A stretch of 64,000 bases of DNA from assembly GCA_945901405.1 (NCBI GenBank), contig CAMDLH010000006.1:1-64000 (forward strand), in the 5' to 3' direction. The translations under genes were made by a program, and so were the position numbers. Below are positions 1 to 64,000 of this stretch, piece after piece (the stretch's first letter is position 1; each line of letters opens with the position of its first letter). The notes under the pieces are model-generated. The model saw nothing but the letters and a program-made list of their open reading frames with translations. It searched no databases and had not been told where the DNA came from. The DNA is from Bordetella parapertussis (GTDB lineage Bacteria; Pseudomonadota; Gammaproteobacteria; Burkholderiales; SG8-41).

Positions 1-117
1 AACCAGAGACTCCCCCAAAGGGTTCGTTTGTTCAAGTTCTCTGCGGGGGATCCCCCCCTTCCCATTACGATACTTGACAAAAAAGACGTAATTTCCCACT
101 AAGATCGCTGACCATAC

Positions 118-300
118 TCACTTGAAGGATGCATCGCCGATGCCGCCCAGTGCCAGGACGTTGAGCAGGATCAGTATCAGGAACGCCATCAATACATCGA
201 GGCTCCATAACGCGCCGGCTTTCGACGCTGCCGCGCGCCGCCGCAGAAGCAGCTCATTCACACTCACCCCGGTCATCACACTCATCGCGCTCATCGGCAT
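118..300 (-). CDS. hypothetical small single-pass membrane peptide (60 aa)
   Basis: ORF overlaps the pilin stop by 10 nt on the same strand. Basic segment (LLLRRRAAASK) followed by a hydrophobic helix (ALWSLDVLMAFLILILLNVLALGG). No recognised family. Confidence 0.35.
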   Translation of the reverse strand: MPMSAMSVMTGVSVNELLLRRRAAASKAGALWSLDVLMAFLILILLNVLALGGIGDASFK

Positions 301-791
301 GCCCCCGGTAAGTATTTGTTTTCTATAAGTTTTTCACCCATCTTGCCGATGGCATCATAACCATTGGGAAAACGCCCGTTGTGACAAACCCAGATCAAGG
401 CACCGGTGGGGTACGCACGATTGACGCCGGGGCGCAGATAAAGGCTGCGCGATTCGGTCTTGCTCGATTCGGTGACGACTTGTACCTCGATGACGCCATT
501 GGTCACGCGTATCGAACGCACGACATGGCCGCGATACGCATCCGCCGGTGCCAGCCCCGCCGACGCGTTGTCCGCGGGAAATCCGCCCCAGCGGTCGTAA
601 AAGTCGCTGATCGCTTTTTGCGCCGGCCCGGCCAGTGAAAACGCTTCGGCCAGCCGCGAGCGCACCGTGTAGTCCTGATAGCTGGGGATTGCAACCGCGG
701 CCAGTATGCCGATGATGGCCACCACCAGCATAAGCTCGATCAGGGTGAAGCCGTTTTTCTTCACGCGTAACGAAGTGTATTTGTTGCTCAT
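291..791 (-). CDS. type IV pilin (PilA/PilE-like)
   Basis: Prepilin signature KKNGFTLIELMLVVAIIGILAAVAIPSYQDYTVRSR and C-terminal Cys pair (WVCHNG...YLPGACR). Start trimmed to ATG at 791, 4 nt after the upstream stop. Confidence 0.9.
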   Translation of the reverse strand: MSNKYTSLRVKKNGFTLIELMLVVAIIGILAAVAIPSYQDYTVRSRLAEAFSLAGPAQKAISDFYDRWGGFPADNASAGLAPADAYRGHVVRSIRVTNGVIEVQVVTESSKTESRSLYLRPGVNRAYPTGALIWVCHNGRFPNGYDAIGKMGEKLIENKYLPGACR

Positions 792-795
792 CACT

Positions 796-3700
796 TTACC
801 TTCCCTTCCCTTGCGGCGCGGCCGCGGGCGTGCGCTTGAATGGCGCGAGTGCTTCATCGGCCCAGTTCATCCAGTGTGTATCCGCCTTGGCACCATTGTT
901 ACCCTTCGCGCCCCGAGCCTTGGCTTCCAGCGAATTTAGACGTTCGGCGCGCTTATCCATCAGGACGAGCGCGCCGGAATCATCGATGCGCGCGCCGCCC
1001 AACACCTCGACCATCGGCGCAACCCAATCGGGCGGCGCGCCGCTAAAGCCAAGGCCAAGCCGCCACAAGCGCAGATTGCCATCCGCCGCCCCCGTCGCAA
1101 CCCAGTCGTGCCCGCCAATAGCCGCAACGCCGCTGACATCATAGTCGTGGCGCAACGGGTCGGCAACCAGTTGGCCGCTGCGGATGTCCCACACACGCAC
1201 CGCGCGATCGCGCGCGCTGGTGGTCAGCCAGCGGCCATCGGCGCTGAATTCGATGCGCGTGACGAGCGCGTTGTGCTTCATCGGTGCACCCACCGGATTC
1301 AAACTATCGCGCGACCACACCTGCACGAAGCCGTCGATCCCGCTTGATGCGAAGCGCGCGCCATCGCGGCTGTAACGCACGGTCCACACCAGGTTGCGCG
1401 CGCCGCGGCTTGCGTCCGGTGTTTTTCGCTCCTGGCGCGCGCGATTGCCGCGCTCCAGTTTCCACAACGCCATGTCCCGTCCGCTCGCTGCGATGACTTC
1501 GTTCGAATCGGGGCCGATGCTCACCGAGGTCACATCCGCCGCGTGCTGCAAGCGCGTGAGCAGCGCGCCCGTGGGGGCATCCCAGATGCGCACTTCCGCG
1601 CCCGATGCGGTCGCCACGATGCGCCCGTCGCGCGAGAGTTCCGCTTCCACCACCGGCGCACCGTGGCGCATCGCCAGACCGCGCGGCGCCGATTGCCGCA
1701 CCGACCACAAGCGCGCGCTGTGATCCTCCGCGGTGGTAAGCAGCCATTCTCCGTCGCCGCTGAATCGCACGCTGCGCAGCGCGCCGCGGTGGCGCAGCGG
1801 CTTGCCCGCCGCCGCGCCGCTCGCGGCAACCCACACACGCGCCGTGCCGTCGCCGGAACCCGTCGCCAGATGCGTGCCCGATGCACTGAAGGCGAGGCTC
1901 GTCACCGCCTCCGCATGCGCCGCGAATTGCCGCTCAAGCACCACCGGCGCCGCACCCGGCGTCGCCGTCGTATTTACTTTCCACAGCCGCACTTCGCCGC
2001 GCGCCGTGGCGCTTGCGATGCGCGAGCCGTCCGCGCTGGCCGCGAGTGCCGTCACGGCCGCGCCGTGATCGAATGCTAGGCGCGTGTTGCGCAGATGATT
2101 AGGCTGCCACAGGTGCAGCCTGCCGTCGTCGGAAATCGTCGCCACGCGCTTGCCGCCGGGGCTGAATTCCGCCGCCAGCACCGATGAATCGTGCAGCATG
2201 GGTTCCTCCATCTGCTCGCCCGCCACGCTGAAGATGCGCGCCGTGCCATCGAGCGAAGCCGTAAGCACATGGCGCTTGTCGGGGCTGAAACGCGCCGCCA
2301 CCACCGGGCCGTCGTGCATCAGCGGGGGCGCCACGATGGAGGTCGATTCGGCATGCCACACGCGCGCGGCCTGATCCTGGCAGGCGGTCAACACATGTTC
2401 ATCGTCGGCGCTGAATGACACGCTGTTCACCGGCGCAATATGCGTGAGCGCCTTGCCGTGCGGCGCACCGGTGCGCGCATCATGCAGGCGCACGGTCGCG
2501 CCCGATACCGCCACCAGCCAGCGTCCGCCGGGACTGAACGAGGCACGCCCGGCAAATGCCGCGCCGCGCGCGATTTTCTGTGTCCAGCGTGCATCCCCTG
2601 AACGCGCGTCATACAGCGTTGCGCCGCCATCGGCGAACCACGCCAGCAGGCCGGCCGCATCGGGCGAAAATTCGAGCGCCGTGAGCAACTGCGTTTCGGC
2701 AAACTTGATTTTGAGCGAATCAGGAGACTCGCCCGCAACGACCGCGATTTCGTGATTCGACAATTGATAGGCAAACAGGCGGCCGGCAACATTGACGGCC
2801 TGGATACCGTTTACGTCACGTCTGCCGAATGTCTTCAGTGCGTCCAGGGATTTTGCATCGAAGACCACATTCTCGCCTTTGCGTGACCGCAGTATCGTAC
2901 GCGATTGCGCATCAAAACGCAGGTTGTTGTCCGGCCTGTCCTTGGCCGTCAAACCCATGGATAGCGCGGGGGTGCGGCTCGCGGCCAGGCGCTTCAAGTC
3001 AGGACTGTCCGCCAGTTTCCAAACACGATACGGGTCGCCGGCCAGCACGAGGCGATCGCCGAGCATCAACCGGTTGTCGTCGAGCCATGCGATCTCCGGG
3101 CGCACCAACTGCTCCGGCAACGGACGCTCCGCCGCATGCAGCGGGTAGCTGCGTTGATTCACCAGCGTCACCACGCGCGCCGCCGCGGCTTCGTTATTCG
3201 GGTTCAGGCGCATGGCCTTGGCAAGATAGGCTTGCGGGTCGCGCGGCGTGCGGTTCTCCAGGCTGATATTGGCTTGTGTCACCAGCACGTTCGATTGAGT
3301 CTCGACCACGCGATTTTTTTCCACCACGGCGCGTTGCATGAGCACCGCCATTACCACCGCCAACCCCAGCACCGCCACCCCGGCCGCGACGCCGATACCG
3401 ATGATGCGCCGCGTGCGCCGCCGCCGCTCGCGATCCTGCGCGAGGCGCTGCGCTTCGGCCTCGCGCGCCTGACGCTGATCGCGGCTGTCGCGCACCACGC
3501 GCGTCAACACATCGTGCGTGAGCTCGATGCGCAGCACGCCGAAGCGTTCATCCAGTCGCAACAGGCGCCGCGCCACCAAGGCGTCGATCGCTTCCTGCGT
3601 CACCCCCGGCAAGCGCCGCGCGTCTTCCAGCGCGTAGCTGTCGCGGTAGCCCGCCTCGGTGAGCAACTGGTCTTCAACGAACACGCGCATGCCGGGGTCA

Positions 3701-4725
3701 AGATCGGCCACGCTGCGCTCGTAAAAATTGGAGATGATTTCCTGCTGCGCGCCGGCTTCAAGCAAATCGCCGGTGATCTGCTCGCGGCCGGCGGCGATGC
3801 GCTTGTTGTTCAACTCGCGGCATACCAGGCTTAGCAACGCGGGTTCGATTTCCTGATAGATGCTGGTTTGTTCCGCGCCGTCAACCTCACCCTCGCCAGC
3901 ACCACCGCGCGGCCCCGCGACGAAACCGATGATGCGCCCGGCCACGCCGGAGGCGATCAAGTGTCCGCCCGATTGCGTGATGGCTTCCAGCGCCTGCGTG
4001 CCGTTCATGCGGGTGAGGCGCATGCGGTTTTGCATGATCGAACGGATGACGCGGCGCAGGCCCTCGAAGTCGGGCAAAAAGTCTTCGCGGAATGCGAGCA
4101 GCACCTTGCAATTGCGCTTGCCGAAATCCAGCTTTGCCGCCGCATCGGGATTTTCTTCGAGCCGCCGTTCGACCGCCGCGGGCGTGCGGTTCTCGATCAA
4201 ATCGCCCAGCTCGGTGATGAACGTGCGGCAGCGCAGCCGCATCTCGTCGCTGTGGCGCCCGAGGGTGAAAATTTCCTCGAATTGATCGAGCACCAGCACC
4301 GGGGTCAGCAGCCGGTTGCGCGCGCTCCAGAAATCAAGCTCCGAGTCGTGAAAATATTCCCACAGCGTTTCGTCCTCGCGCGGCGCGCGTGCATCGACGC
4401 CGTGATCGCGCAGATTTTGCGCGAGTATGGTCTTGACCTGCGCGCCGAACGCGGGCGCATCGGGCGAGACTTCAAGCCGGATGTAGACCGGCAAAAAATC
4501 CTCGCGCCGCAGACGCGGAAACAGGCCCGCGCTCAACAGCGAGGATTTGCCCAGGCCCGACTGACCGAAGAGCACGGTGAGCAGCTCGCGCTTGATAAGG
4601 CGCAGCAACTCCGCGGCCTCGGTGTCGCGGCCGTGAAAATACGCCTGAATTTCCTCGGTGAAAGGAACCAGCCCCGGCCACGGGTGCTCGGCGTTGACGC
4701 CCTGAAATCCGCCCGGCGCGCTCAT
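796..4725 (-). CDS. nSTAND1-type NTPase with internal TM segment and C-terminal WD40 repeats
   Basis: Walker A GQSGLGKSSLLSAGLFPRLR, Walker B VLVLDQFEEIFTL, TM IIGIGVAAGVAVLGLAVVMAVLM after a basic stretch, then many WD40 repeats (e.g. SVSFSADDEHVLTACQDQAARVWHA). Confidence 0.9.
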   Translation of the reverse strand: MSAPGGFQGVNAEHPWPGLVPFTEEIQAYFHGRDTEAAELLRLIKRELLTVLFGQSGLGKSSLLSAGLFPRLRREDFLPVYIRLEVSPDAPAFGAQVKTILAQNLRDHGVDARAPREDETLWEYFHDSELDFWSARNRLLTPVLVLDQFEEIFTLGRHSDEMRLRCRTFITELGDLIENRTPAAVERRLEENPDAAAKLDFGKRNCKVLLAFREDFLPDFEGLRRVIRSIMQNRMRLTRMNGTQALEAITQSGGHLIASGVAGRIIGFVAGPRGGAGEGEVDGAEQTSIYQEIEPALLSLVCRELNNKRIAAGREQITGDLLEAGAQQEIISNFYERSVADLDPGMRVFVEDQLLTEAGYRDSYALEDARRLPGVTQEAIDALVARRLLRLDERFGVLRIELTHDVLTRVVRDSRDQRQAREAEAQRLAQDRERRRRTRRIIGIGVAAGVAVLGLAVVMAVLMQRAVVEKNRVVETQSNVLVTQANISLENRTPRDPQAYLAKAMRLNPNNEAAAARVVTLVNQRSYPLHAAERPLPEQLVRPEIAWLDDNRLMLGDRLVLAGDPYRVWKLADSPDLKRLAASRTPALSMGLTAKDRPDNNLRFDAQSRTILRSRKGENVVFDAKSLDALKTFGRRDVNGIQAVNVAGRLFAYQLSNHEIAVVAGESPDSLKIKFAETQLLTALEFSPDAAGLLAWFADGGATLYDARSGDARWTQKIARGAAFAGRASFSPGGRWLVAVSGATVRLHDARTGAPHGKALTHIAPVNSVSFSADDEHVLTACQDQAARVWHAESTSIVAPPLMHDGPVVAARFSPDKRHVLTASLDGTARIFSVAGEQMEEPMLHDSSVLAAEFSPGGKRVATISDDGRLHLWQPNHLRNTRLAFDHGAAVTALAASADGSRIASATARGEVRLWKVNTTATPGAAPVVLERQFAAHAEAVTSLAFSASGTHLATGSGDGTARVWVAASGAAAGKPLRHRGALRSVRFSGDGEWLLTTAEDHSARLWSVRQSAPRGLAMRHGAPVVEAELSRDGRIVATASGAEVRIWDAPTGALLTRLQHAADVTSVSIGPDSNEVIAASGRDMALWKLERGNRARQERKTPDASRGARNLVWTVRYSRDGARFASSGIDGFVQVWSRDSLNPVGAPMKHNALVTRIEFSADGRWLTTSARDRAVRVWDIRSGQLVADPLRHDYDVSGVAAIGGHDWVATGAADGNLRLWRLGLGFSGAPPDWVAPMVEVLGGARIDDSGALVLMDKRAERLNSLEAKARGAKGNNGAKADTHWMNWADEALAPFKRTPAAAPQGKGR

Positions 4726-6122
4726 GCGTGGCCGCGCTCGCGTTTGCGGTAATCGCGCACGATCTTCACCATGCGCGATTCAAATTCGGCGGTGACTGCC
4801 CCCGCTGGCAGGCGCGTCCACTGCGCCTGGCGAAAGCGCTCCGGCACGGTTTCGGAATACTCGTTGGTGTCGTCGATCACCACCGGCAGGATGAACGGTA
4901 CGGTATCGGCGATGCCCAGCGAACGCTCGATGGCGAGATTCCACTCGCGGCGGAAGTAGCCCTCGAGCCGGCGCTCGGTGTTGCGCGAAATCACCGGTAT
5001 GAACAGCGAGCAACCCTTGATATGACGCTTGATCTTGGCATCATACTGGTCGCCCGCTTCGAGCCTGTCCTTATCGAACCATACGTCTAGGCCCAGCTCG
5101 CCCAGCGATGTTTGCAGGCTTTGAACAGCCTCCAGATCTTCCTTGGCATAGCTCACGAAGATGGCGCCGGGCGGTGCGTCGTCTGACTCGCCCTCGGCTG
5201 GCGCGGCAACCGCGGGCGCCGCGGCGGCAGGCTGTTCAGGATGGCGCTTCACCCAGCGCGCGTAAAGCTCATCGACGAACGCGGCGCCGCGCGCCGGAAA
5301 CAGCTTGGTGCTGTAACTGAAACTTTGCAAAAACATCACCAAGTTGGCATCGTGGCTTGCGTGTTCGTCCACCAGTATTTCGGTTTCGCTGCGTTGCATG
5401 GAAAGCTGGCGGCTCTTGGCGATGCGAATAAAAAACCGCGCCAGCCAATCCTGAAACGTGCAGCCGATAATCAGCAGATGGTTGTTTTGCAATTCATCGA
5501 ACAACAAGTGCGGGCGCTTCGACTCGGCTTGCAGCGCATGCAAAAACTCCAGCGTGTCTTCCTCGGTGATCACATAATCGGGCGCCGCCGACACCTTGCC
5601 GAGCAGGCCGTAGACCAGTGGGCGCGTGAGTTTTTTGCGCTCACACGGCAAATCCTGTGACTTGTTCGGCGCGAAAGCGAGGTGCTCGGCCTGTGCCACG
5701 CTGTTCAAGCGCGCCGCGCTGATGGCGTCGGCGAGCAACGTATCAAACGTGAGGCTCACGTAAAGATCGAAGTTGCGTATGCGCGCGAGCTTCAGCAATG
5801 CTTCGGGCGGTGCGACCTGCACTTCCTTCATGATGTTGCGGATTTTCGGATACAGTTCCTCGCGCCGGCCGCGTCCTTGCAGGTAACGGCACACCACGCT
5901 GTTGAGCGTGACCTCGCCGCCCTCCCCCTCCGCCGGCGGCAAACGCAGACGCTCGGCCAGCCGCTCGGCGACGTGTGTGTAGAGATTGACCTGCCTGCCA
6001 TCGATGATGACATCAAGCATGTCGGGCCCGATGATGGGAATGACGCGCTTGTCCTCGATGCATTCGAGCAGATCGTCCCAGAAATCCTCGTCGTCCATAT
6101 CCGGTGTCATGGCCGCGGTCAT
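4722..6122 (-). CDS. SIR2-like (degenerate) plus C-terminal TIR domain protein
   Basis: C-terminal TIR: AIFVSYAKEDLEAVQSLQTSLGELGLDVWFDKDRLEAGDQYDAKIKRHIKGCSLFIPVIS...YFRREWNLA. N-terminal SIR2-like pattern: VIPIIGPDMLDV...YVSLTFDTLLADAI...LLIIGCTFQDWLARFFIR. ATGA overlaps with both neighbours. Confidence 0.85.
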   Translation of the reverse strand: MTAAMTPDMDDEDFWDDLLECIEDKRVIPIIGPDMLDVIIDGRQVNLYTHVAERLAERLRLPPAEGEGGEVTLNSVVCRYLQGRGRREELYPKIRNIMKEVQVAPPEALLKLARIRNFDLYVSLTFDTLLADAISAARLNSVAQAEHLAFAPNKSQDLPCERKKLTRPLVYGLLGKVSAAPDYVITEEDTLEFLHALQAESKRPHLLFDELQNNHLLIIGCTFQDWLARFFIRIAKSRQLSMQRSETEILVDEHASHDANLVMFLQSFSYSTKLFPARGAAFVDELYARWVKRHPEQPAAAAPAVAAPAEGESDDAPPGAIFVSYAKEDLEAVQSLQTSLGELGLDVWFDKDRLEAGDQYDAKIKRHIKGCSLFIPVISRNTERRLEGYFRREWNLAIERSLGIADTVPFILPVVIDDTNEYSETVPERFRQAQWTRLPAGAVTAEFESRMVKIVRDYRKRERGHA

Positions 6123-7945
6123 GGTGTGAGCAGCTTGATGAGTTCGTCGCGATTGCGCGGCGGTTTGCCCGTGCCGCCAAGCTGGTCGTTGAAATAATCA
6201 AGCGCGGTCTTGCCGCCGGCCTCGGATTTATCTCTTGCGTACTTGCGCGCCCCGCTCTTGATCAATGCCGGCGCCGCGTCCCATCTGCGCTCGATGACAG
6301 CCGCGTGCAGCGGCGTACGGCCAGAGCTGTCGGGCGCATTGACGTCAGCGCCCTTGGCCACCAGGAACTCAATCACGGCGGGTTTGCGCGCATGGTGCAA
6401 CGGTGTCGCGCCACCGTGCATAGTCACATTGACGCTGCCGCTGCTGTTTATAAGTTGTTGTATTAATTCAGTTTTTTCGCCAGCCGCTGCGGCGTGCATG
6501 AGAGTTTCGCCGTTCGCCGTGCGTGCCTCGTAACCGCCCGCGCGCGCGATCCATTCGCCGAAAAGTTTTACGTCGCCGCCGCGCGCCAGCGCGTGCGCGA
6601 GCGTCGCGCCCCGGCTGTTTTGCACATCCGCCCGCGCGCCGCGCGCCGCCAGTAGATCCATGGCGCGGCGTTTGTGTTCATACGGCTTGCTGGATTGCGC
6701 CACGATCATCAACGGCGTGTTGCCAGAGTTGTCCGCCTGATTCGCATCGGCCTTGGCGTCAAGGTACAAAGTTAGCGCCGCCAGCGATTCACGCGCGGCG
6801 GCCGCGACGTCGGGCATGCCGCCGTCACCCACATCGTCGAGCGGCGCGCCTGCCGCGCGCAGCGTTTCGAATAACCGCTCGTTGCTGAATGCCGCGTCTA
6901 GCAACGCGCCAGGATCGATATGCGCGCCGTGCGCGATCAGCATTTGCATGATCTCGACACGGCGCTCTACTTCGCCAACCGAGTAGTACGACACGGCGGA
7001 CATGTTGTTGGCGGACGCCGGAGTCTTGCGCCCCCAGATCGCGATCTGCACGAGGTTCGCTTCCATCTCGCGCAGATTGCCCGCGCGCCCGATCACCTCG
7101 CGCACCACGGCGGGCGCGCCCGACTTGACGCCATTCACCAGCAATTCACTTTGTGCTGCCGGCGCGGCCGCGCTGGGTTTGAGCAGGAAAAGGCGCTGCA
7201 GAGGACCGCTCAGGTAGGCTGATCCCGTATTCGCGGGGTCGGCAACAAACTTGATCGATATCAACAACACCGTCACCAGGACGCCCACGCACAGAAACAC
7301 GAGCAACATGCGCAGCACGGTACGCGCGATGTTCTTGAGGCGGCGCGTCCAGGTGAGTGGCGCGGCCGGCGCCACGGCAGGACGCAAACGCGCGAGTGCT
7401 GTCTCGAATGCAAGCGCATCCGCCGGCGCATAGCGCCAGTTGCCGTGCGCCCCCGTAATGCGATAGTTATTCAGCACGCTAAGGCTATTCGCGGCAAATG
7501 TTTTTCGGTCGATTTGGAGAATCTCGCCCCATTGCAAACTCACGGTTCGGCCCATGCGCCGCGTGAGCCGCATGCCGCTGGCGCCGGTCTCCACATGGCT
7601 TATACCGCGCGACCACCACCACACCCAGTGGCCGAGTATCAACACCAGAGCCACCCCCAGCCATTCGCTAAACGCGTCTTCGGCGAAGCGCCCAAGTTCG
7701 GGCACGAAGCCGCCAATAAACGACAATGCGGAAGGAAGGGTGCTAATCAGCAAGGCCGGCGCCGCAATCGCCGCCATCACGCTGACCAGAATCCAGCTAT
7801 ACAGCGCGGCGCAAAACACCGCTGCGTCCTTCCATCCCGCGGGGAAAGGCCGGCTATCGAAGTGGATATCGTAACAGCCGCCCGCTGCCTCGCCAGCCGA
7901 GGCCGCCGGAGTAGACTGCGCAACAAGAAACGAGGCCGGCTGCAT
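6119..7945 (-). CDS. membrane-anchored ankyrin-repeat protein
   Basis: N-terminal hydrophobic segments (e.g. WILVSVMAAIAAPALLIS, LVFLCVGVLVTVLLISI), then ankyrin repeats (NSGNTPLMIVAQ, NGETLMHAAAAGEKTELIQQLIN, GGATPLHHA, SGRTPLHAAVIERRW). Confidence 0.85.
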   Translation of the reverse strand: MQPASFLVAQSTPAASAGEAAGGCYDIHFDSRPFPAGWKDAAVFCAALYSWILVSVMAAIAAPALLISTLPSALSFIGGFVPELGRFAEDAFSEWLGVALVLILGHWVWWWSRGISHVETGASGMRLTRRMGRTVSLQWGEILQIDRKTFAANSLSVLNNYRITGAHGNWRYAPADALAFETALARLRPAVAPAAPLTWTRRLKNIARTVLRMLLVFLCVGVLVTVLLISIKFVADPANTGSAYLSGPLQRLFLLKPSAAAPAAQSELLVNGVKSGAPAVVREVIGRAGNLREMEANLVQIAIWGRKTPASANNMSAVSYYSVGEVERRVEIMQMLIAHGAHIDPGALLDAAFSNERLFETLRAAGAPLDDVGDGGMPDVAAAARESLAALTLYLDAKADANQADNSGNTPLMIVAQSSKPYEHKRRAMDLLAARGARADVQNSRGATLAHALARGGDVKLFGEWIARAGGYEARTANGETLMHAAAAGEKTELIQQLINSSGSVNVTMHGGATPLHHARKPAVIEFLVAKGADVNAPDSSGRTPLHAAVIERRWDAAPALIKSGARKYARDKSEAGGKTALDYFNDQLGGTGKPPRNRDELIKLLTP

Positions 7946-8004
7946 GATTTTGTCGTTGGAATGCCGTGTCGAATGATCGCGAACTCATTATACTTTGAAG
8001 CCAC

Positions 8005-9906
8005 ATGAACACGCCCGCCGATCTGGATTCTTTGTTGCGCACCTGGGAAGAGCGCGACCCCGCGGCATGGCGCGGCGACGCCAATCGTTATATCGATCTC
8101 GGCCGGCAGGCAATTTCGCTCGGCCAATACGTGATCGCGGCGGATATTCTGGGTGAGGCGCTGAGCGCGTTTCCGGACGACGCCACGATACTTTACTACT
8201 CGGCCCTGGCGCTCGCCCGCAGCGGCGCACGAGGGCTTGCCATGCAACACGTCGGGCGCCTGCTGGCGCGCACCGGCCTCGATCCAAAGGTGCGCGGCGA
8301 GGCGCTGAGTCTCGCCGGGCGCATCGCCAAGGATCGCATGGCCGCACTCGAAGACGCCCCGGAGGGCAGGCAGGCCGCCGCCCAGGCGCGCGGCTACTAC
8401 CTTGAAGCGTGGCGTCAAACCGGAGATTTTTTCCCAGGCATCAACGCCGCGACGCTAAGCCTGATGATGGGTGAAACAGCGGACGCGCGGCGCATCGCGG
8501 GCGAAGTCGTGGCGCTGTGCGTGGATACGCCGAACGCGGATCATTGGCTGCACGCAACCCTGGGCGAAGCATCCGTGCTGCTCGGCGAACGCGACGAGGC
8601 CGTGCGCTGGTATACGAAAGCGCGCGACCAGGCCGGCAAGCGCTATGGCGATCTTGCCAGCATGCGGCGGCAATTGCGCCTGCTGGCGCCGCATACACAC
8701 CTTGCGCGCGACATGCTCGGCGTATTGCACATTCCGCGCGTGGCGTTGTTTACCGGCCACATGATCGACGCGCCCGGCCGCGCGCAACCGCGTTTCCCCG
8801 CGCACCTTGAAGCGGCGGCGCAAGCAGCCATCGCAAACACGCTGGATCAGGTGGATATCGGCTTCGCTTATTGTTCGGCGGCATGCGGCGCTGACATTCT
8901 GTTCATTGAACAGGCGCTGGCGCGAAACATCGAAGTCACCGTAGTGCTGCCCTTCGGCCGCGAGGATTTCATACGCACCAGCGTACAGCATGCAGGCGCG
9001 GACTGGGTCACGCGGTTTGATGACGTGCTGTCACGCGCCGCCACGGTGACGGTGTGCGTGGACGAAGGTTATCTTGGCGACAACGTACTGTTTGGTTTTG
9101 CCGCGTACCTCACACAGGGGCTCACGCTGCTGCGCGCGCGCCAGCTCGAGACCGAAGCCGTGCTGATCGCCGTCGCCGAACCAGACCCGGCGCCCGCGAA
9201 AGGCGGCACATGGTCCAACGTGCTCGACTGGCGCGCACTGGGCCTGGCGGAACACGTCGTCGATCTACGTGACTTGCGCTCCAAAACGCCGCCGCCGCGT
9301 GGCGGCGGCACGATGCAACCAACCGCTGAAGTACGACCCGAAGCGCACGGCAAGTCGTGGGGCAAGCGCCAGATCAAAACCATGCTGTTCGCGGACGTGG
9401 TGGGATTCAGCAAACTCATGGAAGCGAGCGCGCCTGCGTTTTATTTCGATTTTCTGGGCCGCGTCGCACAGGAAATCGAAGCCTCGGCGGTGGCACCCAT
9501 CGCGAGCAATACCTGGGGCGATGGTCTATTCATTGTTTACGACGACGCGGCGCCCGCGGTTGAATTCGCCCTGCGCCTGCGCGACACGATCACGCGCACT
9601 GATTGGCGCGCGATGGGCTTGCCGCAACTCACCGCGCGCATCGCCATGCATACCGGCCCGGTGTTTCAGGCGTTCGACCCGGTGATTAAGGGCATCAACC
9701 ATTTCGGCTCGCACGTCACGCGCGCCGCGCGCATCGAGCCGGTGACAGCACCCGGCAGCGTCTATGTCACCGAGCAAACCGCCGCGATGCTGAAGGTAGA
9801 TGGCAATCAGGATTTCGCCTGCGATTATTTGGGCAAGATCACGCTCGCCAAGGCCTATGGCGCGACCGTGCTCTATCGCGTGCGGCGCGCGGCGGAGGAT
9901 GAGTAG
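8005..9906 (+). CDS. TPR/TRAFs-binding-like plus SLOG-like plus class III adenylate/guanylate cyclase homology domain protein
   Basis: N-terminal TPR-like helices; central Rossmann-like segment RVALFTGHMI...CSAACGADILFIEQALARNIEVTVVLPF; C-terminal cyclase motifs KTMLFADVVGFSKLM, NTWGDGLFIVY, YVTEQTAAML. Confidence 0.85.
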   Translation: MNTPADLDSLLRTWEERDPAAWRGDANRYIDLGRQAISLGQYVIAADILGEALSAFPDDATILYYSALALARSGARGLAMQHVGRLLARTGLDPKVRGEALSLAGRIAKDRMAALEDAPEGRQAAAQARGYYLEAWRQTGDFFPGINAATLSLMMGETADARRIAGEVVALCVDTPNADHWLHATLGEASVLLGERDEAVRWYTKARDQAGKRYGDLASMRRQLRLLAPHTHLARDMLGVLHIPRVALFTGHMIDAPGRAQPRFPAHLEAAAQAAIANTLDQVDIGFAYCSAACGADILFIEQALARNIEVTVVLPFGREDFIRTSVQHAGADWVTRFDDVLSRAATVTVCVDEGYLGDNVLFGFAAYLTQGLTLLRARQLETEAVLIAVAEPDPAPAKGGTWSNVLDWRALGLAEHVVDLRDLRSKTPPPRGGGTMQPTAEVRPEAHGKSWGKRQIKTMLFADVVGFSKLMEASAPAFYFDFLGRVAQEIEASAVAPIASNTWGDGLFIVYDDAAPAVEFALRLRDTITRTDWRAMGLPQLTARIAMHTGPVFQAFDPVIKGINHFGSHVTRAARIEPVTAPGSVYVTEQTAAMLKVDGNQDFACDYLGKITLAKAYGATVLYRVRRAAEDE

Positions 9907-10065
9907 GCGGCTTGCGGGTGGTGGGCGCGGCGTAATGGCGAAAACCACTGAGCCGCAGCTTGGCTTTGAAAATCGGGCGAGCCAACTATAAGCGCAGCAA
10001 ACCATCTTTTATGTGCGCCCGCCATGCGCCATTGACTTACCACCATCCGCTGAATAAACTATCCC

Positions 10066-10380
10066 TTGGTCTTTATCGAAACCTCTCAATTCAGCAAATT
10101 GCTGGGGCAATACCTGAATGATGATGCCTATCGCGGCCTGCAAAACCATTTGATGGCGCAGCCCGATGCTGGAGCCATCATTCGAGAGTCCGGCGGCGTG
10201 CGCAAGGTTCGTTGGGGTGCGGGCAACAAAGGCAAGTCGGGCGGCGTGCGAGTGATTTATTACTGGATAACGGCTAAAGCGCAAATTGTGATGCTCACGA
10301 TGTATGCCAAGGGCGAGCAAGAGACCCTTAGCGCAGCACAGCTAAAGCGCATCGTGAAACTGCTTGAGGGACTCAAATGA
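10066..10380 (+). CDS. type II TA RelE/HigB-like toxin
   Basis: VFIETSQFSKLLGQYLNDDAYRGLQNHLMAQPDAG...GVRVIYYWITAKAQIVMLTMYAKGEQETLS; overlaps the antitoxin ORF by 4 bp; TTG start. Confidence 0.75.
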   Translation: MVFIETSQFSKLLGQYLNDDAYRGLQNHLMAQPDAGAIIRESGGVRKVRWGAGNKGKSGGVRVIYYWITAKAQIVMLTMYAKGEQETLSAAQLKRIVKLLEGLK

Positions 10381-10730
10381 AAAAACGCAATATCGGCAAT
10401 GAAATTATTGAAGGCTTGGAAGAATTCAAGTCGTGGCAGCAGGGCAAAGTCAAACTCAAAACCCACAAGGTTGAAATGCCGACGGCCTCGGATGTGCCTG
10501 CCATACGCAAAGAACTGGGACTGTCGCAGACCGAATTCGCCGGATTCATGGGCGTGAGTGTAGGCACACTGCGAAATTGGGAACAAGCGCGGCGCGAACC
10601 GCACGGGCCAGCGCGTGCGCTTTTGCTGGTAGCTTCAAAGCAGCCCGCTGCGGTGCGCGCGGCCTTCCGCGCTTCACTACCTGTTACTCGCGTGACCACC
10701 CTCACCGGGCGACTGCAAAAAGCAGCATAG
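10377..10730 (+). CDS. HTH antitoxin (NadS/HigA-like)
   Basis: HTH IRKELGLSQTEFAGFMGVSVGTLRNWEQARREPHGPARALL; paired with upstream RelE-like ORF. Confidence 0.8.
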   Translation: MKKRNIGNEIIEGLEEFKSWQQGKVKLKTHKVEMPTASDVPAIRKELGLSQTEFAGFMGVSVGTLRNWEQARREPHGPARALLLVASKQPAAVRAAFRASLPVTRVTTLTGRLQKAA

Positions 10731-10746
10731 CAACGCGGTAACAACG

Positions 10747-11037
10747 ATGCGCACCAAACTGAAAATGACACGCGGCAGCGGCAATGTGTTTCAGGACGTG
10801 GGGTTCTCACCCGGCGAAGCAAACAACCTGATGCTGCGCGCGCAACTCATGACGCGCGTGCGTGACGCCGCCCGTGGCGCATCGCAGCGCGAAGCAGCCA
10901 AGCGCTTCGGCATCAATCAGCCGCGCCTTAACGATGTGTTGCGCGGCAGGATCGACAAATTCAGTCTCGATGCGCTGGTAAACATGCTGGCGCATGCGGG
11001 CATGCGCGTGGAACTGCGCGTAAAGAAAGCTGCGTAG
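10747..11037 (+). CDS. XRE-family HTH protein (solitary antitoxin-like)
   Basis: GFSPGEANNLMLRAQLMTRVRDAARGASQREAAKRFGINQPRLNDVLRGRIDKFSLDALVNMLAHAGM; resembles HigA-type HTH antitoxins; no toxin immediately adjacent. Confidence 0.65.
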   Translation: MRTKLKMTRGSGNVFQDVGFSPGEANNLMLRAQLMTRVRDAARGASQREAAKRFGINQPRLNDVLRGRIDKFSLDALVNMLAHAGMRVELRVKKAA

Positions 11038-11171
11038 CAAATCGCTTGCAAGGCGACACGCCACTGATGCGGCGCGAAGGCGATACAGAGTGCCGCACCA
11101 GTGATTACCGAGTGGGCGCACCCGGCGTAGCGTGGTGGACTCACCGTATCCCATAATATACAATACGCACA

Positions 11172-11468
11172 TTGAACACGATTCAAACCACGGAGACGTT
11201 TGACGCCTGGTTCAAAGGTTTGCGCGACCGAAAAGCGAAGGCGCGCATTCAGGTGCGCATCGACCGCGCGGAAGAAGGAAATTTCGGCGACTGCGAACCG
11301 GTGGGCAAGGGCGTATCCGAAATGCGCATTCACCAAGGCGCGGGGTATCGGGTGTATTGGAAACGCCATGGACGTGAATGGGTGGTTCTGCTGGCCGGCG
11401 GCAACAAGGCCACACAGCAGGCCGATATTAAAACCGCGCTGCGGCTGGCGCGCGAACTGGAGCGTTGA
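11172..11468 (+). CDS. type II TA RelE/ParE family toxin (addiction-module killer)
   Basis: TFDAWFKGLRDRKAKARIQVRIDRAEEGNFGDCEPVGKGVSEMRIHQGAGYRVYWKRHGREWVVLLAGGNKATQQADIKTA. Confidence 0.85.
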   Translation: MNTIQTTETFDAWFKGLRDRKAKARIQVRIDRAEEGNFGDCEPVGKGVSEMRIHQGAGYRVYWKRHGREWVVLLAGGNKATQQADIKTALRLARELER

Positions 11469-11770
11469 ACATGGGAAAACTCAAACTGCGCAAGTGGGAT
11501 AGCGCCGAGCACCTGAACAGCGATGAGGATATCGCGCTGTATCTGGACGCCTGTTTAGCGGAAGCGGGTGACGACCCCGCCTTCATCGCCAAGGCGCTGG
11601 GCAACATCGCGCGTGCGCGCGGCATGAGCCAGCTTGCGCGTGAAACCGGATTGGGACGCGAAAGCCTCTACAAAGCACTTTCCGGCGAAGGCAATCCGAG
11701 CTTTGCAACCATCCTCAAAGTGATACATGCGCTGGGCGTGAAGCTGCACGCGGAAACCGCGCAGGCGTAG
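11465..11770 (+). CDS. addiction-module antidote protein (HTH)
   Basis: DEDIALYLDACLAEAGDDPAFIAKALGNIARARGMSQLARETGLGRESLYKALSGEGNPSFATILKVIHALGVKL; overlaps toxin by 4 bp. Confidence 0.85.
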   Translation: MNMGKLKLRKWDSAEHLNSDEDIALYLDACLAEAGDDPAFIAKALGNIARARGMSQLARETGLGRESLYKALSGEGNPSFATILKVIHALGVKLHAETAQA

Positions 11771-11855
11771 TAGCCTGCGCCTGTTGCGGAATACCTGCCC
11801 TGTGAAGCTCGCGTAGCGCAAACGTAAAGCGCCGGACTAGGCCGACGGGCCGAAC

Positions 11856-11923
11856 GGCGGGACACCTTCACCCGCCTGTCTGGTGCCTCCCAACTCGAAG
11901 GCTGCACGGGAAGGTGTGCGATA
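11856..11923 (+). promoter_or_regulatory. candidate 5' UTR pseudoknot sequestering the Shine-Dalgarno of the 11923 ORF
   Basis: Hairpin GGCGGG(11856-61)/CCCGCC(11871-76). Loop ACACCTT(11862-68) is complementary to AAGGTGT(11911-17), which overlaps the SD-like GGGAAGG 8 nt upstream of ATG 11923. Confidence 0.35.
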
Positions 11924-12351
11924 TGAAAAAACCTGACTGGAATGTTTGGGGCGCCAAGGAACAAGTGGCCGTGTGGCAAGCGCCCCTACTATCACTCGAC
12001 AGAGACCCTGACAGAATAAATTTTGAGAGCATCAACTGGTTTGGTTTGCTGAATCACCCATCAGATTCGCCACCAAACGACAACCTGCCGCCTGAAATCG
12101 ACGATGCCTTCAAAAAGCGTCTTGGGTTGCTGTGGAAAGCATTGCACAGCAGTACGAAGTATTTCTCAGATGATGGGGAGTGGGGGAATACAGAGTTAGA
12201 GGATGACGTGCGTTTGCATGAATTCGCAGCCTGGTGCGAACTGTCGAAACTTGACGTGCCGGACCCACTTGCCGAGATTGGCAAAGCCTATGGCGGTGCG
12301 GCCCGACTGCATGCAAGATACGAAAGAACGCACGCAAGGCAGCATCCATAA
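11923..12351 (+). CDS. hypothetical protein
   Basis: ORF MKKPDWNVWGAKEQVAVWQAPLLSLDRDPDRINF... with SD-like GGGAAGG upstream (track start GTG at 11914 also possible). Confidence 0.6.
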   Translation: MKKPDWNVWGAKEQVAVWQAPLLSLDRDPDRINFESINWFGLLNHPSDSPPNDNLPPEIDDAFKKRLGLLWKALHSSTKYFSDDGEWGNTELEDDVRLHEFAAWCELSKLDVPDPLAEIGKAYGGAARLHARYERTHARQHP

Positions 12352-12362
12352 AGGCCGCCACC

Positions 12363-13007
12363 GTGGACGATGCAAAGGCGAATACGCTGACCGTGACCGA
12401 AGATAAACGCATTACCGCTGAATTAGCGCTATCGCCCATCGTGGGGAATGCAAACACGTCCCGCATTTTCGCAGCAGGCAGTTTGGCAGCCGTTGACTGG
12501 GGTGAGACCATCAATGTGATGCGCGAAATGGCAGACAAGGTATGTGCCGGCGACCTGACAGACGCGGAAACCACATTGATAGCGCAGGCCGTTGCGCTGG
12601 ATTCGATATTCACCGAACTGGCACGGCGCGCCGCTGCGAACATGGGGCAATACCTGGATGCTACGGAAACCTATTTGCGGCTGGCATTCAAAGCGCAAAG
12701 CCAGTGCCGCGCAACCTTGGAAACCTTGGCGGAAATCAAAAACCCGCGCGCGGTGGCGTTTGTGAAACAGGCGAATATTGCAAACGGGCCGCAGCAAATA
12801 AATAACGGCGTGCCGTCCGCAAATGAACCTCTCGCGCACGGAAATTCCACAATTCAATCAATCGAACTATCAGGGGCGGGCCATGAGTTACCACCGGACA
12901 CCGGAACACCGGCGCTTGCGGGCACAGTTGATTCGCAATTGGAAACCGTGGCAGCAATCAACCGGGCCACGAACAAAAACCGGCAAAGCCAAAAGCGCGG
13001 GCAATAG
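12363..13007 (+). CDS. hypothetical protein
   Basis: 214-aa ORF, GTG start, directly downstream of the previous ORF. Confidence 0.55.
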   Translation: MDDAKANTLTVTEDKRITAELALSPIVGNANTSRIFAAGSLAAVDWGETINVMREMADKVCAGDLTDAETTLIAQAVALDSIFTELARRAAANMGQYLDATETYLRLAFKAQSQCRATLETLAEIKNPRAVAFVKQANIANGPQQINNGVPSANEPLAHGNSTIQSIELSGAGHELPPDTGTPALAGTVDSQLETVAAINRATNKNRQSQKRGQ

Positions 13008-13089
13008 CTGGAAGCACGGCAACCGCTCGCGTTCGGCGCTTGAGGCATTGCGCACGCTTGGCGCGCTGTTGCGACAGTTGCGTGATTAA
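12883..13089 (+). CDS. hypothetical small basic protein overlapping the upstream ORF in another frame
   Basis: MSYHRTPEHRRLRAQLIRNWKPWQQSTGPRTKTGKAKSAGNSWKHGNRS; the 'TGPRT..GK' pattern resembles short conserved hypotheticals. Confidence 0.4.
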   Translation: MSYHRTPEHRRLRAQLIRNWKPWQQSTGPRTKTGKAKSAGNSWKHGNRSRSALEALRTLGALLRQLRD

Positions 13090-13180
13090 GCCGTGGCGCA
13101 GTGCGGGAATAGCCATCGCGATAAACGCTGAACACAACAGTATCGCACCATCGGCAAGTATTCCGTGAGCGCACAAAGTA

Positions 13181-13204
13181 AACCCCGCCGAAGCGGGGCT
13201 ATCT
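13181..13204 (-). terminator. Rho-independent terminator for the 13219-13662 gene
   Basis: Minus strand AGCCCCGC-TTCG-GCGGGGTTTACTTT. Confidence 0.6.
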
Positions 13205-13218
13205 GACGTGCAAAACTC

Positions 13219-13662
13219 CTATTTTTTTGCAGCAGCCGGTTGCGCTGCATCCTTCAAGACAACGACGTAAACCACAAATTCTGTCTTGCCTGTGTTCTTC
13301 GTCGTATAGGCCGGCCCCGGCACTTGGATTTCCACGTCTCCGGTCTTCCACTCTTTTGTCTCTGTCTTGCCATCGGGGTAAGTTCTTAAAATCGTCCCTC
13401 CTTGTAAAGCCCGAACAGCGCGGGTGGCAGTTGAACTGGGAGTATTCACTTCACCGGGTTTTTGTCGAAGCTCGAACACAATCATTTTGTCATTTTCAGC
13501 TATGGTTTTTCGCGTTGCCTTGGCTTCCTGCGCTTTTGCCGCAGGCGCGGCTTTTGCGTCCTTCCCTTTATCCTGCGCCGGCGCGACACCCATCATACCG
13601 AAGCATGTGAATGCCGCCAGTGATGCCCCAACAAACAAACGTGTCGATTGTTTCATGGTCAT
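13219..13662 (-). CDS. secreted cupin-like hypothetical protein
   Basis: Signal peptide (STRLFVGASLAAFTCFGMMGVAPAQ) and cupin-like segment (FELRQKPGEVNTPSSTATRAVRALQGGTILRTYPDGKTE...VEIQVPGPAYTTKNTGKTEFVVYVVVLK). Confidence 0.55.
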   Translation of the reverse strand: MTMKQSTRLFVGASLAAFTCFGMMGVAPAQDKGKDAKAAPAAKAQEAKATRKTIAENDKMIVFELRQKPGEVNTPSSTATRAVRALQGGTILRTYPDGKTETKEWKTGDVEIQVPGPAYTTKNTGKTEFVVYVVVLKDAAQPAAAKK

Positions 13663-13887
13663 TCCTCCACTTTACGGAAAACCGCGCATACAAGCTGCCG
13701 TGGCAGTGCGCCGGGGTACGCGGTATTCGCCCGGCGCGAGGAATAATATACGCCCGCCATCGCAGCTTCACGAATGCAAAATGCAATCTGCGCCACAACC
13801 AGCAACAGATAATCCTACACAGCGCCTACACGAACCCTGAAATAAAAAATGAGCTACACATACAAACGCATAAGTCATTGATTTCTT

Positions 13888-13963
13888 TGGTGCCGCTGGT
13901 CCGACTCGAACGGACGACCTGACGCTTACGAAGCGCCTGCTCTACCAACTGAGCTACAGCGGC
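13888..13963 (-). tRNA. tRNA-Thr(CGT), CCA encoded
   Basis: Reverse complement GCCGCTGTAGCTCAGTTGGTAGAGCAGGCGCTTCGTAAGCGTCAGGTCGTCCGTTCGAGTCGGACCAGCGGCACCA folds as a cloverleaf; anticodon loop TTCGTAA. Confidence 0.95.
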
Positions 13964-14009
13964 GGCGGGGATTACTAAGGACTACCAGAAGGCGCGCATT
14001 TTAGCACGG

Positions 14010-15983
14010 CTAACCCAAAGAAGAGTTTGCTTCGCCGAGCGGGCCGATGGCTTTACGCACTTGCGGTGACGTTGTGCTCAAACGAATTGGGCAGCGCAGC
14101 AGCGGCCAGGCGCGCCCCGCCGAGTCGGTAGCCTGCGTGATCAGCGCGCGCGCCGTGGTCTGCGCATGTTCGGCGGCTTCCTTGACCGATTGCACGGGGA
14201 CGCTGGCGATGCCCTGGACCTGCAACAGGGCCACGGCGCCGGCGCGCGTGAGGTTTTGCGTTTTAACGCTTGACGTTGCTGCTGCCGCGACGATGTAGCC
14301 GTCGCTGCATTGCAAAGTAACGTAATTTTCACGAGGAAACGGCGCGCGCCACGCCCACTGCGTGACCCACGCGCCCGCATCCTGCATAGCGATGTCGATA
14401 TGTTCGGCGCCACTGCCAGTATCGCGCGCATAAAGCGCACTTAACGTACCGGTCAGCGCGAACAGGCCGCCAAGTATATCCGCAAGCGAGATGCCCGCCT
14501 TTTGCGGCACGCCGTTGGAACGTATCAAATCCATGATGCCGCACATCGCCTGCACCACGGTGTCGAACGCGGGCCGGCCGGGATACGCTGAATCCGCGCC
14601 GTAGCCGGAGATCGCGCAGTAGACGAGACCAGGGTTTGATTTTCGTAGATCAGAGGAACTTAACCCCAACCGCGCGAGCGAGCCGGGTTTTAGATTTTCG
14701 ACCAGCACGTCGGCCTTAGCGAGCAACGCATCGAACGTGGCGCGATCCTTGCCGTCGCGCAGATCGAGCCGCAGGCTGCGTTTGTCGGCATTGCTCAGGG
14801 TGAAGAAATAACCCTGCCCGTCCTGCTGCGGCGGCCACGCGCGCGAGGCGTCGCCTTCTGGCGATTCTATTTTGAGCACCTCGGCGCCCAGCGCACCGAG
14901 TTGACGCGCGACAAACGGCGCGGTGGTGAACTGGCCAATTTCAAGTACGCTGCGGCCCGCGAGCGGCATGGCTGCATGATCGGTCGTCACCGCAGACGAT
15001 TTGTGCTGGTCACCGCGCGGCATGAATTTCACCGCCGAAGGCAACACCGCATCACGCAGCATGCGCCGGTGCATGATGTTTTCCTGCGTGGGCAGATCGT
15101 GCGCGGCGACGATGGGGCCGGCGGCGATGCCTTGCGCCGCTAGCGCCTGCGCGCACTCGGCTGCCGATCTTCCAGCAACCCACTGCGCTACAGCGCCATC
15201 CACTTCATCGCGCCGCGCCACGCGTTCGGGCACGGTGTTCAAGCCCGCATCCGCAGCGAGATCGGCGCGCGCCATCACGGTGCACAGTTTGCGCCATTGA
15301 TCGTTGGTGCCGGTGCAAACGAGCAACCAGCCGTCCTGCGCCTTGTAGGCGTTCCAAGGCGCCGCGAGCACATGTTTGTTGCCGGAGCGCGTGACCGGCT
15401 TGCCAATAAAGTGAAACGGCAAAAAAGTGGTCAGGGTGGAGAACGCGCAGTCATAGAGCGCGATCTCCACATCCTGCCCCTTTGTTCCGCGCGCGCGCGC
15501 GATGAGCGCGGCGACCACGCCTGCTGCCGCGTAAAGTCCGGCTACGCCTTCGGCCACTGGAAAGCCGGTGAACACCGGCGGCGCATCGGGTTCGCCCGTG
15601 GTATCGGCAAGCCCGGTCAACGCCTGAATGAACGCGTCTGCATGCGCGACACCCGCGAGCGGCCCGCTGCCGCCGAACGCGGTGATGTCGCACACGATTT
15701 GATGTGTAGGCCGCGTGTACTTTGGGATGACTTCAATATCGCTGGACGCGATGACCACATCGGCGGACGCGAGCAGCGCCGATAGCCCGCCATCCACGCG
15801 CACCAGCGTCTTGCCATGCGACACGATTGCGCGGTCAATCCATTTGTTGCCGTTCGCCGCCGCCGGCTCGATCATCGTCACGCGCGCGCCCAGCGCCGCG
15901 AGCACCGTGCCGCATGCACCCGCGGCGATGCGCTCGCCGATTTCGACTACGTTTATTCCGGCAAGCGGTTTTGACTCCATCAT
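14010..15983 (-). CDS. fused two-domain CaiB/BaiF (class III) CoA-transferase
   Basis: Two CaiB-like modules: 'LAGINVVEIGERIAAGACGTVLAALGARVTMIEP' and 'LAGRSVLEIGQFTTAPFVARQLGALGAEVLKIESPEGDASRAWPP...ADKRSLRLDLRDGKD'. Confidence 0.85.
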   Translation of the reverse strand: MMESKPLAGINVVEIGERIAAGACGTVLAALGARVTMIEPAAANGNKWIDRAIVSHGKTLVRVDGGLSALLASADVVIASSDIEVIPKYTRPTHQIVCDITAFGGSGPLAGVAHADAFIQALTGLADTTGEPDAPPVFTGFPVAEGVAGLYAAAGVVAALIARARGTKGQDVEIALYDCAFSTLTTFLPFHFIGKPVTRSGNKHVLAAPWNAYKAQDGWLLVCTGTNDQWRKLCTVMARADLAADAGLNTVPERVARRDEVDGAVAQWVAGRSAAECAQALAAQGIAAGPIVAAHDLPTQENIMHRRMLRDAVLPSAVKFMPRGDQHKSSAVTTDHAAMPLAGRSVLEIGQFTTAPFVARQLGALGAEVLKIESPEGDASRAWPPQQDGQGYFFTLSNADKRSLRLDLRDGKDRATFDALLAKADVLVENLKPGSLARLGLSSSDLRKSNPGLVYCAISGYGADSAYPGRPAFDTVVQAMCGIMDLIRSNGVPQKAGISLADILGGLFALTGTLSALYARDTGSGAEHIDIAMQDAGAWVTQWAWRAPFPRENYVTLQCSDGYIVAAAATSSVKTQNLTRAGAVALLQVQGIASVPVQSVKEAAEHAQTTARALITQATDSAGRAWPLLRCPIRLSTTSPQVRKAIGPLGEANSSLG

Positions 15984-17203
15984 GCGCCGACCACCACGCC
16001 GCTGGACATTAGTGCAGCGGCTTCGGACGAAGAATACCCAAGCGACAATAGTATCTCGCGCGAGTGCTGACCCAAAGCGGGCGCGGGCGCATGCGTACCC
16101 CGAGCCAACCCCGCGCGAGCGAGCGGATTAACCAGATGCGGAATGCGGCCCTCGGCGGGATGCTCGATGTGATTGATCGCGCCGCGGGCCTTTACGTGCG
16201 TGAGGTCCATCGCCTCTTGCGGATCGCACACGGGGCAAATCGCGATGCCGGTTTCCTCGACCTGGCGCATGATTTCGGCGCTGGTGTGCTGCGCGCAATA
16301 TTCGGTAAGGCCCTTGTGATAAGTCGCGTGCATGCCGACGTGCGCGCTCAGTCGATGCGCGGGGGTTTCGTCCTTGGAGATCAGATCGGGACGATTGATC
16401 TTGTTGCAGAACTCAACCCACGAGCGTGTCTCCAACAGCGACACCGCGATGGGCTTGCCGTCCTTGGAGAGATACGTTGCGTAGCGCGGGTTGCCGCCGA
16501 AGGATTCCAGGCGCGGCTCGCCGCTGTGACCCGCGTCGCGCGCGAAGGCCGATGAGAGCGGAATCAAACACATGTTGTAGAGCGCCTCGAACATCGCCAG
16601 ATCGATCTCGCAACCGACACCGGTCTTCGCGCGTTGCGCGAGTGCCGCCTGCACGCCGATCACGCAATACAGCGACCCGGCGAAATCAGCCGACTGAAAA
16701 CCCGGCACCGGCGGCGGATTTTGTTCTTCAAGCGCGCAGCCCATGAGTCCGGTTAAACCTTGAATCACCAGATCGTGCCCGGCGATGTGCGACAGCGGCC
16801 CCGTCTGGCCAAAGCCCGAGATCGCGCAATGAATCACGCGCGGGTTGTACGCGCTAACGGTGGCGTGATCGATGGCAAGTTTTTTTGCCACACCGGGTCG
16901 AAACGATTCGATCACCACATCGGCGTCTTTCAACAACCGCCGCGCCACTTCTCGCCCGGCGTCGTTTTTCATGTCGAGCGCGATGCTGCGTTTGTGTGCG
17001 TTCGTCGCATGAAAATAAACGCTCTCGTGTTTGTAACGCGGCTGCGCGTGGCGGCTGCCATCACCGATGCCAGGCTGCTCCACCTTGATCACGTCAGCAC
17101 CCATCTCGCCCATCATCTGCGTGGCAAACGGGCCGGGCAACAAGCGGCTGAAATCGACAATACGCACGCCGGCGAGCGGCAGAGGTTTCGTTGCACTAAC
17201 CAT
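15980..17203 (-). CDS. CaiB/BaiF family CoA-transferase
   Basis: LAGVRIVDFSRLLPGPFATQMMGEMGADVIKVEQPGIGDGSR...NAHKRSIALDMKNDAGREVARRLL; ATGA overlap with the downstream fused gene. Confidence 0.9.
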   Translation of the reverse strand: MVSATKPLPLAGVRIVDFSRLLPGPFATQMMGEMGADVIKVEQPGIGDGSRHAQPRYKHESVYFHATNAHKRSIALDMKNDAGREVARRLLKDADVVIESFRPGVAKKLAIDHATVSAYNPRVIHCAISGFGQTGPLSHIAGHDLVIQGLTGLMGCALEEQNPPPVPGFQSADFAGSLYCVIGVQAALAQRAKTGVGCEIDLAMFEALYNMCLIPLSSAFARDAGHSGEPRLESFGGNPRYATYLSKDGKPIAVSLLETRSWVEFCNKINRPDLISKDETPAHRLSAHVGMHATYHKGLTEYCAQHTSAEIMRQVEETGIAICPVCDPQEAMDLTHVKARGAINHIEHPAEGRIPHLVNPLARAGLARGTHAPAPALGQHSREILLSLGYSSSEAAALMSSGVVVGA

Positions 17204-17211
17204 GATTATCC

Positions 17212-17229
17212 TTTAAAAACAAATACTTA
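17212..17229 (+). repeat. dispersed 18-bp AT-rich motif, TTTAAAAACAAATACTTA
   Basis: Differs at 2 positions from identical copies at 31217 and 48759; 9 nt upstream of the 17203 start codon. Confidence 0.6.
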
Positions 17230-17238
17230 TATAACATT

Positions 17239-17295
17239 AACCGCAGAGGCGCAAAGGAAAACAAATCAACTGGTTTTCTCTGCGCCTCTGCGGTT
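17239..17295. repeat. imperfect inverted repeat / hairpin (AACCGCAGAGGCGCA...TGCGCCTCTGCGGTT)
   Basis: 15-bp perfect outer arms continuing imperfectly into GGAAAAC/GTTTTCTC. Intergenic between two minus-strand genes. Confidence 0.75.
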
Positions 17296-17316
17296 CAATC
17301 ATTCATGCGCGTAACT

Positions 17317-18474
17317 TCACTTACTCGGAGCAACACCACGAAACGCCTCCATCCCCGTGATATCGCGTCCATGTATCAGCGCGAGAATTTCATTCGTGCC
17401 ATCGGGAATCGGAATCATGCGGATGTCGCGGTACAGCGCTTCGATTTTCGCTTCGGTTGAAAGCCCCATCGCGCCGAAGATGTTCATCGCCTCCCACACC
17501 GCCGCGCGGCAGGCGTTCTGTGCATAGCGTTTCGCCATCGCCGCGTCACCTTCGCTCGCCTGGCCGGCATCGGCGCGCGACAACGCGTAGTAGCTTAGCA
17601 AGCGGCTGGTGACGATGGCGGTGTGCATGTCGGAAAGATTCTTTTGCACCAGTTGGTGCGCGGCGATGGGCTTGCCGAATTGTTTGCGCGTCTTCGCGTA
17701 TTCGAGCGCCATGTCGTAGGCGCGCTGCGCGAGATGCGCCGAGAGCAATCCAAACAACGGGCGATTCACCGCCCACGACGATTTCAGAATCTCGGTGCCG
17801 CCCGCCGGTGCGATGATCAGGTTCTCGGCCGGCAGCCGGCAGTTGTCGAATACGGCTTCGCCCAGCATGCCCTGGCGCAGGCCGATGGTGTCAATGTTGC
17901 GCGCGTCGAACGGCGAGGCCGCGCGGTCGATGATGACTTTCACCACCTTGTTGTTCTCATCGAGGCAGGTCACCAGCATCAGATCGCATTCGGCGACGTT
18001 GCTGATCCACATCTTGCGGCCGTTCAACACAAGCCGGTCGCCGTCGCGTTTGACCCGCGTCTTGATGCCGCGCGGGTCGGAGCCAGTGTCCGGCTCGGTG
18101 GAGCCGGTGCAGAACATTTTTTTCCCGGCGATGAGATCAGGCAGAAAGCGGCTCTTTTGCGCGTCATTCGATTCGGCGAAAAAGCGCGCGGTCGAAGCCT
18201 CGTGCGCGATCAGCACCAGCGCCACGCTCGGCGGAATCTGCTCGATCATGATGCCGTAGTCGAGCAACTTCATGCCCGGGCCGCCGCCGGATTCGGGCAG
18301 GCGCGCGGCTGTGAGTCCCATCTCGGCGAACTTGCCGAGGATGTGCATGAATTCGCTCTTCGGCAACGCGCGGTTCGCATCGTTCTTTTCAAGACGCGGC
18401 GTGATCTCGCGCTCGACCATGCGGCGCGCGGACGATTGCATCAATTCCTGTTCGGCTGTCAGCGTGAAATCCAC
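17317..18474 (-). CDS. acyl-CoA dehydrogenase
   Basis: MDFTLTAEQELMQSSARRMVEREITPRL...EPDTGSDPRGIKTRVKRDGDRLVLNGRKMWISN...YRDIRMIPIPDGTNEILALIHGRDITG. Confidence 0.93.
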   Translation of the reverse strand: MDFTLTAEQELMQSSARRMVEREITPRLEKNDANRALPKSEFMHILGKFAEMGLTAARLPESGGGPGMKLLDYGIMIEQIPPSVALVLIAHEASTARFFAESNDAQKSRFLPDLIAGKKMFCTGSTEPDTGSDPRGIKTRVKRDGDRLVLNGRKMWISNVAECDLMLVTCLDENNKVVKVIIDRAASPFDARNIDTIGLRQGMLGEAVFDNCRLPAENLIIAPAGGTEILKSSWAVNRPLFGLLSAHLAQRAYDMALEYAKTRKQFGKPIAAHQLVQKNLSDMHTAIVTSRLLSYYALSRADAGQASEGDAAMAKRYAQNACRAAVWEAMNIFGAMGLSTEAKIEALYRDIRMIPIPDGTNEILALIHGRDITGMEAFRGVAPSK

Positions 18475-18492
18475 ATCGTTCTCCCCGTCAAA

Positions 18493-19551
18493 TCACCGGC
18501 GGTGATCAGCGCCCACGGCATCGGCCGCGGATTTAAATCCATCGCCACGCAGCAGCGCGGCAAGTTCTGTTTTGATGCTGCCCACGAGTTCCGGTCCATG
18601 AAACACCAGCGCCGAATACAACTGCACGAGGCAAGCGCCCGCGCGTATCTTCGCATACGCATCGGCGCCGCTGGCAACACCACCGCAGCCGATGATGGGA
18701 ATTTTACCGCCGGTAAGACGATACATATCCGCGAGACATTTCGTCGCCAGCGTCATCAGCGGCGGGCCGGACAAGCCGCCGGTTTCATTCGCATGCATGC
18801 TGCGCAGCCCCGGCGGGCGCGTAACAGTGGTGTTGCCGACGATGAGGCCATCGATTTTGGTGGCGAGCGCCACTTCGGCGATGTCGCTGATTTGCTGCTC
18901 GTCCAGATCGGGGCCGACCTTCGCCAGCAGTGGCGGCGGATGCGACGGCGCCGACTTGGCACGCGCTTCAAGCACGCGGTTGATCAGCACTTCGATTTCC
19001 GCGCGCGCCTGCAAGTTGCGCAGACCCGGCGTGTTGGGCGAGGACACATTGCACACCAGGTAATCCGCATGCGCGCACACGCGCTCGATGCCCTTCACGT
19101 AGTCGGCGGCGGCGTCCGTGGCATCGCGATTCTTGCCGACGTTGGCGCCAACGATGCCCACGCGTTTGCGTGATTGCAGCTTAGTGGCAAAGTGTTCAAG
19201 ACCCTTGCTGTTAAAACCAAAGCGGTTGATCACCGCCACGTCCTCATCAAGGCGAAACAAGCGCGGTTTTGGATTACCCGGTTGCGGCAGCGGCGTCACC
19301 GTGCCCGCCTCGACGAAACCAAAACCAAACGCGAGCATCGCGTCCATCACTTCGGCGTCCTTGTCGAAGCCAGCGGCGAGGCCTATGGGATTTTTGAAAT
19401 CACGATTCCATACGCGCGTGGCGAGTAATGCATCGTCAATTTCGCGTGCGCTGCCGGCGAGGCCGTGCTTCAACGCCCAGATCGCGATGCCGTGCGCGGC
19501 TTCCGGTGTAAACAAATGCAGCAGTGGGCGTAGGGTTTGGTAGCTCGGCAT
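18493..19551 (-). CDS. pyrD: dihydroorotate dehydrogenase (quinone)
   Basis: NPIGLAAGFDKDAEVMDAMLAFGFGFVEAGTVTPLPQPGNPKPRLFRL...NVSSPNTPGLRNLQ...IIGCGGVASGADAYAKIRAGACLVQLYSALVFHGP. Confidence 0.95.
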   Translation of the reverse strand: MPSYQTLRPLLHLFTPEAAHGIAIWALKHGLAGSAREIDDALLATRVWNRDFKNPIGLAAGFDKDAEVMDAMLAFGFGFVEAGTVTPLPQPGNPKPRLFRLDEDVAVINRFGFNSKGLEHFATKLQSRKRVGIVGANVGKNRDATDAAADYVKGIERVCAHADYLVCNVSSPNTPGLRNLQARAEIEVLINRVLEARAKSAPSHPPPLLAKVGPDLDEQQISDIAEVALATKIDGLIVGNTTVTRPPGLRSMHANETGGLSGPPLMTLATKCLADMYRLTGGKIPIIGCGGVASGADAYAKIRAGACLVQLYSALVFHGPELVGSIKTELAALLRGDGFKSAADAVGADHRR

Positions 19552-19587
19552 GGTGAGCTGGGTTTGGATTGGTTGATTCTTTTGAAC

Positions 19588-19670
19588 CCATCCCCATCCC
19601 AACCTTCCCCCTGAAGGGGAGGGGACTAAGTGCCCCTTCCCCTTCAGGGGGAAGGTTGGGATGGGGGTGG
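19588..19670. repeat. large near-perfect inverted repeat (about 37-bp arms)
   Basis: CCATCCCCATCCCAACCTTCCCCCTGAAGGGGAGGGG / CCCCTTCCCCTTCAGGGGGAAGGTTGGGATGGGGGTGG between the pyrD start and the pyrE stop. Confidence 0.85.
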
Positions 19671-19694
19671 TTTACCGCAACAAACAGACAGAAC

Positions 19695-19714
19695 GTAAGT
19701 ATTTGTTTTTATTA
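19695..19714 (-). repeat. dispersed AT-rich motif copy, GTAAGTATTTGTTTTTATTA on plus strand
   Basis: 20 bp identical to 28961-28980; 16 of 18 match to the reverse complement of the 17212 copy. Confidence 0.6.
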
Positions 19715-19720
19715 ACTATT

Positions 19721-20422
19721 TTATCCACCAGCAGCGCCCGCCGTACCGCCGTGCGCCTTCGACCAGCCGCGCGGGTCGTTGATGAATTTCTCCACCTCGG
19801 CGAGCATTTTGGTATCGAACGTGTTCGCCGCCTTGGCCACCGCCAGCACATCCTGCCACGTCGCCAACGCGTGCATCTTCACGCCCATGTCATTCAGCAG
19901 CTTCGCGCCTTCGGGGAAAATGTTGTAGTAAAAATTCACGAACACGTGATCGCACTTCATGCCCGCCGCGCGCAACGCATTGCAGAAATTCACCTTGCTG
20001 CCGCCGTCGGTGGCGAGGTCTTCCACCAGCAGCACGCGCCAGCCTTCGCGCACGTCGCCCTCGATCTGCGCGTTGCGGCCAAAGCCCTTGGCCTTCTTAC
20101 GCACATATTGCATCGGCAGCATCATGCGGTCGGCGAACCACGCCGCGTACGGTATGCCCGCGGTCTCGCCGCCGGCAACCACATCGAATTGCTCGAAGCC
20201 AACATTGCGATGTATCGTCGCCACGCCAAAGTCGGTCAACGTCTGCCGCACGCGCGGAAACGAAATCAGCCGCCGGCAATCGGTGTAGACCGGACTCGCC
20301 AGCCCGGAGGTATAGATGAAGGGTTTATCCTGCATGAAGCGCACGGCATCGACTTCGATCAGCATCTTCGCCGTCAGCTCGGCCATCACCTTTGCGCCGG
20401 GAAATCCAATACCATGTGCCAT
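19721..20422 (-). CDS. pyrE: orotate phosphoribosyltransferase
   Basis: [32 protein letters not shown]...[36 protein letters not shown]...[17 protein letters not shown]. Confidence 0.9.
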
Positions 20423-20517
20423 GTCGCGATCCTTGTTCGTGCGCGTGGAGAATGCGCCGTATTTTAGCCGAGTTTACCAGCGCACAATCCGCTTTTGCCA
20501 TGGAGGAAACCGAGAAA

Positions 20518-21507
20518 ATGAAAGCCGCCTTCTATACACACCAGGGTAAACCCAGCGAGGTGATCCAGTTCGGCGAACAACCCATGCCGCACACGGGCGC
20601 GGGCGAGGTGCGCGTGCGTCTGCATGCGTCGGGCGTGAACCCCGCCGACACCAACCGCACCGTCGGGCGCAGCTACGCGATGGAAGGCCCGCTCATCATC
20701 CCCAACAGCGACGGCGCGGGCGTTATCGATGAAACCGGCGCGGGCGTGGATGCTGCGTGGCTCAACAAACGCGTGTGGCTCTACAACGGCCAGCGCGGCG
20801 GGCGGCTGTTGGGCACCGCCGCCGAATACATCGCGCTCAATGCCGACCTGGTGTCGCCGCTGCCCGACAACACCACGTTCGCCGAGAGTGCGTGCCTCGG
20901 CATACCGTGCATGACCGCGCATCGTTGTGTCACGCTGGGCGGTGATCTTCAAGGCAAAACCGTGCTCGTCACCGGCGGCGCGGGCGCGGTCGGGCACTAC
21001 GCGATTCAATGGGCAAAGCGTTTCGGCGCGCGCGTGATCGCCACCGTCAGTTCGCCGGAGAAAGCCGCGCACGCAATGGCGGCCGGCGCTGAACTGTGCA
21101 TCAATTACAAAAACGAAGACGTTGTTGCAAGCGTGCGCGCACACGTCGGCAAGGCCTGCGTGCATCATGTAGTCGATGTCGATTTCGGCGGCAACCTCGC
21201 GGTGACGCTGCCGCTGCTCGCGGCGAACGGCTCCATCGCCTACTACGCCACGCGCGGCAATGTCTCGCCGGTAATCCTCGCGCCAGAACTCATGCGCAAG
21301 AATCTTTCGATCCACGCCGTGCTGCTCAACGGCGCGCCGCACGCCGCACGCAAGCGCGCGCAGAACGACATCACGCAATGGCTCAATGAGGGTGGTATGC
21401 AACATACGGTGTCGGCGGTGTTTCCACTCGCGCGCACCGCGGATGCTCACAACGCCGTCGAATATGTGCCGAAGAACGGCACGGTGGTTGTTGATTGCAC
21501 GGCGTAA
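20518..21507 (+). CDS. NADPH:quinone reductase (zeta-crystallin-like MDR family)
   Basis: MKAAFYTHQGKPSEVIQFGEQPMPHTGAGEVRVRLHASGVNPADTNRTVG...GKTVLVTGGAGAVGHYAIQWAKRFGARVIATVSS. Confidence 0.9.
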   Translation: MKAAFYTHQGKPSEVIQFGEQPMPHTGAGEVRVRLHASGVNPADTNRTVGRSYAMEGPLIIPNSDGAGVIDETGAGVDAAWLNKRVWLYNGQRGGRLLGTAAEYIALNADLVSPLPDNTTFAESACLGIPCMTAHRCVTLGGDLQGKTVLVTGGAGAVGHYAIQWAKRFGARVIATVSSPEKAAHAMAAGAELCINYKNEDVVASVRAHVGKACVHHVVDVDFGGNLAVTLPLLAANGSIAYYATRGNVSPVILAPELMRKNLSIHAVLLNGAPHAARKRAQNDITQWLNEGGMQHTVSAVFPLARTADAHNAVEYVPKNGTVVVDCTA

Positions 21508-22476
21508 TTATTTCGCCCGCAAGCCCGCCTGCACCGCCACCATTCTGAACACCTCGATGTCGCCGTGCACTGACTTGGTATAAGTCTCCGGCGTGCTGGT
21601 GTAGATGTTGAAGTCTACGCCCGTCAAGCGTTCGCGCACGTCGGGCATTTCAAGTATGCGCGTCACTTCCCTGTTGATCTGATGCACGATGGCGCGCGGC
21701 GTTTGCGCGTGCGCCAGCACGCCTTGCGAACCGTCGCGTCCCCAGCCCGGCAGCACCTCGGAGGCGGTGGGCACCTCGGACAGCAGCGGCGCGCGTTTTA
21801 ACGTCGTGACCGCGAGCGGCTGCAACTGGCCGTTCTTGATGAAGGTGATCGTCGGCCCCAGGCCGCCAACGCCGTAGTGTATGCGGCCCGCGACGATTTC
21901 GAGCAAAAATTCCGGCTGGCCCTTGAAGCCAACATGCGCGGCCTTGATGCCCGCTGCCAGGCGAAAACGCTCGGCGTTCATGAACGTCGCGCTGCCGCCG
22001 CCGGACGAACCGTAAAGCAATTTGCCCGGATTTGCATGCCCGTAGGCGATGAGTTCCTTCACCGATTTGACGCCGAGCGCGGGGGAGACCACCAGCACCG
22101 TGGTGCTGTAGCCAATTTGCGCCACGCCGATGAAATCCTTCACCGGATCGTAGGGCAGGTTCACATGCACCGCCGCGCCCACGGCGAAGCCGGGGCCGCC
22201 GAGCAAAAATGTGTAGCCGTCGGGAGCGGCCTTGGCGACGATGGATGCGCCGATCATGCCGCCTGCTCCCGAGCGATTCTCGACCACCACCGGCTGACCG
22301 AGGTTTTCACCGAGCTTGGGTGCCACCAGGCGCGCCAATGTATCCTGCGTGCCGCCAGCGCTGGAGGGCACGACGATGCGAATGGGTTTGATTGGATACT
22401 TCGGTTGCGCACAAACAGGGCCGCACACAAGCGCAAGCAGGATCGCGATCACGGCATTAGGCATATTCGCCATCAT
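21508..22476 (-). CDS. Bug/TctC-family tripartite tricarboxylate transporter receptor
   Basis: YPIKPIRIVVPSSAGGTQDTLARLVAPKLGENLGQPVVVENRSGAGGMIGASIVAKAAPDGYTFLLG, signal peptide. Confidence 0.92.
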   Translation of the reverse strand: MMANMPNAVIAILLALVCGPVCAQPKYPIKPIRIVVPSSAGGTQDTLARLVAPKLGENLGQPVVVENRSGAGGMIGASIVAKAAPDGYTFLLGGPGFAVGAAVHVNLPYDPVKDFIGVAQIGYSTTVLVVSPALGVKSVKELIAYGHANPGKLLYGSSGGGSATFMNAERFRLAAGIKAAHVGFKGQPEFLLEIVAGRIHYGVGGLGPTITFIKNGQLQPLAVTTLKRAPLLSEVPTASEVLPGWGRDGSQGVLAHAQTPRAIVHQINREVTRILEMPDVRERLTGVDFNIYTSTPETYTKSVHGDIEVFRMVAVQAGLRAK

Positions 22477-22477
22477 G

Positions 22478-23440
22478 TTACTTCGGACGCAACCCAGCAT
22501 CGACCACGACCTTGTTGAACACGGCGATATCGCTGCGCAGCATGCGGTCGGTTTCCTCGGGCGTGGTGGGTGCGATCAAAAACGCGACATTCAGCAAGCG
22601 CTCCTTGACATCCGGCAGCGCCAGCGCGCGCGCCACTTCGCGGCTCAGTTGTTGCAGGATCGCGCGCGGCGTGCCTGCGGGCGCCAGCCACATCTGCGAG
22701 CCGTCGCGGCTCGCGTTCGGCAGCACTTCGGTCATCGCGGGCACATCAGGAAACAGCGGCGTACGGTTGGGCACCATCGCCAGCGGCAGCAGCCTGCCGT
22801 CCTTGATCAATGGCATCGCGGGGCCGAGGCCGGCCATGCCGAACTGCACGCGGCCCGCGACGATTTCAATGATGAATTCCGGTTGCCCCTTGAACGCCAC
22901 ATGCACGGCCTTGATGCCGGCGGCGAAGCGGAAGCGCTCCGCGTTCATGTGCGTGGCGCTGCCCGAACCGGCCGAGCCGAAAAATACCTTGCCGGGCTGC
23001 GCATAACTTAACGCGATGAGATCCTTGACGGACTTGACGCCGAGCGCTGGCGACACGATGAGCGCGGTGGTGCTAAAACCGATGCTGACGACGCCGGCAA
23101 AATCCTTGAGCGTGTTGTAGGGCAGGCTCGGTTGCAGGGCCGCGGTAATTGCAATCGCGCCCGAGGTCGCGAGCAGGGTGTAGCCATCCGGCGCGGCCTT
23201 GGCGACGATGTTGGCGGCGAGGGTGCCGCCCGCGCCCGGACGATTCTCGATCACCACGGGTTGCCCCAGCGCCTCGGACACGCGCGGCCCGAGCAGGCGC
23301 GCCAGCGTGTCAGGCGTGCCGCCGGCGGTGAAGGCCACCACCAGGCGTATGGGTTTCGCCGGGAATTTCTGTTGCGCGTTCGCGAACGCCGGAATCGCGG
23401 CGATCACGATTGCAGCAACGACCAGGGGATTGATGTGCAT
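22478..23440 (-). CDS. Bug/TctC-family receptor, paralogue of the adjacent gene
   Basis: FPAKPIRLVVAFTAGGTPDTLARLLGPRVSEALGQPVVIENRPGAGGTLAANIVAKAAPDGYTLLATSG. Confidence 0.92.
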   Translation of the reverse strand: MHINPLVVAAIVIAAIPAFANAQQKFPAKPIRLVVAFTAGGTPDTLARLLGPRVSEALGQPVVIENRPGAGGTLAANIVAKAAPDGYTLLATSGAIAITAALQPSLPYNTLKDFAGVVSIGFSTTALIVSPALGVKSVKDLIALSYAQPGKVFFGSAGSGSATHMNAERFRFAAGIKAVHVAFKGQPEFIIEIVAGRVQFGMAGLGPAMPLIKDGRLLPLAMVPNRTPLFPDVPAMTEVLPNASRDGSQMWLAPAGTPRAILQQLSREVARALALPDVKERLLNVAFLIAPTTPEETDRMLRSDIAVFNKVVVDAGLRPK

Positions 23441-23519
23441 GGAGCCTCCTGCGCGCATTATGCCGAATACCGGCGCGCGGCGGATTACAATTCGTTTTCA
23501 TCACTGGGAGATTAAAAAC

Positions 23520-25415
23520 ATGGTTACCCATCTCGAAGTTCAAAGCCGCGGCACGGTACTCGACGGCCAATCGTTCGGCGCCACCGGCGCCTACGAAAAA
23601 ATCGCCGGCGTGATGCGCTTCGCGGTTGATCCCGCGCATGCGCTGCACCAGCGCGTCACCGATATCGGTCTCGCACCGAAGAATGCGCAGGGCCGCGTTG
23701 AATTCACCGGCGACTTTTATGTGCTTAAACCCGTTGACATGAAAAAAGGCAACGGGCGCCTGCTGATGGATGTGGCCAATCGCGGACGCAAGGTGGCGCT
23801 GGGCATGTTCAACAGCACGCCGCGCGTGCCTGATCCGTCTGCGCCGGTGGATTTCGGCAATGGTTTTCTCATGCGCCACGGCTACACCGTGGCGTGGATC
23901 GGCTGGCAGATCGATGTGCCGCGCAAGGATGGGTTGATCGCGCTCGATGTGCCTAGAGCGCTGGGTGTCAGCGGTTTCATCCGCTGCCGATTGCGCCCGA
24001 ATTCACGCGTGAATTCTCTGCCGCTGGCGGATCGTTATCACATCCCGAATCCGGTTGCCGATCTGAATGACGCCGAAGCGCATGTCACGATGCGCGAACA
24101 CGGCGGGGCAGATCCGGTGACGCTACCGCGCGAGGCGTGGTTTTTCCCTGATGCGAATCACATCGAGATGAAGGACGGCTTCAAGGCCGGCGCGATTTAC
24201 GACGTGGTGTACCGCTCGATGAACCCGCCGCTGGTGGGACTGGGCATGCTGGCGGTGCGCGACACCGCGGCATGGCTGCGCTGGGCCACCACCGCCGATG
24301 GCAACCCGTGCGCCGGCGCGATTGATCACGCGTATCTCTTTGGCGTGTCGCAAAGCGGGCGCTTTTTGCGCGGCATGCTGAATCTCGGTCTCGACGAAGA
24401 CGAACAGGGCCGCATGGTGTTCGACGCAGTGCTGCCGCACGTTGCGGGCGGGCGGCGCGGTGAATTCAATTTGCGTTTTGGCCAGCCCTCGCTCAATTCG
24501 CAGGAGGCGGTGGGCAGCCTGCCGCCGTTTACCGATGAAGAACTGTTCGCGCGCCTGCGCGGACGCGAGTGCGGCACGCCAAAAATATTCGCCACCAACA
24601 CATCAGCCGAATACTGGCGCGGTGATGGCTCGTTGATCCATACCGACGCCAGCGGCGCGCGCGACACGGAACCGGCGGATTTTGTGCGCACCTATCTCTT
24701 CGCCGGCACGCAGCACACGCCGGGCGCGATACCGCCGCCGGATAGCGACGCCAACACTGGCAGCCGCGGCGCGCATGTATTCAACGTCACCGATTACGCG
24801 CCGCTGTTGCGTGCGGCGCTGGTGAACATGGATCAATGGGTGAGCAAGGGCATCGCGCCGCCCAAGAGTGAATTTCCGCGTCTGGCGAACGGCACCGCGG
24901 TCGAGGCTGAATCGCTCGGTGCGTATTTTCGCAAGCTGCCGGGCGCCACCTTCCCCGAGCGCATCGTGCGTCCCACCCAGCTTGATTTCGGCCCCGACAC
25001 CGAGCGCGGCATAGTGGTCTATCCGCCGAAAATCGGCGCGCCATACAAGGTGTATGTGTCGGCGGTGGATGCCGACGGCAACGACGCCGCAGGCATCCGG
25101 CTACCCGACGCAAGCGTGCCGCTCGCCGCCACCACCGGCTGGAATCCGCGCCATCCGGATCAAGGCGCGCCGGGCGACCTGATGCAGATGATGGGTTCGA
25201 CATTCGCGTTCGCGCGCACGAAAGCGGAGCGCGAAAAGAGCGGCGACCCGCGCCCGTCCATCGCCGAACGCTACGCCTCGCGCGCGGCGTATCTGGACAA
25301 AGTGCGCGACGCCACACAGAAAATGGTGGCCGCGCGTCATGTGCTGGCCGAAGACGTAGACGGCATCGTCGAGCGCGCGGGCAAGCGCTGGGATTGGATA
25401 CATGCGGCGGGTTGA
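23520..25415 (+). CDS. alpha/beta-hydrolase-domain protein (Abhydrolase_10-like)
   Basis: MVTHLEVQSRGTVLDGQSFGATGAYEKIAGVMRFAVDPAH...HAYLFGVSQSGRFLRGMLNLGLDEDEQGRMVFDAVLPHVAGGRRGEFN; nucleophile elbow GVSQSGR. Confidence 0.85.
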   Translation: MVTHLEVQSRGTVLDGQSFGATGAYEKIAGVMRFAVDPAHALHQRVTDIGLAPKNAQGRVEFTGDFYVLKPVDMKKGNGRLLMDVANRGRKVALGMFNSTPRVPDPSAPVDFGNGFLMRHGYTVAWIGWQIDVPRKDGLIALDVPRALGVSGFIRCRLRPNSRVNSLPLADRYHIPNPVADLNDAEAHVTMREHGGADPVTLPREAWFFPDANHIEMKDGFKAGAIYDVVYRSMNPPLVGLGMLAVRDTAAWLRWATTADGNPCAGAIDHAYLFGVSQSGRFLRGMLNLGLDEDEQGRMVFDAVLPHVAGGRRGEFNLRFGQPSLNSQEAVGSLPPFTDEELFARLRGRECGTPKIFATNTSAEYWRGDGSLIHTDASGARDTEPADFVRTYLFAGTQHTPGAIPPPDSDANTGSRGAHVFNVTDYAPLLRAALVNMDQWVSKGIAPPKSEFPRLANGTAVEAESLGAYFRKLPGATFPERIVRPTQLDFGPDTERGIVVYPPKIGAPYKVYVSAVDADGNDAAGIRLPDASVPLAATTGWNPRHPDQGAPGDLMQMMGSTFAFARTKAEREKSGDPRPSIAERYASRAAYLDKVRDATQKMVAARHVLAEDVDGIVERAGKRWDWIHAAG

Positions 25416-26442
25416 AATTATTCGACATCAAATCGAACAATTCAATACCGTCGTTCCCGCGCAGGCGGCAACGACAGCGAGGCGGTGTGCTCGCGTTGCC
25501 TTGGTCGCTGCCGCTGCAATCTTTGCAAACTCGGGAATCGCGCAAAACTATCCATCCAAAACCGTGCGCTTGATCGCACCGTATCCACCCGGCGGTCCCA
25601 ACGATCTCATCGCGCGCATCGTCGCGCAGCGCATGACGCAAACGCTAGGCACGCAATGGATCGTGGAGAATCGCCCGGGGCGCGGCGGCAACATCGGCAC
25701 CGAGATCGTGGCCAAGTCACCCGCCGACGGCTACACGCTGGTTCACGGCGGCATGGGTACGCTCACTCTCGCGCCGTTTCTGGGCAAGGTGCCGTACGAC
25801 GCACTGCGCGACTTCGCGCCCATCACCGTGACTGCGCGCGTGCCGAACGTGATCGTGGTGCATCCCTCGCTGCCGGCGCGCACCATCAAAGAATTGGTGG
25901 CGCTAGTGCGCGCGCATCCGGGCAAGCTCGACTACGCCACCAGCGGTGTCGGCAGCACGCCGCACCTTGCCGCCGCGCTGTTCGTGTCGCAGGCAAAACT
26001 CAACATGGTGCATATCCCCTACAAGGGCAGCGCGCCGGCCACGGTGGATCTGGTCGCGGGCCAGGTGCCGATTGCGTTTTTGCCCGTCTCGACATTGCTG
26101 CCACATATCGAAGCTGGCAAGGTGCGCGCGCTCGCGGTCAGCAGTCTGCAACGTTCGGGCATGCTGCCGACGGTACCCAGTGTCAACGAAGCAGGCGTGC
26201 CCGGCTTTGAAATGAACCCGTGGTTCGGCATACTTGCGCCGGCTGGCACGCCCGGCGCCATCGTAGCCAGACTCAACGCCGAGATCGTGCGCTATCTCAA
26301 CGCGCCGGAGGCGGCGAAGCAACTTCTTGTGCAAGGCGCCGATGCCGCGCCCACCAGCAGCAGCGATTTTTTCGCGCTGATCAAAGCTGATCTGGCGAAG
26401 TGGGGCAAGGTGATTCAGGACAACGGGATTCGCGGCGAGTGA
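25402..26442 (+). CDS. Bug/TctC-family receptor
   Basis: YPSKTVRLIAPYPPGGPNDLIARIVAQRMTQTLGTQWIVENRPGRGGNIGTEIVAKSPADGYTLVHGG; N-terminus uncertain. Confidence 0.9.
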   Translation: MRRVEIIRHQIEQFNTVVPAQAATTARRCARVALVAAAAIFANSGIAQNYPSKTVRLIAPYPPGGPNDLIARIVAQRMTQTLGTQWIVENRPGRGGNIGTEIVAKSPADGYTLVHGGMGTLTLAPFLGKVPYDALRDFAPITVTARVPNVIVVHPSLPARTIKELVALVRAHPGKLDYATSGVGSTPHLAAALFVSQAKLNMVHIPYKGSAPATVDLVAGQVPIAFLPVSTLLPHIEAGKVRALAVSSLQRSGMLPTVPSVNEAGVPGFEMNPWFGILAPAGTPGAIVARLNAEIVRYLNAPEAAKQLLVQGADAAPTSSSDFFALIKADLAKWGKVIQDNGIRGE

Positions 26443-26496
26443 CCGCCGCGAATTGATTCCGCCAGCCGGCTTGCCGGAACCGCTACGCGTTCCGGC

Positions 26497-27891
26497 CTAC
26501 TGCATTTCCTTCACGTTCGGCGCGGGGGTGAGCTCCATCTCGGTCATCGCGATGATTTCGTCCGCGGTGAATCCGGGCGCGACTTCGTCAAGTATGAAGT
26601 GTTTGCCGTCCCAGCGCATGACCGCGAGGTCGGTGACGACGTAGCTCACGCAGCCCTGCCCCGTCAGCGGGTAGCTGCATTTCTTGCGCAGCTTGGGACG
26701 GCCCTTGCTGTCGGTATGTTCCATGACGATGATGAGATCGCCCTTGCCTGACAACAGATCCATCGCGCCGCCAATGCCGCCGCGTTTGGCGTCCGCCGTG
26801 CTCCAGTTGGCGACACTCGCGGTTTGATCGACTTCGTAGGCGCCGAGGATGACGGTGTTGATGTGGCCGCCGCGCGCCATTTCGAAAGACTGCACGCTGT
26901 CGAAGAACGATGCGCCGGGGTTTAACGCAACAAACTGGCCGGCGGCGTTGTAGACATCGGGATCGATTTCGTGTTCCTCGGTAACCATGCGGCCATAACC
27001 CAGCACGCCGTTCTCGGCGTGCAGAATGACATCGCGGCCTTCGAGGTAGTTCGACACCATGGTCGGGATGCCCACGCCGAGATTGACGTACGTGCCCTCG
27101 CGCACCAGGCGGCCGGCGTTCTTGGCGATGCCTTGACGTGTCAACGCGGGTTTGCCGTTGTATAGACGCGGCTTGTCGGAAGGCCTGCGCTCGGGCCGCC
27201 GGTATGCCTTGCCGTCGGCGACCTGCGTGGTTTTCACCACGCGCTTGACGAAGATGCCGGGCAGATCAACCAGCTCCGGCGGGATCACGCCGGGTTCGAC
27301 GATCTCGTCCACTTCGACGATGGCGCAGCGCGCGGCCTTGGCGAAACTCGGATTGAAGTTCTGACTGCCGCCGCGGAATTGCACATTGCCCAGCCGATCC
27401 GCGCGATAGCCGCGCAGCAGCGCGTAATCCAGATGAATCGCGGTTTCGAGCACATATTTCTGGCCGTTGAATTCTCGCAGCTCGCGGCCAGCCACCAGAT
27501 CGGTGCCGACACTGGTGGGCGAATAAAACGCCGGGATGCCTGCGCCGCCGGCGCGGCAACGCTCCACCAATATGCCTTGCGGCACGAGTTCGACTTCGAG
27601 TTCGCCCTTGCCGATCTGCTCCTCGCTCGCGGTCGGCGTGCCGGGGCGCACCGAGAATGCCGCGATGAGCTTTTTCAATTGCTTGTTCTCCGCAAGAATC
27701 TGGCCGCGCGTAGCACCCGGATCGCCGAGCGAGTTGCACACCAGCGTGAGATTCTTGGTGCCTCTGTCGCGCAGGGCGAGTATCAGGCTGTTGGCGAAAC
27801 GGTGCGCGACGCCGAAGCCGGCGACCGCAACGGTGGAGCCATCGGCGATGTCTGCGACGCATTCTGCGGGGGATTCAACGATTTTGTTCAT
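26497..27891 (-). CDS. fused alpha/beta acyl-CoA:acetate / 3-oxoacid CoA-transferase
   Basis: ADIADGSTVAVAGFGVAHRFANSLILALRDRGTKNLTLVCNSLG...GVGIPTMVSNYLEGRDVILHAENGVLGYG...YVVTDLAVMRWDGKHFILDEVAPGFTADEI. Confidence 0.9.
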   Translation of the reverse strand: MNKIVESPAECVADIADGSTVAVAGFGVAHRFANSLILALRDRGTKNLTLVCNSLGDPGATRGQILAENKQLKKLIAAFSVRPGTPTASEEQIGKGELEVELVPQGILVERCRAGGAGIPAFYSPTSVGTDLVAGRELREFNGQKYVLETAIHLDYALLRGYRADRLGNVQFRGGSQNFNPSFAKAARCAIVEVDEIVEPGVIPPELVDLPGIFVKRVVKTTQVADGKAYRRPERRPSDKPRLYNGKPALTRQGIAKNAGRLVREGTYVNLGVGIPTMVSNYLEGRDVILHAENGVLGYGRMVTEEHEIDPDVYNAAGQFVALNPGASFFDSVQSFEMARGGHINTVILGAYEVDQTASVANWSTADAKRGGIGGAMDLLSGKGDLIIVMEHTDSKGRPKLRKKCSYPLTGQGCVSYVVTDLAVMRWDGKHFILDEVAPGFTADEIIAMTEMELTPAPNVKEMQ

Positions 27892-27913
27892 TTTGATTCT
27901 CTCTTGCGAACTA

Positions 27914-27934
27914 GGATTGAGGATTGAGGATTGA
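27914..27934. repeat. tandem heptamer (GGATTGA)x3
   Basis: ggattga ggattga ggattga, about 22 bp upstream of the minus-strand start at 27891. Confidence 0.85.
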
Positions 27935-27940
27935 GGAGAA

Positions 27941-28921
27941 CTAGCGTTTCGCTGCTTCGGGGTTGAGCACGTTGATGGGTTTGCCTTCGGCGTACGCCAG
28001 CACTTGATCGACGGCTTGTTTGTAGATGCCTTCGTAGGCGCCGATTTCGCTGTAGCCCAGATGAGGCGTGCACACCACGTTTTTCATTTTCAGCAACGGA
28101 TGATTAGCGCCGGTTATCGGCTCTTCTTCGTAAACATCGACCGCGGCGAAACCGGGCCGGCCTTTTTGCAGGGCCGCCACCAACGCGCCATTTTCGATGA
28201 TCGGCGCACGGCTGGTGTTGACCAATAACGCGGTGGTTTTCATGCGCGCCAAATCCGTGGCCTTGATGATGCCGCGCGTGTCCTTGTTGGTAAGTATGTG
28301 CAGGCTGATGATGTCGCATTGCTCGAAGAAAGCCTCGCGGCTGGCGGCGACTTCAAAGCCCTCGGCCTTGGCGCGCGCGAGCGAGCCTTCGCGCCCCCAG
28401 CAAACAACGTTCATGCCGAACGCGCGGCCCACGCGCGCGACACCGCTGCCGATGTGGCCGAACGCATAGATGCCCAGCGTTTGACCGAAGAGCCGCGTGC
28501 CCGCAGTTGAAAGCCAGTTACCCTGTTTGAAACGCTCCACCTCGTAGGGCAAATGGCGTCTTGAGGCGAGTATCAACGCCCACGCGATTTCGCCGGTGGT
28601 GGTGTAAGGACTCTTGCCCTCGTGCCCGCCCGCCGACACCACGATGCCGTGATCGGTGCACGCGGCCACATCGAGGTGACTCACGTTGCGCCCGGTCTGG
28701 CTGATGAATTTAAGCTGCGGCAGTTGCTCGACAATCTTGCGCGTGATCACCATGCGCTGCTGTGTGAGCACCAGCGCCTCGCAGCCCTGGGCTTGCTCGA
28801 CCACGCGCTCGGGGCCGGTGTAGGCGTCGGTGTAAATCTTGACCTCGTGCCCGGCCAAGCGCGGATACGCTTGCGTGCCGCGCAAAGCGTCAGCATAGTC
28901 GTGAATGACGGCGATTTTCAT
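27941..28921 (-). CDS. D-2-hydroxyacid dehydrogenase
   Basis: LKFISQTGRNVSHLDVAACTDHGIVVSAG...LFGQTLGIYAFGHIGSGVARVGRAFGMNVVCWGREG...NTSRAPIIENGALVAALQKGRPGFAAVDVYEEEP...CTPHLGY. Confidence 0.92.
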   Translation of the reverse strand: MKIAVIHDYADALRGTQAYPRLAGHEVKIYTDAYTGPERVVEQAQGCEALVLTQQRMVITRKIVEQLPQLKFISQTGRNVSHLDVAACTDHGIVVSAGGHEGKSPYTTTGEIAWALILASRRHLPYEVERFKQGNWLSTAGTRLFGQTLGIYAFGHIGSGVARVGRAFGMNVVCWGREGSLARAKAEGFEVAASREAFFEQCDIISLHILTNKDTRGIIKATDLARMKTTALLVNTSRAPIIENGALVAALQKGRPGFAAVDVYEEEPITGANHPLLKMKNVVCTPHLGYSEIGAYEGIYKQAVDQVLAYAEGKPINVLNPEAAKR

Positions 28922-28960
28922 GCAGCGCTCGCAGAATTTGGCTATAAACGAAAATACAAT

Positions 28961-28980
28961 GTAAGTATTTGTTTTTATTA
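28961..28980 (-). repeat. dispersed AT-rich motif copy, GTAAGTATTTGTTTTTATTA
   Basis: 20 bp identical to 19695-19714. Confidence 0.6.
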
Positions 28981-29114
28981 TGTTTTTTTAATGTCTGCAA
29001 TGACCTCCTGGCCATTGCGGATGGCGCGTCAAGAATACGCGACGGCCATCCGTCCGGCAACCCGCCCAGTGTCAATGCGTGGACAACGCTACTGGTGCGC
29101 AAACCGCCGCGAGT

Positions 29115-29621
29115 TTAGCTCGCGCCCATGAAATCACGTTTGCCGACCTCCATGCCGTTGTGACGCAGGATGTCATACGCGGTGGTCGCATGAAAATAAA
29201 AATTCGGCATCGCGCGGTTGAGTACGAGCTCAATCCCTTTGAAGGGCATTTCGCGACCGGGCATTTTGACGACGACGGCTTTGTCTTCGGTGCCGTCGAT
29301 CTGCGCCGGCGTGATGGCATTGAGCCAGGCGATGGTTTTCTCGACACGCGCGATGAGTCCGGCGAGATTGGTCTCGTTGTTCTCCAGGTTCAACGCTTCG
29401 ACGCCCGCCAGCAGCGCGGTGCAGTTCTTGGCGTGGTCGGTGGCCATCTGCACCTGGCGCGTGAAGCTGAACATGTCCGGATAGAAACGGTACGAGAGCA
29501 GCGTGGCCTCGTCGTATTTCTTCTCTGCGTAAACCGCCTGCGCTTTTTTCATGCAGTTGGCGAGCCCCGTCAGGTGACGGACAAACACGGGCAGTGAAAT
29601 CTGATGCATCGAAACAGCCAT
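29115..29621 (-). CDS. DUF1993 family protein
   Basis: MAVSMHQISLPVFVRHLTGLANCMKKAQAVYAEKKYDEATLLSYRFYPDMFSFTRQVQMATDHAKN...FYFHATTAYDILRHNGMEVGKRDFMG. Confidence 0.88.
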   Translation of the reverse strand: MAVSMHQISLPVFVRHLTGLANCMKKAQAVYAEKKYDEATLLSYRFYPDMFSFTRQVQMATDHAKNCTALLAGVEALNLENNETNLAGLIARVEKTIAWLNAITPAQIDGTEDKAVVVKMPGREMPFKGIELVLNRAMPNFYFHATTAYDILRHNGMEVGKRDFMGAS

Positions 29622-29648
29622 GGTTTTCTCCTTTTAAGCAACGTGATG

Positions 29649-30395
29649 TTATGACAAAGCAAGTAAACGGCCCCAGCCCTTGACCGGCGGCGCAACACCG
29701 GCGGCCATCAACCGCCACGCTTGCGCGATCGGGTTGGTGACCACCGGAACATTGAAATCTTCCTCGAGAATCGGCACCGCCGCAAGACTGCGCCACGCGC
29801 CGCCCGCGAGCAGCAGCGCCTGCGCATCGGGCGCCTTGCGCATCGCCTCGCGGCCCAACTGGAACGCCAGTTTAACGCCTTCTTCGATGCTCATCGAAAA
29901 CGCCTGCTTCGCCCACTGGCCGACGCTGGTGATGGTCATCACCTCGATGCCGGCGTGCGCGAGGTAGGCCACGAGCGCGTCGTTCAGTTGCGTGGACCAG
30001 CGGCTGGCGACCGCGATACGTTTGGCGCCGAAATATTTCAGTGCGTCGATCGCCGCCTCGGAATGCGCATCGGCCGTGACGCCGGTCTTGCGCGCGGTCT
30101 CGGCCATCAATTCCAGCACGCGCGCGCGTCCGAGTTGCGAGGCAATCGGAAACCCCGCGAGCGTGATGCTCTGCGCGCCTTCGGCGACGAGTTCATCGAC
30201 GCACTTCCAGTAGCGCAGCTTGATCGCTTCATTAACGCCCTCGTGCGTGTAATCGGCGATCTCGATGGAGCGCGAGATTTTCCTGATGTCAGGCGGCAGC
30301 AACGGCTCCGGCTGCGGCATCGGATGACGGTCAACGCCGATGGGAGAGACGGTGCCTGCGATGTAGCGAGGTTTTACCAATGCATTCGTGCTCAT
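29649..30395 (-). CDS. Asp/Glu racemase-superfamily protein (maleate isomerase / arylmalonate decarboxylase-like)
   Basis: AEGAQSITLAGFPIASQLGRARVLELMAETARKTGVTADAHSEAAIDALKYFGAKRIAVASRWS...LLLAGGAWRSLAAVPILEEDFNVPVVTNPIAQAWRLM. Confidence 0.75.
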   Translation of the reverse strand: MSTNALVKPRYIAGTVSPIGVDRHPMPQPEPLLPPDIRKISRSIEIADYTHEGVNEAIKLRYWKCVDELVAEGAQSITLAGFPIASQLGRARVLELMAETARKTGVTADAHSEAAIDALKYFGAKRIAVASRWSTQLNDALVAYLAHAGIEVMTITSVGQWAKQAFSMSIEEGVKLAFQLGREAMRKAPDAQALLLAGGAWRSLAAVPILEEDFNVPVVTNPIAQAWRLMAAGVAPPVKGWGRLLALS

Positions 30396-30493
30396 GATTT
30401 GCGTTCCGTGTGAGCGTGCAAGCATACCGGATTCTCGCCGCACTTTCCGCTAAGATACACGCACCATTCCCCAAACAAACCCTGGAGACCACG

Positions 30494-31102
30494 ATGTCGA
30501 ATACGGAAGTGGGCTACAAATTATCCCCCGTGCGCATGGGGCCGATACCCGAAGATAAAATGACGCCGGCGCAAAAAGAAGCGGTCGCAGCAGTGATGTC
30601 CGGGCCGCGCAAGCACATGGGCGGGCCGTTTTCCGCGCTGCTGCGCAGCCCCGAGCTGATGAACCGCGTGCAGAAAGTCGGCGAGTATCTGCGCTTCATG
30701 TGCCCGCTTGAAAAGCGTCTCGGCGAATTCGCCGCCATCATCGCCGCACGCCATTACTCGCAGCAATTCGAGTGGTGGGCGCACTACCGGCAGGCGGTCG
30801 AAGCCGGTCTCAAACCCGAAGTCGGCGACGCGGTTTGCGAAGGCCGCCGCCCCACGGGCATGCGCGAGGACGAGGAAATACTCTATGACTTTCTCACCGA
30901 GGCGCTGAAAAACAACGGTGTCTCCGACCCCACCTACGCGCGCGCCGTGGCGAAGTACGGCGAGCAAGGTGTGATCGACATACTTGCGGTGGCGGGTTAC
31001 TACGGCTTGCTGGCGCTGGTGATGAACGTCGCGCGCACGCCGGTGCCGGAGGGCCATCCGCTGCCGCTGCCAGCGCTGCCGGTGCGCACGCAGGTGACGT
31101 AG
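30494..31102 (+). CDS. carboxymuconolactone decarboxylase / AhpD-like family protein
   Basis: MTPAQKEAVAAVMSGPRKHMGGPFSALLRSPELMNRVQKVGEYLRFMCPLEKRLGEFAAIIAARHYSQQFEWWAHYRQAVEAGLKPEV. Confidence 0.85.
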   Translation: MSNTEVGYKLSPVRMGPIPEDKMTPAQKEAVAAVMSGPRKHMGGPFSALLRSPELMNRVQKVGEYLRFMCPLEKRLGEFAAIIAARHYSQQFEWWAHYRQAVEAGLKPEVGDAVCEGRRPTGMREDEEILYDFLTEALKNNGVSDPTYARAVAKYGEQGVIDILAVAGYYGLLALVMNVARTPVPEGHPLPLPALPVRTQVT

Positions 31103-31210
31103 AGCGTTGCCGCTTGCGCGGTGAATCTCGCGCGCAGCTGCCGTTGGCGGGCTGTCGGATATCGCAGACAGCGGCGGACTAGAACAGCAAACAAACGAGG
31201 GGAATATAAA

Positions 31211-32185
31211 ATGTTGTTTAAAAACAATAACTTAAAATCAACCATCGCTATGATGACTTTGCTCGCGAGCGGCAACCTTGCCGCTCAGGAGTACCCCAAT
31301 CGGGCGCTGCGTTTTGTCGTGCCCTTCCCCGCCGCGGGCCTGACCGACACGCTGGCACGCGTGCTTGCGCCGCCGATGTCGAAATCGATGGGCCAGAACA
31401 TCGTCATCGAGAATCGCACTGGCGCGAACACCGTCATCGGCACCGAACTTGTCGCGCGCGCGCCGGCCGACGGCTACACCGTGCTGTTCATGGCGACGAG
31501 TTTCACCGTCAATCCGTTCGCGCACAGCAAACTGCCGTATGACGCGCTAAAGGATTTCACCGGCATCACGCGCCTCGTTTACAACCCGCTGATCCATTGC
31601 GCGCACCCGTCGCTGCCGGTGAAGAACATAAAAGACCTGGTGGCGCTCGCGCGCAAGCATCCGGGCGAGCTGACCTGGGGCGTGTCGAGCATCATCGGCG
31701 GCGGACGCATCGCGGGCGAGTTGTTCAACGACGTGGCAAAAATCAACATGATCAACGTGCCGTACGGCGGCGGCGCGCCGGCGACGATTTCGATACTGGG
31801 CGGACACACCAGCCTGATGGTCGGCAACGTGCTCGATTGCTCGCAGCACGTCTTGAGCGGTCGGCTGCGCGGGCTGTCGGTGACCTCGCTCAAACGCGCG
31901 GACGTACTGCCGGACGTGCCCACCATCGCCGAATCCGGCTGGCCCGGATTTGAATCGCTGAACTGGTTCGGCACGGTCGTGCGCGCGGGCACGCCGCGTG
32001 CCGTGGTGGAGCGGCTATCCAGCGAAATCAACAAGGCGCTGCAATTGCCCGAAGTCAAGGATGCCTTCACCAAACAAGGCCTCTCCATCGGCAACATGTC
32101 GCCTGGCGAATTCGACGCCTACATACGCAACGAGATGGGGCGCAACGAGAAGATACTCAAGAAGCTGAATCTTAAGATCAATTGA
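31211..32185 (+). CDS. Bug/TctC-family receptor
   Basis: YPNRALRFVVPFPAAGLTDTLARVLAPPMSKSMGQNIVIENRTGANTVIGTELVARAPADGYTVLFMA. Confidence 0.92.
   Translation: MLFKNNNLKSTIAMMTLLASGNLAAQEYPNRALRFVVPFPAAGLTDTLARVLAPPMSKSMGQNIVIENRTGANTVIGTELVARAPADGYTVLFMATSFTVNPFAHSKLPYDALKDFTGITRLVYNPLIHCAHPSLPVKNIKDLVALARKHPGELTWGVSSIIGGGRIAGELFNDVAKINMINVPYGGGAPATISILGGHTSLMVGNVLDCSQHVLSGRLRGLSVTSLKRADVLPDVPTIAESGWPGFESLNWFGTVVRAGTPRAVVERLSSEINKALQLPEVKDAFTKQGLSIGNMSPGEFDAYIRNEMGRNEKILKKLNLKIN
31217..31234 (+). repeat. dispersed 18-bp motif TTTAAAAACAATAACTTA inside the start of a Bug gene
   Basis: 18/18 identical to 48759-48776; encodes the unusual N-terminus MLFKNNNLK. Confidence 0.65.
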
Positions 32186-32211
32186 CCGCGCGGCTGCATC
32201 GCGCGGCTTAT

Positions 32212-32265
32212 GGAGTGCGGCGGCTTGCCGCCGCTTTTTAAAGCGGGAGAAAGCTCCCGCACTCC
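32212..32265. repeat. nested palindromic (REP-like, cruciform) element
   Basis: GGAGTGCGG-CGGCTTGCCGCCGC-TTTTTAAA-GCGGGAGAAAGCTCCCGC-ACTCC: outer arms plus two inner hairpins. Confidence 0.75.
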
Positions 32266-32268
32266 AGA

Positions 32269-33456
32269 CTAAATCTCACCCTCGGCGCGCATGGCCTTGA
32301 TGTCATCCGCGCTGTAACCCAACTGCCCAAGTATCTCGTCGTTGTGCTGGCCAAACCCCGGCGGCGGGCTGGTGACTTGCGGGCCGCCGTGCGCGAATTT
32401 GAATGCCATCACCGGCACAGTGAGGTCCTTGCCGTAGCCCGGTGCATTTTTGTGGGTGTGAAACAGATTGCGCGCCTGCAATTGCGGGTCTTTCACCGAC
32501 TCGGAAATCTTGCGTGTGCGTGTCGCGGGCACGTGCTTGCTTTGCAAATAATCTTCCCATTCCTGCGCGGTCTTAGTGGCGATGATGTCCTCGACAATCT
32601 TGGTTTGCGCGTCATAGTTATCGCGGCGTTCCTTGTGTGAACTTTGCTTTGCAATATCCGGGCGGCCGATGGCGTTGAAGAATCGTTCGTGCTGGCCCTT
32701 GTTGCTGGCGGCGATCATCATGTAGGCGTCCTTCGCCATGTAGCCCTGGCTGCTGGCGAACTCCATGCGGTTGCCATTAGGTGAGGGCTCCTTGCCGGTG
32801 TAGAGGTAGTTGGTGAGGTGCGAGCCCATCAGCATCATCGCCACGTCGAGCATGGCGCTGTCGATGTACTGGCCCTTGCCGGTACGCTCGCGCTGGAACA
32901 ACGCCGCCGACAGCGCAAACGCATTCATGGTGCCCACGGCGTAGTCGATTACCGGCGAGCCGACCTTGATCGGGTTCACTTCCGGCGTGCCGGTGGTGCG
33001 CATCATGCCCGACGTCGATTGAATGGCGTGATCGTAGGCCGTCATGTGGCTGCGCGGACCGTCCTGGCCGAATGCGGTCATCGAGCAATAAATCAGCTTG
33101 GGATTGATCGCCGACAAATCCTTGTAGCCCAGGCCCAGCTTGGCAAACGCGCCGGCGCGAAAGTTTTCGACAAAAATATCCGCGTCCTTGATCAGCTTCT
33201 TGATGATCTCCTGGCCTTTTTTGGTTTTCAGGTTGACGGTGATCGCGCGCTTGTTCGAGGCCTGCGTGGCGAAACCCAGGCCCATTTTCGCGTCAGACAG
33301 GGCATGGTCGGAGCCGCTCTCGCGGCTTTGATCGCAGTCGTGTGGGTCTTCAACCTTGATCACGTCGGCGCCGAGCAGCGCCAGTTGATACGCGGCGAAC
33401 GGGCCGGCCAGCACGTGGGTTACGTCGATGATTTTGATGCCTTCAAACGGTCGCAT
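32269..33456 (-). CDS. CaiB/BaiF family CoA-transferase
   Basis: MRPFEGIKIIDVTHVLAGPFAAYQLALLGADVIKVEDP...NKRAITVNLKTKKGQEIIKKLIKDADIFVENFRAGAFAKLGLGYKDL; track ORF start is an over-extension. Confidence 0.93.
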   Translation of the reverse strand: MRPFEGIKIIDVTHVLAGPFAAYQLALLGADVIKVEDPHDCDQSRESGSDHALSDAKMGLGFATQASNKRAITVNLKTKKGQEIIKKLIKDADIFVENFRAGAFAKLGLGYKDLSAINPKLIYCSMTAFGQDGPRSHMTAYDHAIQSTSGMMRTTGTPEVNPIKVGSPVIDYAVGTMNAFALSAALFQRERTGKGQYIDSAMLDVAMMLMGSHLTNYLYTGKEPSPNGNRMEFASSQGYMAKDAYMMIAASNKGQHERFFNAIGRPDIAKQSSHKERRDNYDAQTKIVEDIIATKTAQEWEDYLQSKHVPATRTRKISESVKDPQLQARNLFHTHKNAPGYGKDLTVPVMAFKFAHGGPQVTSPPPGFGQHNDEILGQLGYSADDIKAMRAEGEI

Positions 33457-33546
33457 GAAATTTCCTTTAAGTATGGCGGGTGTGCCTGTTATTCTAGCCG
33501 GATTGCAATGACGCGCACGCGCACTTGCGGCGCTGGCGACCACTTT

Positions 33547-34518
33547 ATGAGCATCATGATTCGGATATTGTTCCGCGCGCTTGCGTGTGCGTTCATTGCG
33601 GGCGTGCATGCCAGCGCCGCGGATTACCCGGCGCGTCCGGTGCGATTCATCGTGCCGTTTCCACCCGGCGGCGGCACGGATTTTCTGGCGCGCACCATCG
33701 GGCAAAAACTCGGCGAACGCCTCGGCCAGCAATTCGTAATCGACAACCGCGCGGGCGGCGGCGGTGTGACCGCGACCGAAATAGCCATGCGCGCCAACCC
33801 GGATGGTTACACCCTGCTGCTGGCGTTCAACGGCACGCTGGCGATCAGCCCGCACCTCGAAAAGGTCGCGTACGATGGCGCGCGCGACTTCACCGCGGCG
33901 GGCATGCTGGCGACGTCGTATCACATGCTGGTGGCGCATCCGTCGGTGCCGGCAAAAAACGTGCGGCAGTTGATCGATCTGGCGCAGTCAAAACCCGGCA
34001 CGCTTAATTTTGCCTCGAGCGGCAACACCACCAATCCACATCTGGTGGGCGAGTTGTTCAAGACCGTGGCCAAAATCGACATCGTGCATGTACCGTACAA
34101 GGGCACTGGCCCCGCGGCGATCGCTGTGCTGGCCGGAGAATCACACCTGATGTTCAGCAACCCGACAGCGGTGTTGCAGGCCGTGCGCGCGAATCGCCTG
34201 ACAGCACTTGCCGTCGCGCGGCCGCAGCGCTCGCCCATCGCGCCGGACGTGCCCACCATGGAAGAATCCGGCGTGCGCGACATCAAGGTTGAATCATGGT
34301 TTGCCGTGGTAGCGCCCGTTGCGACGCCGCGCGACATCATCGGCAAGCTGAACAGCGAAATCGCACGCATCGCGGCAACGCCGGACTACCGCGCGCTGCT
34401 GGAGAAAAACGCGTTCGACGTGGTGACGGCCAAGCCCGAGGAATTCCCCGCGTTCGTACGCGCGGAACGCGAAAAGTGGGGCCGGGTGATCAAGGCGGCT
34501 GGAATCAAGATAAACTAA
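33547..34518 (+). CDS. Bug/TctC-family receptor
   Basis: YPARPVRFIVPFPPGGGTDFLARTIGQKLGERLGQQFVIDNRAGGGGVTATEIAMRANPDGYTLLLAFNG; start trimmed to MSIMIRILFRALACAFIAGVHASA. Confidence 0.92.
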   Translation: MSIMIRILFRALACAFIAGVHASAADYPARPVRFIVPFPPGGGTDFLARTIGQKLGERLGQQFVIDNRAGGGGVTATEIAMRANPDGYTLLLAFNGTLAISPHLEKVAYDGARDFTAAGMLATSYHMLVAHPSVPAKNVRQLIDLAQSKPGTLNFASSGNTTNPHLVGELFKTVAKIDIVHVPYKGTGPAAIAVLAGESHLMFSNPTAVLQAVRANRLTALAVARPQRSPIAPDVPTMEESGVRDIKVESWFAVVAPVATPRDIIGKLNSEIARIAATPDYRALLEKNAFDVVTAKPEEFPAFVRAEREKWGRVIKAAGIKIN

Positions 34519-34554
34519 AAATCCATTTATAAACAATATGATACAATCACCCGC

Positions 34555-35148
34555 ATGAAACGATTGATCGTCGCCATCACCGGCGCCTCTGGCGTCATCT
34601 ACGGCATCCGCGCGTTGCAAATATTGCGCAAACTCAAAGACATCGAGTCGCACGTGATCTTGTCGCCCTCGGCCGCGCGCACCATCGCCGAGGAAACCGA
34701 CTACGCCATCGACGACGTGCGCGCGCTGGCGGATGTTATCTACAACCACAAGGACATTGGCGCCGCGATCTCAAGCGGCTCGTTCAGGACTGAGGGCATG
34801 TTAATCGCGCCGTGCTCGGTGAAAACCTTGTCCGGCGTGGCGAATTGCTTCGACGATGAACTGGTGGTGCGCGCGGCAGATGTGTGCCTGAAAGAACGGC
34901 GGCGCGTGGTGCTGATGTTCCGCGAAACACCACTGCATGCCGGGCACATACGCCTGATGGAACAGGCCACGCTGAACGGCGCGATCGTCATGCCGCCGGT
35001 GCCGGGGTTTTATAGTAAACCCAAGTCGGTGGACGACTTGGTAACACAAAGCGTGGGGCGTGCGCTGGATTTGCTGGGCGTGGATGCCGGGGTGGTTAAG
35101 CGCTGGAAAGAAACCGAAGCGCCCGCCTCCAAACCACGGCGCAAATAA
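34555..35148 (+). CDS. ubiX: UbiX-family flavin prenyltransferase
   Basis: MKRLIVAITGASGVIYGIRALQILRKLKDIESHVILSPSAARTIAEE...GSFRTEGMLIAPCSVKTLSGVANCFDDELVVRAADVCLKERRRVVLMFRETPLHAGHIRLM. Confidence 0.93.
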   Translation: MKRLIVAITGASGVIYGIRALQILRKLKDIESHVILSPSAARTIAEETDYAIDDVRALADVIYNHKDIGAAISSGSFRTEGMLIAPCSVKTLSGVANCFDDELVVRAADVCLKERRRVVLMFRETPLHAGHIRLMEQATLNGAIVMPPVPGFYSKPKSVDDLVTQSVGRALDLLGVDAGVVKRWKETEAPASKPRRK

Positions 35149-35158
35149 CCGCGTAACC

Positions 35159-35581
35159 CTAAGCCGAGCGGATGCGCACGATGATATCGATGCCTTCCGT
35201 CACCATGCCCTCGGGCAACGGCGGCAAACCAGAAACATCGATCTGCCCCGCGTCGATATCGGACAACTCGCTGGTATCGATATTGTAGAAGTGATGATGC
35301 GGCGTCGTGTTTGGGTCATAGAACACACGACTCGGATCAACAATTACCTCGCGAATCAGCTTCTTTTCGAGAAACAGATTCAGCGAGTTGTAGACCGTGG
35401 CCTTGGATGTCTCGGAGTGGCGCTCGTTGACAATGGCGAGCAGCCGGTCTGCGGATAAATGCTCGCCGCGTGAAAACAGCGCGTGCGCGATTTCGATGCG
35501 CTGGTGTGTTGGCGTGATGCCATGCGCGCGCAAGACCTCGGCCAGGTTGTCGCGTGAGTAGTGAATTGACGTTAATTTCAT
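35159..35581 (-). CDS. Fur/PerR/Irr-family metalloregulator
   Basis: VLRAHGITPTHQRIEIAHALFSRGEHLSADRLLAIVNERHSETSKATVYNSLNLFLEKKLIREVIVDPSRVFYDPNTTPHHHFYNIDT. Confidence 0.9.
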   Translation of the reverse strand: MKLTSIHYSRDNLAEVLRAHGITPTHQRIEIAHALFSRGEHLSADRLLAIVNERHSETSKATVYNSLNLFLEKKLIREVIVDPSRVFYDPNTTPHHHFYNIDTSELSDIDAGQIDVSGLPPLPEGMVTEGIDIIVRIRSA

Positions 35582-35589
35582 GCGTTTGA

Positions 35590-35609
35590 TTCTAATCCAC
35601 GGATTAGAA
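35590..35609. promoter_or_regulatory. perfect palindromic operator TTCTAATCC-AC-GGATTAGAA
   Basis: 9-2-9 palindrome 8 nt upstream of the Fur-family start codon, followed by another half-site-like TCTAATT. Confidence 0.7.
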
Positions 35610-35845
35610 CACGTCTAATTTGGATGGCATCGCGCTTTGCGGCGTAGTCAGCGACGCCCAAAACCGTGAACTGCGTCACGAACGCGGCCGCGCAAAGCCC
35701 GAAATTGGCTATTACCCACATCAAATATCGGTGCTATCATATTGTTTCAGAAAGAAAATTTTCGTGGCAAACCGCTGGTTCCGGGATTCGCCACGTTTGT
35801 CATCTGGCTTTGCGGTTAGAGGCCTTTTTTGAATAGGATGCAGAT

Positions 35846-36283
35846 ATGGAAAAGGAACGGGAAATGAAATTTGCAACACACTTGGGACGGCTTTCGAGCA
35901 CCCGGCGCGTTGGCTTCACATTGATTGAAGTCATGATCGTTGTTGCGGTAATTGGGCTACTGTCCGTAATTGCCTACCCGTCTTACACACAATATGTAAT
36001 TCGCGCCAATCGGTCAGCAGCACAGCAATTCATGTTGTCTATAGCAAGCCGCCAAGAACAATATGTGTTGGACAATCGCGCCTACGCATCAACGATTGCC
36101 GCGCTAGGACTTACTGCACCGGCAGAAACAACCACGCGCTATACGTTCTCCGTTGCATTGGTTGCAGGCCCGCCACCAGGCTACACCATTACAGCGACGT
36201 CGATTGGACCGCAAGTGTCTGATGGAAACCTTACGCTAGATAATTTGGGCACCAAGACCCCGGCTGACAAGTGGAAGAAATAG
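35846..36283 (+). CDS. pilE: type IV pilin-like protein PilE (minor pilin operon)
   Basis: RRVGFTLIEVMIVVAVIGLLSVIAYPSYTQYVIRANRSAAQQFMLSIASRQEQYVLDNRAYAST. Confidence 0.9.
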   Translation: MEKEREMKFATHLGRLSSTRRVGFTLIEVMIVVAVIGLLSVIAYPSYTQYVIRANRSAAQQFMLSIASRQEQYVLDNRAYASTIAALGLTAPAETTTRYTFSVALVAGPPPGYTITATSIGPQVSDGNLTLDNLGTKTPADKWKK

Positions 36284-36290
36284 GGTCGTC

Positions 36291-36884
36291 ATGACAAATG
36301 ATTCGCCTTTTCTCGATATGGGCTCAGATCGATTCGACTGCGCGCAATCCGCGTCACGTTGCCAGCTTGGGTTCACAATCATTGAATTAATGATGACGGT
36401 TGTGCTGCTTGGTGTTTTGATGACGCTCGCCGCCCCCAATTTGACCAATCTGGTTCGGGAGCAACGGGTCAAAACCGCAACGTCCGATTTGTACGTGAGT
36501 CTAATATATGCACGAAGCGAATCTATTAAACGCAATATGTACGTGGCTGTTTGCGCCAAGAACTCGGATGGCAGCGGTTGCGGCAATACCACTGACTGGT
36601 CTAAAGGTTGGATAGTATTTTTGGACGCCGACGGAAACGGCTATCCAGGCGCCGTCTCCGACATACTCAAAAAACAAGACGCGTTTTCGGACCTGACGTT
36701 AACTGGCACTGTAAGCAATGTTTCGTATCAACGGGATGGCAGGCTGAGGGCCGCTGCGTCTACATTTGTAATTAGTTCATCTGTCAGTGCGACAGTGGTC
36801 GCACGCTGCGTCAGCCTCGACCTCAGCGGACGGCCAAACACCAAGGTAGACACCAACAACAATGCATCTGACGGTTGCCAATAG
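36291..36884 (+). CDS. fimT: GspH/FimT pseudopilin
   Basis: LGFTIIELMMTVVLLGVLMTLAAPNLTNLVREQRVKTATSDLYVSLIYARSESIKRN...RCVSLDLSGRPNTK. Confidence 0.88.
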   Translation: MTNDSPFLDMGSDRFDCAQSASRCQLGFTIIELMMTVVLLGVLMTLAAPNLTNLVREQRVKTATSDLYVSLIYARSESIKRNMYVAVCAKNSDGSGCGNTTDWSKGWIVFLDADGNGYPGAVSDILKKQDAFSDLTLTGTVSNVSYQRDGRLRAAASTFVISSSVSATVVARCVSLDLSGRPNTKVDTNNNASDGCQ

Positions 36885-36920
36885 TTGCGCGTCTAATTTT
36901 CATAAACCACGAATCATAAA

Positions 36921-37535
36921 ATGAAACCCAATCGCTCATTGCCCGCAAACACCGGGTTTACGCTGCTTGAAGTGCTGATTAGCATGCTGATTATTGCACT
37001 GGGGTTGCTCGGCCTCGCAGGAATGCAGGTGCGCATGCAGCAAGCTGAAATTGAATCCTACCAACGCTCTCAGGCCTTGGTGCTGCTCTACGATATGGTA
37101 GAACGCATCCAGCTCAACCGCGCAACGGCCGCTTGCTTTGCGATTACCACGAATACAACGGCGGGGACTCCGTACTACGGTACTGGAGTTAACACCGCTG
37201 CGGGTTGCACGCTAAGCTCTAGCGCGAATAACACGATGGCGGACAATGCCAAAATTGAATGGGACAACACGCTGGATGGCGCTTCCGAAACCTCGGGCGG
37301 GGGGGCTTCGGTGGGTTCGATCGTCGGCGCCCGCGGCTGCGTTAGCTACGGGACTGAATTACTCAATCCCGCCGGCGCAGCCATACCGGGAACCGGCATT
37401 TATACGGTCAGTGTCGCATGGCAAGGCAGTGTAGACACGGTTATACCCACTGCAAATTGTGCGAATGGCCTTTATGGCACGGAAACAAAACGACGTGTGG
37501 TGTCCACTACCTTCCGGTTAGCCGAACTTAACTGA
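36921..37535 (+). CDS. pilV: type IV pilus modification protein PilV
   Basis: NTGFTLLEVLISMLIIALGLLGLAGMQVRMQQAEIESYQRSQALVLLYDMVERIQLNR. Confidence 0.9.
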   Translation: MKPNRSLPANTGFTLLEVLISMLIIALGLLGLAGMQVRMQQAEIESYQRSQALVLLYDMVERIQLNRATAACFAITTNTTAGTPYYGTGVNTAAGCTLSSSANNTMADNAKIEWDNTLDGASETSGGGASVGSIVGARGCVSYGTELLNPAGAAIPGTGIYTVSVAWQGSVDTVIPTANCANGLYGTETKRRVVSTTFRLAELN

Positions 37536-37547
37536 CTTGAGTCCGAC

Positions 37548-38651
37548 ATGATCCCTAATCAATCCAGCTTCAACAAGCTCCGCGGTTTTTCGCTGATCGA
37601 ACTGCTGATTGCACTGGCGATCGGACTCCTTTTACTGGCTGGCCTAACAGTGGTATTCGTGAACTCCAGCGAGGCAAACCGGGAGCTCCAGAAAACCTCG
37701 CAGCAGATCGAAAATGGGCGATTTGCAATTGACACGCTCACGCAAAATCTTCACCACGCTGGCTACTATGGCCACCTTTACACGATGCCCGCGGCGCCGG
37801 CACTGCCTGACCCGTGCAATGTGGATGCCTCGGACGCCGCCAAGCGTGGGGTGTTGTTTTCCGCTCTGGCGTTTCCAGTTCAAGGGTACCGCGCGCCAGA
37901 TATGGTTACGATCGCGGATGTCACCGCCACGACGTGCGATTCTTCGTTGCTCACCTCTGCTAACTTGCAGCCTGGATCAGATGTTTTGGTAATCAGGCGT
38001 GCGAACACCAAAGCACTTGCAGTCGGTGATACCGCTGTAACCAACGATGTTTATATTCAGTCCATTGGTATCGAGGGAGAAGTGCAGATCGGTGGAGGCG
38101 CCGCTTATGTTGCCGGAACAAAGGCGGATGGCGGCGCATCAACCTTGTTCCTGAAAAACGGCACTACCGCCGCCCCCATACGTAAGTACATGGTTCATGT
38201 CTACTTCGTTGCACCCTGCAGCGTCGGCAGCGGCACGAATGCAGTTTGTACCAGCACGGACGACACGATTCCCACGCTGAAAAGGCTCGAACTGGTATCC
38301 GAAGGCGGCGCCACGAAAATGAAGATCGTGCCGCTGGTCGAGGGTATTGAATACATGAAGATAGAGTATGGCATCGATACTCTCCCCGCGGCTGTAAACC
38401 CCACGACACAGCTTACTGGCGATGCCACTGTCGACAGCTACACGGCAACGCCCGGCGATTGGACATCGGTAATCGCGGCCAAGGTGTTTCTGTTAGCACG
38501 CAACACGGAAGCAACGGGTTTCCATACAGACACAAAGTCTTACACGTTGGGAACAGCAGCAGTTGCCGCTAAAAATGATCGCTATAAACGCCATGTCTAT
38601 TCGGCGGCGGTTCGACTGGTTAATCCAGCAGGAAGAAGGGAAATTCCATGA
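37548..38651 (+). CDS. pilW: PilW family protein
   Basis: RGFSLIELLIALAIGLLLLAGLTVVFVNSSEANRELQKTSQQIENGRFAIDTLTQNLHHAGYYG. Confidence 0.9.
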   Translation: MIPNQSSFNKLRGFSLIELLIALAIGLLLLAGLTVVFVNSSEANRELQKTSQQIENGRFAIDTLTQNLHHAGYYGHLYTMPAAPALPDPCNVDASDAAKRGVLFSALAFPVQGYRAPDMVTIADVTATTCDSSLLTSANLQPGSDVLVIRRANTKALAVGDTAVTNDVYIQSIGIEGEVQIGGGAAYVAGTKADGGASTLFLKNGTTAAPIRKYMVHVYFVAPCSVGSGTNAVCTSTDDTIPTLKRLELVSEGGATKMKIVPLVEGIEYMKIEYGIDTLPAAVNPTTQLTGDATVDSYTATPGDWTSVIAAKVFLLARNTEATGFHTDTKSYTLGTAAVAAKNDRYKRHVYSAAVRLVNPAGRREIP

Positions 38652-39088
38652 TTCACACATATCACCGGCAACGCGGCGCCACGCTACTGGTCAGCTTAAT
38701 CATGCTCGTAGTGCTTACGCTGTTTGCAGTCACTGGATTTAATCTTTCCAGCGTCAATCTCAAAATTGCGGGCAATTTTCAGCAACAACGCTATGTTGAA
38801 GCCGTGGTGCAACAAGCCATCGAGCAAGTCATTAGCACCAGCACCGCGTTCAATTCCGCGGCTGCATTGCCTGCGCCTATTACCATCGATGGCATTACCG
38901 TGTCTTTTAATCTTTTCAGTTGCAACTACTATGTAACTGCAACGGGTTACACCAAAAAGATTGGCGAAATGGCCCCCGAGGATACCGATTGGGAAATGCG
39001 GGCGAGTGCGACTGACAGCTTCGGAGGCGCCACCGCAACCGTTTCACAAGGCGTGCGTGCTCGCTTGCTTGCCGGCAATTGTCCTTAA
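38648..39088 (+). CDS. pilX: PilX-like pilus assembly protein
   Basis: QRGATLLVSLIMLVVLTLFAVTGFNLSSVNLKIAGNFQQQRYVEAVVQQAIEQV; ATGA overlap with pilW. Confidence 0.85.
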   Translation: MIHTYHRQRGATLLVSLIMLVVLTLFAVTGFNLSSVNLKIAGNFQQQRYVEAVVQQAIEQVISTSTAFNSAAALPAPITIDGITVSFNLFSCNYYVTATGYTKKIGEMAPEDTDWEMRASATDSFGGATATVSQGVRARLLAGNCP

Positions 39089-39119
39089 TTACACTGAATA
39101 AGTCATACGGAACACGGTC

Positions 39120-42100
39120 ATGAAACGCAAAATACACATTCTGCTAAACACCTGCCTTGCCCTGCTGCTGTCGGTTACAGCCGCATTCTCGGCATTTGAT
39201 CCGGTCAATGACGACACGGACATTTTTTTGGCCAATCCCAACATCACGGCACAGCGTCCTAATGTATTGATTATCCTAGACAATACTGCTAACTGGAATA
39301 CCCCGTTCGACGCCGAAAAGAACGCCCTCATATCAGTCATCAGTTCACTGAATGACAGTTTCAATGTCGGGTTGATGATGATGCCCGAGACGGGCAGTCC
39401 AAACGACAGCGTGGACGGTGGATACGTGCGGTTTCATGTGCGCCAGATGATCACCGCCAACAAGAACGCGCTGACCACCATGATCGGTGCACCGGGCGCC
39501 GGCCTTGATAAGCTTGGCGACAAGGGCAATAACGCGACGCATGGTGCCGCGCTCTACGAAGCGTATCTGTACTATGCTGGCCTTGCGTCGGTTGCAAGTT
39601 ATGGCAAAGTCAAAACGGATCACGACGGCACCACCGACCCGTTGCTGTCGCCGCTGGCCGGCAACCATGCGCTGCCAGCAAATCCGACTGCCAGTAGCCT
39701 GTATCGCTCGCCCATCGTCGATGGGTGTCAGAAGAACTTCATCATCCTGATCAGCAACGGCAAGGCTGACAACAACGTCACTGAAGGAAATACGATGGAG
39801 TCACGCATTACAGCGCTGACCGGAAGCAACGCCATCATTCCTTTGACGCCAAACGGCCGGCAGAGCAATTGGTCAGATGAAATGTCGCGCTACATGGCCA
39901 CCACCGACGTATACAAGAAGACTCCGGACACCGCTGCAAGCACGGGCATTCAGAACGTGTTTACCTATGTTGTTGAAATTTACCCCACGCAGGCTGACAT
40001 AGATAGCCGGACAAGCCCTGACTTGGCGTGGTCGGCGGTGATGGAAAGCACGGCGATAAACGGCAAGGGCAAATACTTTATTGTGGCTGCCGACGCCGGA
40101 GGTTCGGCCATTATTAATGCGTTGAATGCAATATTCAGCGAAGTTCAGGCGGTCAACAGCGTGTTTGCGTCCACCACATTGCCGGTATCGGTCAACGTGC
40201 GCGGCACCAACCTCAATCAGGTGTATATCGGCGTTTTCCGGCCTGACGCGAACAAGGCGCCGCGCTGGCTGGGCAATCTCAAGATGTACAACCTGGCATT
40301 CAACTCCGTGACGCAAGACGTGTTTCTTGCCGACGCCAGTGCGGGGCCACCGCCCGCAACCGGGATCGCCGCACAGGATGCGACCTCCGGGTTCGTAAAG
40401 GGCGCAGCCACCAGTTTCTGGACGGTAGACTCTACTTACTGGGGATTCCGCGACTCTTCACTAAATGGCGTCGGCGGTATATCGGATAAGCCCGACGGCG
40501 ATCTAGTGGAAAAAGGCGGTGTAGCTCAGCAAATAAGGCTGGCTTATGCCGCGGCCGAGGGAGCCACGACTCCACGCAGTCTTTACACCTGCACCAACGG
40601 CGGGTACGCGAGCCCGGGCTGTTTGCCCCTCGCCGGGTTTTCTCTACTTAACACACCATTCAGCACCGCCAACACGGACATCACCAACACCGCGCTCGCG
40701 CTCGACTCACGTGCTGTATTTCCATTGACCGCGTATGCCACACAATCGGTAACCACGGTAACCGACCGCCTGGGGGTCACACTCAACAATGGCAGCGGCA
40801 GTAGTATCTCCGTGACGTTAAGTAACGGGGGATCCGCCGTAGCTGCTATCTCGAGCCTGAACACCAATGTCGCGATTGCCATGTCCTCATACAGTGGAAG
40901 CTCGGCTGGCACCCAGGCAACAGGCGCAACAGGCAGCATTGTAAAAGCCGGTACCGGAAGTAGCACTTGTACCGCTACGTTCAGCGCAAACGTGGGAGCA
41001 CAATTTTTGGTCAGTTCGGTTGTTACGCTCAGTGGCTTTACCGGCAGCAACCAAAACGGCAATGTAACGCTTACAGCCGTCGGAACCAACACGATTACGT
41101 GGGCTTGTTCAGGCAGCATTGCAAGTGCGGCTGGCGGCCCCACCGGCACAGCGACCGTGGTTACCTTCCCATCGACAACGATTACCGGCACTTCGCCAGC
41201 GGTGCATGGCCTTGCAGTGAATGATCAAATCATAATTTCCGGGGCAACACCGACGTCGCTGAACAACACGTTTACCGTAATAGCGGTACCAACCACCACC
41301 ACTTTCAAGTTCTCGTTGCCGATCGGCTCGACCGTGATAGGCAGCGCAAGCGCGGTAGGAACAACCAACAAGTTCAGCACCACGGCGGTTGCGGTCACTT
41401 CCGCCAACCACGGTCTGGTTACCGGAAACACGATTATTATTTCGGGCGCAACACCTTCCGGTTATGACTGCGCAACCCCTTGCACCATCACCAGGATTAC
41501 CAATACCAGTTTCAGCTACCCGGTGGGCAGCAAGTTAACACCCGCAACGGTAGTGCCATCAGCCATCGCGAACGGCACGACTACGGTGGTCGCCACGAGC
41601 TTGGTCGCACACGGTTTTGTCGCGGGTAATTCCGTAACGATCAGCGGCGCAAGTCCTTCGGGTTACAACGGCGTCCAGACAGTTTTGGCGGCACCCGCGC
41701 CTACCGCAACGACTTTTGCCTACTCGACGTCGACCGTATTGACTATACCCAGCGGCACAATCACGGCAGGAACATCTACATCTTCGACGGTATCAGCGAC
41801 GACTACAGCAAGCGCCCTGCACGGCTTCGCTGCCGGTATTTCAGTGGTCATCGAGAGCACCAGTTCGCCTGCGGACGGTAACCATCCAGGCACCTGGCCC
41901 AGTATCACCACCCCAACGACGACCACGTTCACCTATGACACAGGTTCGGCCTTGCCCACCCCAACCGGAAACTTCACAGTACGGCCTGCAGTGATATCGA
42001 AAGCATATGTCACATTGGCCAATCACGGTTATTCCGACAATGATCAGATTTTGATTACGGGTGCATCGCCAGCCGGCTACAACGGGATTAAGACCATCAC

Positions 42101-44063
42101 CGTGCTAGACGCCAATACGTTCACCTACCCGTTGACAGGGCCATTAGGCAGCAACATCGCCACTGGCGTAACTGCATCCAAGGCGACAAACCTTGCGCGA
42201 GCCACATCTGTCGCGCATGGTTTTGCAAACCTGAGTTCCGTGCAGATTACTGGTGCAACCCCGAATGAGTTTAACGGCACCTATACCATTAATGTGATTG
42301 ATGGCAATAACTTTACGTATGCGCTGGGGAGTGCGCAAGGCGCCGCCACGGGTACCGTCAATGCCATTCAGGCTGGCGGCGGCGGCCGCGATGACCTGAT
42401 CCGCTGGGTACGGGGTGAAGACAACTTCCAGGACGAAAATGCAAACGGGTCCTCTACGGACATACGCGCATCGATCCATGGCGACGTGCTGCATTCCCGC
42501 CCCGCCGTCATAAACTACAATCGTTACGGTAGTGACAATGATGTGTATGTTTACTATGGTGCCAACGATGGTATTTTCCGTGCAGTCAAGGGCGGCTATG
42601 CGACTGATGGTTCAGCCACGGTGCAAATTGCTCCGGGACAGGAGGCTTGGGGATTCATTCCACCGGAATTCCTTGACGAACTTAACCGGTTGCGCAAGAA
42701 CAGCCCCATCGTCAGCAGTTCATTCAAGAAGGCTTATTTCGCGGATGGGTCGATTGGCATTTACACGAAGGACACCGACAACAACGGTAAACTGGGAGAC
42801 GCTGGCGACATAGTCAATATCTACATGTCGATGCGCCGGGGGGGCCGTTTTATCTATGCCCTAGACGTGAATAATCCTCACGACCCCAAATACTTGTGGA
42901 AGATTGATAACGCGAGCACCGGATTTACAGAGCTCGGACAGACATGGTCACAACCCACGGTTATTACCGGACTCGCGGGATATCCTGACCCAGTGCTGGT
43001 ATTCGGCGCGGGTTATGATTCGGCTGTGGAAGACATTGTTCCCACGACCATTACCGCCTCGACCTCGAGCTCGGTCTCGGTCGGCGCAACGACTATCAAT
43101 CGTTCAATGGGCCGCGGTATTTATGTGGTTAACGCCCTCACCGGAGCATTGTTGTGGCGCTCGCTGGGTGCCGGAACCCCCGCTGCAGATACCAAGATCG
43201 TGTCCGGCATGGATTATGCAATTCCGTCCGACGTAACCATCATCAAGAATGAAACGGGGGGCACCACCAATCGCGGCTATGTTGGAGACACTGGCGGCAA
43301 TGTCTGGCGCGTCGACTTCAGTTATGATGCGGTTAACGGTTGGGCCAATACATTGGTGACAAAAATCGGCGATGTCGGCGGCTCCGGCGTTGTCAAACGC
43401 AAGTTCCTTTATCCGCCTGACGTCGTTGGCGCGCAGGCCTTTGGCGGATTCGATGCAGTATTGATAGGGGCTGGCGACCGGGAACACCCGTTTGACATCA
43501 GCGTCGAAAATCGATTCTACATGTTCAAGGACTTCGGCAATGATTCGGGACCCGTTACCGGCACCGCCGTAGCCACGCCTACCATCGTGGAATCCGAAAT
43601 GTTTGACGCAACCCCCAACTGTATTCAGAACTGCTTAACGGCAGCGGAACGTTCCGCCGCAGTCACTGCGCTGAATGCAAAAAGCGGCTGGTATATCACG
43701 CTGGGCACCGGGGAGAAAGTCGTGGGTAATGCCCTATCGCTGGGCGGAACGACCTTCTTCAATACCAACCAACCGGATAGCGGTGCGGGCGGCGGCGCCT
43801 GCGGTAGCAACTTGGGAATAGCCCGCCAGTATCAGGTCAGCACAACGGATGCAACCGCAACCCAGAATCTCGATGGAACACCCGGAAATGACCGCTCGGT
43901 GGTAGTCGCAGGTGGTGGTTATCTGCCGCCGCCGGTGCACGTGGTCGTGGAAATTGGCGGCAAGATCGTAGAGGCGGTGATATCGGGAATTACCGTAACG
44001 GAACCTCCGGGCGTGACCCTGGCGGCTCGTTTGCGGAAGTTCTGGTACAAGGAAATTGATTGA
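39120..44063 (+). CDS. pilY1: PilY1-like type IV pilus tip-associated protein with internal repeat insert
   Basis: N-terminal vWA-like region (RPNVLIILDNTANWNT), C-terminal PilY1 beta-propeller signatures (SIHGDVLHSRPAVINYNRYGSDNDVYVYYGANDGIFRAVKGG...EAWGFIPPEFLDELNRLRKNSP), position after PilVWX. Confidence 0.93.
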   Translation: MKRKIHILLNTCLALLLSVTAAFSAFDPVNDDTDIFLANPNITAQRPNVLIILDNTANWNTPFDAEKNALISVISSLNDSFNVGLMMMPETGSPNDSVDGGYVRFHVRQMITANKNALTTMIGAPGAGLDKLGDKGNNATHGAALYEAYLYYAGLASVASYGKVKTDHDGTTDPLLSPLAGNHALPANPTASSLYRSPIVDGCQKNFIILISNGKADNNVTEGNTMESRITALTGSNAIIPLTPNGRQSNWSDEMSRYMATTDVYKKTPDTAASTGIQNVFTYVVEIYPTQADIDSRTSPDLAWSAVMESTAINGKGKYFIVAADAGGSAIINALNAIFSEVQAVNSVFASTTLPVSVNVRGTNLNQVYIGVFRPDANKAPRWLGNLKMYNLAFNSVTQDVFLADASAGPPPATGIAAQDATSGFVKGAATSFWTVDSTYWGFRDSSLNGVGGISDKPDGDLVEKGGVAQQIRLAYAAAEGATTPRSLYTCTNGGYASPGCLPLAGFSLLNTPFSTANTDITNTALALDSRAVFPLTAYATQSVTTVTDRLGVTLNNGSGSSISVTLSNGGSAVAAISSLNTNVAIAMSSYSGSSAGTQATGATGSIVKAGTGSSTCTATFSANVGAQFLVSSVVTLSGFTGSNQNGNVTLTAVGTNTITWACSGSIASAAGGPTGTATVVTFPSTTITGTSPAVHGLAVNDQIIISGATPTSLNNTFTVIAVPTTTTFKFSLPIGSTVIGSASAVGTTNKFSTTAVAVTSANHGLVTGNTIIISGATPSGYDCATPCTITRITNTSFSYPVGSKLTPATVVPSAIANGTTTVVATSLVAHGFVAGNSVTISGASPSGYNGVQTVLAAPAPTATTFAYSTSTVLTIPSGTITAGTSTSSTVSATTTASALHGFAAGISVVIESTSSPADGNHPGTWPSITTPTTTTFTYDTGSALPTPTGNFTVRPAVISKAYVTLANHGYSDNDQILITGASPAGYNGIKTITVLDANTFTYPLTGPLGSNIATGVTASKATNLARATSVAHGFANLSSVQITGATPNEFNGTYTINVIDGNNFTYALGSAQGAATGTVNAIQAGGGGRDDLIRWVRGEDNFQDENANGSSTDIRASIHGDVLHSRPAVINYNRYGSDNDVYVYYGANDGIFRAVKGGYATDGSATVQIAPGQEAWGFIPPEFLDELNRLRKNSPIVSSSFKKAYFADGSIGIYTKDTDNNGKLGDAGDIVNIYMSMRRGGRFIYALDVNNPHDPKYLWKIDNASTGFTELGQTWSQPTVITGLAGYPDPVLVFGAGYDSAVEDIVPTTITASTSSSVSVGATTINRSMGRGIYVVNALTGALLWRSLGAGTPAADTKIVSGMDYAIPSDVTIIKNETGGTTNRGYVGDTGGNVWRVDFSYDAVNGWANTLVTKIGDVGGSGVVKRKFLYPPDVVGAQAFGGFDAVLIGAGDREHPFDISVENRFYMFKDFGNDSGPVTGTAVATPTIVESEMFDATPNCIQNCLTAAERSAAVTALNAKSGWYITLGTGEKVVGNALSLGGTTFFNTNQPDSGAGGGACGSNLGIARQYQVSTTDATATQNLDGTPGNDRSVVVAGGGYLPPPVHVVVEIGGKIVEAVISGITVTEPPGVTLAARLRKFWYKEID
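41160..42370 (+). repeat. about 6 degenerate tandem repeats within PilY1 (HG(F/Y)..G..V.I.GA.P.GYNG..T...V...TF.Y)
   Basis: Aligned by eye: GLAVNDQIIISGATPTSLNNTFTVIAVPTTTTFKFSLP / GLVTGNTIIISGATPSGYDC... / GFVAGNSVTISGASPSGYNGVQTV... / GYSDNDQILITGASPAGYNGIKTITVLDANTFTYPL / GFANLSSVQITGATPNEFNGTYTINVIDGNNFTYAL. Confidence 0.85.
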
Positions 44064-44092
44064 CGCTCGAAAGCGCGCAAACTCCGGGGTAG

Positions 44093-44125
44093 AAAAACAG
44101 GGCAGACAAACTGCCCTGTTTTTTT
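44093..44125 (+). terminator. Rho-independent terminator after pilY1
   Basis: AAAAACAGGGCAG-ACAAA-CTGCCCTGTTTTTTT. Confidence 0.9.
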
Positions 44126-44159
44126 GGATACCACCGAATAGGCGCTCGTATATATTGAA

Positions 44160-44810
44160 TTGCTTATGCGACTCGCAAAGGAAATAGGAGTACATACGCT
44201 AATTCCCCTTGGACAGATTAAACGTATCGCGATTTGTTTGGGAGCGTCACTGCTGCTGCACATCGTAGCCATCGTTTTTTTGGGGCCACAACCTAGTTCA
44301 ATATATCGCCCGCTGCCGTTGCTCGTAAAACTACAAACGACGGAACAAACGCCAGATACAATTCTTGAGACGCCCGTGCCTGTCGCGGACCGCATACCGC
44401 TTGCAACCGCGCCGCTGATAAGCGAGCCTCCGGTTCGGCCCGAACAACCACCGACACCCATGGTTAGACCGGATCCATTTTTGGCATATCTACCCGGACA
44501 AGAGACAGATGTGCGTGCCGAATTGCTAAACGATGTAGACTTGGTTTATCCCGAACGCGCGCTAATGTTTCGTGTAGCGGGCAAGGTCCGGCTAACTCTG
44601 TTTATCAATGAAAACGGTGACGTGGACGAAGTTACGATTATCGAAGCGAAACCACCCGATGTGTTTGATCGATCTGCGAAAGAAGCGGCGTTGGCGCTAA
44701 AGTACAAACCTGCAGAGAAATTAGGCCGCCCCGTAAAAAGCCGCAGGACTATCGAAGTTACCTTCGATCCTTACAATCGAGCGCAAGAGCGGAACGTAGG
44801 GCAACGCTGA
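44160..44810 (+). CDS. energy transducer TonB-family protein
   Basis: N-terminal TM (ICLGASLLLHIVAIVFLG), Pro-rich linker, C-terminal TonB motif (YPERALMFRVAGKVRLTLFINENGDVDEVTIIEAKPPDVFDRSAKEAALALKYKPAEKLGRPVKSRRTIEVTF). Confidence 0.88.
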   Translation: MLMRLAKEIGVHTLIPLGQIKRIAICLGASLLLHIVAIVFLGPQPSSIYRPLPLLVKLQTTEQTPDTILETPVPVADRIPLATAPLISEPPVRPEQPPTPMVRPDPFLAYLPGQETDVRAELLNDVDLVYPERALMFRVAGKVRLTLFINENGDVDEVTIIEAKPPDVFDRSAKEAALALKYKPAEKLGRPVKSRRTIEVTFDPYNRAQERNVGQR

Positions 44811-44826
44811 CGTTACAAAATTTTCT

Positions 44827-45189
44827 TTAGATTACTCCCGCCAAACTCTTCGGCAACGGAAAAGTAACCCGCTCTTCAATCCCGTCAACGTCGCGCACAC
44901 TCACGACCCCCAACGACCGGAGCTTTTCAATCGCCTCCTGCACCAGCACTTCCGGCGCGGACGCGCCCGCGGTGATGCCCACACGTTCCTTACCCGTAAG
45001 CCATTCGGTCTTGAGTTCGCCTGCGTTGTCGACCATGTAGGCAGCGACGCCCTGATTTTGCGCGACTTCACGCAGTCGGTTTGAGTTGGAGCTATTGGGC
45101 GAGCCTACGACGATGACCTCGTCGCATTGTTTCGCCAGCGCCTTCACGGCGTCCTGCCAGTTTTGCGTGGCGTAGCAGATGTCGTCTTT
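44827..45189 (-). pseudogene. truncated 3' fragment of ispH (copy 1)
   Basis: 353-nt ungapped alignment (44837-45189) to 47727-48079 of intact ispH; about 25 mismatches by eye. Confidence 0.9.
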
Positions 45190-45260
45190 GGCTCACTATC
45201 ATCAGAAATCACGTCCTCAGATGCCACCAAGGCGCGTTCGATTTTTGTTCGATTTTTTGT

Positions 45261-45293
45261 TTGACACGGTAAGGAATATTCCTTACTATAAAT
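45261..45293 (+). promoter_or_regulatory. promoter with palindromic operator for the prlF-yhaV operon
   Basis: -35 TTGACA (45261-66), 17-nt spacer, -10 TACTAT (45284-89), perfect 18-bp palindrome GTAAGGAATATTCCTTAC (45269-86) inside the promoter. Confidence 0.75.
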
Positions 45294-45313
45294 ACGATAC
45301 AAGGAGTTTAGCC

Positions 45314-45634
45314 ATGCCTGCCATTCACGAAGTTGCCACTATCACCGCCAAGGGACAAATCACCCTGCCCAAGCCCATCCGTCAGGCCCTTGGCGTGGAT
45401 TTTGGCGGCAAGGTGGCTTTTGATTTGCGCGGCTCTCGGGTGGTTGTCACCCGTGCCGAAGATGAGCCACATGACGATCCAGCGATCGGTATTTTTCTTG
45501 CACTGCTGGAAAAAGACATTAAGGCCGGTCGACACATCACCACATTGCCGGAACGTTTGGCAATATCCATGCTGTCGGCGATTAAGAAGCCCATTGATCT
45601 GAAGGTAGAGATTGAAGGCGGCGTGGCACTGTAA
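45314..45634 (+). CDS. prlF: AbrB-type antitoxin (PrlF-like)
   Basis: MPAIHEVATITAKGQITLPKPIRQALGVDFGGKVAFDLRGSRVVVTRAEDEPHDDPAIGIFLALLEKDIKAGRHI. Confidence 0.9.
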   Translation: MPAIHEVATITAKGQITLPKPIRQALGVDFGGKVAFDLRGSRVVVTRAEDEPHDDPAIGIFLALLEKDIKAGRHITTLPERLAISMLSAIKKPIDLKVEIEGGVAL

Positions 45635-46077
45635 TGCAGCGTCATGGGTGGAATCTGCTCTTCCACGAGTGCCTGATCGAGCAACTTCAAAAACTGCACG
45701 ATGCGGTTAAACGCGCGAAGGCGCATGGTACGCATGGATTCGAGTCGAACGCAAACGTAAAACTCTTCAACGCCCTGTCGCAGCTAATATTGGAAACCGT
45801 GCCGAGCGACCCGAATCGCGAGGAATACCGGCAGGGCAATACGATGGGGACAGCCTTCCGGCATTGGCGGCGCGCCAAGATCGGGCGGCGGTTTCGTCTG
45901 TTTTTCCGATTTGACTCCAAGAGCAAGATCATTATCTTCGCTTGGGTAAATGATGAAAACACCTTGCGATCGTCGGGTAGTAAGAGCGATCCCTATGCTG
46001 TTTTCCAGAAAATGTTGCGGCGTGGTCACCCGCCGGACGACTGGGCAGTGCTAGTATCTGCAAGCAAAGCGGACTGA
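45634..46077 (+). CDS. yhaV: YhaV family toxin
   Basis: MQRHGWNLLFHECLIEQLQKLHDAVKRAK...YRQGNTMGTAFRHWRRAKIGRRFRLFFRFDSKSKIIIFAWVNDENTLRSSGSKSDPYAVFQKML. Confidence 0.92.
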   Translation: MQRHGWNLLFHECLIEQLQKLHDAVKRAKAHGTHGFESNANVKLFNALSQLILETVPSDPNREEYRQGNTMGTAFRHWRRAKIGRRFRLFFRFDSKSKIIIFAWVNDENTLRSSGSKSDPYAVFQKMLRRGHPPDDWAVLVSASKAD

Positions 46078-46201
46078 AAATAAATGTCCCGTTCATCAAG
46101 AGCCCACAGCGCGTGCATAGTTGCAGCAGACACTGCCGTAAACCGCGGCAATTCGCAGGGCAGAGTCGTTCCCGGCCTACGGTCTGATTGCTTACCTGTT
46201 G

Positions 46202-46696
46202 CTACCCCGCCAAACTCTTCGGCAACGGAAAAGTAACCCGCTCTTCGATCCCGTCAACATCCCGCACGCTAACCGCCCCAAGCGAGCGCAGCTTTTCAAT
46301 CACGGCCTGCATCAGCACTTCCGGCGCGGAAGCGCCTGCGGTGATGCCCACACGCTCCTTGCCCGCGAGCCATTCGGTTTTAAGTTCACCCGCGTTATCA
46401 ACCATGTAAGCAGTTACACCTTGATTCTGCGCGACTTCGCGCAGGCGGTTCGAGTTGGAGCTGTTGGGCGAGCCTACGACGATCACCACGTCGCATTGCT
46501 TTGCCAACGCCTTCAAGGCGTCCTGCCTATTTTGCGTGGCGTAGCAGATGTCGTCTTTCTTTGGCCCGATTATCGACGGGAAGCGTGATTTCAGCGCGGC
46601 GATGGTGCGCTCGGCGTCGTCCATCGACAGCGTGGTTTGCGTCACGAACGCGAGGTTGTTTTCATCCTTCACCGCCACTTTTGCCACGTCTTCCGG
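46202..46696 (-). pseudogene. truncated 3' fragment of ispH (copy 2)
   Basis: About 495 nt co-linear with 47723-48217 of intact ispH, lacking the N-terminal half including [13 protein letters not shown]. Confidence 0.92.
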
Positions 46697-46714
46697 TTCT
46701 TGCGCTTTACGAAT

Positions 46715-47188
46715 TTATTTTTTGCACCCGGTCGGACGGGTAGTCATATCAACCGCTTTGGTGCTACCCATGTTTTTGAGTTCTGCAATTGCCGACGACA
46801 AACGGCGTTTCAGCCTGTTGTCATCCAAGTTCAGTTTGCCGCGCTTTGGATGCACACCGAAGCGGCGATTCCGCGATGGGGCAAACCACTCCTCATCAAA
46901 CGGGAGCTTGACTCGATTGCCAATATCGAACTTGGTATCGACGCTCAAGCCGGCATGGGGGTCGCTGCTCCTGATATTGAGTTCGCCAGGATGGCAGTTG
47001 TCGAAGTCCTCGGAAGTGCCATAGGCAACTGTTACAAAAACCTCGGTTGATCCGTTCGACAATTCGTATTCCTCAACGTCAATAACCAAAGCTGGCCGTT
47101 CTTTCGGGCCGGGTTGACGAATTTTGTCCTGGGGAAAGCGGCATTGTACGATGTCGCCTGCCTTGGGCAGCGAGTAGTATTTCGCCAT
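46715..47188 (-). CDS. PemK/MazF-like toxin
   Basis: MAKYYSLPKAGDIVQCRFPQDKIRQPGPKERPALVIDVEEYELSNGSTEVFVTVAYGTS; SH3-like PemK N-terminus. Confidence 0.75.
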   Translation of the reverse strand: MAKYYSLPKAGDIVQCRFPQDKIRQPGPKERPALVIDVEEYELSNGSTEVFVTVAYGTSEDFDNCHPGELNIRSSDPHAGLSVDTKFDIGNRVKLPFDEEWFAPSRNRRFGVHPKRGKLNLDDNRLKRRLSSAIAELKNMGSTKAVDMTTRPTGCKK

Positions 47189-47194
47189 TCGGGA

Positions 47195-47503
47195 TCAGAA
47201 CAACGATTCTTTTCGAATCAGCTTTCCCCGTCGTTTCGGCGATCGAGAACGAATGTCGAAAAGTTGCCCGGCGGTCAGCGGCGGATAGGATTCGCCGCCT
47301 TCTGGGGCGCCGCGCCTCCCATTCGCAAGCACCTCATCGCGCAGACGGGCAATTGCAAGGTGCAGGGTCTGGGTTTCGTTGAACCCTAACGTTTTTGCGA
47401 CATCGCTAAACGTCTCATGACTCACCGTGGTTACCGTGTCATCCTTGAATTTGAACAAAAGCGTCTTGCGTTTGGCCACCGCCGATTTAGCCGTAGTCGC
47501 CAT
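47195..47503 (-). CDS. cognate antitoxin of the PemK/MazF-like toxin
   Basis: Small basic ORF 6 nt upstream of the toxin on the same strand; AT-rich promoter region with AGAATAT.../...AAATATTCT inverted repeat (47526-47559). Confidence 0.6.
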   Translation of the reverse strand: MATTAKSAVAKRKTLLFKFKDDTVTTVSHETFSDVAKTLGFNETQTLHLAIARLRDEVLANGRRGAPEGGESYPPLTAGQLFDIRSRSPKRRGKLIRKESLF

Positions 47504-47722
47504 GGCATATCCTCCGTAAGGAAAAAGAATATATTCAGTATATATACGGTAAATATTCTAGTTTAAGGTCGCGCCGGGCGCAATATGCTCCGCTTCAAGT
47601 GTTCCCTTATCCCATTGCGCCTCACGCTCACACATGCATAGGTAATACAAACGCCGCAGCAAACTGCCGCAATTCGCAGGGCGGGATCGTTCCCGGCCTA
47701 CGGTCTGATTGCTTATCTGCGG

Positions 47723-48646
47723 CTAGCCCGCCAAACTCTTCGGCAGCGGAAAAGTAACTCGCTCTTCAATCCCGTCAACGTCGCGCACACTTACGGCCCC
47801 CAACGAGCGCAGCTTTTCAATCACCGCCTGCACCAGCACTTCGGGCGCGGAAGCGCCAGCGGTGATGCCCACACGCTCCTTACCCGTGAGCCATTCGGTC
47901 TTGAGTTCGCCTGCGTTGTCGACCATATAGGCAGCGACGCCCTGATTCTGCGCGACTTCGCGCAGGCGGTTTGAGTTGGAGCTGTTGGGCGAGCCCACGA
48001 CGATGACCACGTCGCATTGGTTCGCCAGCGCCTTGACCGCATCCTGCCGGTTTTGCGTGGCGTAGCAGATGTCGTCTTTTTTTGGCCCGACTATCGACGG
48101 GAAGCGTGATTTCAGCGCGGCGATGGTGCGCTCGGCGTCGTCCATCGACAGCGTGGTTTGTGTCACGAACGCGAGGTTGTTTTCGTCCTTCACCGCCACT
48201 TTTGCCACGTCTTCCGGGTTCTCCACCAGATACATGCCGCCTTCGCTCTGCCCCATGGTGCCCTGCACTTCGGGGTGGCCTTTGTGGCCAATCATGATGA
48301 TTTCGCGGTTGTGTCCGCGCATTTTCGCGACTTCGACATGCACCTTGGTCACCAGCGGACAGGTCGCGTCGAACACTTTCAGCCCGCGTCCTTCGGCCTC
48401 CGCGCGCACGGCTTGTGATACCCCATGCGCACTGAAAATGACCGTGGCGCCTGACGGCACCTCGTCGAGACTTTCGACAAACACCGCGCCTTTTTTGCGC
48501 AGGTCGTCGACGACAAATTTGTTGTGCACGACTTCGTGGCGCACATAAATCGGCTTGCCGTGCAGTTGAATTGCGCGTTCGACGATTTCGATTGCACGGT
48601 CTACACCAGCGCAAAAGCCGCGGGGGTTGGCTAGGAGTACTTGCAT
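47723..48646 (-). CDS. ispH: 4-hydroxy-3-methylbut-2-enyl diphosphate reductase (intact)
   Basis: [64 protein letters not shown]...[10 protein letters not shown]...[14 protein letters not shown]. Confidence 0.97.
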
Positions 48647-48758
48647 GTGGGGATTATAGCGGCGAATATTTCTTTCGCCGCTTCCAGTCTGATTTGTTGA
48701 AGAACACGAATACTGTAGGGCGGGACGAGCGTGGCGTATCTCGACTTACAAAATATCT

Positions 48759-48776
48759 TTTAAAAACAATAACTTA
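48759..48776 (+). repeat. dispersed 18-bp motif TTTAAAAACAATAACTTA at the lspA stop codon
   Basis: Identical to 31217-31234; its last three bases are the complement of the lspA stop codon. Confidence 0.65.
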
Positions 48777-49253
48777 CGATTTACTCTCGACAGGCACATT
48801 ACGCTCGCCGCGAAACCCATCGAGTATCAGCAGCACAGCACCACAGGTGATCGACGAATCCGCCACGTTAAACGCCGGAAAGTACCAGCCGCCGTAATGA
48901 AACTGTAGAAAATCCACCACCGCGCCGAACAACACGCGATCAATCAGGTTGCCCACCGCGCCGCCGAGTATCAGCGTGAGCGCCAGGCAAAACAATTTCT
49001 GTTGCGTGTGCCTCGCCATCAGCCACACCACCCAGATCGACGCGGCCACCGCGATGGCGATAAAAAACCAGCGTTGCCAGCCGCCCGCGTCCGCCAGCAT
49101 GCTGAACGATGCGCCGGCGTTGTGCACGCGCACGAGATTGAAAAATGATGTCACGCGCAGCGACTCGTGCAAAACAAAGTTCTGCACGACCACGTATTTG
49201 GTGATCTGGTCGAGCACCACGATCACCGCCGCAAGAGCGAGCCACTTACGCAT
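48774..49253 (-). CDS. lspA: prolipoprotein signal peptidase
   Basis: [26 protein letters not shown]...[25 protein letters not shown]...[39 protein letters not shown]. Start trimmed from the 257-aa track ORF. Confidence 0.95.
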
Positions 49254-52110
49254 GTTCGCGCGGCTCGCCGGGGCCAAACAGGTTTGAGACACAACGCCCG
49301 CACAGTTGCGCATGCTCCGCGTTGGCGCCAACGTCGGGGCGATAGTGCCAGCAGCGTTCGCACTTCGCGTGCGTGGTCGCGCTGACCGCGATACCTGCGC
49401 CCGGCATCGATGTCGCCGCAGCCGAAGCAGATGCTTGCGCATGCAGCGTCGCGCGTGAGGTGATGAGCACAAAGCGCAGATCGTCGCCCAATGAAGCCAG
49501 CAGATCGTGCCCCTCGCCCTCGGCATAAACATCAACTTCCCCTGCAAGCGACGAGCCGATGCTGCCCGCCGTGCGCAACGCTTCGAGCTGTTTCAGCACG
49601 TCTGAACGCAACGCACGCAGTTTGCTCCATCGCTCGCGCAACACCGCCGCATCATCGGGCAGCGCAAACTGATACCAAGTCTGCTCGAACACACTCGACT
49701 CATCCTTGGTCAGCGTTTCCCACACTTCCTCGGCGGTAAAGGACAATATCGGCGCCATCAGCCGCGTCAGCGCCTGCGTGATGTGATACAGCGCGTTTTG
49801 CGCCGAGCGACGTGCGCGCCCTTTCGTTGGTGCGGTGTAGAGCCGGTCTTTCAGAATGTCGAGATAAAACCCGCCAAGGTCTTCGGAGCAAAAGGTTTGC
49901 AGCCGCTGCGCGACGTTGTGAAACTCATATTCACCGTAATGTCCCTGTGACGCGGGCTGCTTGTTGCCCAACTCGGAAGGCGTCAACGCGAACTGCAAAT
50001 CGTGCATCATCACCATTGCATAGCGGTCGATCTCCAGCCACTCGCTGATCGGCAGTTGATCGCGCATCGGGTCAAAGTCCGCCAGATTCGAAAGCAAAAA
50101 CCGCAGCGTGTTGCGGATGCGCCGGTACGATTCGACCACGCGCTTCAAAATCTCTTTCGAGATCGACAGCTCGCCCGAGTAATCGGTCGCCGCCACCCAC
50201 AGCCGCAGGACGTCCGCGCCGAGCTCGCCCATCACCTGCTGGGGTGCTACCACGTTGCCCTTGGATTTGCTCATCTTGCGGCCGCTGCCGTCGACCACAA
50301 AACCGTGCGTGAGCAGGCTGCGATACGGCGCGTGGCCGTCGGTCATGCACGACACCAGCAGCGACGAATGAAACCAGCCGCGATGCTGATCCGAGCCTTC
50401 GAGATACAAATCGGCCGGATACGCGGCTTCGTCCTCGTGCGAGTTGCGCAGCACGGTGAAGTGCGTGGAGCCCGAATCGAACCACACATCGAGCGTGTCC
50501 TTGATTTTTTCGTAGTGTGCGGCGTCAGTGCCGAGCAGCTCTTCGGGCTCAACCGCCTGCCATGCCTCGATACCGTTTTTCTCCACGCGCTTTGCGACTT
50601 CCTCAAGCAGCTCCAACGTGCGCGGATGCAGCGTGCCGGTTTCCTTCGAGATAAAAAACGGCATCGGCACGCCCCACTGCCGCTGGCGTGAGAGCGTCCA
50701 GTCGGGCCGGTTGGCGATCATGCCGTGCAACCGTGCCTGGCCCCACGCCGGATAAAATTTGGTCTGCGTGACACCGCGCAGCGCAGTCGCGCGCAGCGTC
50801 TCGGCGGGCTTGACATCGACATAGCCCGGCGCCTCGTCCATCGCCGCAAACCACTGCACCGTCGCGCGCAAGATCACCGGCGTCTTGTGCCGCCAGCAAT
50901 GCATATAGCTGTGTAGATGCTCGTGCTTCGCGAACAACACGCCGCGTTCTTCGAGCAGCGCGACAATTTTCGGATTCGCCTTCCAGATCATTTCGCCGCC
51001 GAATAGCGGCAGCGTCGAAACGTATTTGCCGTCGCCCATCACCGGCGTGAGGATGTCTTCGTTCTTCATGCCGTAACGCCGGCACGACTGAAAGTCCTCG
51101 ACGCCGTACGCCGGCGCGGAATGCACGATGCCGGTGCCGGTGTCGAGCGTTACATAGTCGCCCAGATAAATCGGCGCTTCACGATCATAAAACGGATGAC
51201 GAAACGCCACGCGCTCCAGCGCGGCGCCCTTGCACGTCGCGAGCGTCGTGCCGGTGAGCTTGAAACGCGCAAGACACGCCGCCTGCAACTCGGCGGCGAG
51301 TATCAACAAACCTTTTTCGGTATCGACCAGGTTGTAGTCGAACTCCGCATGCATGTTGAGCGCCTGATTACCCGGCAGCGTCCACGGTGTAGTGGTCCAG
51401 ATCACGACGAAACCCGGCTTGTCGGGCAGCTTTGGCAAGCCAAACGCCTTGGCAATTTTTTCAGGCTCGGCAAACGCAAAGCCCACATCGATCGCGACGT
51501 CCTTGCGGTCTTCGTATTCGACCTCCGCCTCGGCCAGCGCCGAGCCGCAATCGAAGCACCAGTTCACCGGCTTGAGTCCGCGATAGACGTAACCTTTTTC
51601 CAGCAACTTGCCGAGTGTGCGGATCTCGTCGGCTTCGTTCCCGTAAGCCATTGTTAAATAAGGATTTTCCCAATCGCCCAAAACGCCCAAGCGGATGAAA
51701 TCGCGCTTCTGACTTTCAATCTGTTCCGCCGCATACGCGCGGCACAGCTTCTGAGTTTCAGCCGTCGGCAAATGTTTGCCGTGTTTCTTTTCGATCTGCA
51801 CCTCGATCGGCATGCCGTGGCAATCCCAGCCCGGCACGTAAGGCGCGTCAAAGCCGGACATGCTCTTGCTCTTGACGATCATGTCCTTGAGAATTTTATT
51901 TACCGCGTGGCCGATATGGATGTCTCCATTGGCGTACGGCGGCCCGTCGTGCAGCACAAAACGAGGGCGGCCTTTGCTCGCCGCGCGGATGCGCTCGTAG
52001 AAATTGCGCTCCTGCCATTGCTTCAACATCAACGGCTCGCGCTTTGCGAGATCGCCGCGCATCGGGAACGGCGTGTCGGGCAAATTCAATGTTTTTTTAT
52101 AATCAGTCAT
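49246..52110 (-). CDS. ileS: isoleucyl-tRNA synthetase
   Basis: [64 protein letters not shown]-terminal zinc-finger-like [12 protein letters not shown]...CGRC. Confidence 0.97.
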
Positions 52111-52125
52111 TTCAGTTTCAATTAA

Positions 52126-53076
52126 CTATCGGGCAGCTCTTTTCTGCGCTTCGGCGGTGGAGAAATAGGCCTTGGTATTTTCCACATCCACCGCGATCTG
52201 CCGCTTCAACGTATCAAGATCAACGTATTTCTCTTCGTCACGCAGCTTGTGCAAAAAATCCACGCGCAGGTGTTTCCCGTACAAATCTCCTTCAAAATCA
52301 ATAAGATACACTTCAAGCACCGCGCGACCACGCTCTGTTACCGTCGGCCGCACGCCCAGGCTTGCGGCGCCGCGCAGCGGCTTTTCGGCCACGCCCTCCA
52401 CTTCAACCGCGAAGATGCCCTGCACCGGCGGCAGGTTGTGTTTCATCTGCACGTTGGCGGTGGGGAACCCCAGCTTACGCCCCAAGCCGTCGCCGTGCAC
52501 CACGCGCCCGCTGATGCTGTAGGGCCGGCCGAGCAAGCGTGCGGCATGTTCGAGCCGGCCCGCGGCAAGCGCTTCGCGCACCGCCGTGCTCGACACGCGC
52601 ACGCCATCGACCATGACGCTGGGCAGGGCCTGCACTTCAAAGCCAAGTTTGGGGGCGGCTTCCTTCAACATCACAAAATCACCGGCCCGCCGCGCCCCGA
52701 AACGAAAATCATCCCCCACTTGCAGCCATCGCGTGCCCAGCCCGCCCACCAGCACGCGCTCTATGAAATCCTGCGCCGTGATCTGCGCGAGCTTGTAATC
52801 GAACCGGCACACGTGCGCGCGATCAACACCGCTCTCCGCAAGCAACTCGAGTTTCTCGCGCAATGATGTAAGCCGCGCGGGCGCACGGTCCGGCGCAAAA
52901 AATTCGCGCGGATGCGGCTCGAACGTCATCACGCACGCAGGCACGTTAAGCCTGTGCGCCGCGCGCGCGAGTTCATCGAGCATCGCGCGATGCCCGAGGT
53001 GAACCCCGTCAAAATTGCCAATGGTGAGCGCGACCGGCGAGCCCGCGCCCGCCGGAATACCGCGCGTGATGCGCAT
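52126..53076 (-). CDS. ribF: bifunctional riboflavin kinase / FAD synthetase
   Basis: VALTIGNFDGVHLGHRAMLDEL...VMTFEPHPREFF...YSISGRVVHGDGLGRKLGFPTANVQMKHNLPPVQGIFAVEVEG. Confidence 0.95.
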   Translation of the reverse strand: MRITRGIPAGAGSPVALTIGNFDGVHLGHRAMLDELARAAHRLNVPACVMTFEPHPREFFAPDRAPARLTSLREKLELLAESGVDRAHVCRFDYKLAQITAQDFIERVLVGGLGTRWLQVGDDFRFGARRAGDFVMLKEAAPKLGFEVQALPSVMVDGVRVSSTAVREALAAGRLEHAARLLGRPYSISGRVVHGDGLGRKLGFPTANVQMKHNLPPVQGIFAVEVEGVAEKPLRGAASLGVRPTVTERGRAVLEVYLIDFEGDLYGKHLRVDFLHKLRDEEKYVDLDTLKRQIAVDVENTKAYFSTAEAQKRAAR

Positions 53077-53158
53077 AGTGATTCAAGCGTAAAAGCTTGA
53101 ATTATAGCGTGTTTTCCCTATGAAACTGACCTCGGGTGAACGCGCAAAGGCATTGCGA

Positions 53159-55804
53159 TTACACCTTGCGTATCGAACACACCGTATCGAACCAGCCCTG
53201 CATGCCCACCAGCGGCGCAGGCTGCACCGGCAGAATACCGTTGATGTTGTAACCCGCACCAGTGCCGCCGTTACGCTCGTCCCACCAGATGTCATCGACG
53301 AGATCCTGATCCTCGGCAATCACATTGTCGTCCCACGCATCGAGCGCTTGCTTGCCTCCGTTGCGTGCGTTGGCGGCGCGGCCATGCCACGGGTTGCCCA
53401 GCGTGTTCGACACCGCCAGTACGCGCGGATGGATGCCTTCGGTCACAAACGCAGGTATCACCGCGCGGCCCAGCACCTTGCCGCCACCCGTCATCATGTG
53501 CCCTGACGGTCGATACGTCGTGATTTCGACCATGTCGCCCGTGCGTATGCCGTGCCGCGCCGCTGCTTCGGTGTGTATCCACATCGGGTTGTGATGCACG
53601 ATCTCCGACAGGTATTTTTGCGATTGCGTGCGGCCCTGCGTATGCACGTTCCACTTGAAGGTCACCAGATGCAGTTGATCCGGCTTCATGTTCGCAATGG
53701 ACGGAACCGGAAAATACTCCGGCATTCCGCTCTGGAAATCCTCGGTGAAGCCGGTCTGCTTCGCCGCCGCCTCGATGTCCGGGTGATACACCGAAAACTT
53801 GCGCGAGGGCGTGATGAAGCCGCGCTTCGGCTTGCCATCCACCATCAGACCAGCTGCGGTTTCGCGCCCATCGGCACCTTTACGGTAAATGATCTGCGTG
53901 GCCTCGTCGACGCGGGTGTCTTTGGTCTCGGCGGCAGTCAAATCCCAGTTGTAAAGATCGTAATACTTGGGCTTGGACATATCCTGCCACACGCCGTGCG
54001 CCTTCATGTACTCGAAGCCGTCTTCGCCGACGCGCTTGGTGAGCGCGCCGCAGCGTTGGCGTATCCAGTCTTCGTGATCCTTGAACTGGAAATAACGCGC
54101 CGTATCCGGCCCCACGCGTTGGGCAATATCGATCAGCGAATCAACAAAGCTCTTGCATTCGCCCGGCGGCTGCACGATGGGTTGGCGCAGCGTGACGTAA
54201 TCGCGCAGTTCCATGTTATTACGCGTGTCGAAGCCCCAGCGTTCCATGTAGCTCGCATCGGGCAATATCATGTCCGCCCAGTGCGCCTGCTCCGAATAAA
54301 CAATATCGGAACACGCGTGGAACGGCACCAGTTTTTCATCCGACAGCACATCAACGGTCAACGTGCGCCCCTCGGGCCAGGTCTGCGGCGAGGCGACGGT
54401 GTACGACAGGAGTACCTGAATTTTCCCGCGCCCTTCCTTGATGTATTGATAAACAATCTGGCCCACTTTCATGCGCTGCCATTTGTTGGCGAGCGGCCAT
54501 TCGGGTGGATTCTCGATAGCACTTTGCGCCTTGGGCGCGGGCGGCGCCGGCTGCGGTTGCGGGAACACCGTCGGCGGCACGCGTGTCGGCTCTACAGTGT
54601 AGCAATAGCCACCCGCCTTTCCGATACTGCCGACGATGGCATTGAGCAGCACGATCGCGCGATCGCTGTTAAAGCCATTATAGTGCGCGCCCGCGCCGCG
54701 ATTGGAGAAGGCCACCGCCGCTGGGGCGGCCTGCGCGAACTCAAGAGCCACGCGCCGAATGTCGGCGGCCTTGATGCCGGACACCTGCTCTGCCCACTCC
54801 GGCGTGTAGCGCGACATCCATTCCTTCAGATCGGCGGCGTTGACATTGCTCCAGGTATCAAGCCACTTTGCATCGTGTTTGTTCGCCATCATGATGGCGT
54901 TACCCATCGCGAGCGCTATGGCGCCGTCGCTGCCCGGATTTGGCGCAAACCATTCATCCGCGCGGCCAGCGGTATTCGACAGCCGCACATCAAAGTAAAC
55001 GAACTTCGCCCCATTATCAAAACGCCCGCGGATGATGCGCTTGGCGGCGTGGATCGCACCCTGGTGCGCCTCATAAACATTCGCGCCGAAATCGATGATG
55101 TACTTGCTGCGCTCGAAGTCGCCCGACTCCCAATCGGTTTCACCGAGGCTCACATAGTTGGCCGCGCGTTTATTGGATGAACACAGCGCGCGGTGATTAA
55201 ACAGCGACGGCGAACCTATGGCATTCAGAAAGCGCCCCATCTCCTCGGCCAGACGCGAGCGGCCAATCTGGATCGCGACTTCCTCTGGCTTGCCTTCATC
55301 CATGGCCTTGCGGATGCGGCGCGCGATTTCAGTGTGCGCTTCCTCCCACGTAATGCGCATCCACTTACCCTCACCGCGCTTGCCCACGCGCTTTAACGGG
55401 AACAGCAGCCGCTCCGGGTAATCGTTGATGGTGGGGCCGCTTTGCCCCTTGGCGCACAGCGACTTGCCATTGTTCGGGTCTTCCGGGTTGCCGCCGATTT
55501 TCACCAGCTTGCCGTCGATGACATAGCCTTGAATGCCGCACACGGTGGAGCAATTCAGGCATACGCCCTTGACGATCGTGGCCTTGGTGTAGTCGTTCTG
55601 CAAGCGGCCTTTGCCATTGGGCCGGCGCTTGGCCTTGCGCTGGCCGATGAGTTCTTTTTTCTTCGAGCCAAAAAGCTGCGCTTCGGCATCCGTGGGCGTG
55701 AGAAAAATTGTTTCGCCCAGCGCGAGCGTGGACAGCGCGCCAAAACCGGTCTTGATGAACTCACGACGTGTAACGCCGTGATCGTGACTATTGCGCCGTT
55801 TCAT
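53159..55804 (-). CDS. TAT-exported molybdopterin-dependent oxidoreductase, catalytic subunit (DMSO reductase family)
   Basis: TAT motif TRREFIKTGFGALSTLALG; Fe-S motif CLNCSTVCGIQGYVIDGKLVKIGGNPEDPNNGKSLCAKG; ALCSSNKRAANY; MILPDASYMERWGFD. Confidence 0.9.
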   Translation of the reverse strand: MKRRNSHDHGVTRREFIKTGFGALSTLALGETIFLTPTDAEAQLFGSKKKELIGQRKAKRRPNGKGRLQNDYTKATIVKGVCLNCSTVCGIQGYVIDGKLVKIGGNPEDPNNGKSLCAKGQSGPTINDYPERLLFPLKRVGKRGEGKWMRITWEEAHTEIARRIRKAMDEGKPEEVAIQIGRSRLAEEMGRFLNAIGSPSLFNHRALCSSNKRAANYVSLGETDWESGDFERSKYIIDFGANVYEAHQGAIHAAKRIIRGRFDNGAKFVYFDVRLSNTAGRADEWFAPNPGSDGAIALAMGNAIMMANKHDAKWLDTWSNVNAADLKEWMSRYTPEWAEQVSGIKAADIRRVALEFAQAAPAAVAFSNRGAGAHYNGFNSDRAIVLLNAIVGSIGKAGGYCYTVEPTRVPPTVFPQPQPAPPAPKAQSAIENPPEWPLANKWQRMKVGQIVYQYIKEGRGKIQVLLSYTVASPQTWPEGRTLTVDVLSDEKLVPFHACSDIVYSEQAHWADMILPDASYMERWGFDTRNNMELRDYVTLRQPIVQPPGECKSFVDSLIDIAQRVGPDTARYFQFKDHEDWIRQRCGALTKRVGEDGFEYMKAHGVWQDMSKPKYYDLYNWDLTAAETKDTRVDEATQIIYRKGADGRETAAGLMVDGKPKRGFITPSRKFSVYHPDIEAAAKQTGFTEDFQSGMPEYFPVPSIANMKPDQLHLVTFKWNVHTQGRTQSQKYLSEIVHHNPMWIHTEAAARHGIRTGDMVEITTYRPSGHMMTGGGKVLGRAVIPAFVTEGIHPRVLAVSNTLGNPWHGRAANARNGGKQALDAWDDNVIAEDQDLVDDIWWDERNGGTGAGYNINGILPVQPAPLVGMQGWFDTVCSIRKV

Positions 55805-56610
55805 GCTTTGCCTCCTTTGCCCACGCCACCGGGATTGGGCAGGTAATCAACCAGATTCTTCGCCGGCTCGACCCGCGCCCACGTCACGCGCTTGCGCCTG
55901 GGAAACTCAGCTTCAAGCTGCGCCCAGGTTTCGATCTCATACGAATACGGATCGTGTACGCGGCCCTTGGGAATCTTCTTCTCCATTTCCTTTGCGTGGC
56001 CCTTGTAGGCGACCGAAGGCTTGGTGTTTTCCTCGGGCTTTAATACCGCGGTCTGCTTGCCGTGTTTTGCCATGAAGCGCGAGTACGGCGACTGCGCATC
56101 ATTCGCGTCGCCAAAGTAAAACACTTCCGCCGGGCAGGTCTCGGCACACGCCGGCTCCATGCCTACGCTCAGGCGCTGCGAGCAGAAATCGCATTTGTCG
56201 GCGACATCGTTATCGTCGCATCCAATGGCGGCATACGGGCACGCCTTTTCGCAGTCGCCGGAGTGATCGCATTTGTCGGGATCGATGCGCACAATGCCGT
56301 CGGCGAGGCGATTGATCGCGTCGGTTGGACACGCCTTCAGGCACGGCGCATCTTCACACTGCATGCACAGCGTGGGCAGAAAGTTGCGTTTGACTTGTGG
56401 GAATTTGCCATGCTCCCAGTAATAGACTTTGGTACGGTAGCGTCCGAGCGGTACGCTGTTTTCAACCTTGCATGCTACAGAGCAGGCGTGGCAGCCGATG
56501 CATCGATCAACATCCAGCGCCATTTTCCAGCGCGGCGGCTTGCCGGTAGCGGGGTTGAGGGTGACGGGAGCGCCTATCGCGGGTGAGAGTAACTTCAGGC
56601 TATCGGTCAT
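55801..56610 (-). CDS. 4Fe-4S ferredoxin-type electron-transfer subunit (PsrB/PhsB/SoeB-like)
   Basis: MALDVDRCIGCHACSVACKVENSVPLGRYR...LPTLCMQCEDAPCLKACPTDAINRLADGIVRIDPDKCDHSGDCEKACPYAAIGCDDNDVADKCDFCSQRLSVGMEPACAETCP; ATGA overlap with catalytic subunit. Confidence 0.9.
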   Translation of the reverse strand: MTDSLKLLSPAIGAPVTLNPATGKPPRWKMALDVDRCIGCHACSVACKVENSVPLGRYRTKVYYWEHGKFPQVKRNFLPTLCMQCEDAPCLKACPTDAINRLADGIVRIDPDKCDHSGDCEKACPYAAIGCDDNDVADKCDFCSQRLSVGMEPACAETCPAEVFYFGDANDAQSPYSRFMAKHGKQTAVLKPEENTKPSVAYKGHAKEMEKKIPKGRVHDPYSYEIETWAQLEAEFPRRKRVTWARVEPAKNLVDYLPNPGGVGKGGKA

Positions 56611-56929
56611 TGAATCCTCCACGCAAAGAGCAATGGCCGGAATCCGGGGCAACAGCAGCGATACCGCAAACAACACGGCGAGTACGTGAACGGCTTGCTA
56701 TCAACATGATCTGGTTCTCCTGTTTAAAATCCTACCAATGAATGAATGATAAATACTGAAAAAAACAGCCACTGAGCTGTTTGACTCAAGGATAACGACT
56801 TTAATTATAAGGCTAGTCGCCGCGAACCTTTGCAATTCAGTTGATCCTGCTGTAACTTCTGATCCGTGGAAGACTGGCGCAAGCCGGCTTCCTTTACCGT
56901 GTTAATCAACCTTTAATGGGAGCATCGCC

Positions 56930-57037
56930 ATGATCGATTTAAGCCCTTCCCGCACGCGTCTATGTGTCACCAGTTTCGCCGCGCAAGTTCGCGCGGGTCA
57001 AGCCGGCACTTCATATCCTCATATCAATTTAGCCTAG
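56930..57037 (+). CDS. putative 35-aa leader peptide (uORF) of the ABC transporter operon
   Basis: SD-like GGGAG upstream; MIDLSPSRTRLCVTSFAAQVRAGQAGTSYPHINLA*; ends 16 nt before the transporter ATG; contains hairpin CCGCGC-AAGTTC-GCGCGG. Confidence 0.4.
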   Translation: MIDLSPSRTRLCVTSFAAQVRAGQAGTSYPHINLA

Positions 57038-57053
57038 TAGAAAAGGAAACAAA

Positions 57054-57947
57054 ATGTTATCAACGACATCATTCCTGGCTCGCGCTTCTGCTTGCCTGCG
57101 CACTTTCCTGGTCGCTCTTGGCCTGACTGCAATCGGTGCGGCGCCGGCCCTGGCCCAGCAGCAAGTTCTCAAAGTCACCACCATTCCCGAAGAAGCCGCC
57201 ACCGAACAAATGCGCAAGTTCGGCCCCATCACCAAATATCTTGAGCGCGTGCTCAATATGAAAGTCGAGTTCACCCCGGTGAGCGACTATCCGGCCGCGG
57301 TGGAAGCGCTGGTCAACAAGCAGGTCGATGTGGTCTGGTTTGGCGGTTTTACCCACGTGCAGGCGCAACTGCGCTCCGGCGGCAAGATCGTGCCCATCGC
57401 GCAGCGCGAGGAAGACACGCAGTTCCGCTCTGTGTTCATCACCCAGACCGACTCCGGTATCAAGGCATTGACCGACCTGAAAGGCAAGCAAGTCAGTTTC
57501 GGCTCGCAATCGAGTACTTCCGGCCACCTGATGCCGCGCAGCTTCCTGTTGCAGGCAAAGATCGATCCCGACAAGGATTTCAAGCGCGTGGCTTACTCCG
57601 GCGCGCATGACGCCACCATCGCATCCGTGGTCGGTGGCCGTGTCGATGCCGCGGCGCTCGACATCACCGTGTGGCGCAGATTCGTCGAGGACAAAAAGGT
57701 CGACACCACCAAGGTAGACGTATTCTTTACCACGGCGCCGTATTTCAATTACAACTGGTCGGTGCATGCCGACATGCCGGCGGCACTTCGCGAGCGCATC
57801 ACTAAGGCGCTGCTTGATCTGTCGATGGCGAATCCGGAAGGCAAGGAAATCCTGACGTTAAACCGCGCCACCAAATACATCCCCACCCGGGCGGAGAACT
57901 ATCGCGATCTGGAAGCTGCGGGACGCAGCGCCGGCCTGATCAAGTAA
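57054..57947 (+). CDS. PhnD-like periplasmic binding protein (putative selenate/oxyanion ABC transporter)
   Basis: LKVTTIPEEAATEQMRKFGPITKYLERVLNMKVEFTPVSDYPAAVEALVNKQVDVVWFGGFTHVQAQLRSGGKIVPIAQREEDTQFRSVFIT...KQVSFGSQSSTSGHLMPRSFLLQAKIDPDKDF. Confidence 0.88.
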   Translation: MLSTTSFLARASACLRTFLVALGLTAIGAAPALAQQQVLKVTTIPEEAATEQMRKFGPITKYLERVLNMKVEFTPVSDYPAAVEALVNKQVDVVWFGGFTHVQAQLRSGGKIVPIAQREEDTQFRSVFITQTDSGIKALTDLKGKQVSFGSQSSTSGHLMPRSFLLQAKIDPDKDFKRVAYSGAHDATIASVVGGRVDAAALDITVWRRFVEDKKVDTTKVDVFFTTAPYFNYNWSVHADMPAALRERITKALLDLSMANPEGKEILTLNRATKYIPTRAENYRDLEAAGRSAGLIK

Positions 57948-57962
57948 CGCGCCAGTACACGA

Positions 57963-58802
57963 ATGCGCATCTCCATCGCCGGCCTGTCGGCCCGGCATCG
58001 CGCTGCCGCTGCCGGCGCGCCGGCGGCCTTGAAGCCGGTGACGATCACGATTGCCCCCGGCGAGCAAGTGGCGGTCATCGGCCCGTCGGGCGCGGGCAAG
58101 ACCACGCTGCTGCATGCGCTGGCGTGCGCGTTGCGGCCCGTGGCGGGGACGCTCGAACTCGACGGCGTCGATCCCTGGAAACTGTCCGTGGCGCGGTTGC
58201 AAAAACTGCGCGGCCTACTGTTTCTGGCGCCGCAGTCGCCGCCGCTGCCGCCACGTCAGCGCGTCATCACCGCGGTACTCGCGGCGCGACTCCCGCGCCA
58301 GTCGCTCGCGGCCAGCCTGCGTTCCTTGATTTACCCGACCCACATTGCCGAAGCCGAAGCCGCGCTGGCGCGGTTCGACCTTGCCAACAAACTGTGGGAC
58401 CGCGTGGACCGGCTCTCCGGCGGCGAGCGCCAGCGCGTCGGACTTGCCCGCGCGCTGGTGTCAGCGGCCTCGCTGTGGCTGGTGGACGAACCGCTGTCGT
58501 CGCTGGATCCTTCACGCGCGGCACAGGCCATCGACAGTCTCACGCAATCTGCGCGTGAACACGGCGCAACCCTGATAACCACGCTGCACCAGGTCGATGT
58601 CGCCACGCGCTTTGCGCGCGTGATCGGTCTGCGTGATGGGGAGTTGCACTTCGATCTGCCATCGCAGGATGTCACGCGGGAGCGGCTGGCGGCGCTGTAC
58701 ACGCAACATGAACACGAATTGCTCGGCTCCGCGCCGGCGCCGGACACGCCCGACAATGACGTGCCGGGCAACCTGGCGCCGGCGGCAATGTATTGCCGCT
58801 GA
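57963..58802 (+). CDS. ABC transporter ATP-binding protein
   Basis: Walker A IGPSGAGKTTLLHAL, signature LSGGERQRVGLARALV, Walker B LWLVDEPLSSLD. Confidence 0.95.
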   Translation: MRISIAGLSARHRAAAAGAPAALKPVTITIAPGEQVAVIGPSGAGKTTLLHALACALRPVAGTLELDGVDPWKLSVARLQKLRGLLFLAPQSPPLPPRQRVITAVLAARLPRQSLAASLRSLIYPTHIAEAEAALARFDLANKLWDRVDRLSGGERQRVGLARALVSAASLWLVDEPLSSLDPSRAAQAIDSLTQSAREHGATLITTLHQVDVATRFARVIGLRDGELHFDLPSQDVTRERLAALYTQHEHELLGSAPAPDTPDNDVPGNLAPAAMYCR

Positions 58803-58811
58803 CGACCCGCC

Positions 58812-59657
58812 TTGAACGACACCGCCTCCGCCGCCCTGCCTTCCCCGCGTTTGCGCGATCCGGCATGGGTTTCGCGCGTGTTCTGGACCAGCGTCGCGCT
58901 GGTATTGCTGGCGCCCATGCTGGTGCTCACCGAATTCAAGCCCTGGACGCTGTTTGAACCCGCGACCCTCAAATCGACCAAACGCTTTCTCGCGGATTTT
59001 TTTCCACCCAAAATCGAAGGCGAGTTTCTGCTGCTGGTAGCGCGCGAGTGCTGGCGCACGGTCGCCATCGCTACAGCGGGCATGGCGCTGGCGCTGCTGA
59101 TCGCCATACCGCTCACGCTGCTGTCCACCAGCGCGCTGTCCGTTTCGGCGCTGCCGGGACGTATGAACACGATTCCCCTTGTTATCCGGCAAGCCACGCG
59201 CTGGCTGCTCATCGTGCTGCGCAGCGTGCCCGAACTGGTGTGGGCGCTGGTGTTCGTGCGCGTGGTCGGCTTGGGGCCTACCGCAGGGGTGCTCGCCATC
59301 GCACTCACCTACGGCGGCATGCTGGGCAAGGTCTACGGCGAAATTCTCGAAAGCGATGAGTCGCACGCCACCAACACCCTGCTGCGTAACGGCGCCGGAC
59401 GCCTGCAGGCGTTTTTCTACGGACTGCTGCCGCAAAGTTCGGCGGAACTGACAAGCTACACCGTCTATCGCTGGGAATGTGCGATCCGCTCTTCGGCCGT
59501 ACTCGGCTTCGTGGGCGCGGGCGGGCTGGGGCAACAAATGGATAACTCGATGAAAATGTTCCAGGGCGGCGAAGTCGCGACCATGCTCATCGTCTTCATG
59601 CTGCTGGTATGGCTGGCCGATTACGCCAGCGCCTGGCTGCGGCGGGTACTCGCATGA
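58812..59657 (+). CDS. ABC transporter permease (PhnE-like)
   Basis: MALALLIAIPLTLLSTSALS...RSVPELVWALVFVRVVGLGPTAGVLAIALTYGGMLGKVYGEILES...VLGFVGAGGLGQQMDNSM; TTG start. Confidence 0.9.
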   Translation: MNDTASAALPSPRLRDPAWVSRVFWTSVALVLLAPMLVLTEFKPWTLFEPATLKSTKRFLADFFPPKIEGEFLLLVARECWRTVAIATAGMALALLIAIPLTLLSTSALSVSALPGRMNTIPLVIRQATRWLLIVLRSVPELVWALVFVRVVGLGPTAGVLAIALTYGGMLGKVYGEILESDESHATNTLLRNGAGRLQAFFYGLLPQSSAELTSYTVYRWECAIRSSAVLGFVGAGGLGQQMDNSMKMFQGGEVATMLIVFMLLVWLADYASAWLRRVLA

Positions 59658-60496
59658 GTGACCATTCCCCCAAACCGCCGCCGCCGGCCAACGAGGCCTA
59701 CCGCCTGCCGCCGAAACTATTCAACGCGCGCTGCACTGCGTGCTGGTTCATGGCGGGTCTGGCCGCACTGACAGTGGCGAGCTTCTGGACGCTGGATTTA
59801 CAGTGGGCGAAGTTTTTGTCCGTGGATTCCGCGCGCAAGATGGGCAAGTTCCTCGGCGAACTGTTGTCGCCATCCGTCAATCCGGCGTTTCTGCAAAAAC
59901 TTGCGGTGGCCAGCCTCGAAACCATCGCCATGTCCGCGCTGGGCACGCTGCTGGCCGTGATCGGCGGCCTGGCGCTGGCGCTACCCGCGAGCCGCACGCA
60001 TGCCGAGGACAGGGCGTTGTGGCGCACACCGGCGCGGCTCATTCTGAACGGGTTGCGCAGCATCCCGGAACTGGTGTGGGCGGCGCTGCTGATTATCTCC
60101 GCCGGCCTGGGCCCGTTCGCCGGCACGCTGGCGCTGGGGCTGCACACCACCGGCGTGCTGGGCCGGTTATTCGCCGAGGCCATCGAGAACGCGCCGCCCG
60201 GGCCTGCCTACGCGCTGCGTGTGCAAGGCGTGCCCGCGGGCCGCGTATTTCTTTACGCGACACTGGTGCAGATATTGCCGCAACTGATGTCATACACGCT
60301 GTACCGCTGGGAAAACAACATCCGCGCGGCGGCTGTTCTCGGCATCGTCGGCGGCGGCGGTCTTGGCCAAATGCTGGCGTTCCACATGGGCCTCTTTCAC
60401 ATGAACGAAACCAGCTCCATCCTGATAGCGATGATCCTGCTGGTCGCGCTGGTGGATGTGCTGTCCTACGTGTCGCGGCGTCTGTTGCAGCGCTAG
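59654..60496 (+). CDS. ABC transporter permease (PhnE-like), second subunit
   Basis: NGLRSIPELVWAALLIISAGLGPFAGTLALGLHTTGVLGRLFAEAIENAPPGPAYALRVQGVPAGRVFLYATLVQILPQLMSYTLYRWENNIRAAAVLGIVGGGGLGQML; ATGA overlap. Confidence 0.9.
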   Translation: MSDHSPKPPPPANEAYRLPPKLFNARCTACWFMAGLAALTVASFWTLDLQWAKFLSVDSARKMGKFLGELLSPSVNPAFLQKLAVASLETIAMSALGTLLAVIGGLALALPASRTHAEDRALWRTPARLILNGLRSIPELVWAALLIISAGLGPFAGTLALGLHTTGVLGRLFAEAIENAPPGPAYALRVQGVPAGRVFLYATLVQILPQLMSYTLYRWENNIRAAAVLGIVGGGGLGQMLAFHMGLFHMNETSSILIAMILLVALVDVLSYVSRRLLQR

Positions 60497-60570
60497 GCGC
60501 GCACCCTCGCATCGCGCCTTGTTTGCAATGCCACTCAATCGACTTTTCAACACTGTTGAAGTGACGTTTT

Positions 60571-61923
60571 TTACAGCGCAAAATCCAGCGTGGCGAAGTC
60601 AGCAATCTTCTCCGCTTCGGCAAGCTGCGAGAACAAACGCTTCGCCTTGGCGCGGTCGCGATGCGCGGTGAGTTTCAAAAACTTGTCCAGCAACTCGCCG
60701 CGCGACAACGGCATCGACGGCGTGCCCTTGAAGTTGTCGCCTTCGATTGTGAGCTCCTTGCCGTTCTTCAGGTGCAGCGTCAGACGACTCGCCATGTTGA
60801 CATTGCCCTTGGTCGCGTTCATCGCTTCGAGTTTTAAGTTTTTCGATAGCGCACGAATTCGCGGGTCATTCACGCTTTGATCGCAAAACACATTGGGATC
60901 GGTGGGGTCGAGGTACAGCGCGAGTGCCGTGCTGAACGGTACGCTGTATTGCGCCATCGCCAGATCCATCGGTTCCAGTATCGCGTGGTGGCTCAGCGTC
61001 TTTTCATTGGCGGCGAGCGTAATGCGTGCAACGTCGTCGCCCTTGATGCCGTGTTTTGCCTTCAGCTCAATAGCCAGCGACACCGGCACTTGCGCATTGG
61101 CGTGACACGCAAAACGCTTGAACTTGGTCTTCATGGTGTGCCACGTCTTGCCCAGCTCTTGCGTCATCAACTCCGGCGTTGCGTCGCGGCAAAACGTATT
61201 GAGCAAACCGTATTTGCCTTCGAGCACTTGAGCCGGCCCAGTGAACCCATCACGCGCGAGTGCCGCCGCCATGAAGCCGCCCTCCGCTGCGCGCCCCAGG
61301 TGCAGACGCTTCACCAGCCCACCCGATTTTGAAAACTCCATCAGGCCTGAGCTCATAGACCCGGCGATGCCGAAAGCGTTGGCCATTTGCTCCGGGGTTT
61401 CTTCAAACAGTTTCGCCACCACGGTGGCAACGCCATACACGCCCATCACGCCGGGCGCGTGAAAGCCGAGCTTTTCCGACGAGTGATGCGCGGCTTGCCC
61501 GATGCGATAAAGCACCTCGAAACCCGCGACAAACGCCTCGATCACCTCGCGCCCGGACTTGGCGCGGCCCTGCCCCACCGCCAGCACTGGCACGGCGAGC
61601 GCCGCGCCCGGATGCATGCCCACGCTGGGTTCGCACAGGCAATCAAGCTCGAACGCATGCACCGCCGCGCCATTGGACAAACACGCAAACGGCGCGCGCA
61701 CCTTGACCGGCGTGCCCAGCACATTCGAGCCGCCGGGTGCGCTATTGCGCTTGGCGTATTCGATGACGATCTGCGTCCACGGCATGCGCGCGCCGAGCAC
61801 GCACGCGGCCATGGTGTCGATGATGCAATCCTTGGCGCGCTCGACAACCTCTTTCGGAATCTGATCGTAGTTCAAGCCAACGGCGTATTGCGCGAGCGCT
61901 TGCGATGCGGTTTGCGTGGTCAT
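60571..61923 (-). CDS. MmgE/PrpD family protein
   Basis: DCIIDTMAACVLGARMPWTQIVIEYA...SNGAAVHAFELDCLCEPSVGMHPGAALAVPVLAVGQGRAKSGREVIEAFVAGFEVLYRIGQAAHHSSEKLGFHAPGVMGVYGVAT. Confidence 0.9.
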   Translation of the reverse strand: MTTQTASQALAQYAVGLNYDQIPKEVVERAKDCIIDTMAACVLGARMPWTQIVIEYAKRNSAPGGSNVLGTPVKVRAPFACLSNGAAVHAFELDCLCEPSVGMHPGAALAVPVLAVGQGRAKSGREVIEAFVAGFEVLYRIGQAAHHSSEKLGFHAPGVMGVYGVATVVAKLFEETPEQMANAFGIAGSMSSGLMEFSKSGGLVKRLHLGRAAEGGFMAAALARDGFTGPAQVLEGKYGLLNTFCRDATPELMTQELGKTWHTMKTKFKRFACHANAQVPVSLAIELKAKHGIKGDDVARITLAANEKTLSHHAILEPMDLAMAQYSVPFSTALALYLDPTDPNVFCDQSVNDPRIRALSKNLKLEAMNATKGNVNMASRLTLHLKNGKELTIEGDNFKGTPSMPLSRGELLDKFLKLTAHRDRAKAKRLFSQLAEAEKIADFATLDFAL

Positions 61924-61925
61924 GT

Positions 61926-63266
61926 TTATTTCCCCTGTAATTCGTTCATCAATGGTTTGAGATCCGCTGCTTGTTCAAGGCCCTTCAATGCCCGTGCGAG
62001 ACGGCCCGTGCGCTGCGCGCCGAATACCGGCGTCACCAGCCCGTCGAACTTGCGGTCGAGTTCGTCCGTGTTCATCGGCTGGTGCCACACTTCGCGCGTA
62101 TGTGTCTGCCTGGCTTTGGTGGTGATCGACACGATCGCATGGCGGCCGGCTTCCATGCTGGTCCAGTCTTCACGGCCGACGAACTTGACGCGCTCCTGCA
62201 TTTTGAGCGACGCCTCATCCATCGCGCCGGCGGGATCGTGCAGTTTGTAGAAATCCAGCTTGCCGTGCGCGGCGGCAATCGCGCACACGGTCAGCGCGGA
62301 TATCGATGCATGGCGCGTGGTCGGCACGCGATGCAGCCCGCGCTTGGGTATCTGCACTTCGACCTGCGCAATGTCATCGGGCGCGATTTTTTCGTCCTCG
62401 ATCAATCCGAAGACGCCTTGCAGATACGCCTGATTGGGGCTGCCCACGCAGTAGCGCTTGTGCATGACATCGCTGATCGAATAGTACTCGCCGAGCTTGT
62501 CGAGCAAGCCCGCGCCGGCATCGGGCGCACCCAGATACGCGTCGAGAAAACCATGCGAGCCGTCGAGGATGTCGAGCGGCGCATGGCAACCCTGTTCGGC
62601 GAGTATCGCGGCGGTCACGCCGTTGCGATTGGCCGCTCCCACCTGGAACGTCTTGCCCATGTGCGCCGGGTCTTTGGTCATGTTGTCGGGGCCGGCCGCC
62701 TGATAAGCGGCCAAGCACAGCGCCACCTGCATCTGGCGCGGCGTGAGGTTCAGCAGCAAGCCCGCGCTGACCGCGGAACTCACCGCGCCCACCACCGCCG
62801 TCGGATAAAACCGCCGCGCCACGTAATCGCGCTCGCGGTAAAAAATCGTCATCAGCCGCCCGCCCACTTCGTAGCCCAGCGCCACCGCGCGCAGTACATC
62901 GGCGCCGCTGGCGTTGAGCCACTGGCCCACGGCCAGCGCGCTGGGCACGGGGGCGGAGGCCACATGCCCGCCGACGGAGGTGCTGTGCACCGGGTCTGCC
63001 TCGTCGCCGTGCGCCATGCCGCCGTTGGCGAGCGCCGCGTTGACCACGCTGGTCAATTCGCGCTCGCCTATCACCGTGCATTCGGCCTTGCCGCCCATGC
63101 GCCCGATGAATTTCACCAGGGCTTTCACTTCGGGCAGCGTCGAGCACGCCGACATCGCGCCCACCGAGTCGTAAACCACGTCGAGCGCCTTCTGCCGCAC
63201 CGGCGCGGGGAAATCCTGCCAGCGCCGGGCGCATAGCCATTGTGAAAGTTGTTCGGTGATCGTCAT
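61926..63266 (-). CDS. MmgE/PrpD family protein (second, divergent paralogue)
   Basis: VYDSVGAMSACSTLPEVKALVKF...LANGGMAHGDEADPVHSTSVGGHVASAPVPSALAVGQWLNASGADVLRAVALGYEVGGRL...FYPTAVVGAVSSAVSAGLLL. Confidence 0.9.
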   Translation of the reverse strand: MTITEQLSQWLCARRWQDFPAPVRQKALDVVYDSVGAMSACSTLPEVKALVKFIGRMGGKAECTVIGERELTSVVNAALANGGMAHGDEADPVHSTSVGGHVASAPVPSALAVGQWLNASGADVLRAVALGYEVGGRLMTIFYRERDYVARRFYPTAVVGAVSSAVSAGLLLNLTPRQMQVALCLAAYQAAGPDNMTKDPAHMGKTFQVGAANRNGVTAAILAEQGCHAPLDILDGSHGFLDAYLGAPDAGAGLLDKLGEYYSISDVMHKRYCVGSPNQAYLQGVFGLIEDEKIAPDDIAQVEVQIPKRGLHRVPTTRHASISALTVCAIAAAHGKLDFYKLHDPAGAMDEASLKMQERVKFVGREDWTSMEAGRHAIVSITTKARQTHTREVWHQPMNTDELDRKFDGLVTPVFGAQRTGRLARALKGLEQAADLKPLMNELQGK

Positions 63267-63398
63267 GAGCCACGCCAAAAAAGGAAATTGAATCTGATGC
63301 GATTTTACGCCCGCGCACCCGAGGAATCGACCCGATGTGATGCACGGTCCGCTGATACGGCCATGTTAAGATTGCGCGTCAAAATTCGCTGCCGTGCC

Positions 63399-64000
63399 AT
63401 GAATCTCTCTTCGCTTACCGCGCTCTCGCCCCTCGACGGCCGTTACCAATCAAAAGTCGCGCCTCTGCGCGCGTTGTTCAGCGAATGGGCGCTGATTCGT
63501 TTTCGCGTACAGGTGGAAGTGGAGTGGCTAAAAGCGCTCGCCGGCGAACCCACGCTCGCGGAAATTCCGCCGTTCAGCAGCGCCACCATCGCTGAACTGG
63601 ATTCGCTAGTGACGAATTTCTCGGAAGCCGACGGCACCGCCGTCAAGGCCATCGAGGCAACCACCAATCACGACGTAAAGGCGGTTGAATACTTCCTCAA
63701 GGACAGGCTCGCGAACAACGCCGAGGTCGTCAAGGCATCCGAGTTCATCCATTTCGCCTGCACTTCCGAAGACATCAACAACCTGTGCCACGCGCTGATG
63801 CTAAAACACGCGCGCGACGAAGTAATGCTGCCCTCGCTGGACGCGGTGGTCACGCGGCTCGCCACGCTGGCGCACGAGCACGCAGGCCTGCCCATGCTCG
63901 CGCACACACACGGCCAGCCCGCATCGCCCACCACGCTGGGCAAGGAAATCGCCAACGTCGTGCACCGCCTGCGCCGTGCGCGCGCCAACATCGCCAGGGT
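63399..64000 (+). CDS. purB: adenylosuccinate lyase, N-terminal part (runs off the window)
   Basis: Translated by eye: MNLSSLTALSPLDGRYQSKVAPLRALFSEWALIRFRVQVEVEWLKAL...TNHDVKAVEYFLKDRL...EFIHFACTSEDINNLCHALML...THGQPASPTTLGKEIANVVHR. Absent from the ORF track because no stop lies in the window. Confidence 0.95.
   Translation, partial: MNLSSLTALSPLDGRYQSKVAPLRALFSEWALIRFRVQVEVEWLKALAGEPTLAEIPPFSSATIAELDSLVTNFSEADGTAVKAIEATTNHDVKAVEYFLKDRLANNAEVVKASEFIHFACTSEDINNLCHALMLKHARDEVMLPSLDAVVTRLATLAHEHAGLPMLAHTHGQPASPTTLGKEIANVVHRLRRARANIAR

Follow-up and report, generated by a model that had tools for sequence, protein, structure and literature searches.

A TPR-S-SLOG protein with a class III nucleotidyl cyclase domain and a non-canonical base pocket, encoded beside SIR2-TIR and nSTAND1 genes

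Anti-phage second-messenger systems are sorted by the base of their signal. In class III nucleotidyl cyclases the base-selecting pair is Lys with Asp or Thr in canonical adenylyl cyclases and Glu with Cys in canonical guanylyl cyclases; the second position of the pair is Asp in canonical adenylyl cyclases and Thr in class IIIb. The closest described defence systems are Pycsar, in which the cyclase PycC is accompanied by PycTIR or PycTM, and Thoeris, which comprises the TIR protein ThsB and the SIR2-SLOG protein ThsA. The SLOG domain of ThsA is reported to be activated by cADPR isomers made by TIR proteins (PMC11204291).

Here, a 64,000-nucleotide stretch of DNA (the window) was analysed, in which a 633-aa protein combines TPR-S, SLOG and class III cyclase domains. 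The locus shares with Pycsar a single class III cyclase, an immune-type setting and a nearby TIR protein, and one relative lies beside a PycTM gene. It differs in that the cyclase is unmatched by PycC models and the TIR domain shares its protein with a SIR2-like domain rather than with one that binds cyclic nucleotides. As in Thoeris, TIR, SIR2-like and SLOG domains occur within one locus; however, TIR is fused to SIR2 and SLOG to the cyclase, an nSTAND1-WD40 gene is additionally present, and the SIR2-like domain looks degenerate. Identity with Thoeris was rejected, since the neighbour does contain a TIR_2 domain but no ThsA-type SIR2-SLOG fusion was found, SLOG being carried by the cyclase and SIR2 by the TIR protein.

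Compared with class III adenylyl and guanylyl cyclases (Rv1264, Rv1900c, CyaB and Cya2), the window cyclase has the same fold, two metal-binding Asp residues and catalytic Arg, and it resembles Rv1900c and Ma1120 in missing the transition-state Asn. It departs from them by Asn in place of Lys/Glu, Asn in place of Asp/Thr/Cys, the Trp of TWGD, and the fusion to SLOG and TPR-S. Among TPR-S proteins (PF20308), it scores above the curated cut-off and has cyclase-less relatives with the same TPR-S and SLOG domains, whereas the window protein adds a C-terminal class III cyclase. The system may work like Pycsar or Thoeris. On balance, we consider it somewhat probable from the sequence data that the 633-aa protein acts as a regulated synthase of a second messenger, with an evolving base pocket, in a bacterial conflict module that is probably directed against phages.

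Domain architecture of the 633-aa protein

The gene and its three domains are located as follows.

8005..9906, plus strand: open frame for the 633-aa protein with TPR-S, SLOG and class III cyclase domains
8137..8460, plus strand: TPR-S (Tetratricopeptide Repeats-Sensor) domain, residues 45-152 (Pfam PF20308, E 3.7e-15)
8731..9279, plus strand: predicted SLOG-fold domain, residues ~243-425, with a GxD signature (G295, D297; Foldseek)
9340..9903, plus strand: class III nucleotidyl cyclase domain with a non-canonical base pocket (N502, N565) and T572 (PF00211, Foldseek, motif alignment)

The AlphaFold model of the whole protein had a mean pLDDT of 87, and 14 full-length relatives aligned with it from end to end. 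The TPR-S domain scored 56.8 bits with the Pfam model against a curated cut-off of 27.6, which places it in the family, and the region was all-helical in the AlphaFold model. The middle domain matched no Pfam family in any of the 14 members, and a PDB sequence search with its profile returned zero matches. Modelled in isolation, it reached a pLDDT of 91 and gave YpsA (2nx2, E 7.6e-8, TM 0.61/0.67) as the top Foldseek match, with DprA and TRPM2 also among the matches. In the predicted structure, residues ~243-425 form a YpsA-like SLOG fold that is recognised by structure only. Moreover, G295 and D297 (G295-A-D297) were invariant in the 14 full-length members and fit the GxD/E signature of the YpsA clade, which is predicted to be nucleotide-binding; in conflict systems, SLOG domains are predicted to sense or process nucleotides (PMC6459960).

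A class III cyclase domain at the C-terminal end of the frame, as proposed in the preliminary description, was borne out by both profile and fold: Pfam Guanylate_cyc (PF00211) matched residues 459-615 (E 9.5e-13), and the cyclase part of the model matched CyaB (E 3.6e-9), Rv1264, Rv1900c, Ma1120 and Cya2 in a Foldseek search of the PDB. No NCBIfam model covered the window cyclase, and the combination of TPR-S, SLOG and class III cyclase had no entry in curated Pfam, NCBIfam or PADLOC, although an earlier mention in the literature is possible.

The domains also occur in other arrangements. TPR-S and SLOG were common to five cyclase-less relatives (L015, L016, L018, L019 and L026), and a sister group carried the cyclase ahead of TPR-S and had no SLOG domain; here TPR-S was called by Pfam in L029 and is suggested by sequence likeness in L063-L067. 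In addition, a cyclase of the same lineage (NTWGD) was fused to a NUDIX hydrolase domain on a Rhizobium beringeri plasmid (L028, 5983-7056). The cyclase-less proteins, the SLOG-less cyclases and the NUDIX fusion together indicate that cyclases of this clade are combined with sensor domains in various ways. A Tolypothrix plasmid (L030, 5860-6306) carried a truncated remnant of a lineage cyclase, its C-terminal half only, with a TIR-WD40 gene directly downstream of it. Phage records contained no homologue of the cyclase domain.

Active-site residues and pocket switching

Six active-site positions were assigned in the window cyclase.

9394..9396, plus strand: metal-binding Asp D464 (LFADVVGFS), invariant in 43/43 relatives
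9508..9510, plus strand: Asn N502 (SNTWGD) at the canonical Lys position (motif alignment)
9520..9522, plus strand: metal-binding Asp D506 (SNTWGD), invariant in 43/43 relatives
9697..9699, plus strand: Asn N565 (GINHFG) at the canonical adenine-Asp position, Asp in 0/43 relatives
9718..9720, plus strand: Thr T572 (HVTRAAR) at the transition-state Asn position (motif alignment)
9730..9732, plus strand: transition-state Arg R576 (HVTRAAR), invariant in 43/43 relatives

The preliminary description had read two intact metal-binding Asp residues, Asn in place of Lys before TxGD and Thr in place of the transition-state Asn from the motifs, and all of these (D464, D506, N502 and T572) lie where it put them. 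In the alignment that checked the register, nine canonical class III cyclases, drawn from the host genome and other genomes, showed Lys (Arg in one), then Thr, Asp or Ala, then Asn and Arg in the same columns; because these controls align in register, the motif calls are not offset. The second base-selecting position, also Asn (N565), had been missed. Thus, the two metal-binding Asp residues and the transition-state Arg of a class III cyclase were present (D464, D506 and R576) and the transition-state Asn was absent (T572), while N502 and N565 matched neither the canonical adenylyl pair (Lys with Asp or Thr) nor the canonical guanylyl pair (Glu with Cys); nine relatives do carry Glu.

The comparison was extended to 43 distinct relatives with complete motifs, found in genome collections, on plasmids and by searching whole genomes. 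Most of them come from metagenome-assembled genomes, and the residue counts are not phylogenetically independent. The Lys position was N in 30 relatives, E in nine, K in two, and A and D in one each; at the second base-selecting position most relatives had N, T, G or S, and none had Asp; and the transition-state Asn position was S in 13, T in 10, N in eight and V in six, with other residues in the rest. Since it is conserved across the 43 relatives, the motif pattern exceeds chance, and judged from these sequences the non-canonical pocket is a rule of the lineage, not a peculiarity of the window gene.

A maximum-likelihood tree was built from 35 relatives and the nine canonical controls with the three variable columns masked. 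The relatives formed a single clade against the controls (branch support 100/99). Starting from Asn, which looks ancestral at the Lys position, this position changed at least six times on the tree: Glu arose four times independently, and Lys and Asp once each. In each Glu lineage the second position was L, M, I, A or K, never the ancestral Asn, and in the Lys lineage (L006 and L011) it was Ser. On this alignment, the base pocket changes in pairs and the catalytic core is frozen. Repeated switching of the pocket beside fixed metal-binding and Arg residues suggests that the product differs between members of the lineage. Read by comparison with known adenylyl and guanylyl cyclases, the Lys/Ser members probably make cAMP and the Glu members probably make cGMP.

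For the window enzyme, two suggestions of the preliminary description held in part. Altered base specificity gains support from base-selecting positions that are non-canonical and switch repeatedly while the metal-binding and Arg residues stay fixed, but the Thr for Asn provides no argument: active adenylyl cyclases have Ala (Ma1120; PMC4215837) or His (Rv1900c; PMC4886424) at this position, so the transition-state Asn is not strictly required. Likewise, the pocket leaves room for a product other than cAMP, but "not cAMP" is unproven, known adenylyl cyclases also being without the catalytic Asn. At the sequence level, cAMP, cGMP and a pyrimidine product are not discriminated.

The same two adenylyl cyclases lend weight to the alternative that survives best, namely that the enzyme is an ordinary adenylyl cyclase, or a mixed adenylyl/guanylyl one, which makes mainly cAMP despite drift in its pocket and whose TIR context reflects island clustering only. 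The presence of Rv1900c among the nearest solved folds and the retention of Lys, with Ser, in two lineage members (L006 and L011) fit it as well. However, paired switching of the pocket with the other catalytic residues invariant is not drift, and the TIR association described below greatly exceeds the chance expectation and is seen in more than one phylum. We regard this alternative as a possible but minority explanation, and prefer a conflict-module synthase with an evolving pocket.

Conserved neighbours and signalling context

Three genes are transcribed away from the cyclase gene.

796..4725, minus strand: nSTAND1 ATPase and WD40 propeller protein, a conserved neighbour (PF20703 E 1.3e-31, WD40)
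4722..6122, minus strand: SIR2-like and TIR protein, a conserved neighbour (PF13289, PF13676)
6119..7945, minus strand: membrane and ankyrin protein, at the head of the divergent operon, membership uncertain (Ankyrin models)

They form an operon in the order membrane-ankyrin, SIR2-TIR and nSTAND1-WD40, with 4-bp overlaps. The membrane-ankyrin gene had no homologue near other cyclases and was not conserved in the relatives. In L006, L007, L011 and L012 the SIR2-TIR and nSTAND1 genes lay next to the cyclase and were oriented like it, and nSTAND1 adjoined it in nine relatives (L006, L007, L010, L011, L012, L068, L097, L098 and L099). Overall, a TIR gene lay within 5 kb of the cyclase in 20 of 44 relatives and nSTAND1 in nine of 44, and about half of the relatives lacked TIR/nSTAND1 neighbours in the flanking DNA examined. 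In 20 complete or draft genomes, eight TIR_2 domains were observed within 5 kb of a cyclase against 0.16 expected (Poisson P ~1e-11), the expectation being based on 54 TIR_2 domains in 79 Mb and L067 not being counted. The L067 cyclase adjoined a ThsB-type TIR (E 1.2e-21), and the TIR/nSTAND1 association recurred in members of a second phylum. Additionally, four SLOG-less cyclase-TPR-S members (L029, L063, L064 and L067) neighboured TIR genes too, so the link need not pass through SLOG.

A second SIR2-TIR/nSTAND1-WD40 pair was found on host contig C100 (L070, 1975-9135), adjoining another TIR protein and a transposase; its nSTAND1-WD40 frame is split into two overlapping frames. This pair occurs without a cyclase, which makes the cyclase optional for such pairs.

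By inspection, the SIR2-like domain appeared to lack the usual Asn (TFD, not TNxD) and, where it would be expected, the HG-type His in six of six aligned copies (window, L006, L007, L011, L012 and L070), and the TIR glutamate region RREW was conserved in the same six SIR2-TIR copies. From these motifs, the SIR2-like domain is possibly a pseudo-NADase. The apparent lack of catalytic Asn and His in this neighbour, the changes at both pocket positions and at the transition-state Asn of the cyclase, and the inactive cyclase domains reported in related conflict systems (PMC7159879) would all suit a catalytically degenerate cyclase that serves as a nucleotide-binding or dimerisation module within a TIR/STAND complex. 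This we judge quite unlikely, as both metal-binding Asp residues and the Arg were invariant in 43/43 relatives from at least two phyla, which would be unexpected were catalysis lost. An active synthase is the reading we retain.

No cyclic-nucleotide receptor (CNBD or PycTM) was found in the window operon. Next to the relatives, the only cNMP-binding domain belonged to an ABC transporter adjoining L051, PycTM adjoined L029 alone, and no general receptor emerged; nor did the neighbouring SIR2-TIR protein give a CNBD match that would make it a Pycsar effector. A PycTM match in Lactococcus (L083) had no recognisable class III cyclase adjoining it. On the Priestia aryabhattai plasmid (L029, 2219-7744), PycTM, two uncharacterised proteins, the cyclase-TPR-S protein and RyR are encoded on the same strand with PycTM upstream of the cyclase, and an MBL-fold hydrolase gene adjoins the run on the other strand. 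Since the L029 cyclase is unmatched by PycC models, PycTM here seems to be paired with a non-PycC cyclase.

The Pycsar analogy of the preliminary description does not extend to membership: the PADLOC PycC models gave zero matches to the window cyclase at E<=1. With the same library, a genuine PycC (L116), which adjoins PycTM in another genome, scored 2.3e-156. Hence a PycC variant producing cCMP or cUMP is very doubtful, even with the Priestia sister cyclase in one gene run with PycTM (PADLOC E 1.7e-29) and altered pocket residues in PycC enzymes as well (PMC11224242), given that the PycC structures 7R65 and 6YII were absent from the PDB profile search at E<=0.1 while canonical cyclases reached 1e-16 and that the window holds no CNBD-TIR or PycTM effector.

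Possible mode of action and flanking DNA

The pocket is typical of its own branch and the genes lie repeatedly beside bacterial immune-type genes; for these reasons, the product of the enzyme is probably an alarm molecule. In the regulated synthase that we favour, the cyclase would stay inactive until it receives a signal from a partner. This signal might be contact of TPR-S with the nSTAND1/TIR partner and/or binding to the SLOG domain of an ADP-ribose-type nucleotide supplied by the adjacent TIR protein. Because the ThsA SLOG domain is reported to respond to cADPR isomers from TIR proteins, the neighbouring SIR2-TIR protein is a plausible source of such a ligand. Two cyclase domains would then pair head to tail and convert NTP into a cyclic mononucleotide.

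A more elaborate version, a hybrid of Thoeris-like and Pycsar-like signalling, seems unlikely on present sequence comparisons. In it, infection would act through TIR/nSTAND1 to yield an NAD-derived product read by SLOG, and the cyclase would relay a second cyclic mononucleotide, with the base diversified by Asn/Asn, Glu/aliphatic and Lys/Ser pocket switching and the Asn/Asn product being neither cAMP nor cGMP.

The regulated synthase would add to the defence catalogue of PADLOC 2.0.0 a cyclase branch now absent from it, in which the catalytic core is kept and the base-selecting pair is swapped repeatedly. The clade is accompanied by genes for TIR, SIR2-like and nSTAND1 proteins in two phyla or more, and it would supply a natural series (N/N in the window, N/G in L002, E/L in L008 and K/S in L011) for the determinants of cyclic nucleotide identity.

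Further along the window, a tRNA-Thr (13888-13963) lies between a lower-GC conflict-gene region (10-14 kb, GC 0.54-0.58) and a housekeeping acyl-CoA metabolism cluster, which suggests that the conflict-gene region is a genomic island adjoining a tRNA; no direct repeat of the tRNA end flanking the island was seen in window 1-15500. Directly downstream of the cyclase, window 10066-11770 contains two small toxin-antitoxin-type cassettes, one pairing a RelE-like with an HTH gene and the other a Gp49/HigB-like gene with an HI1420-type antidote, and in addition an HTH_37 gene.
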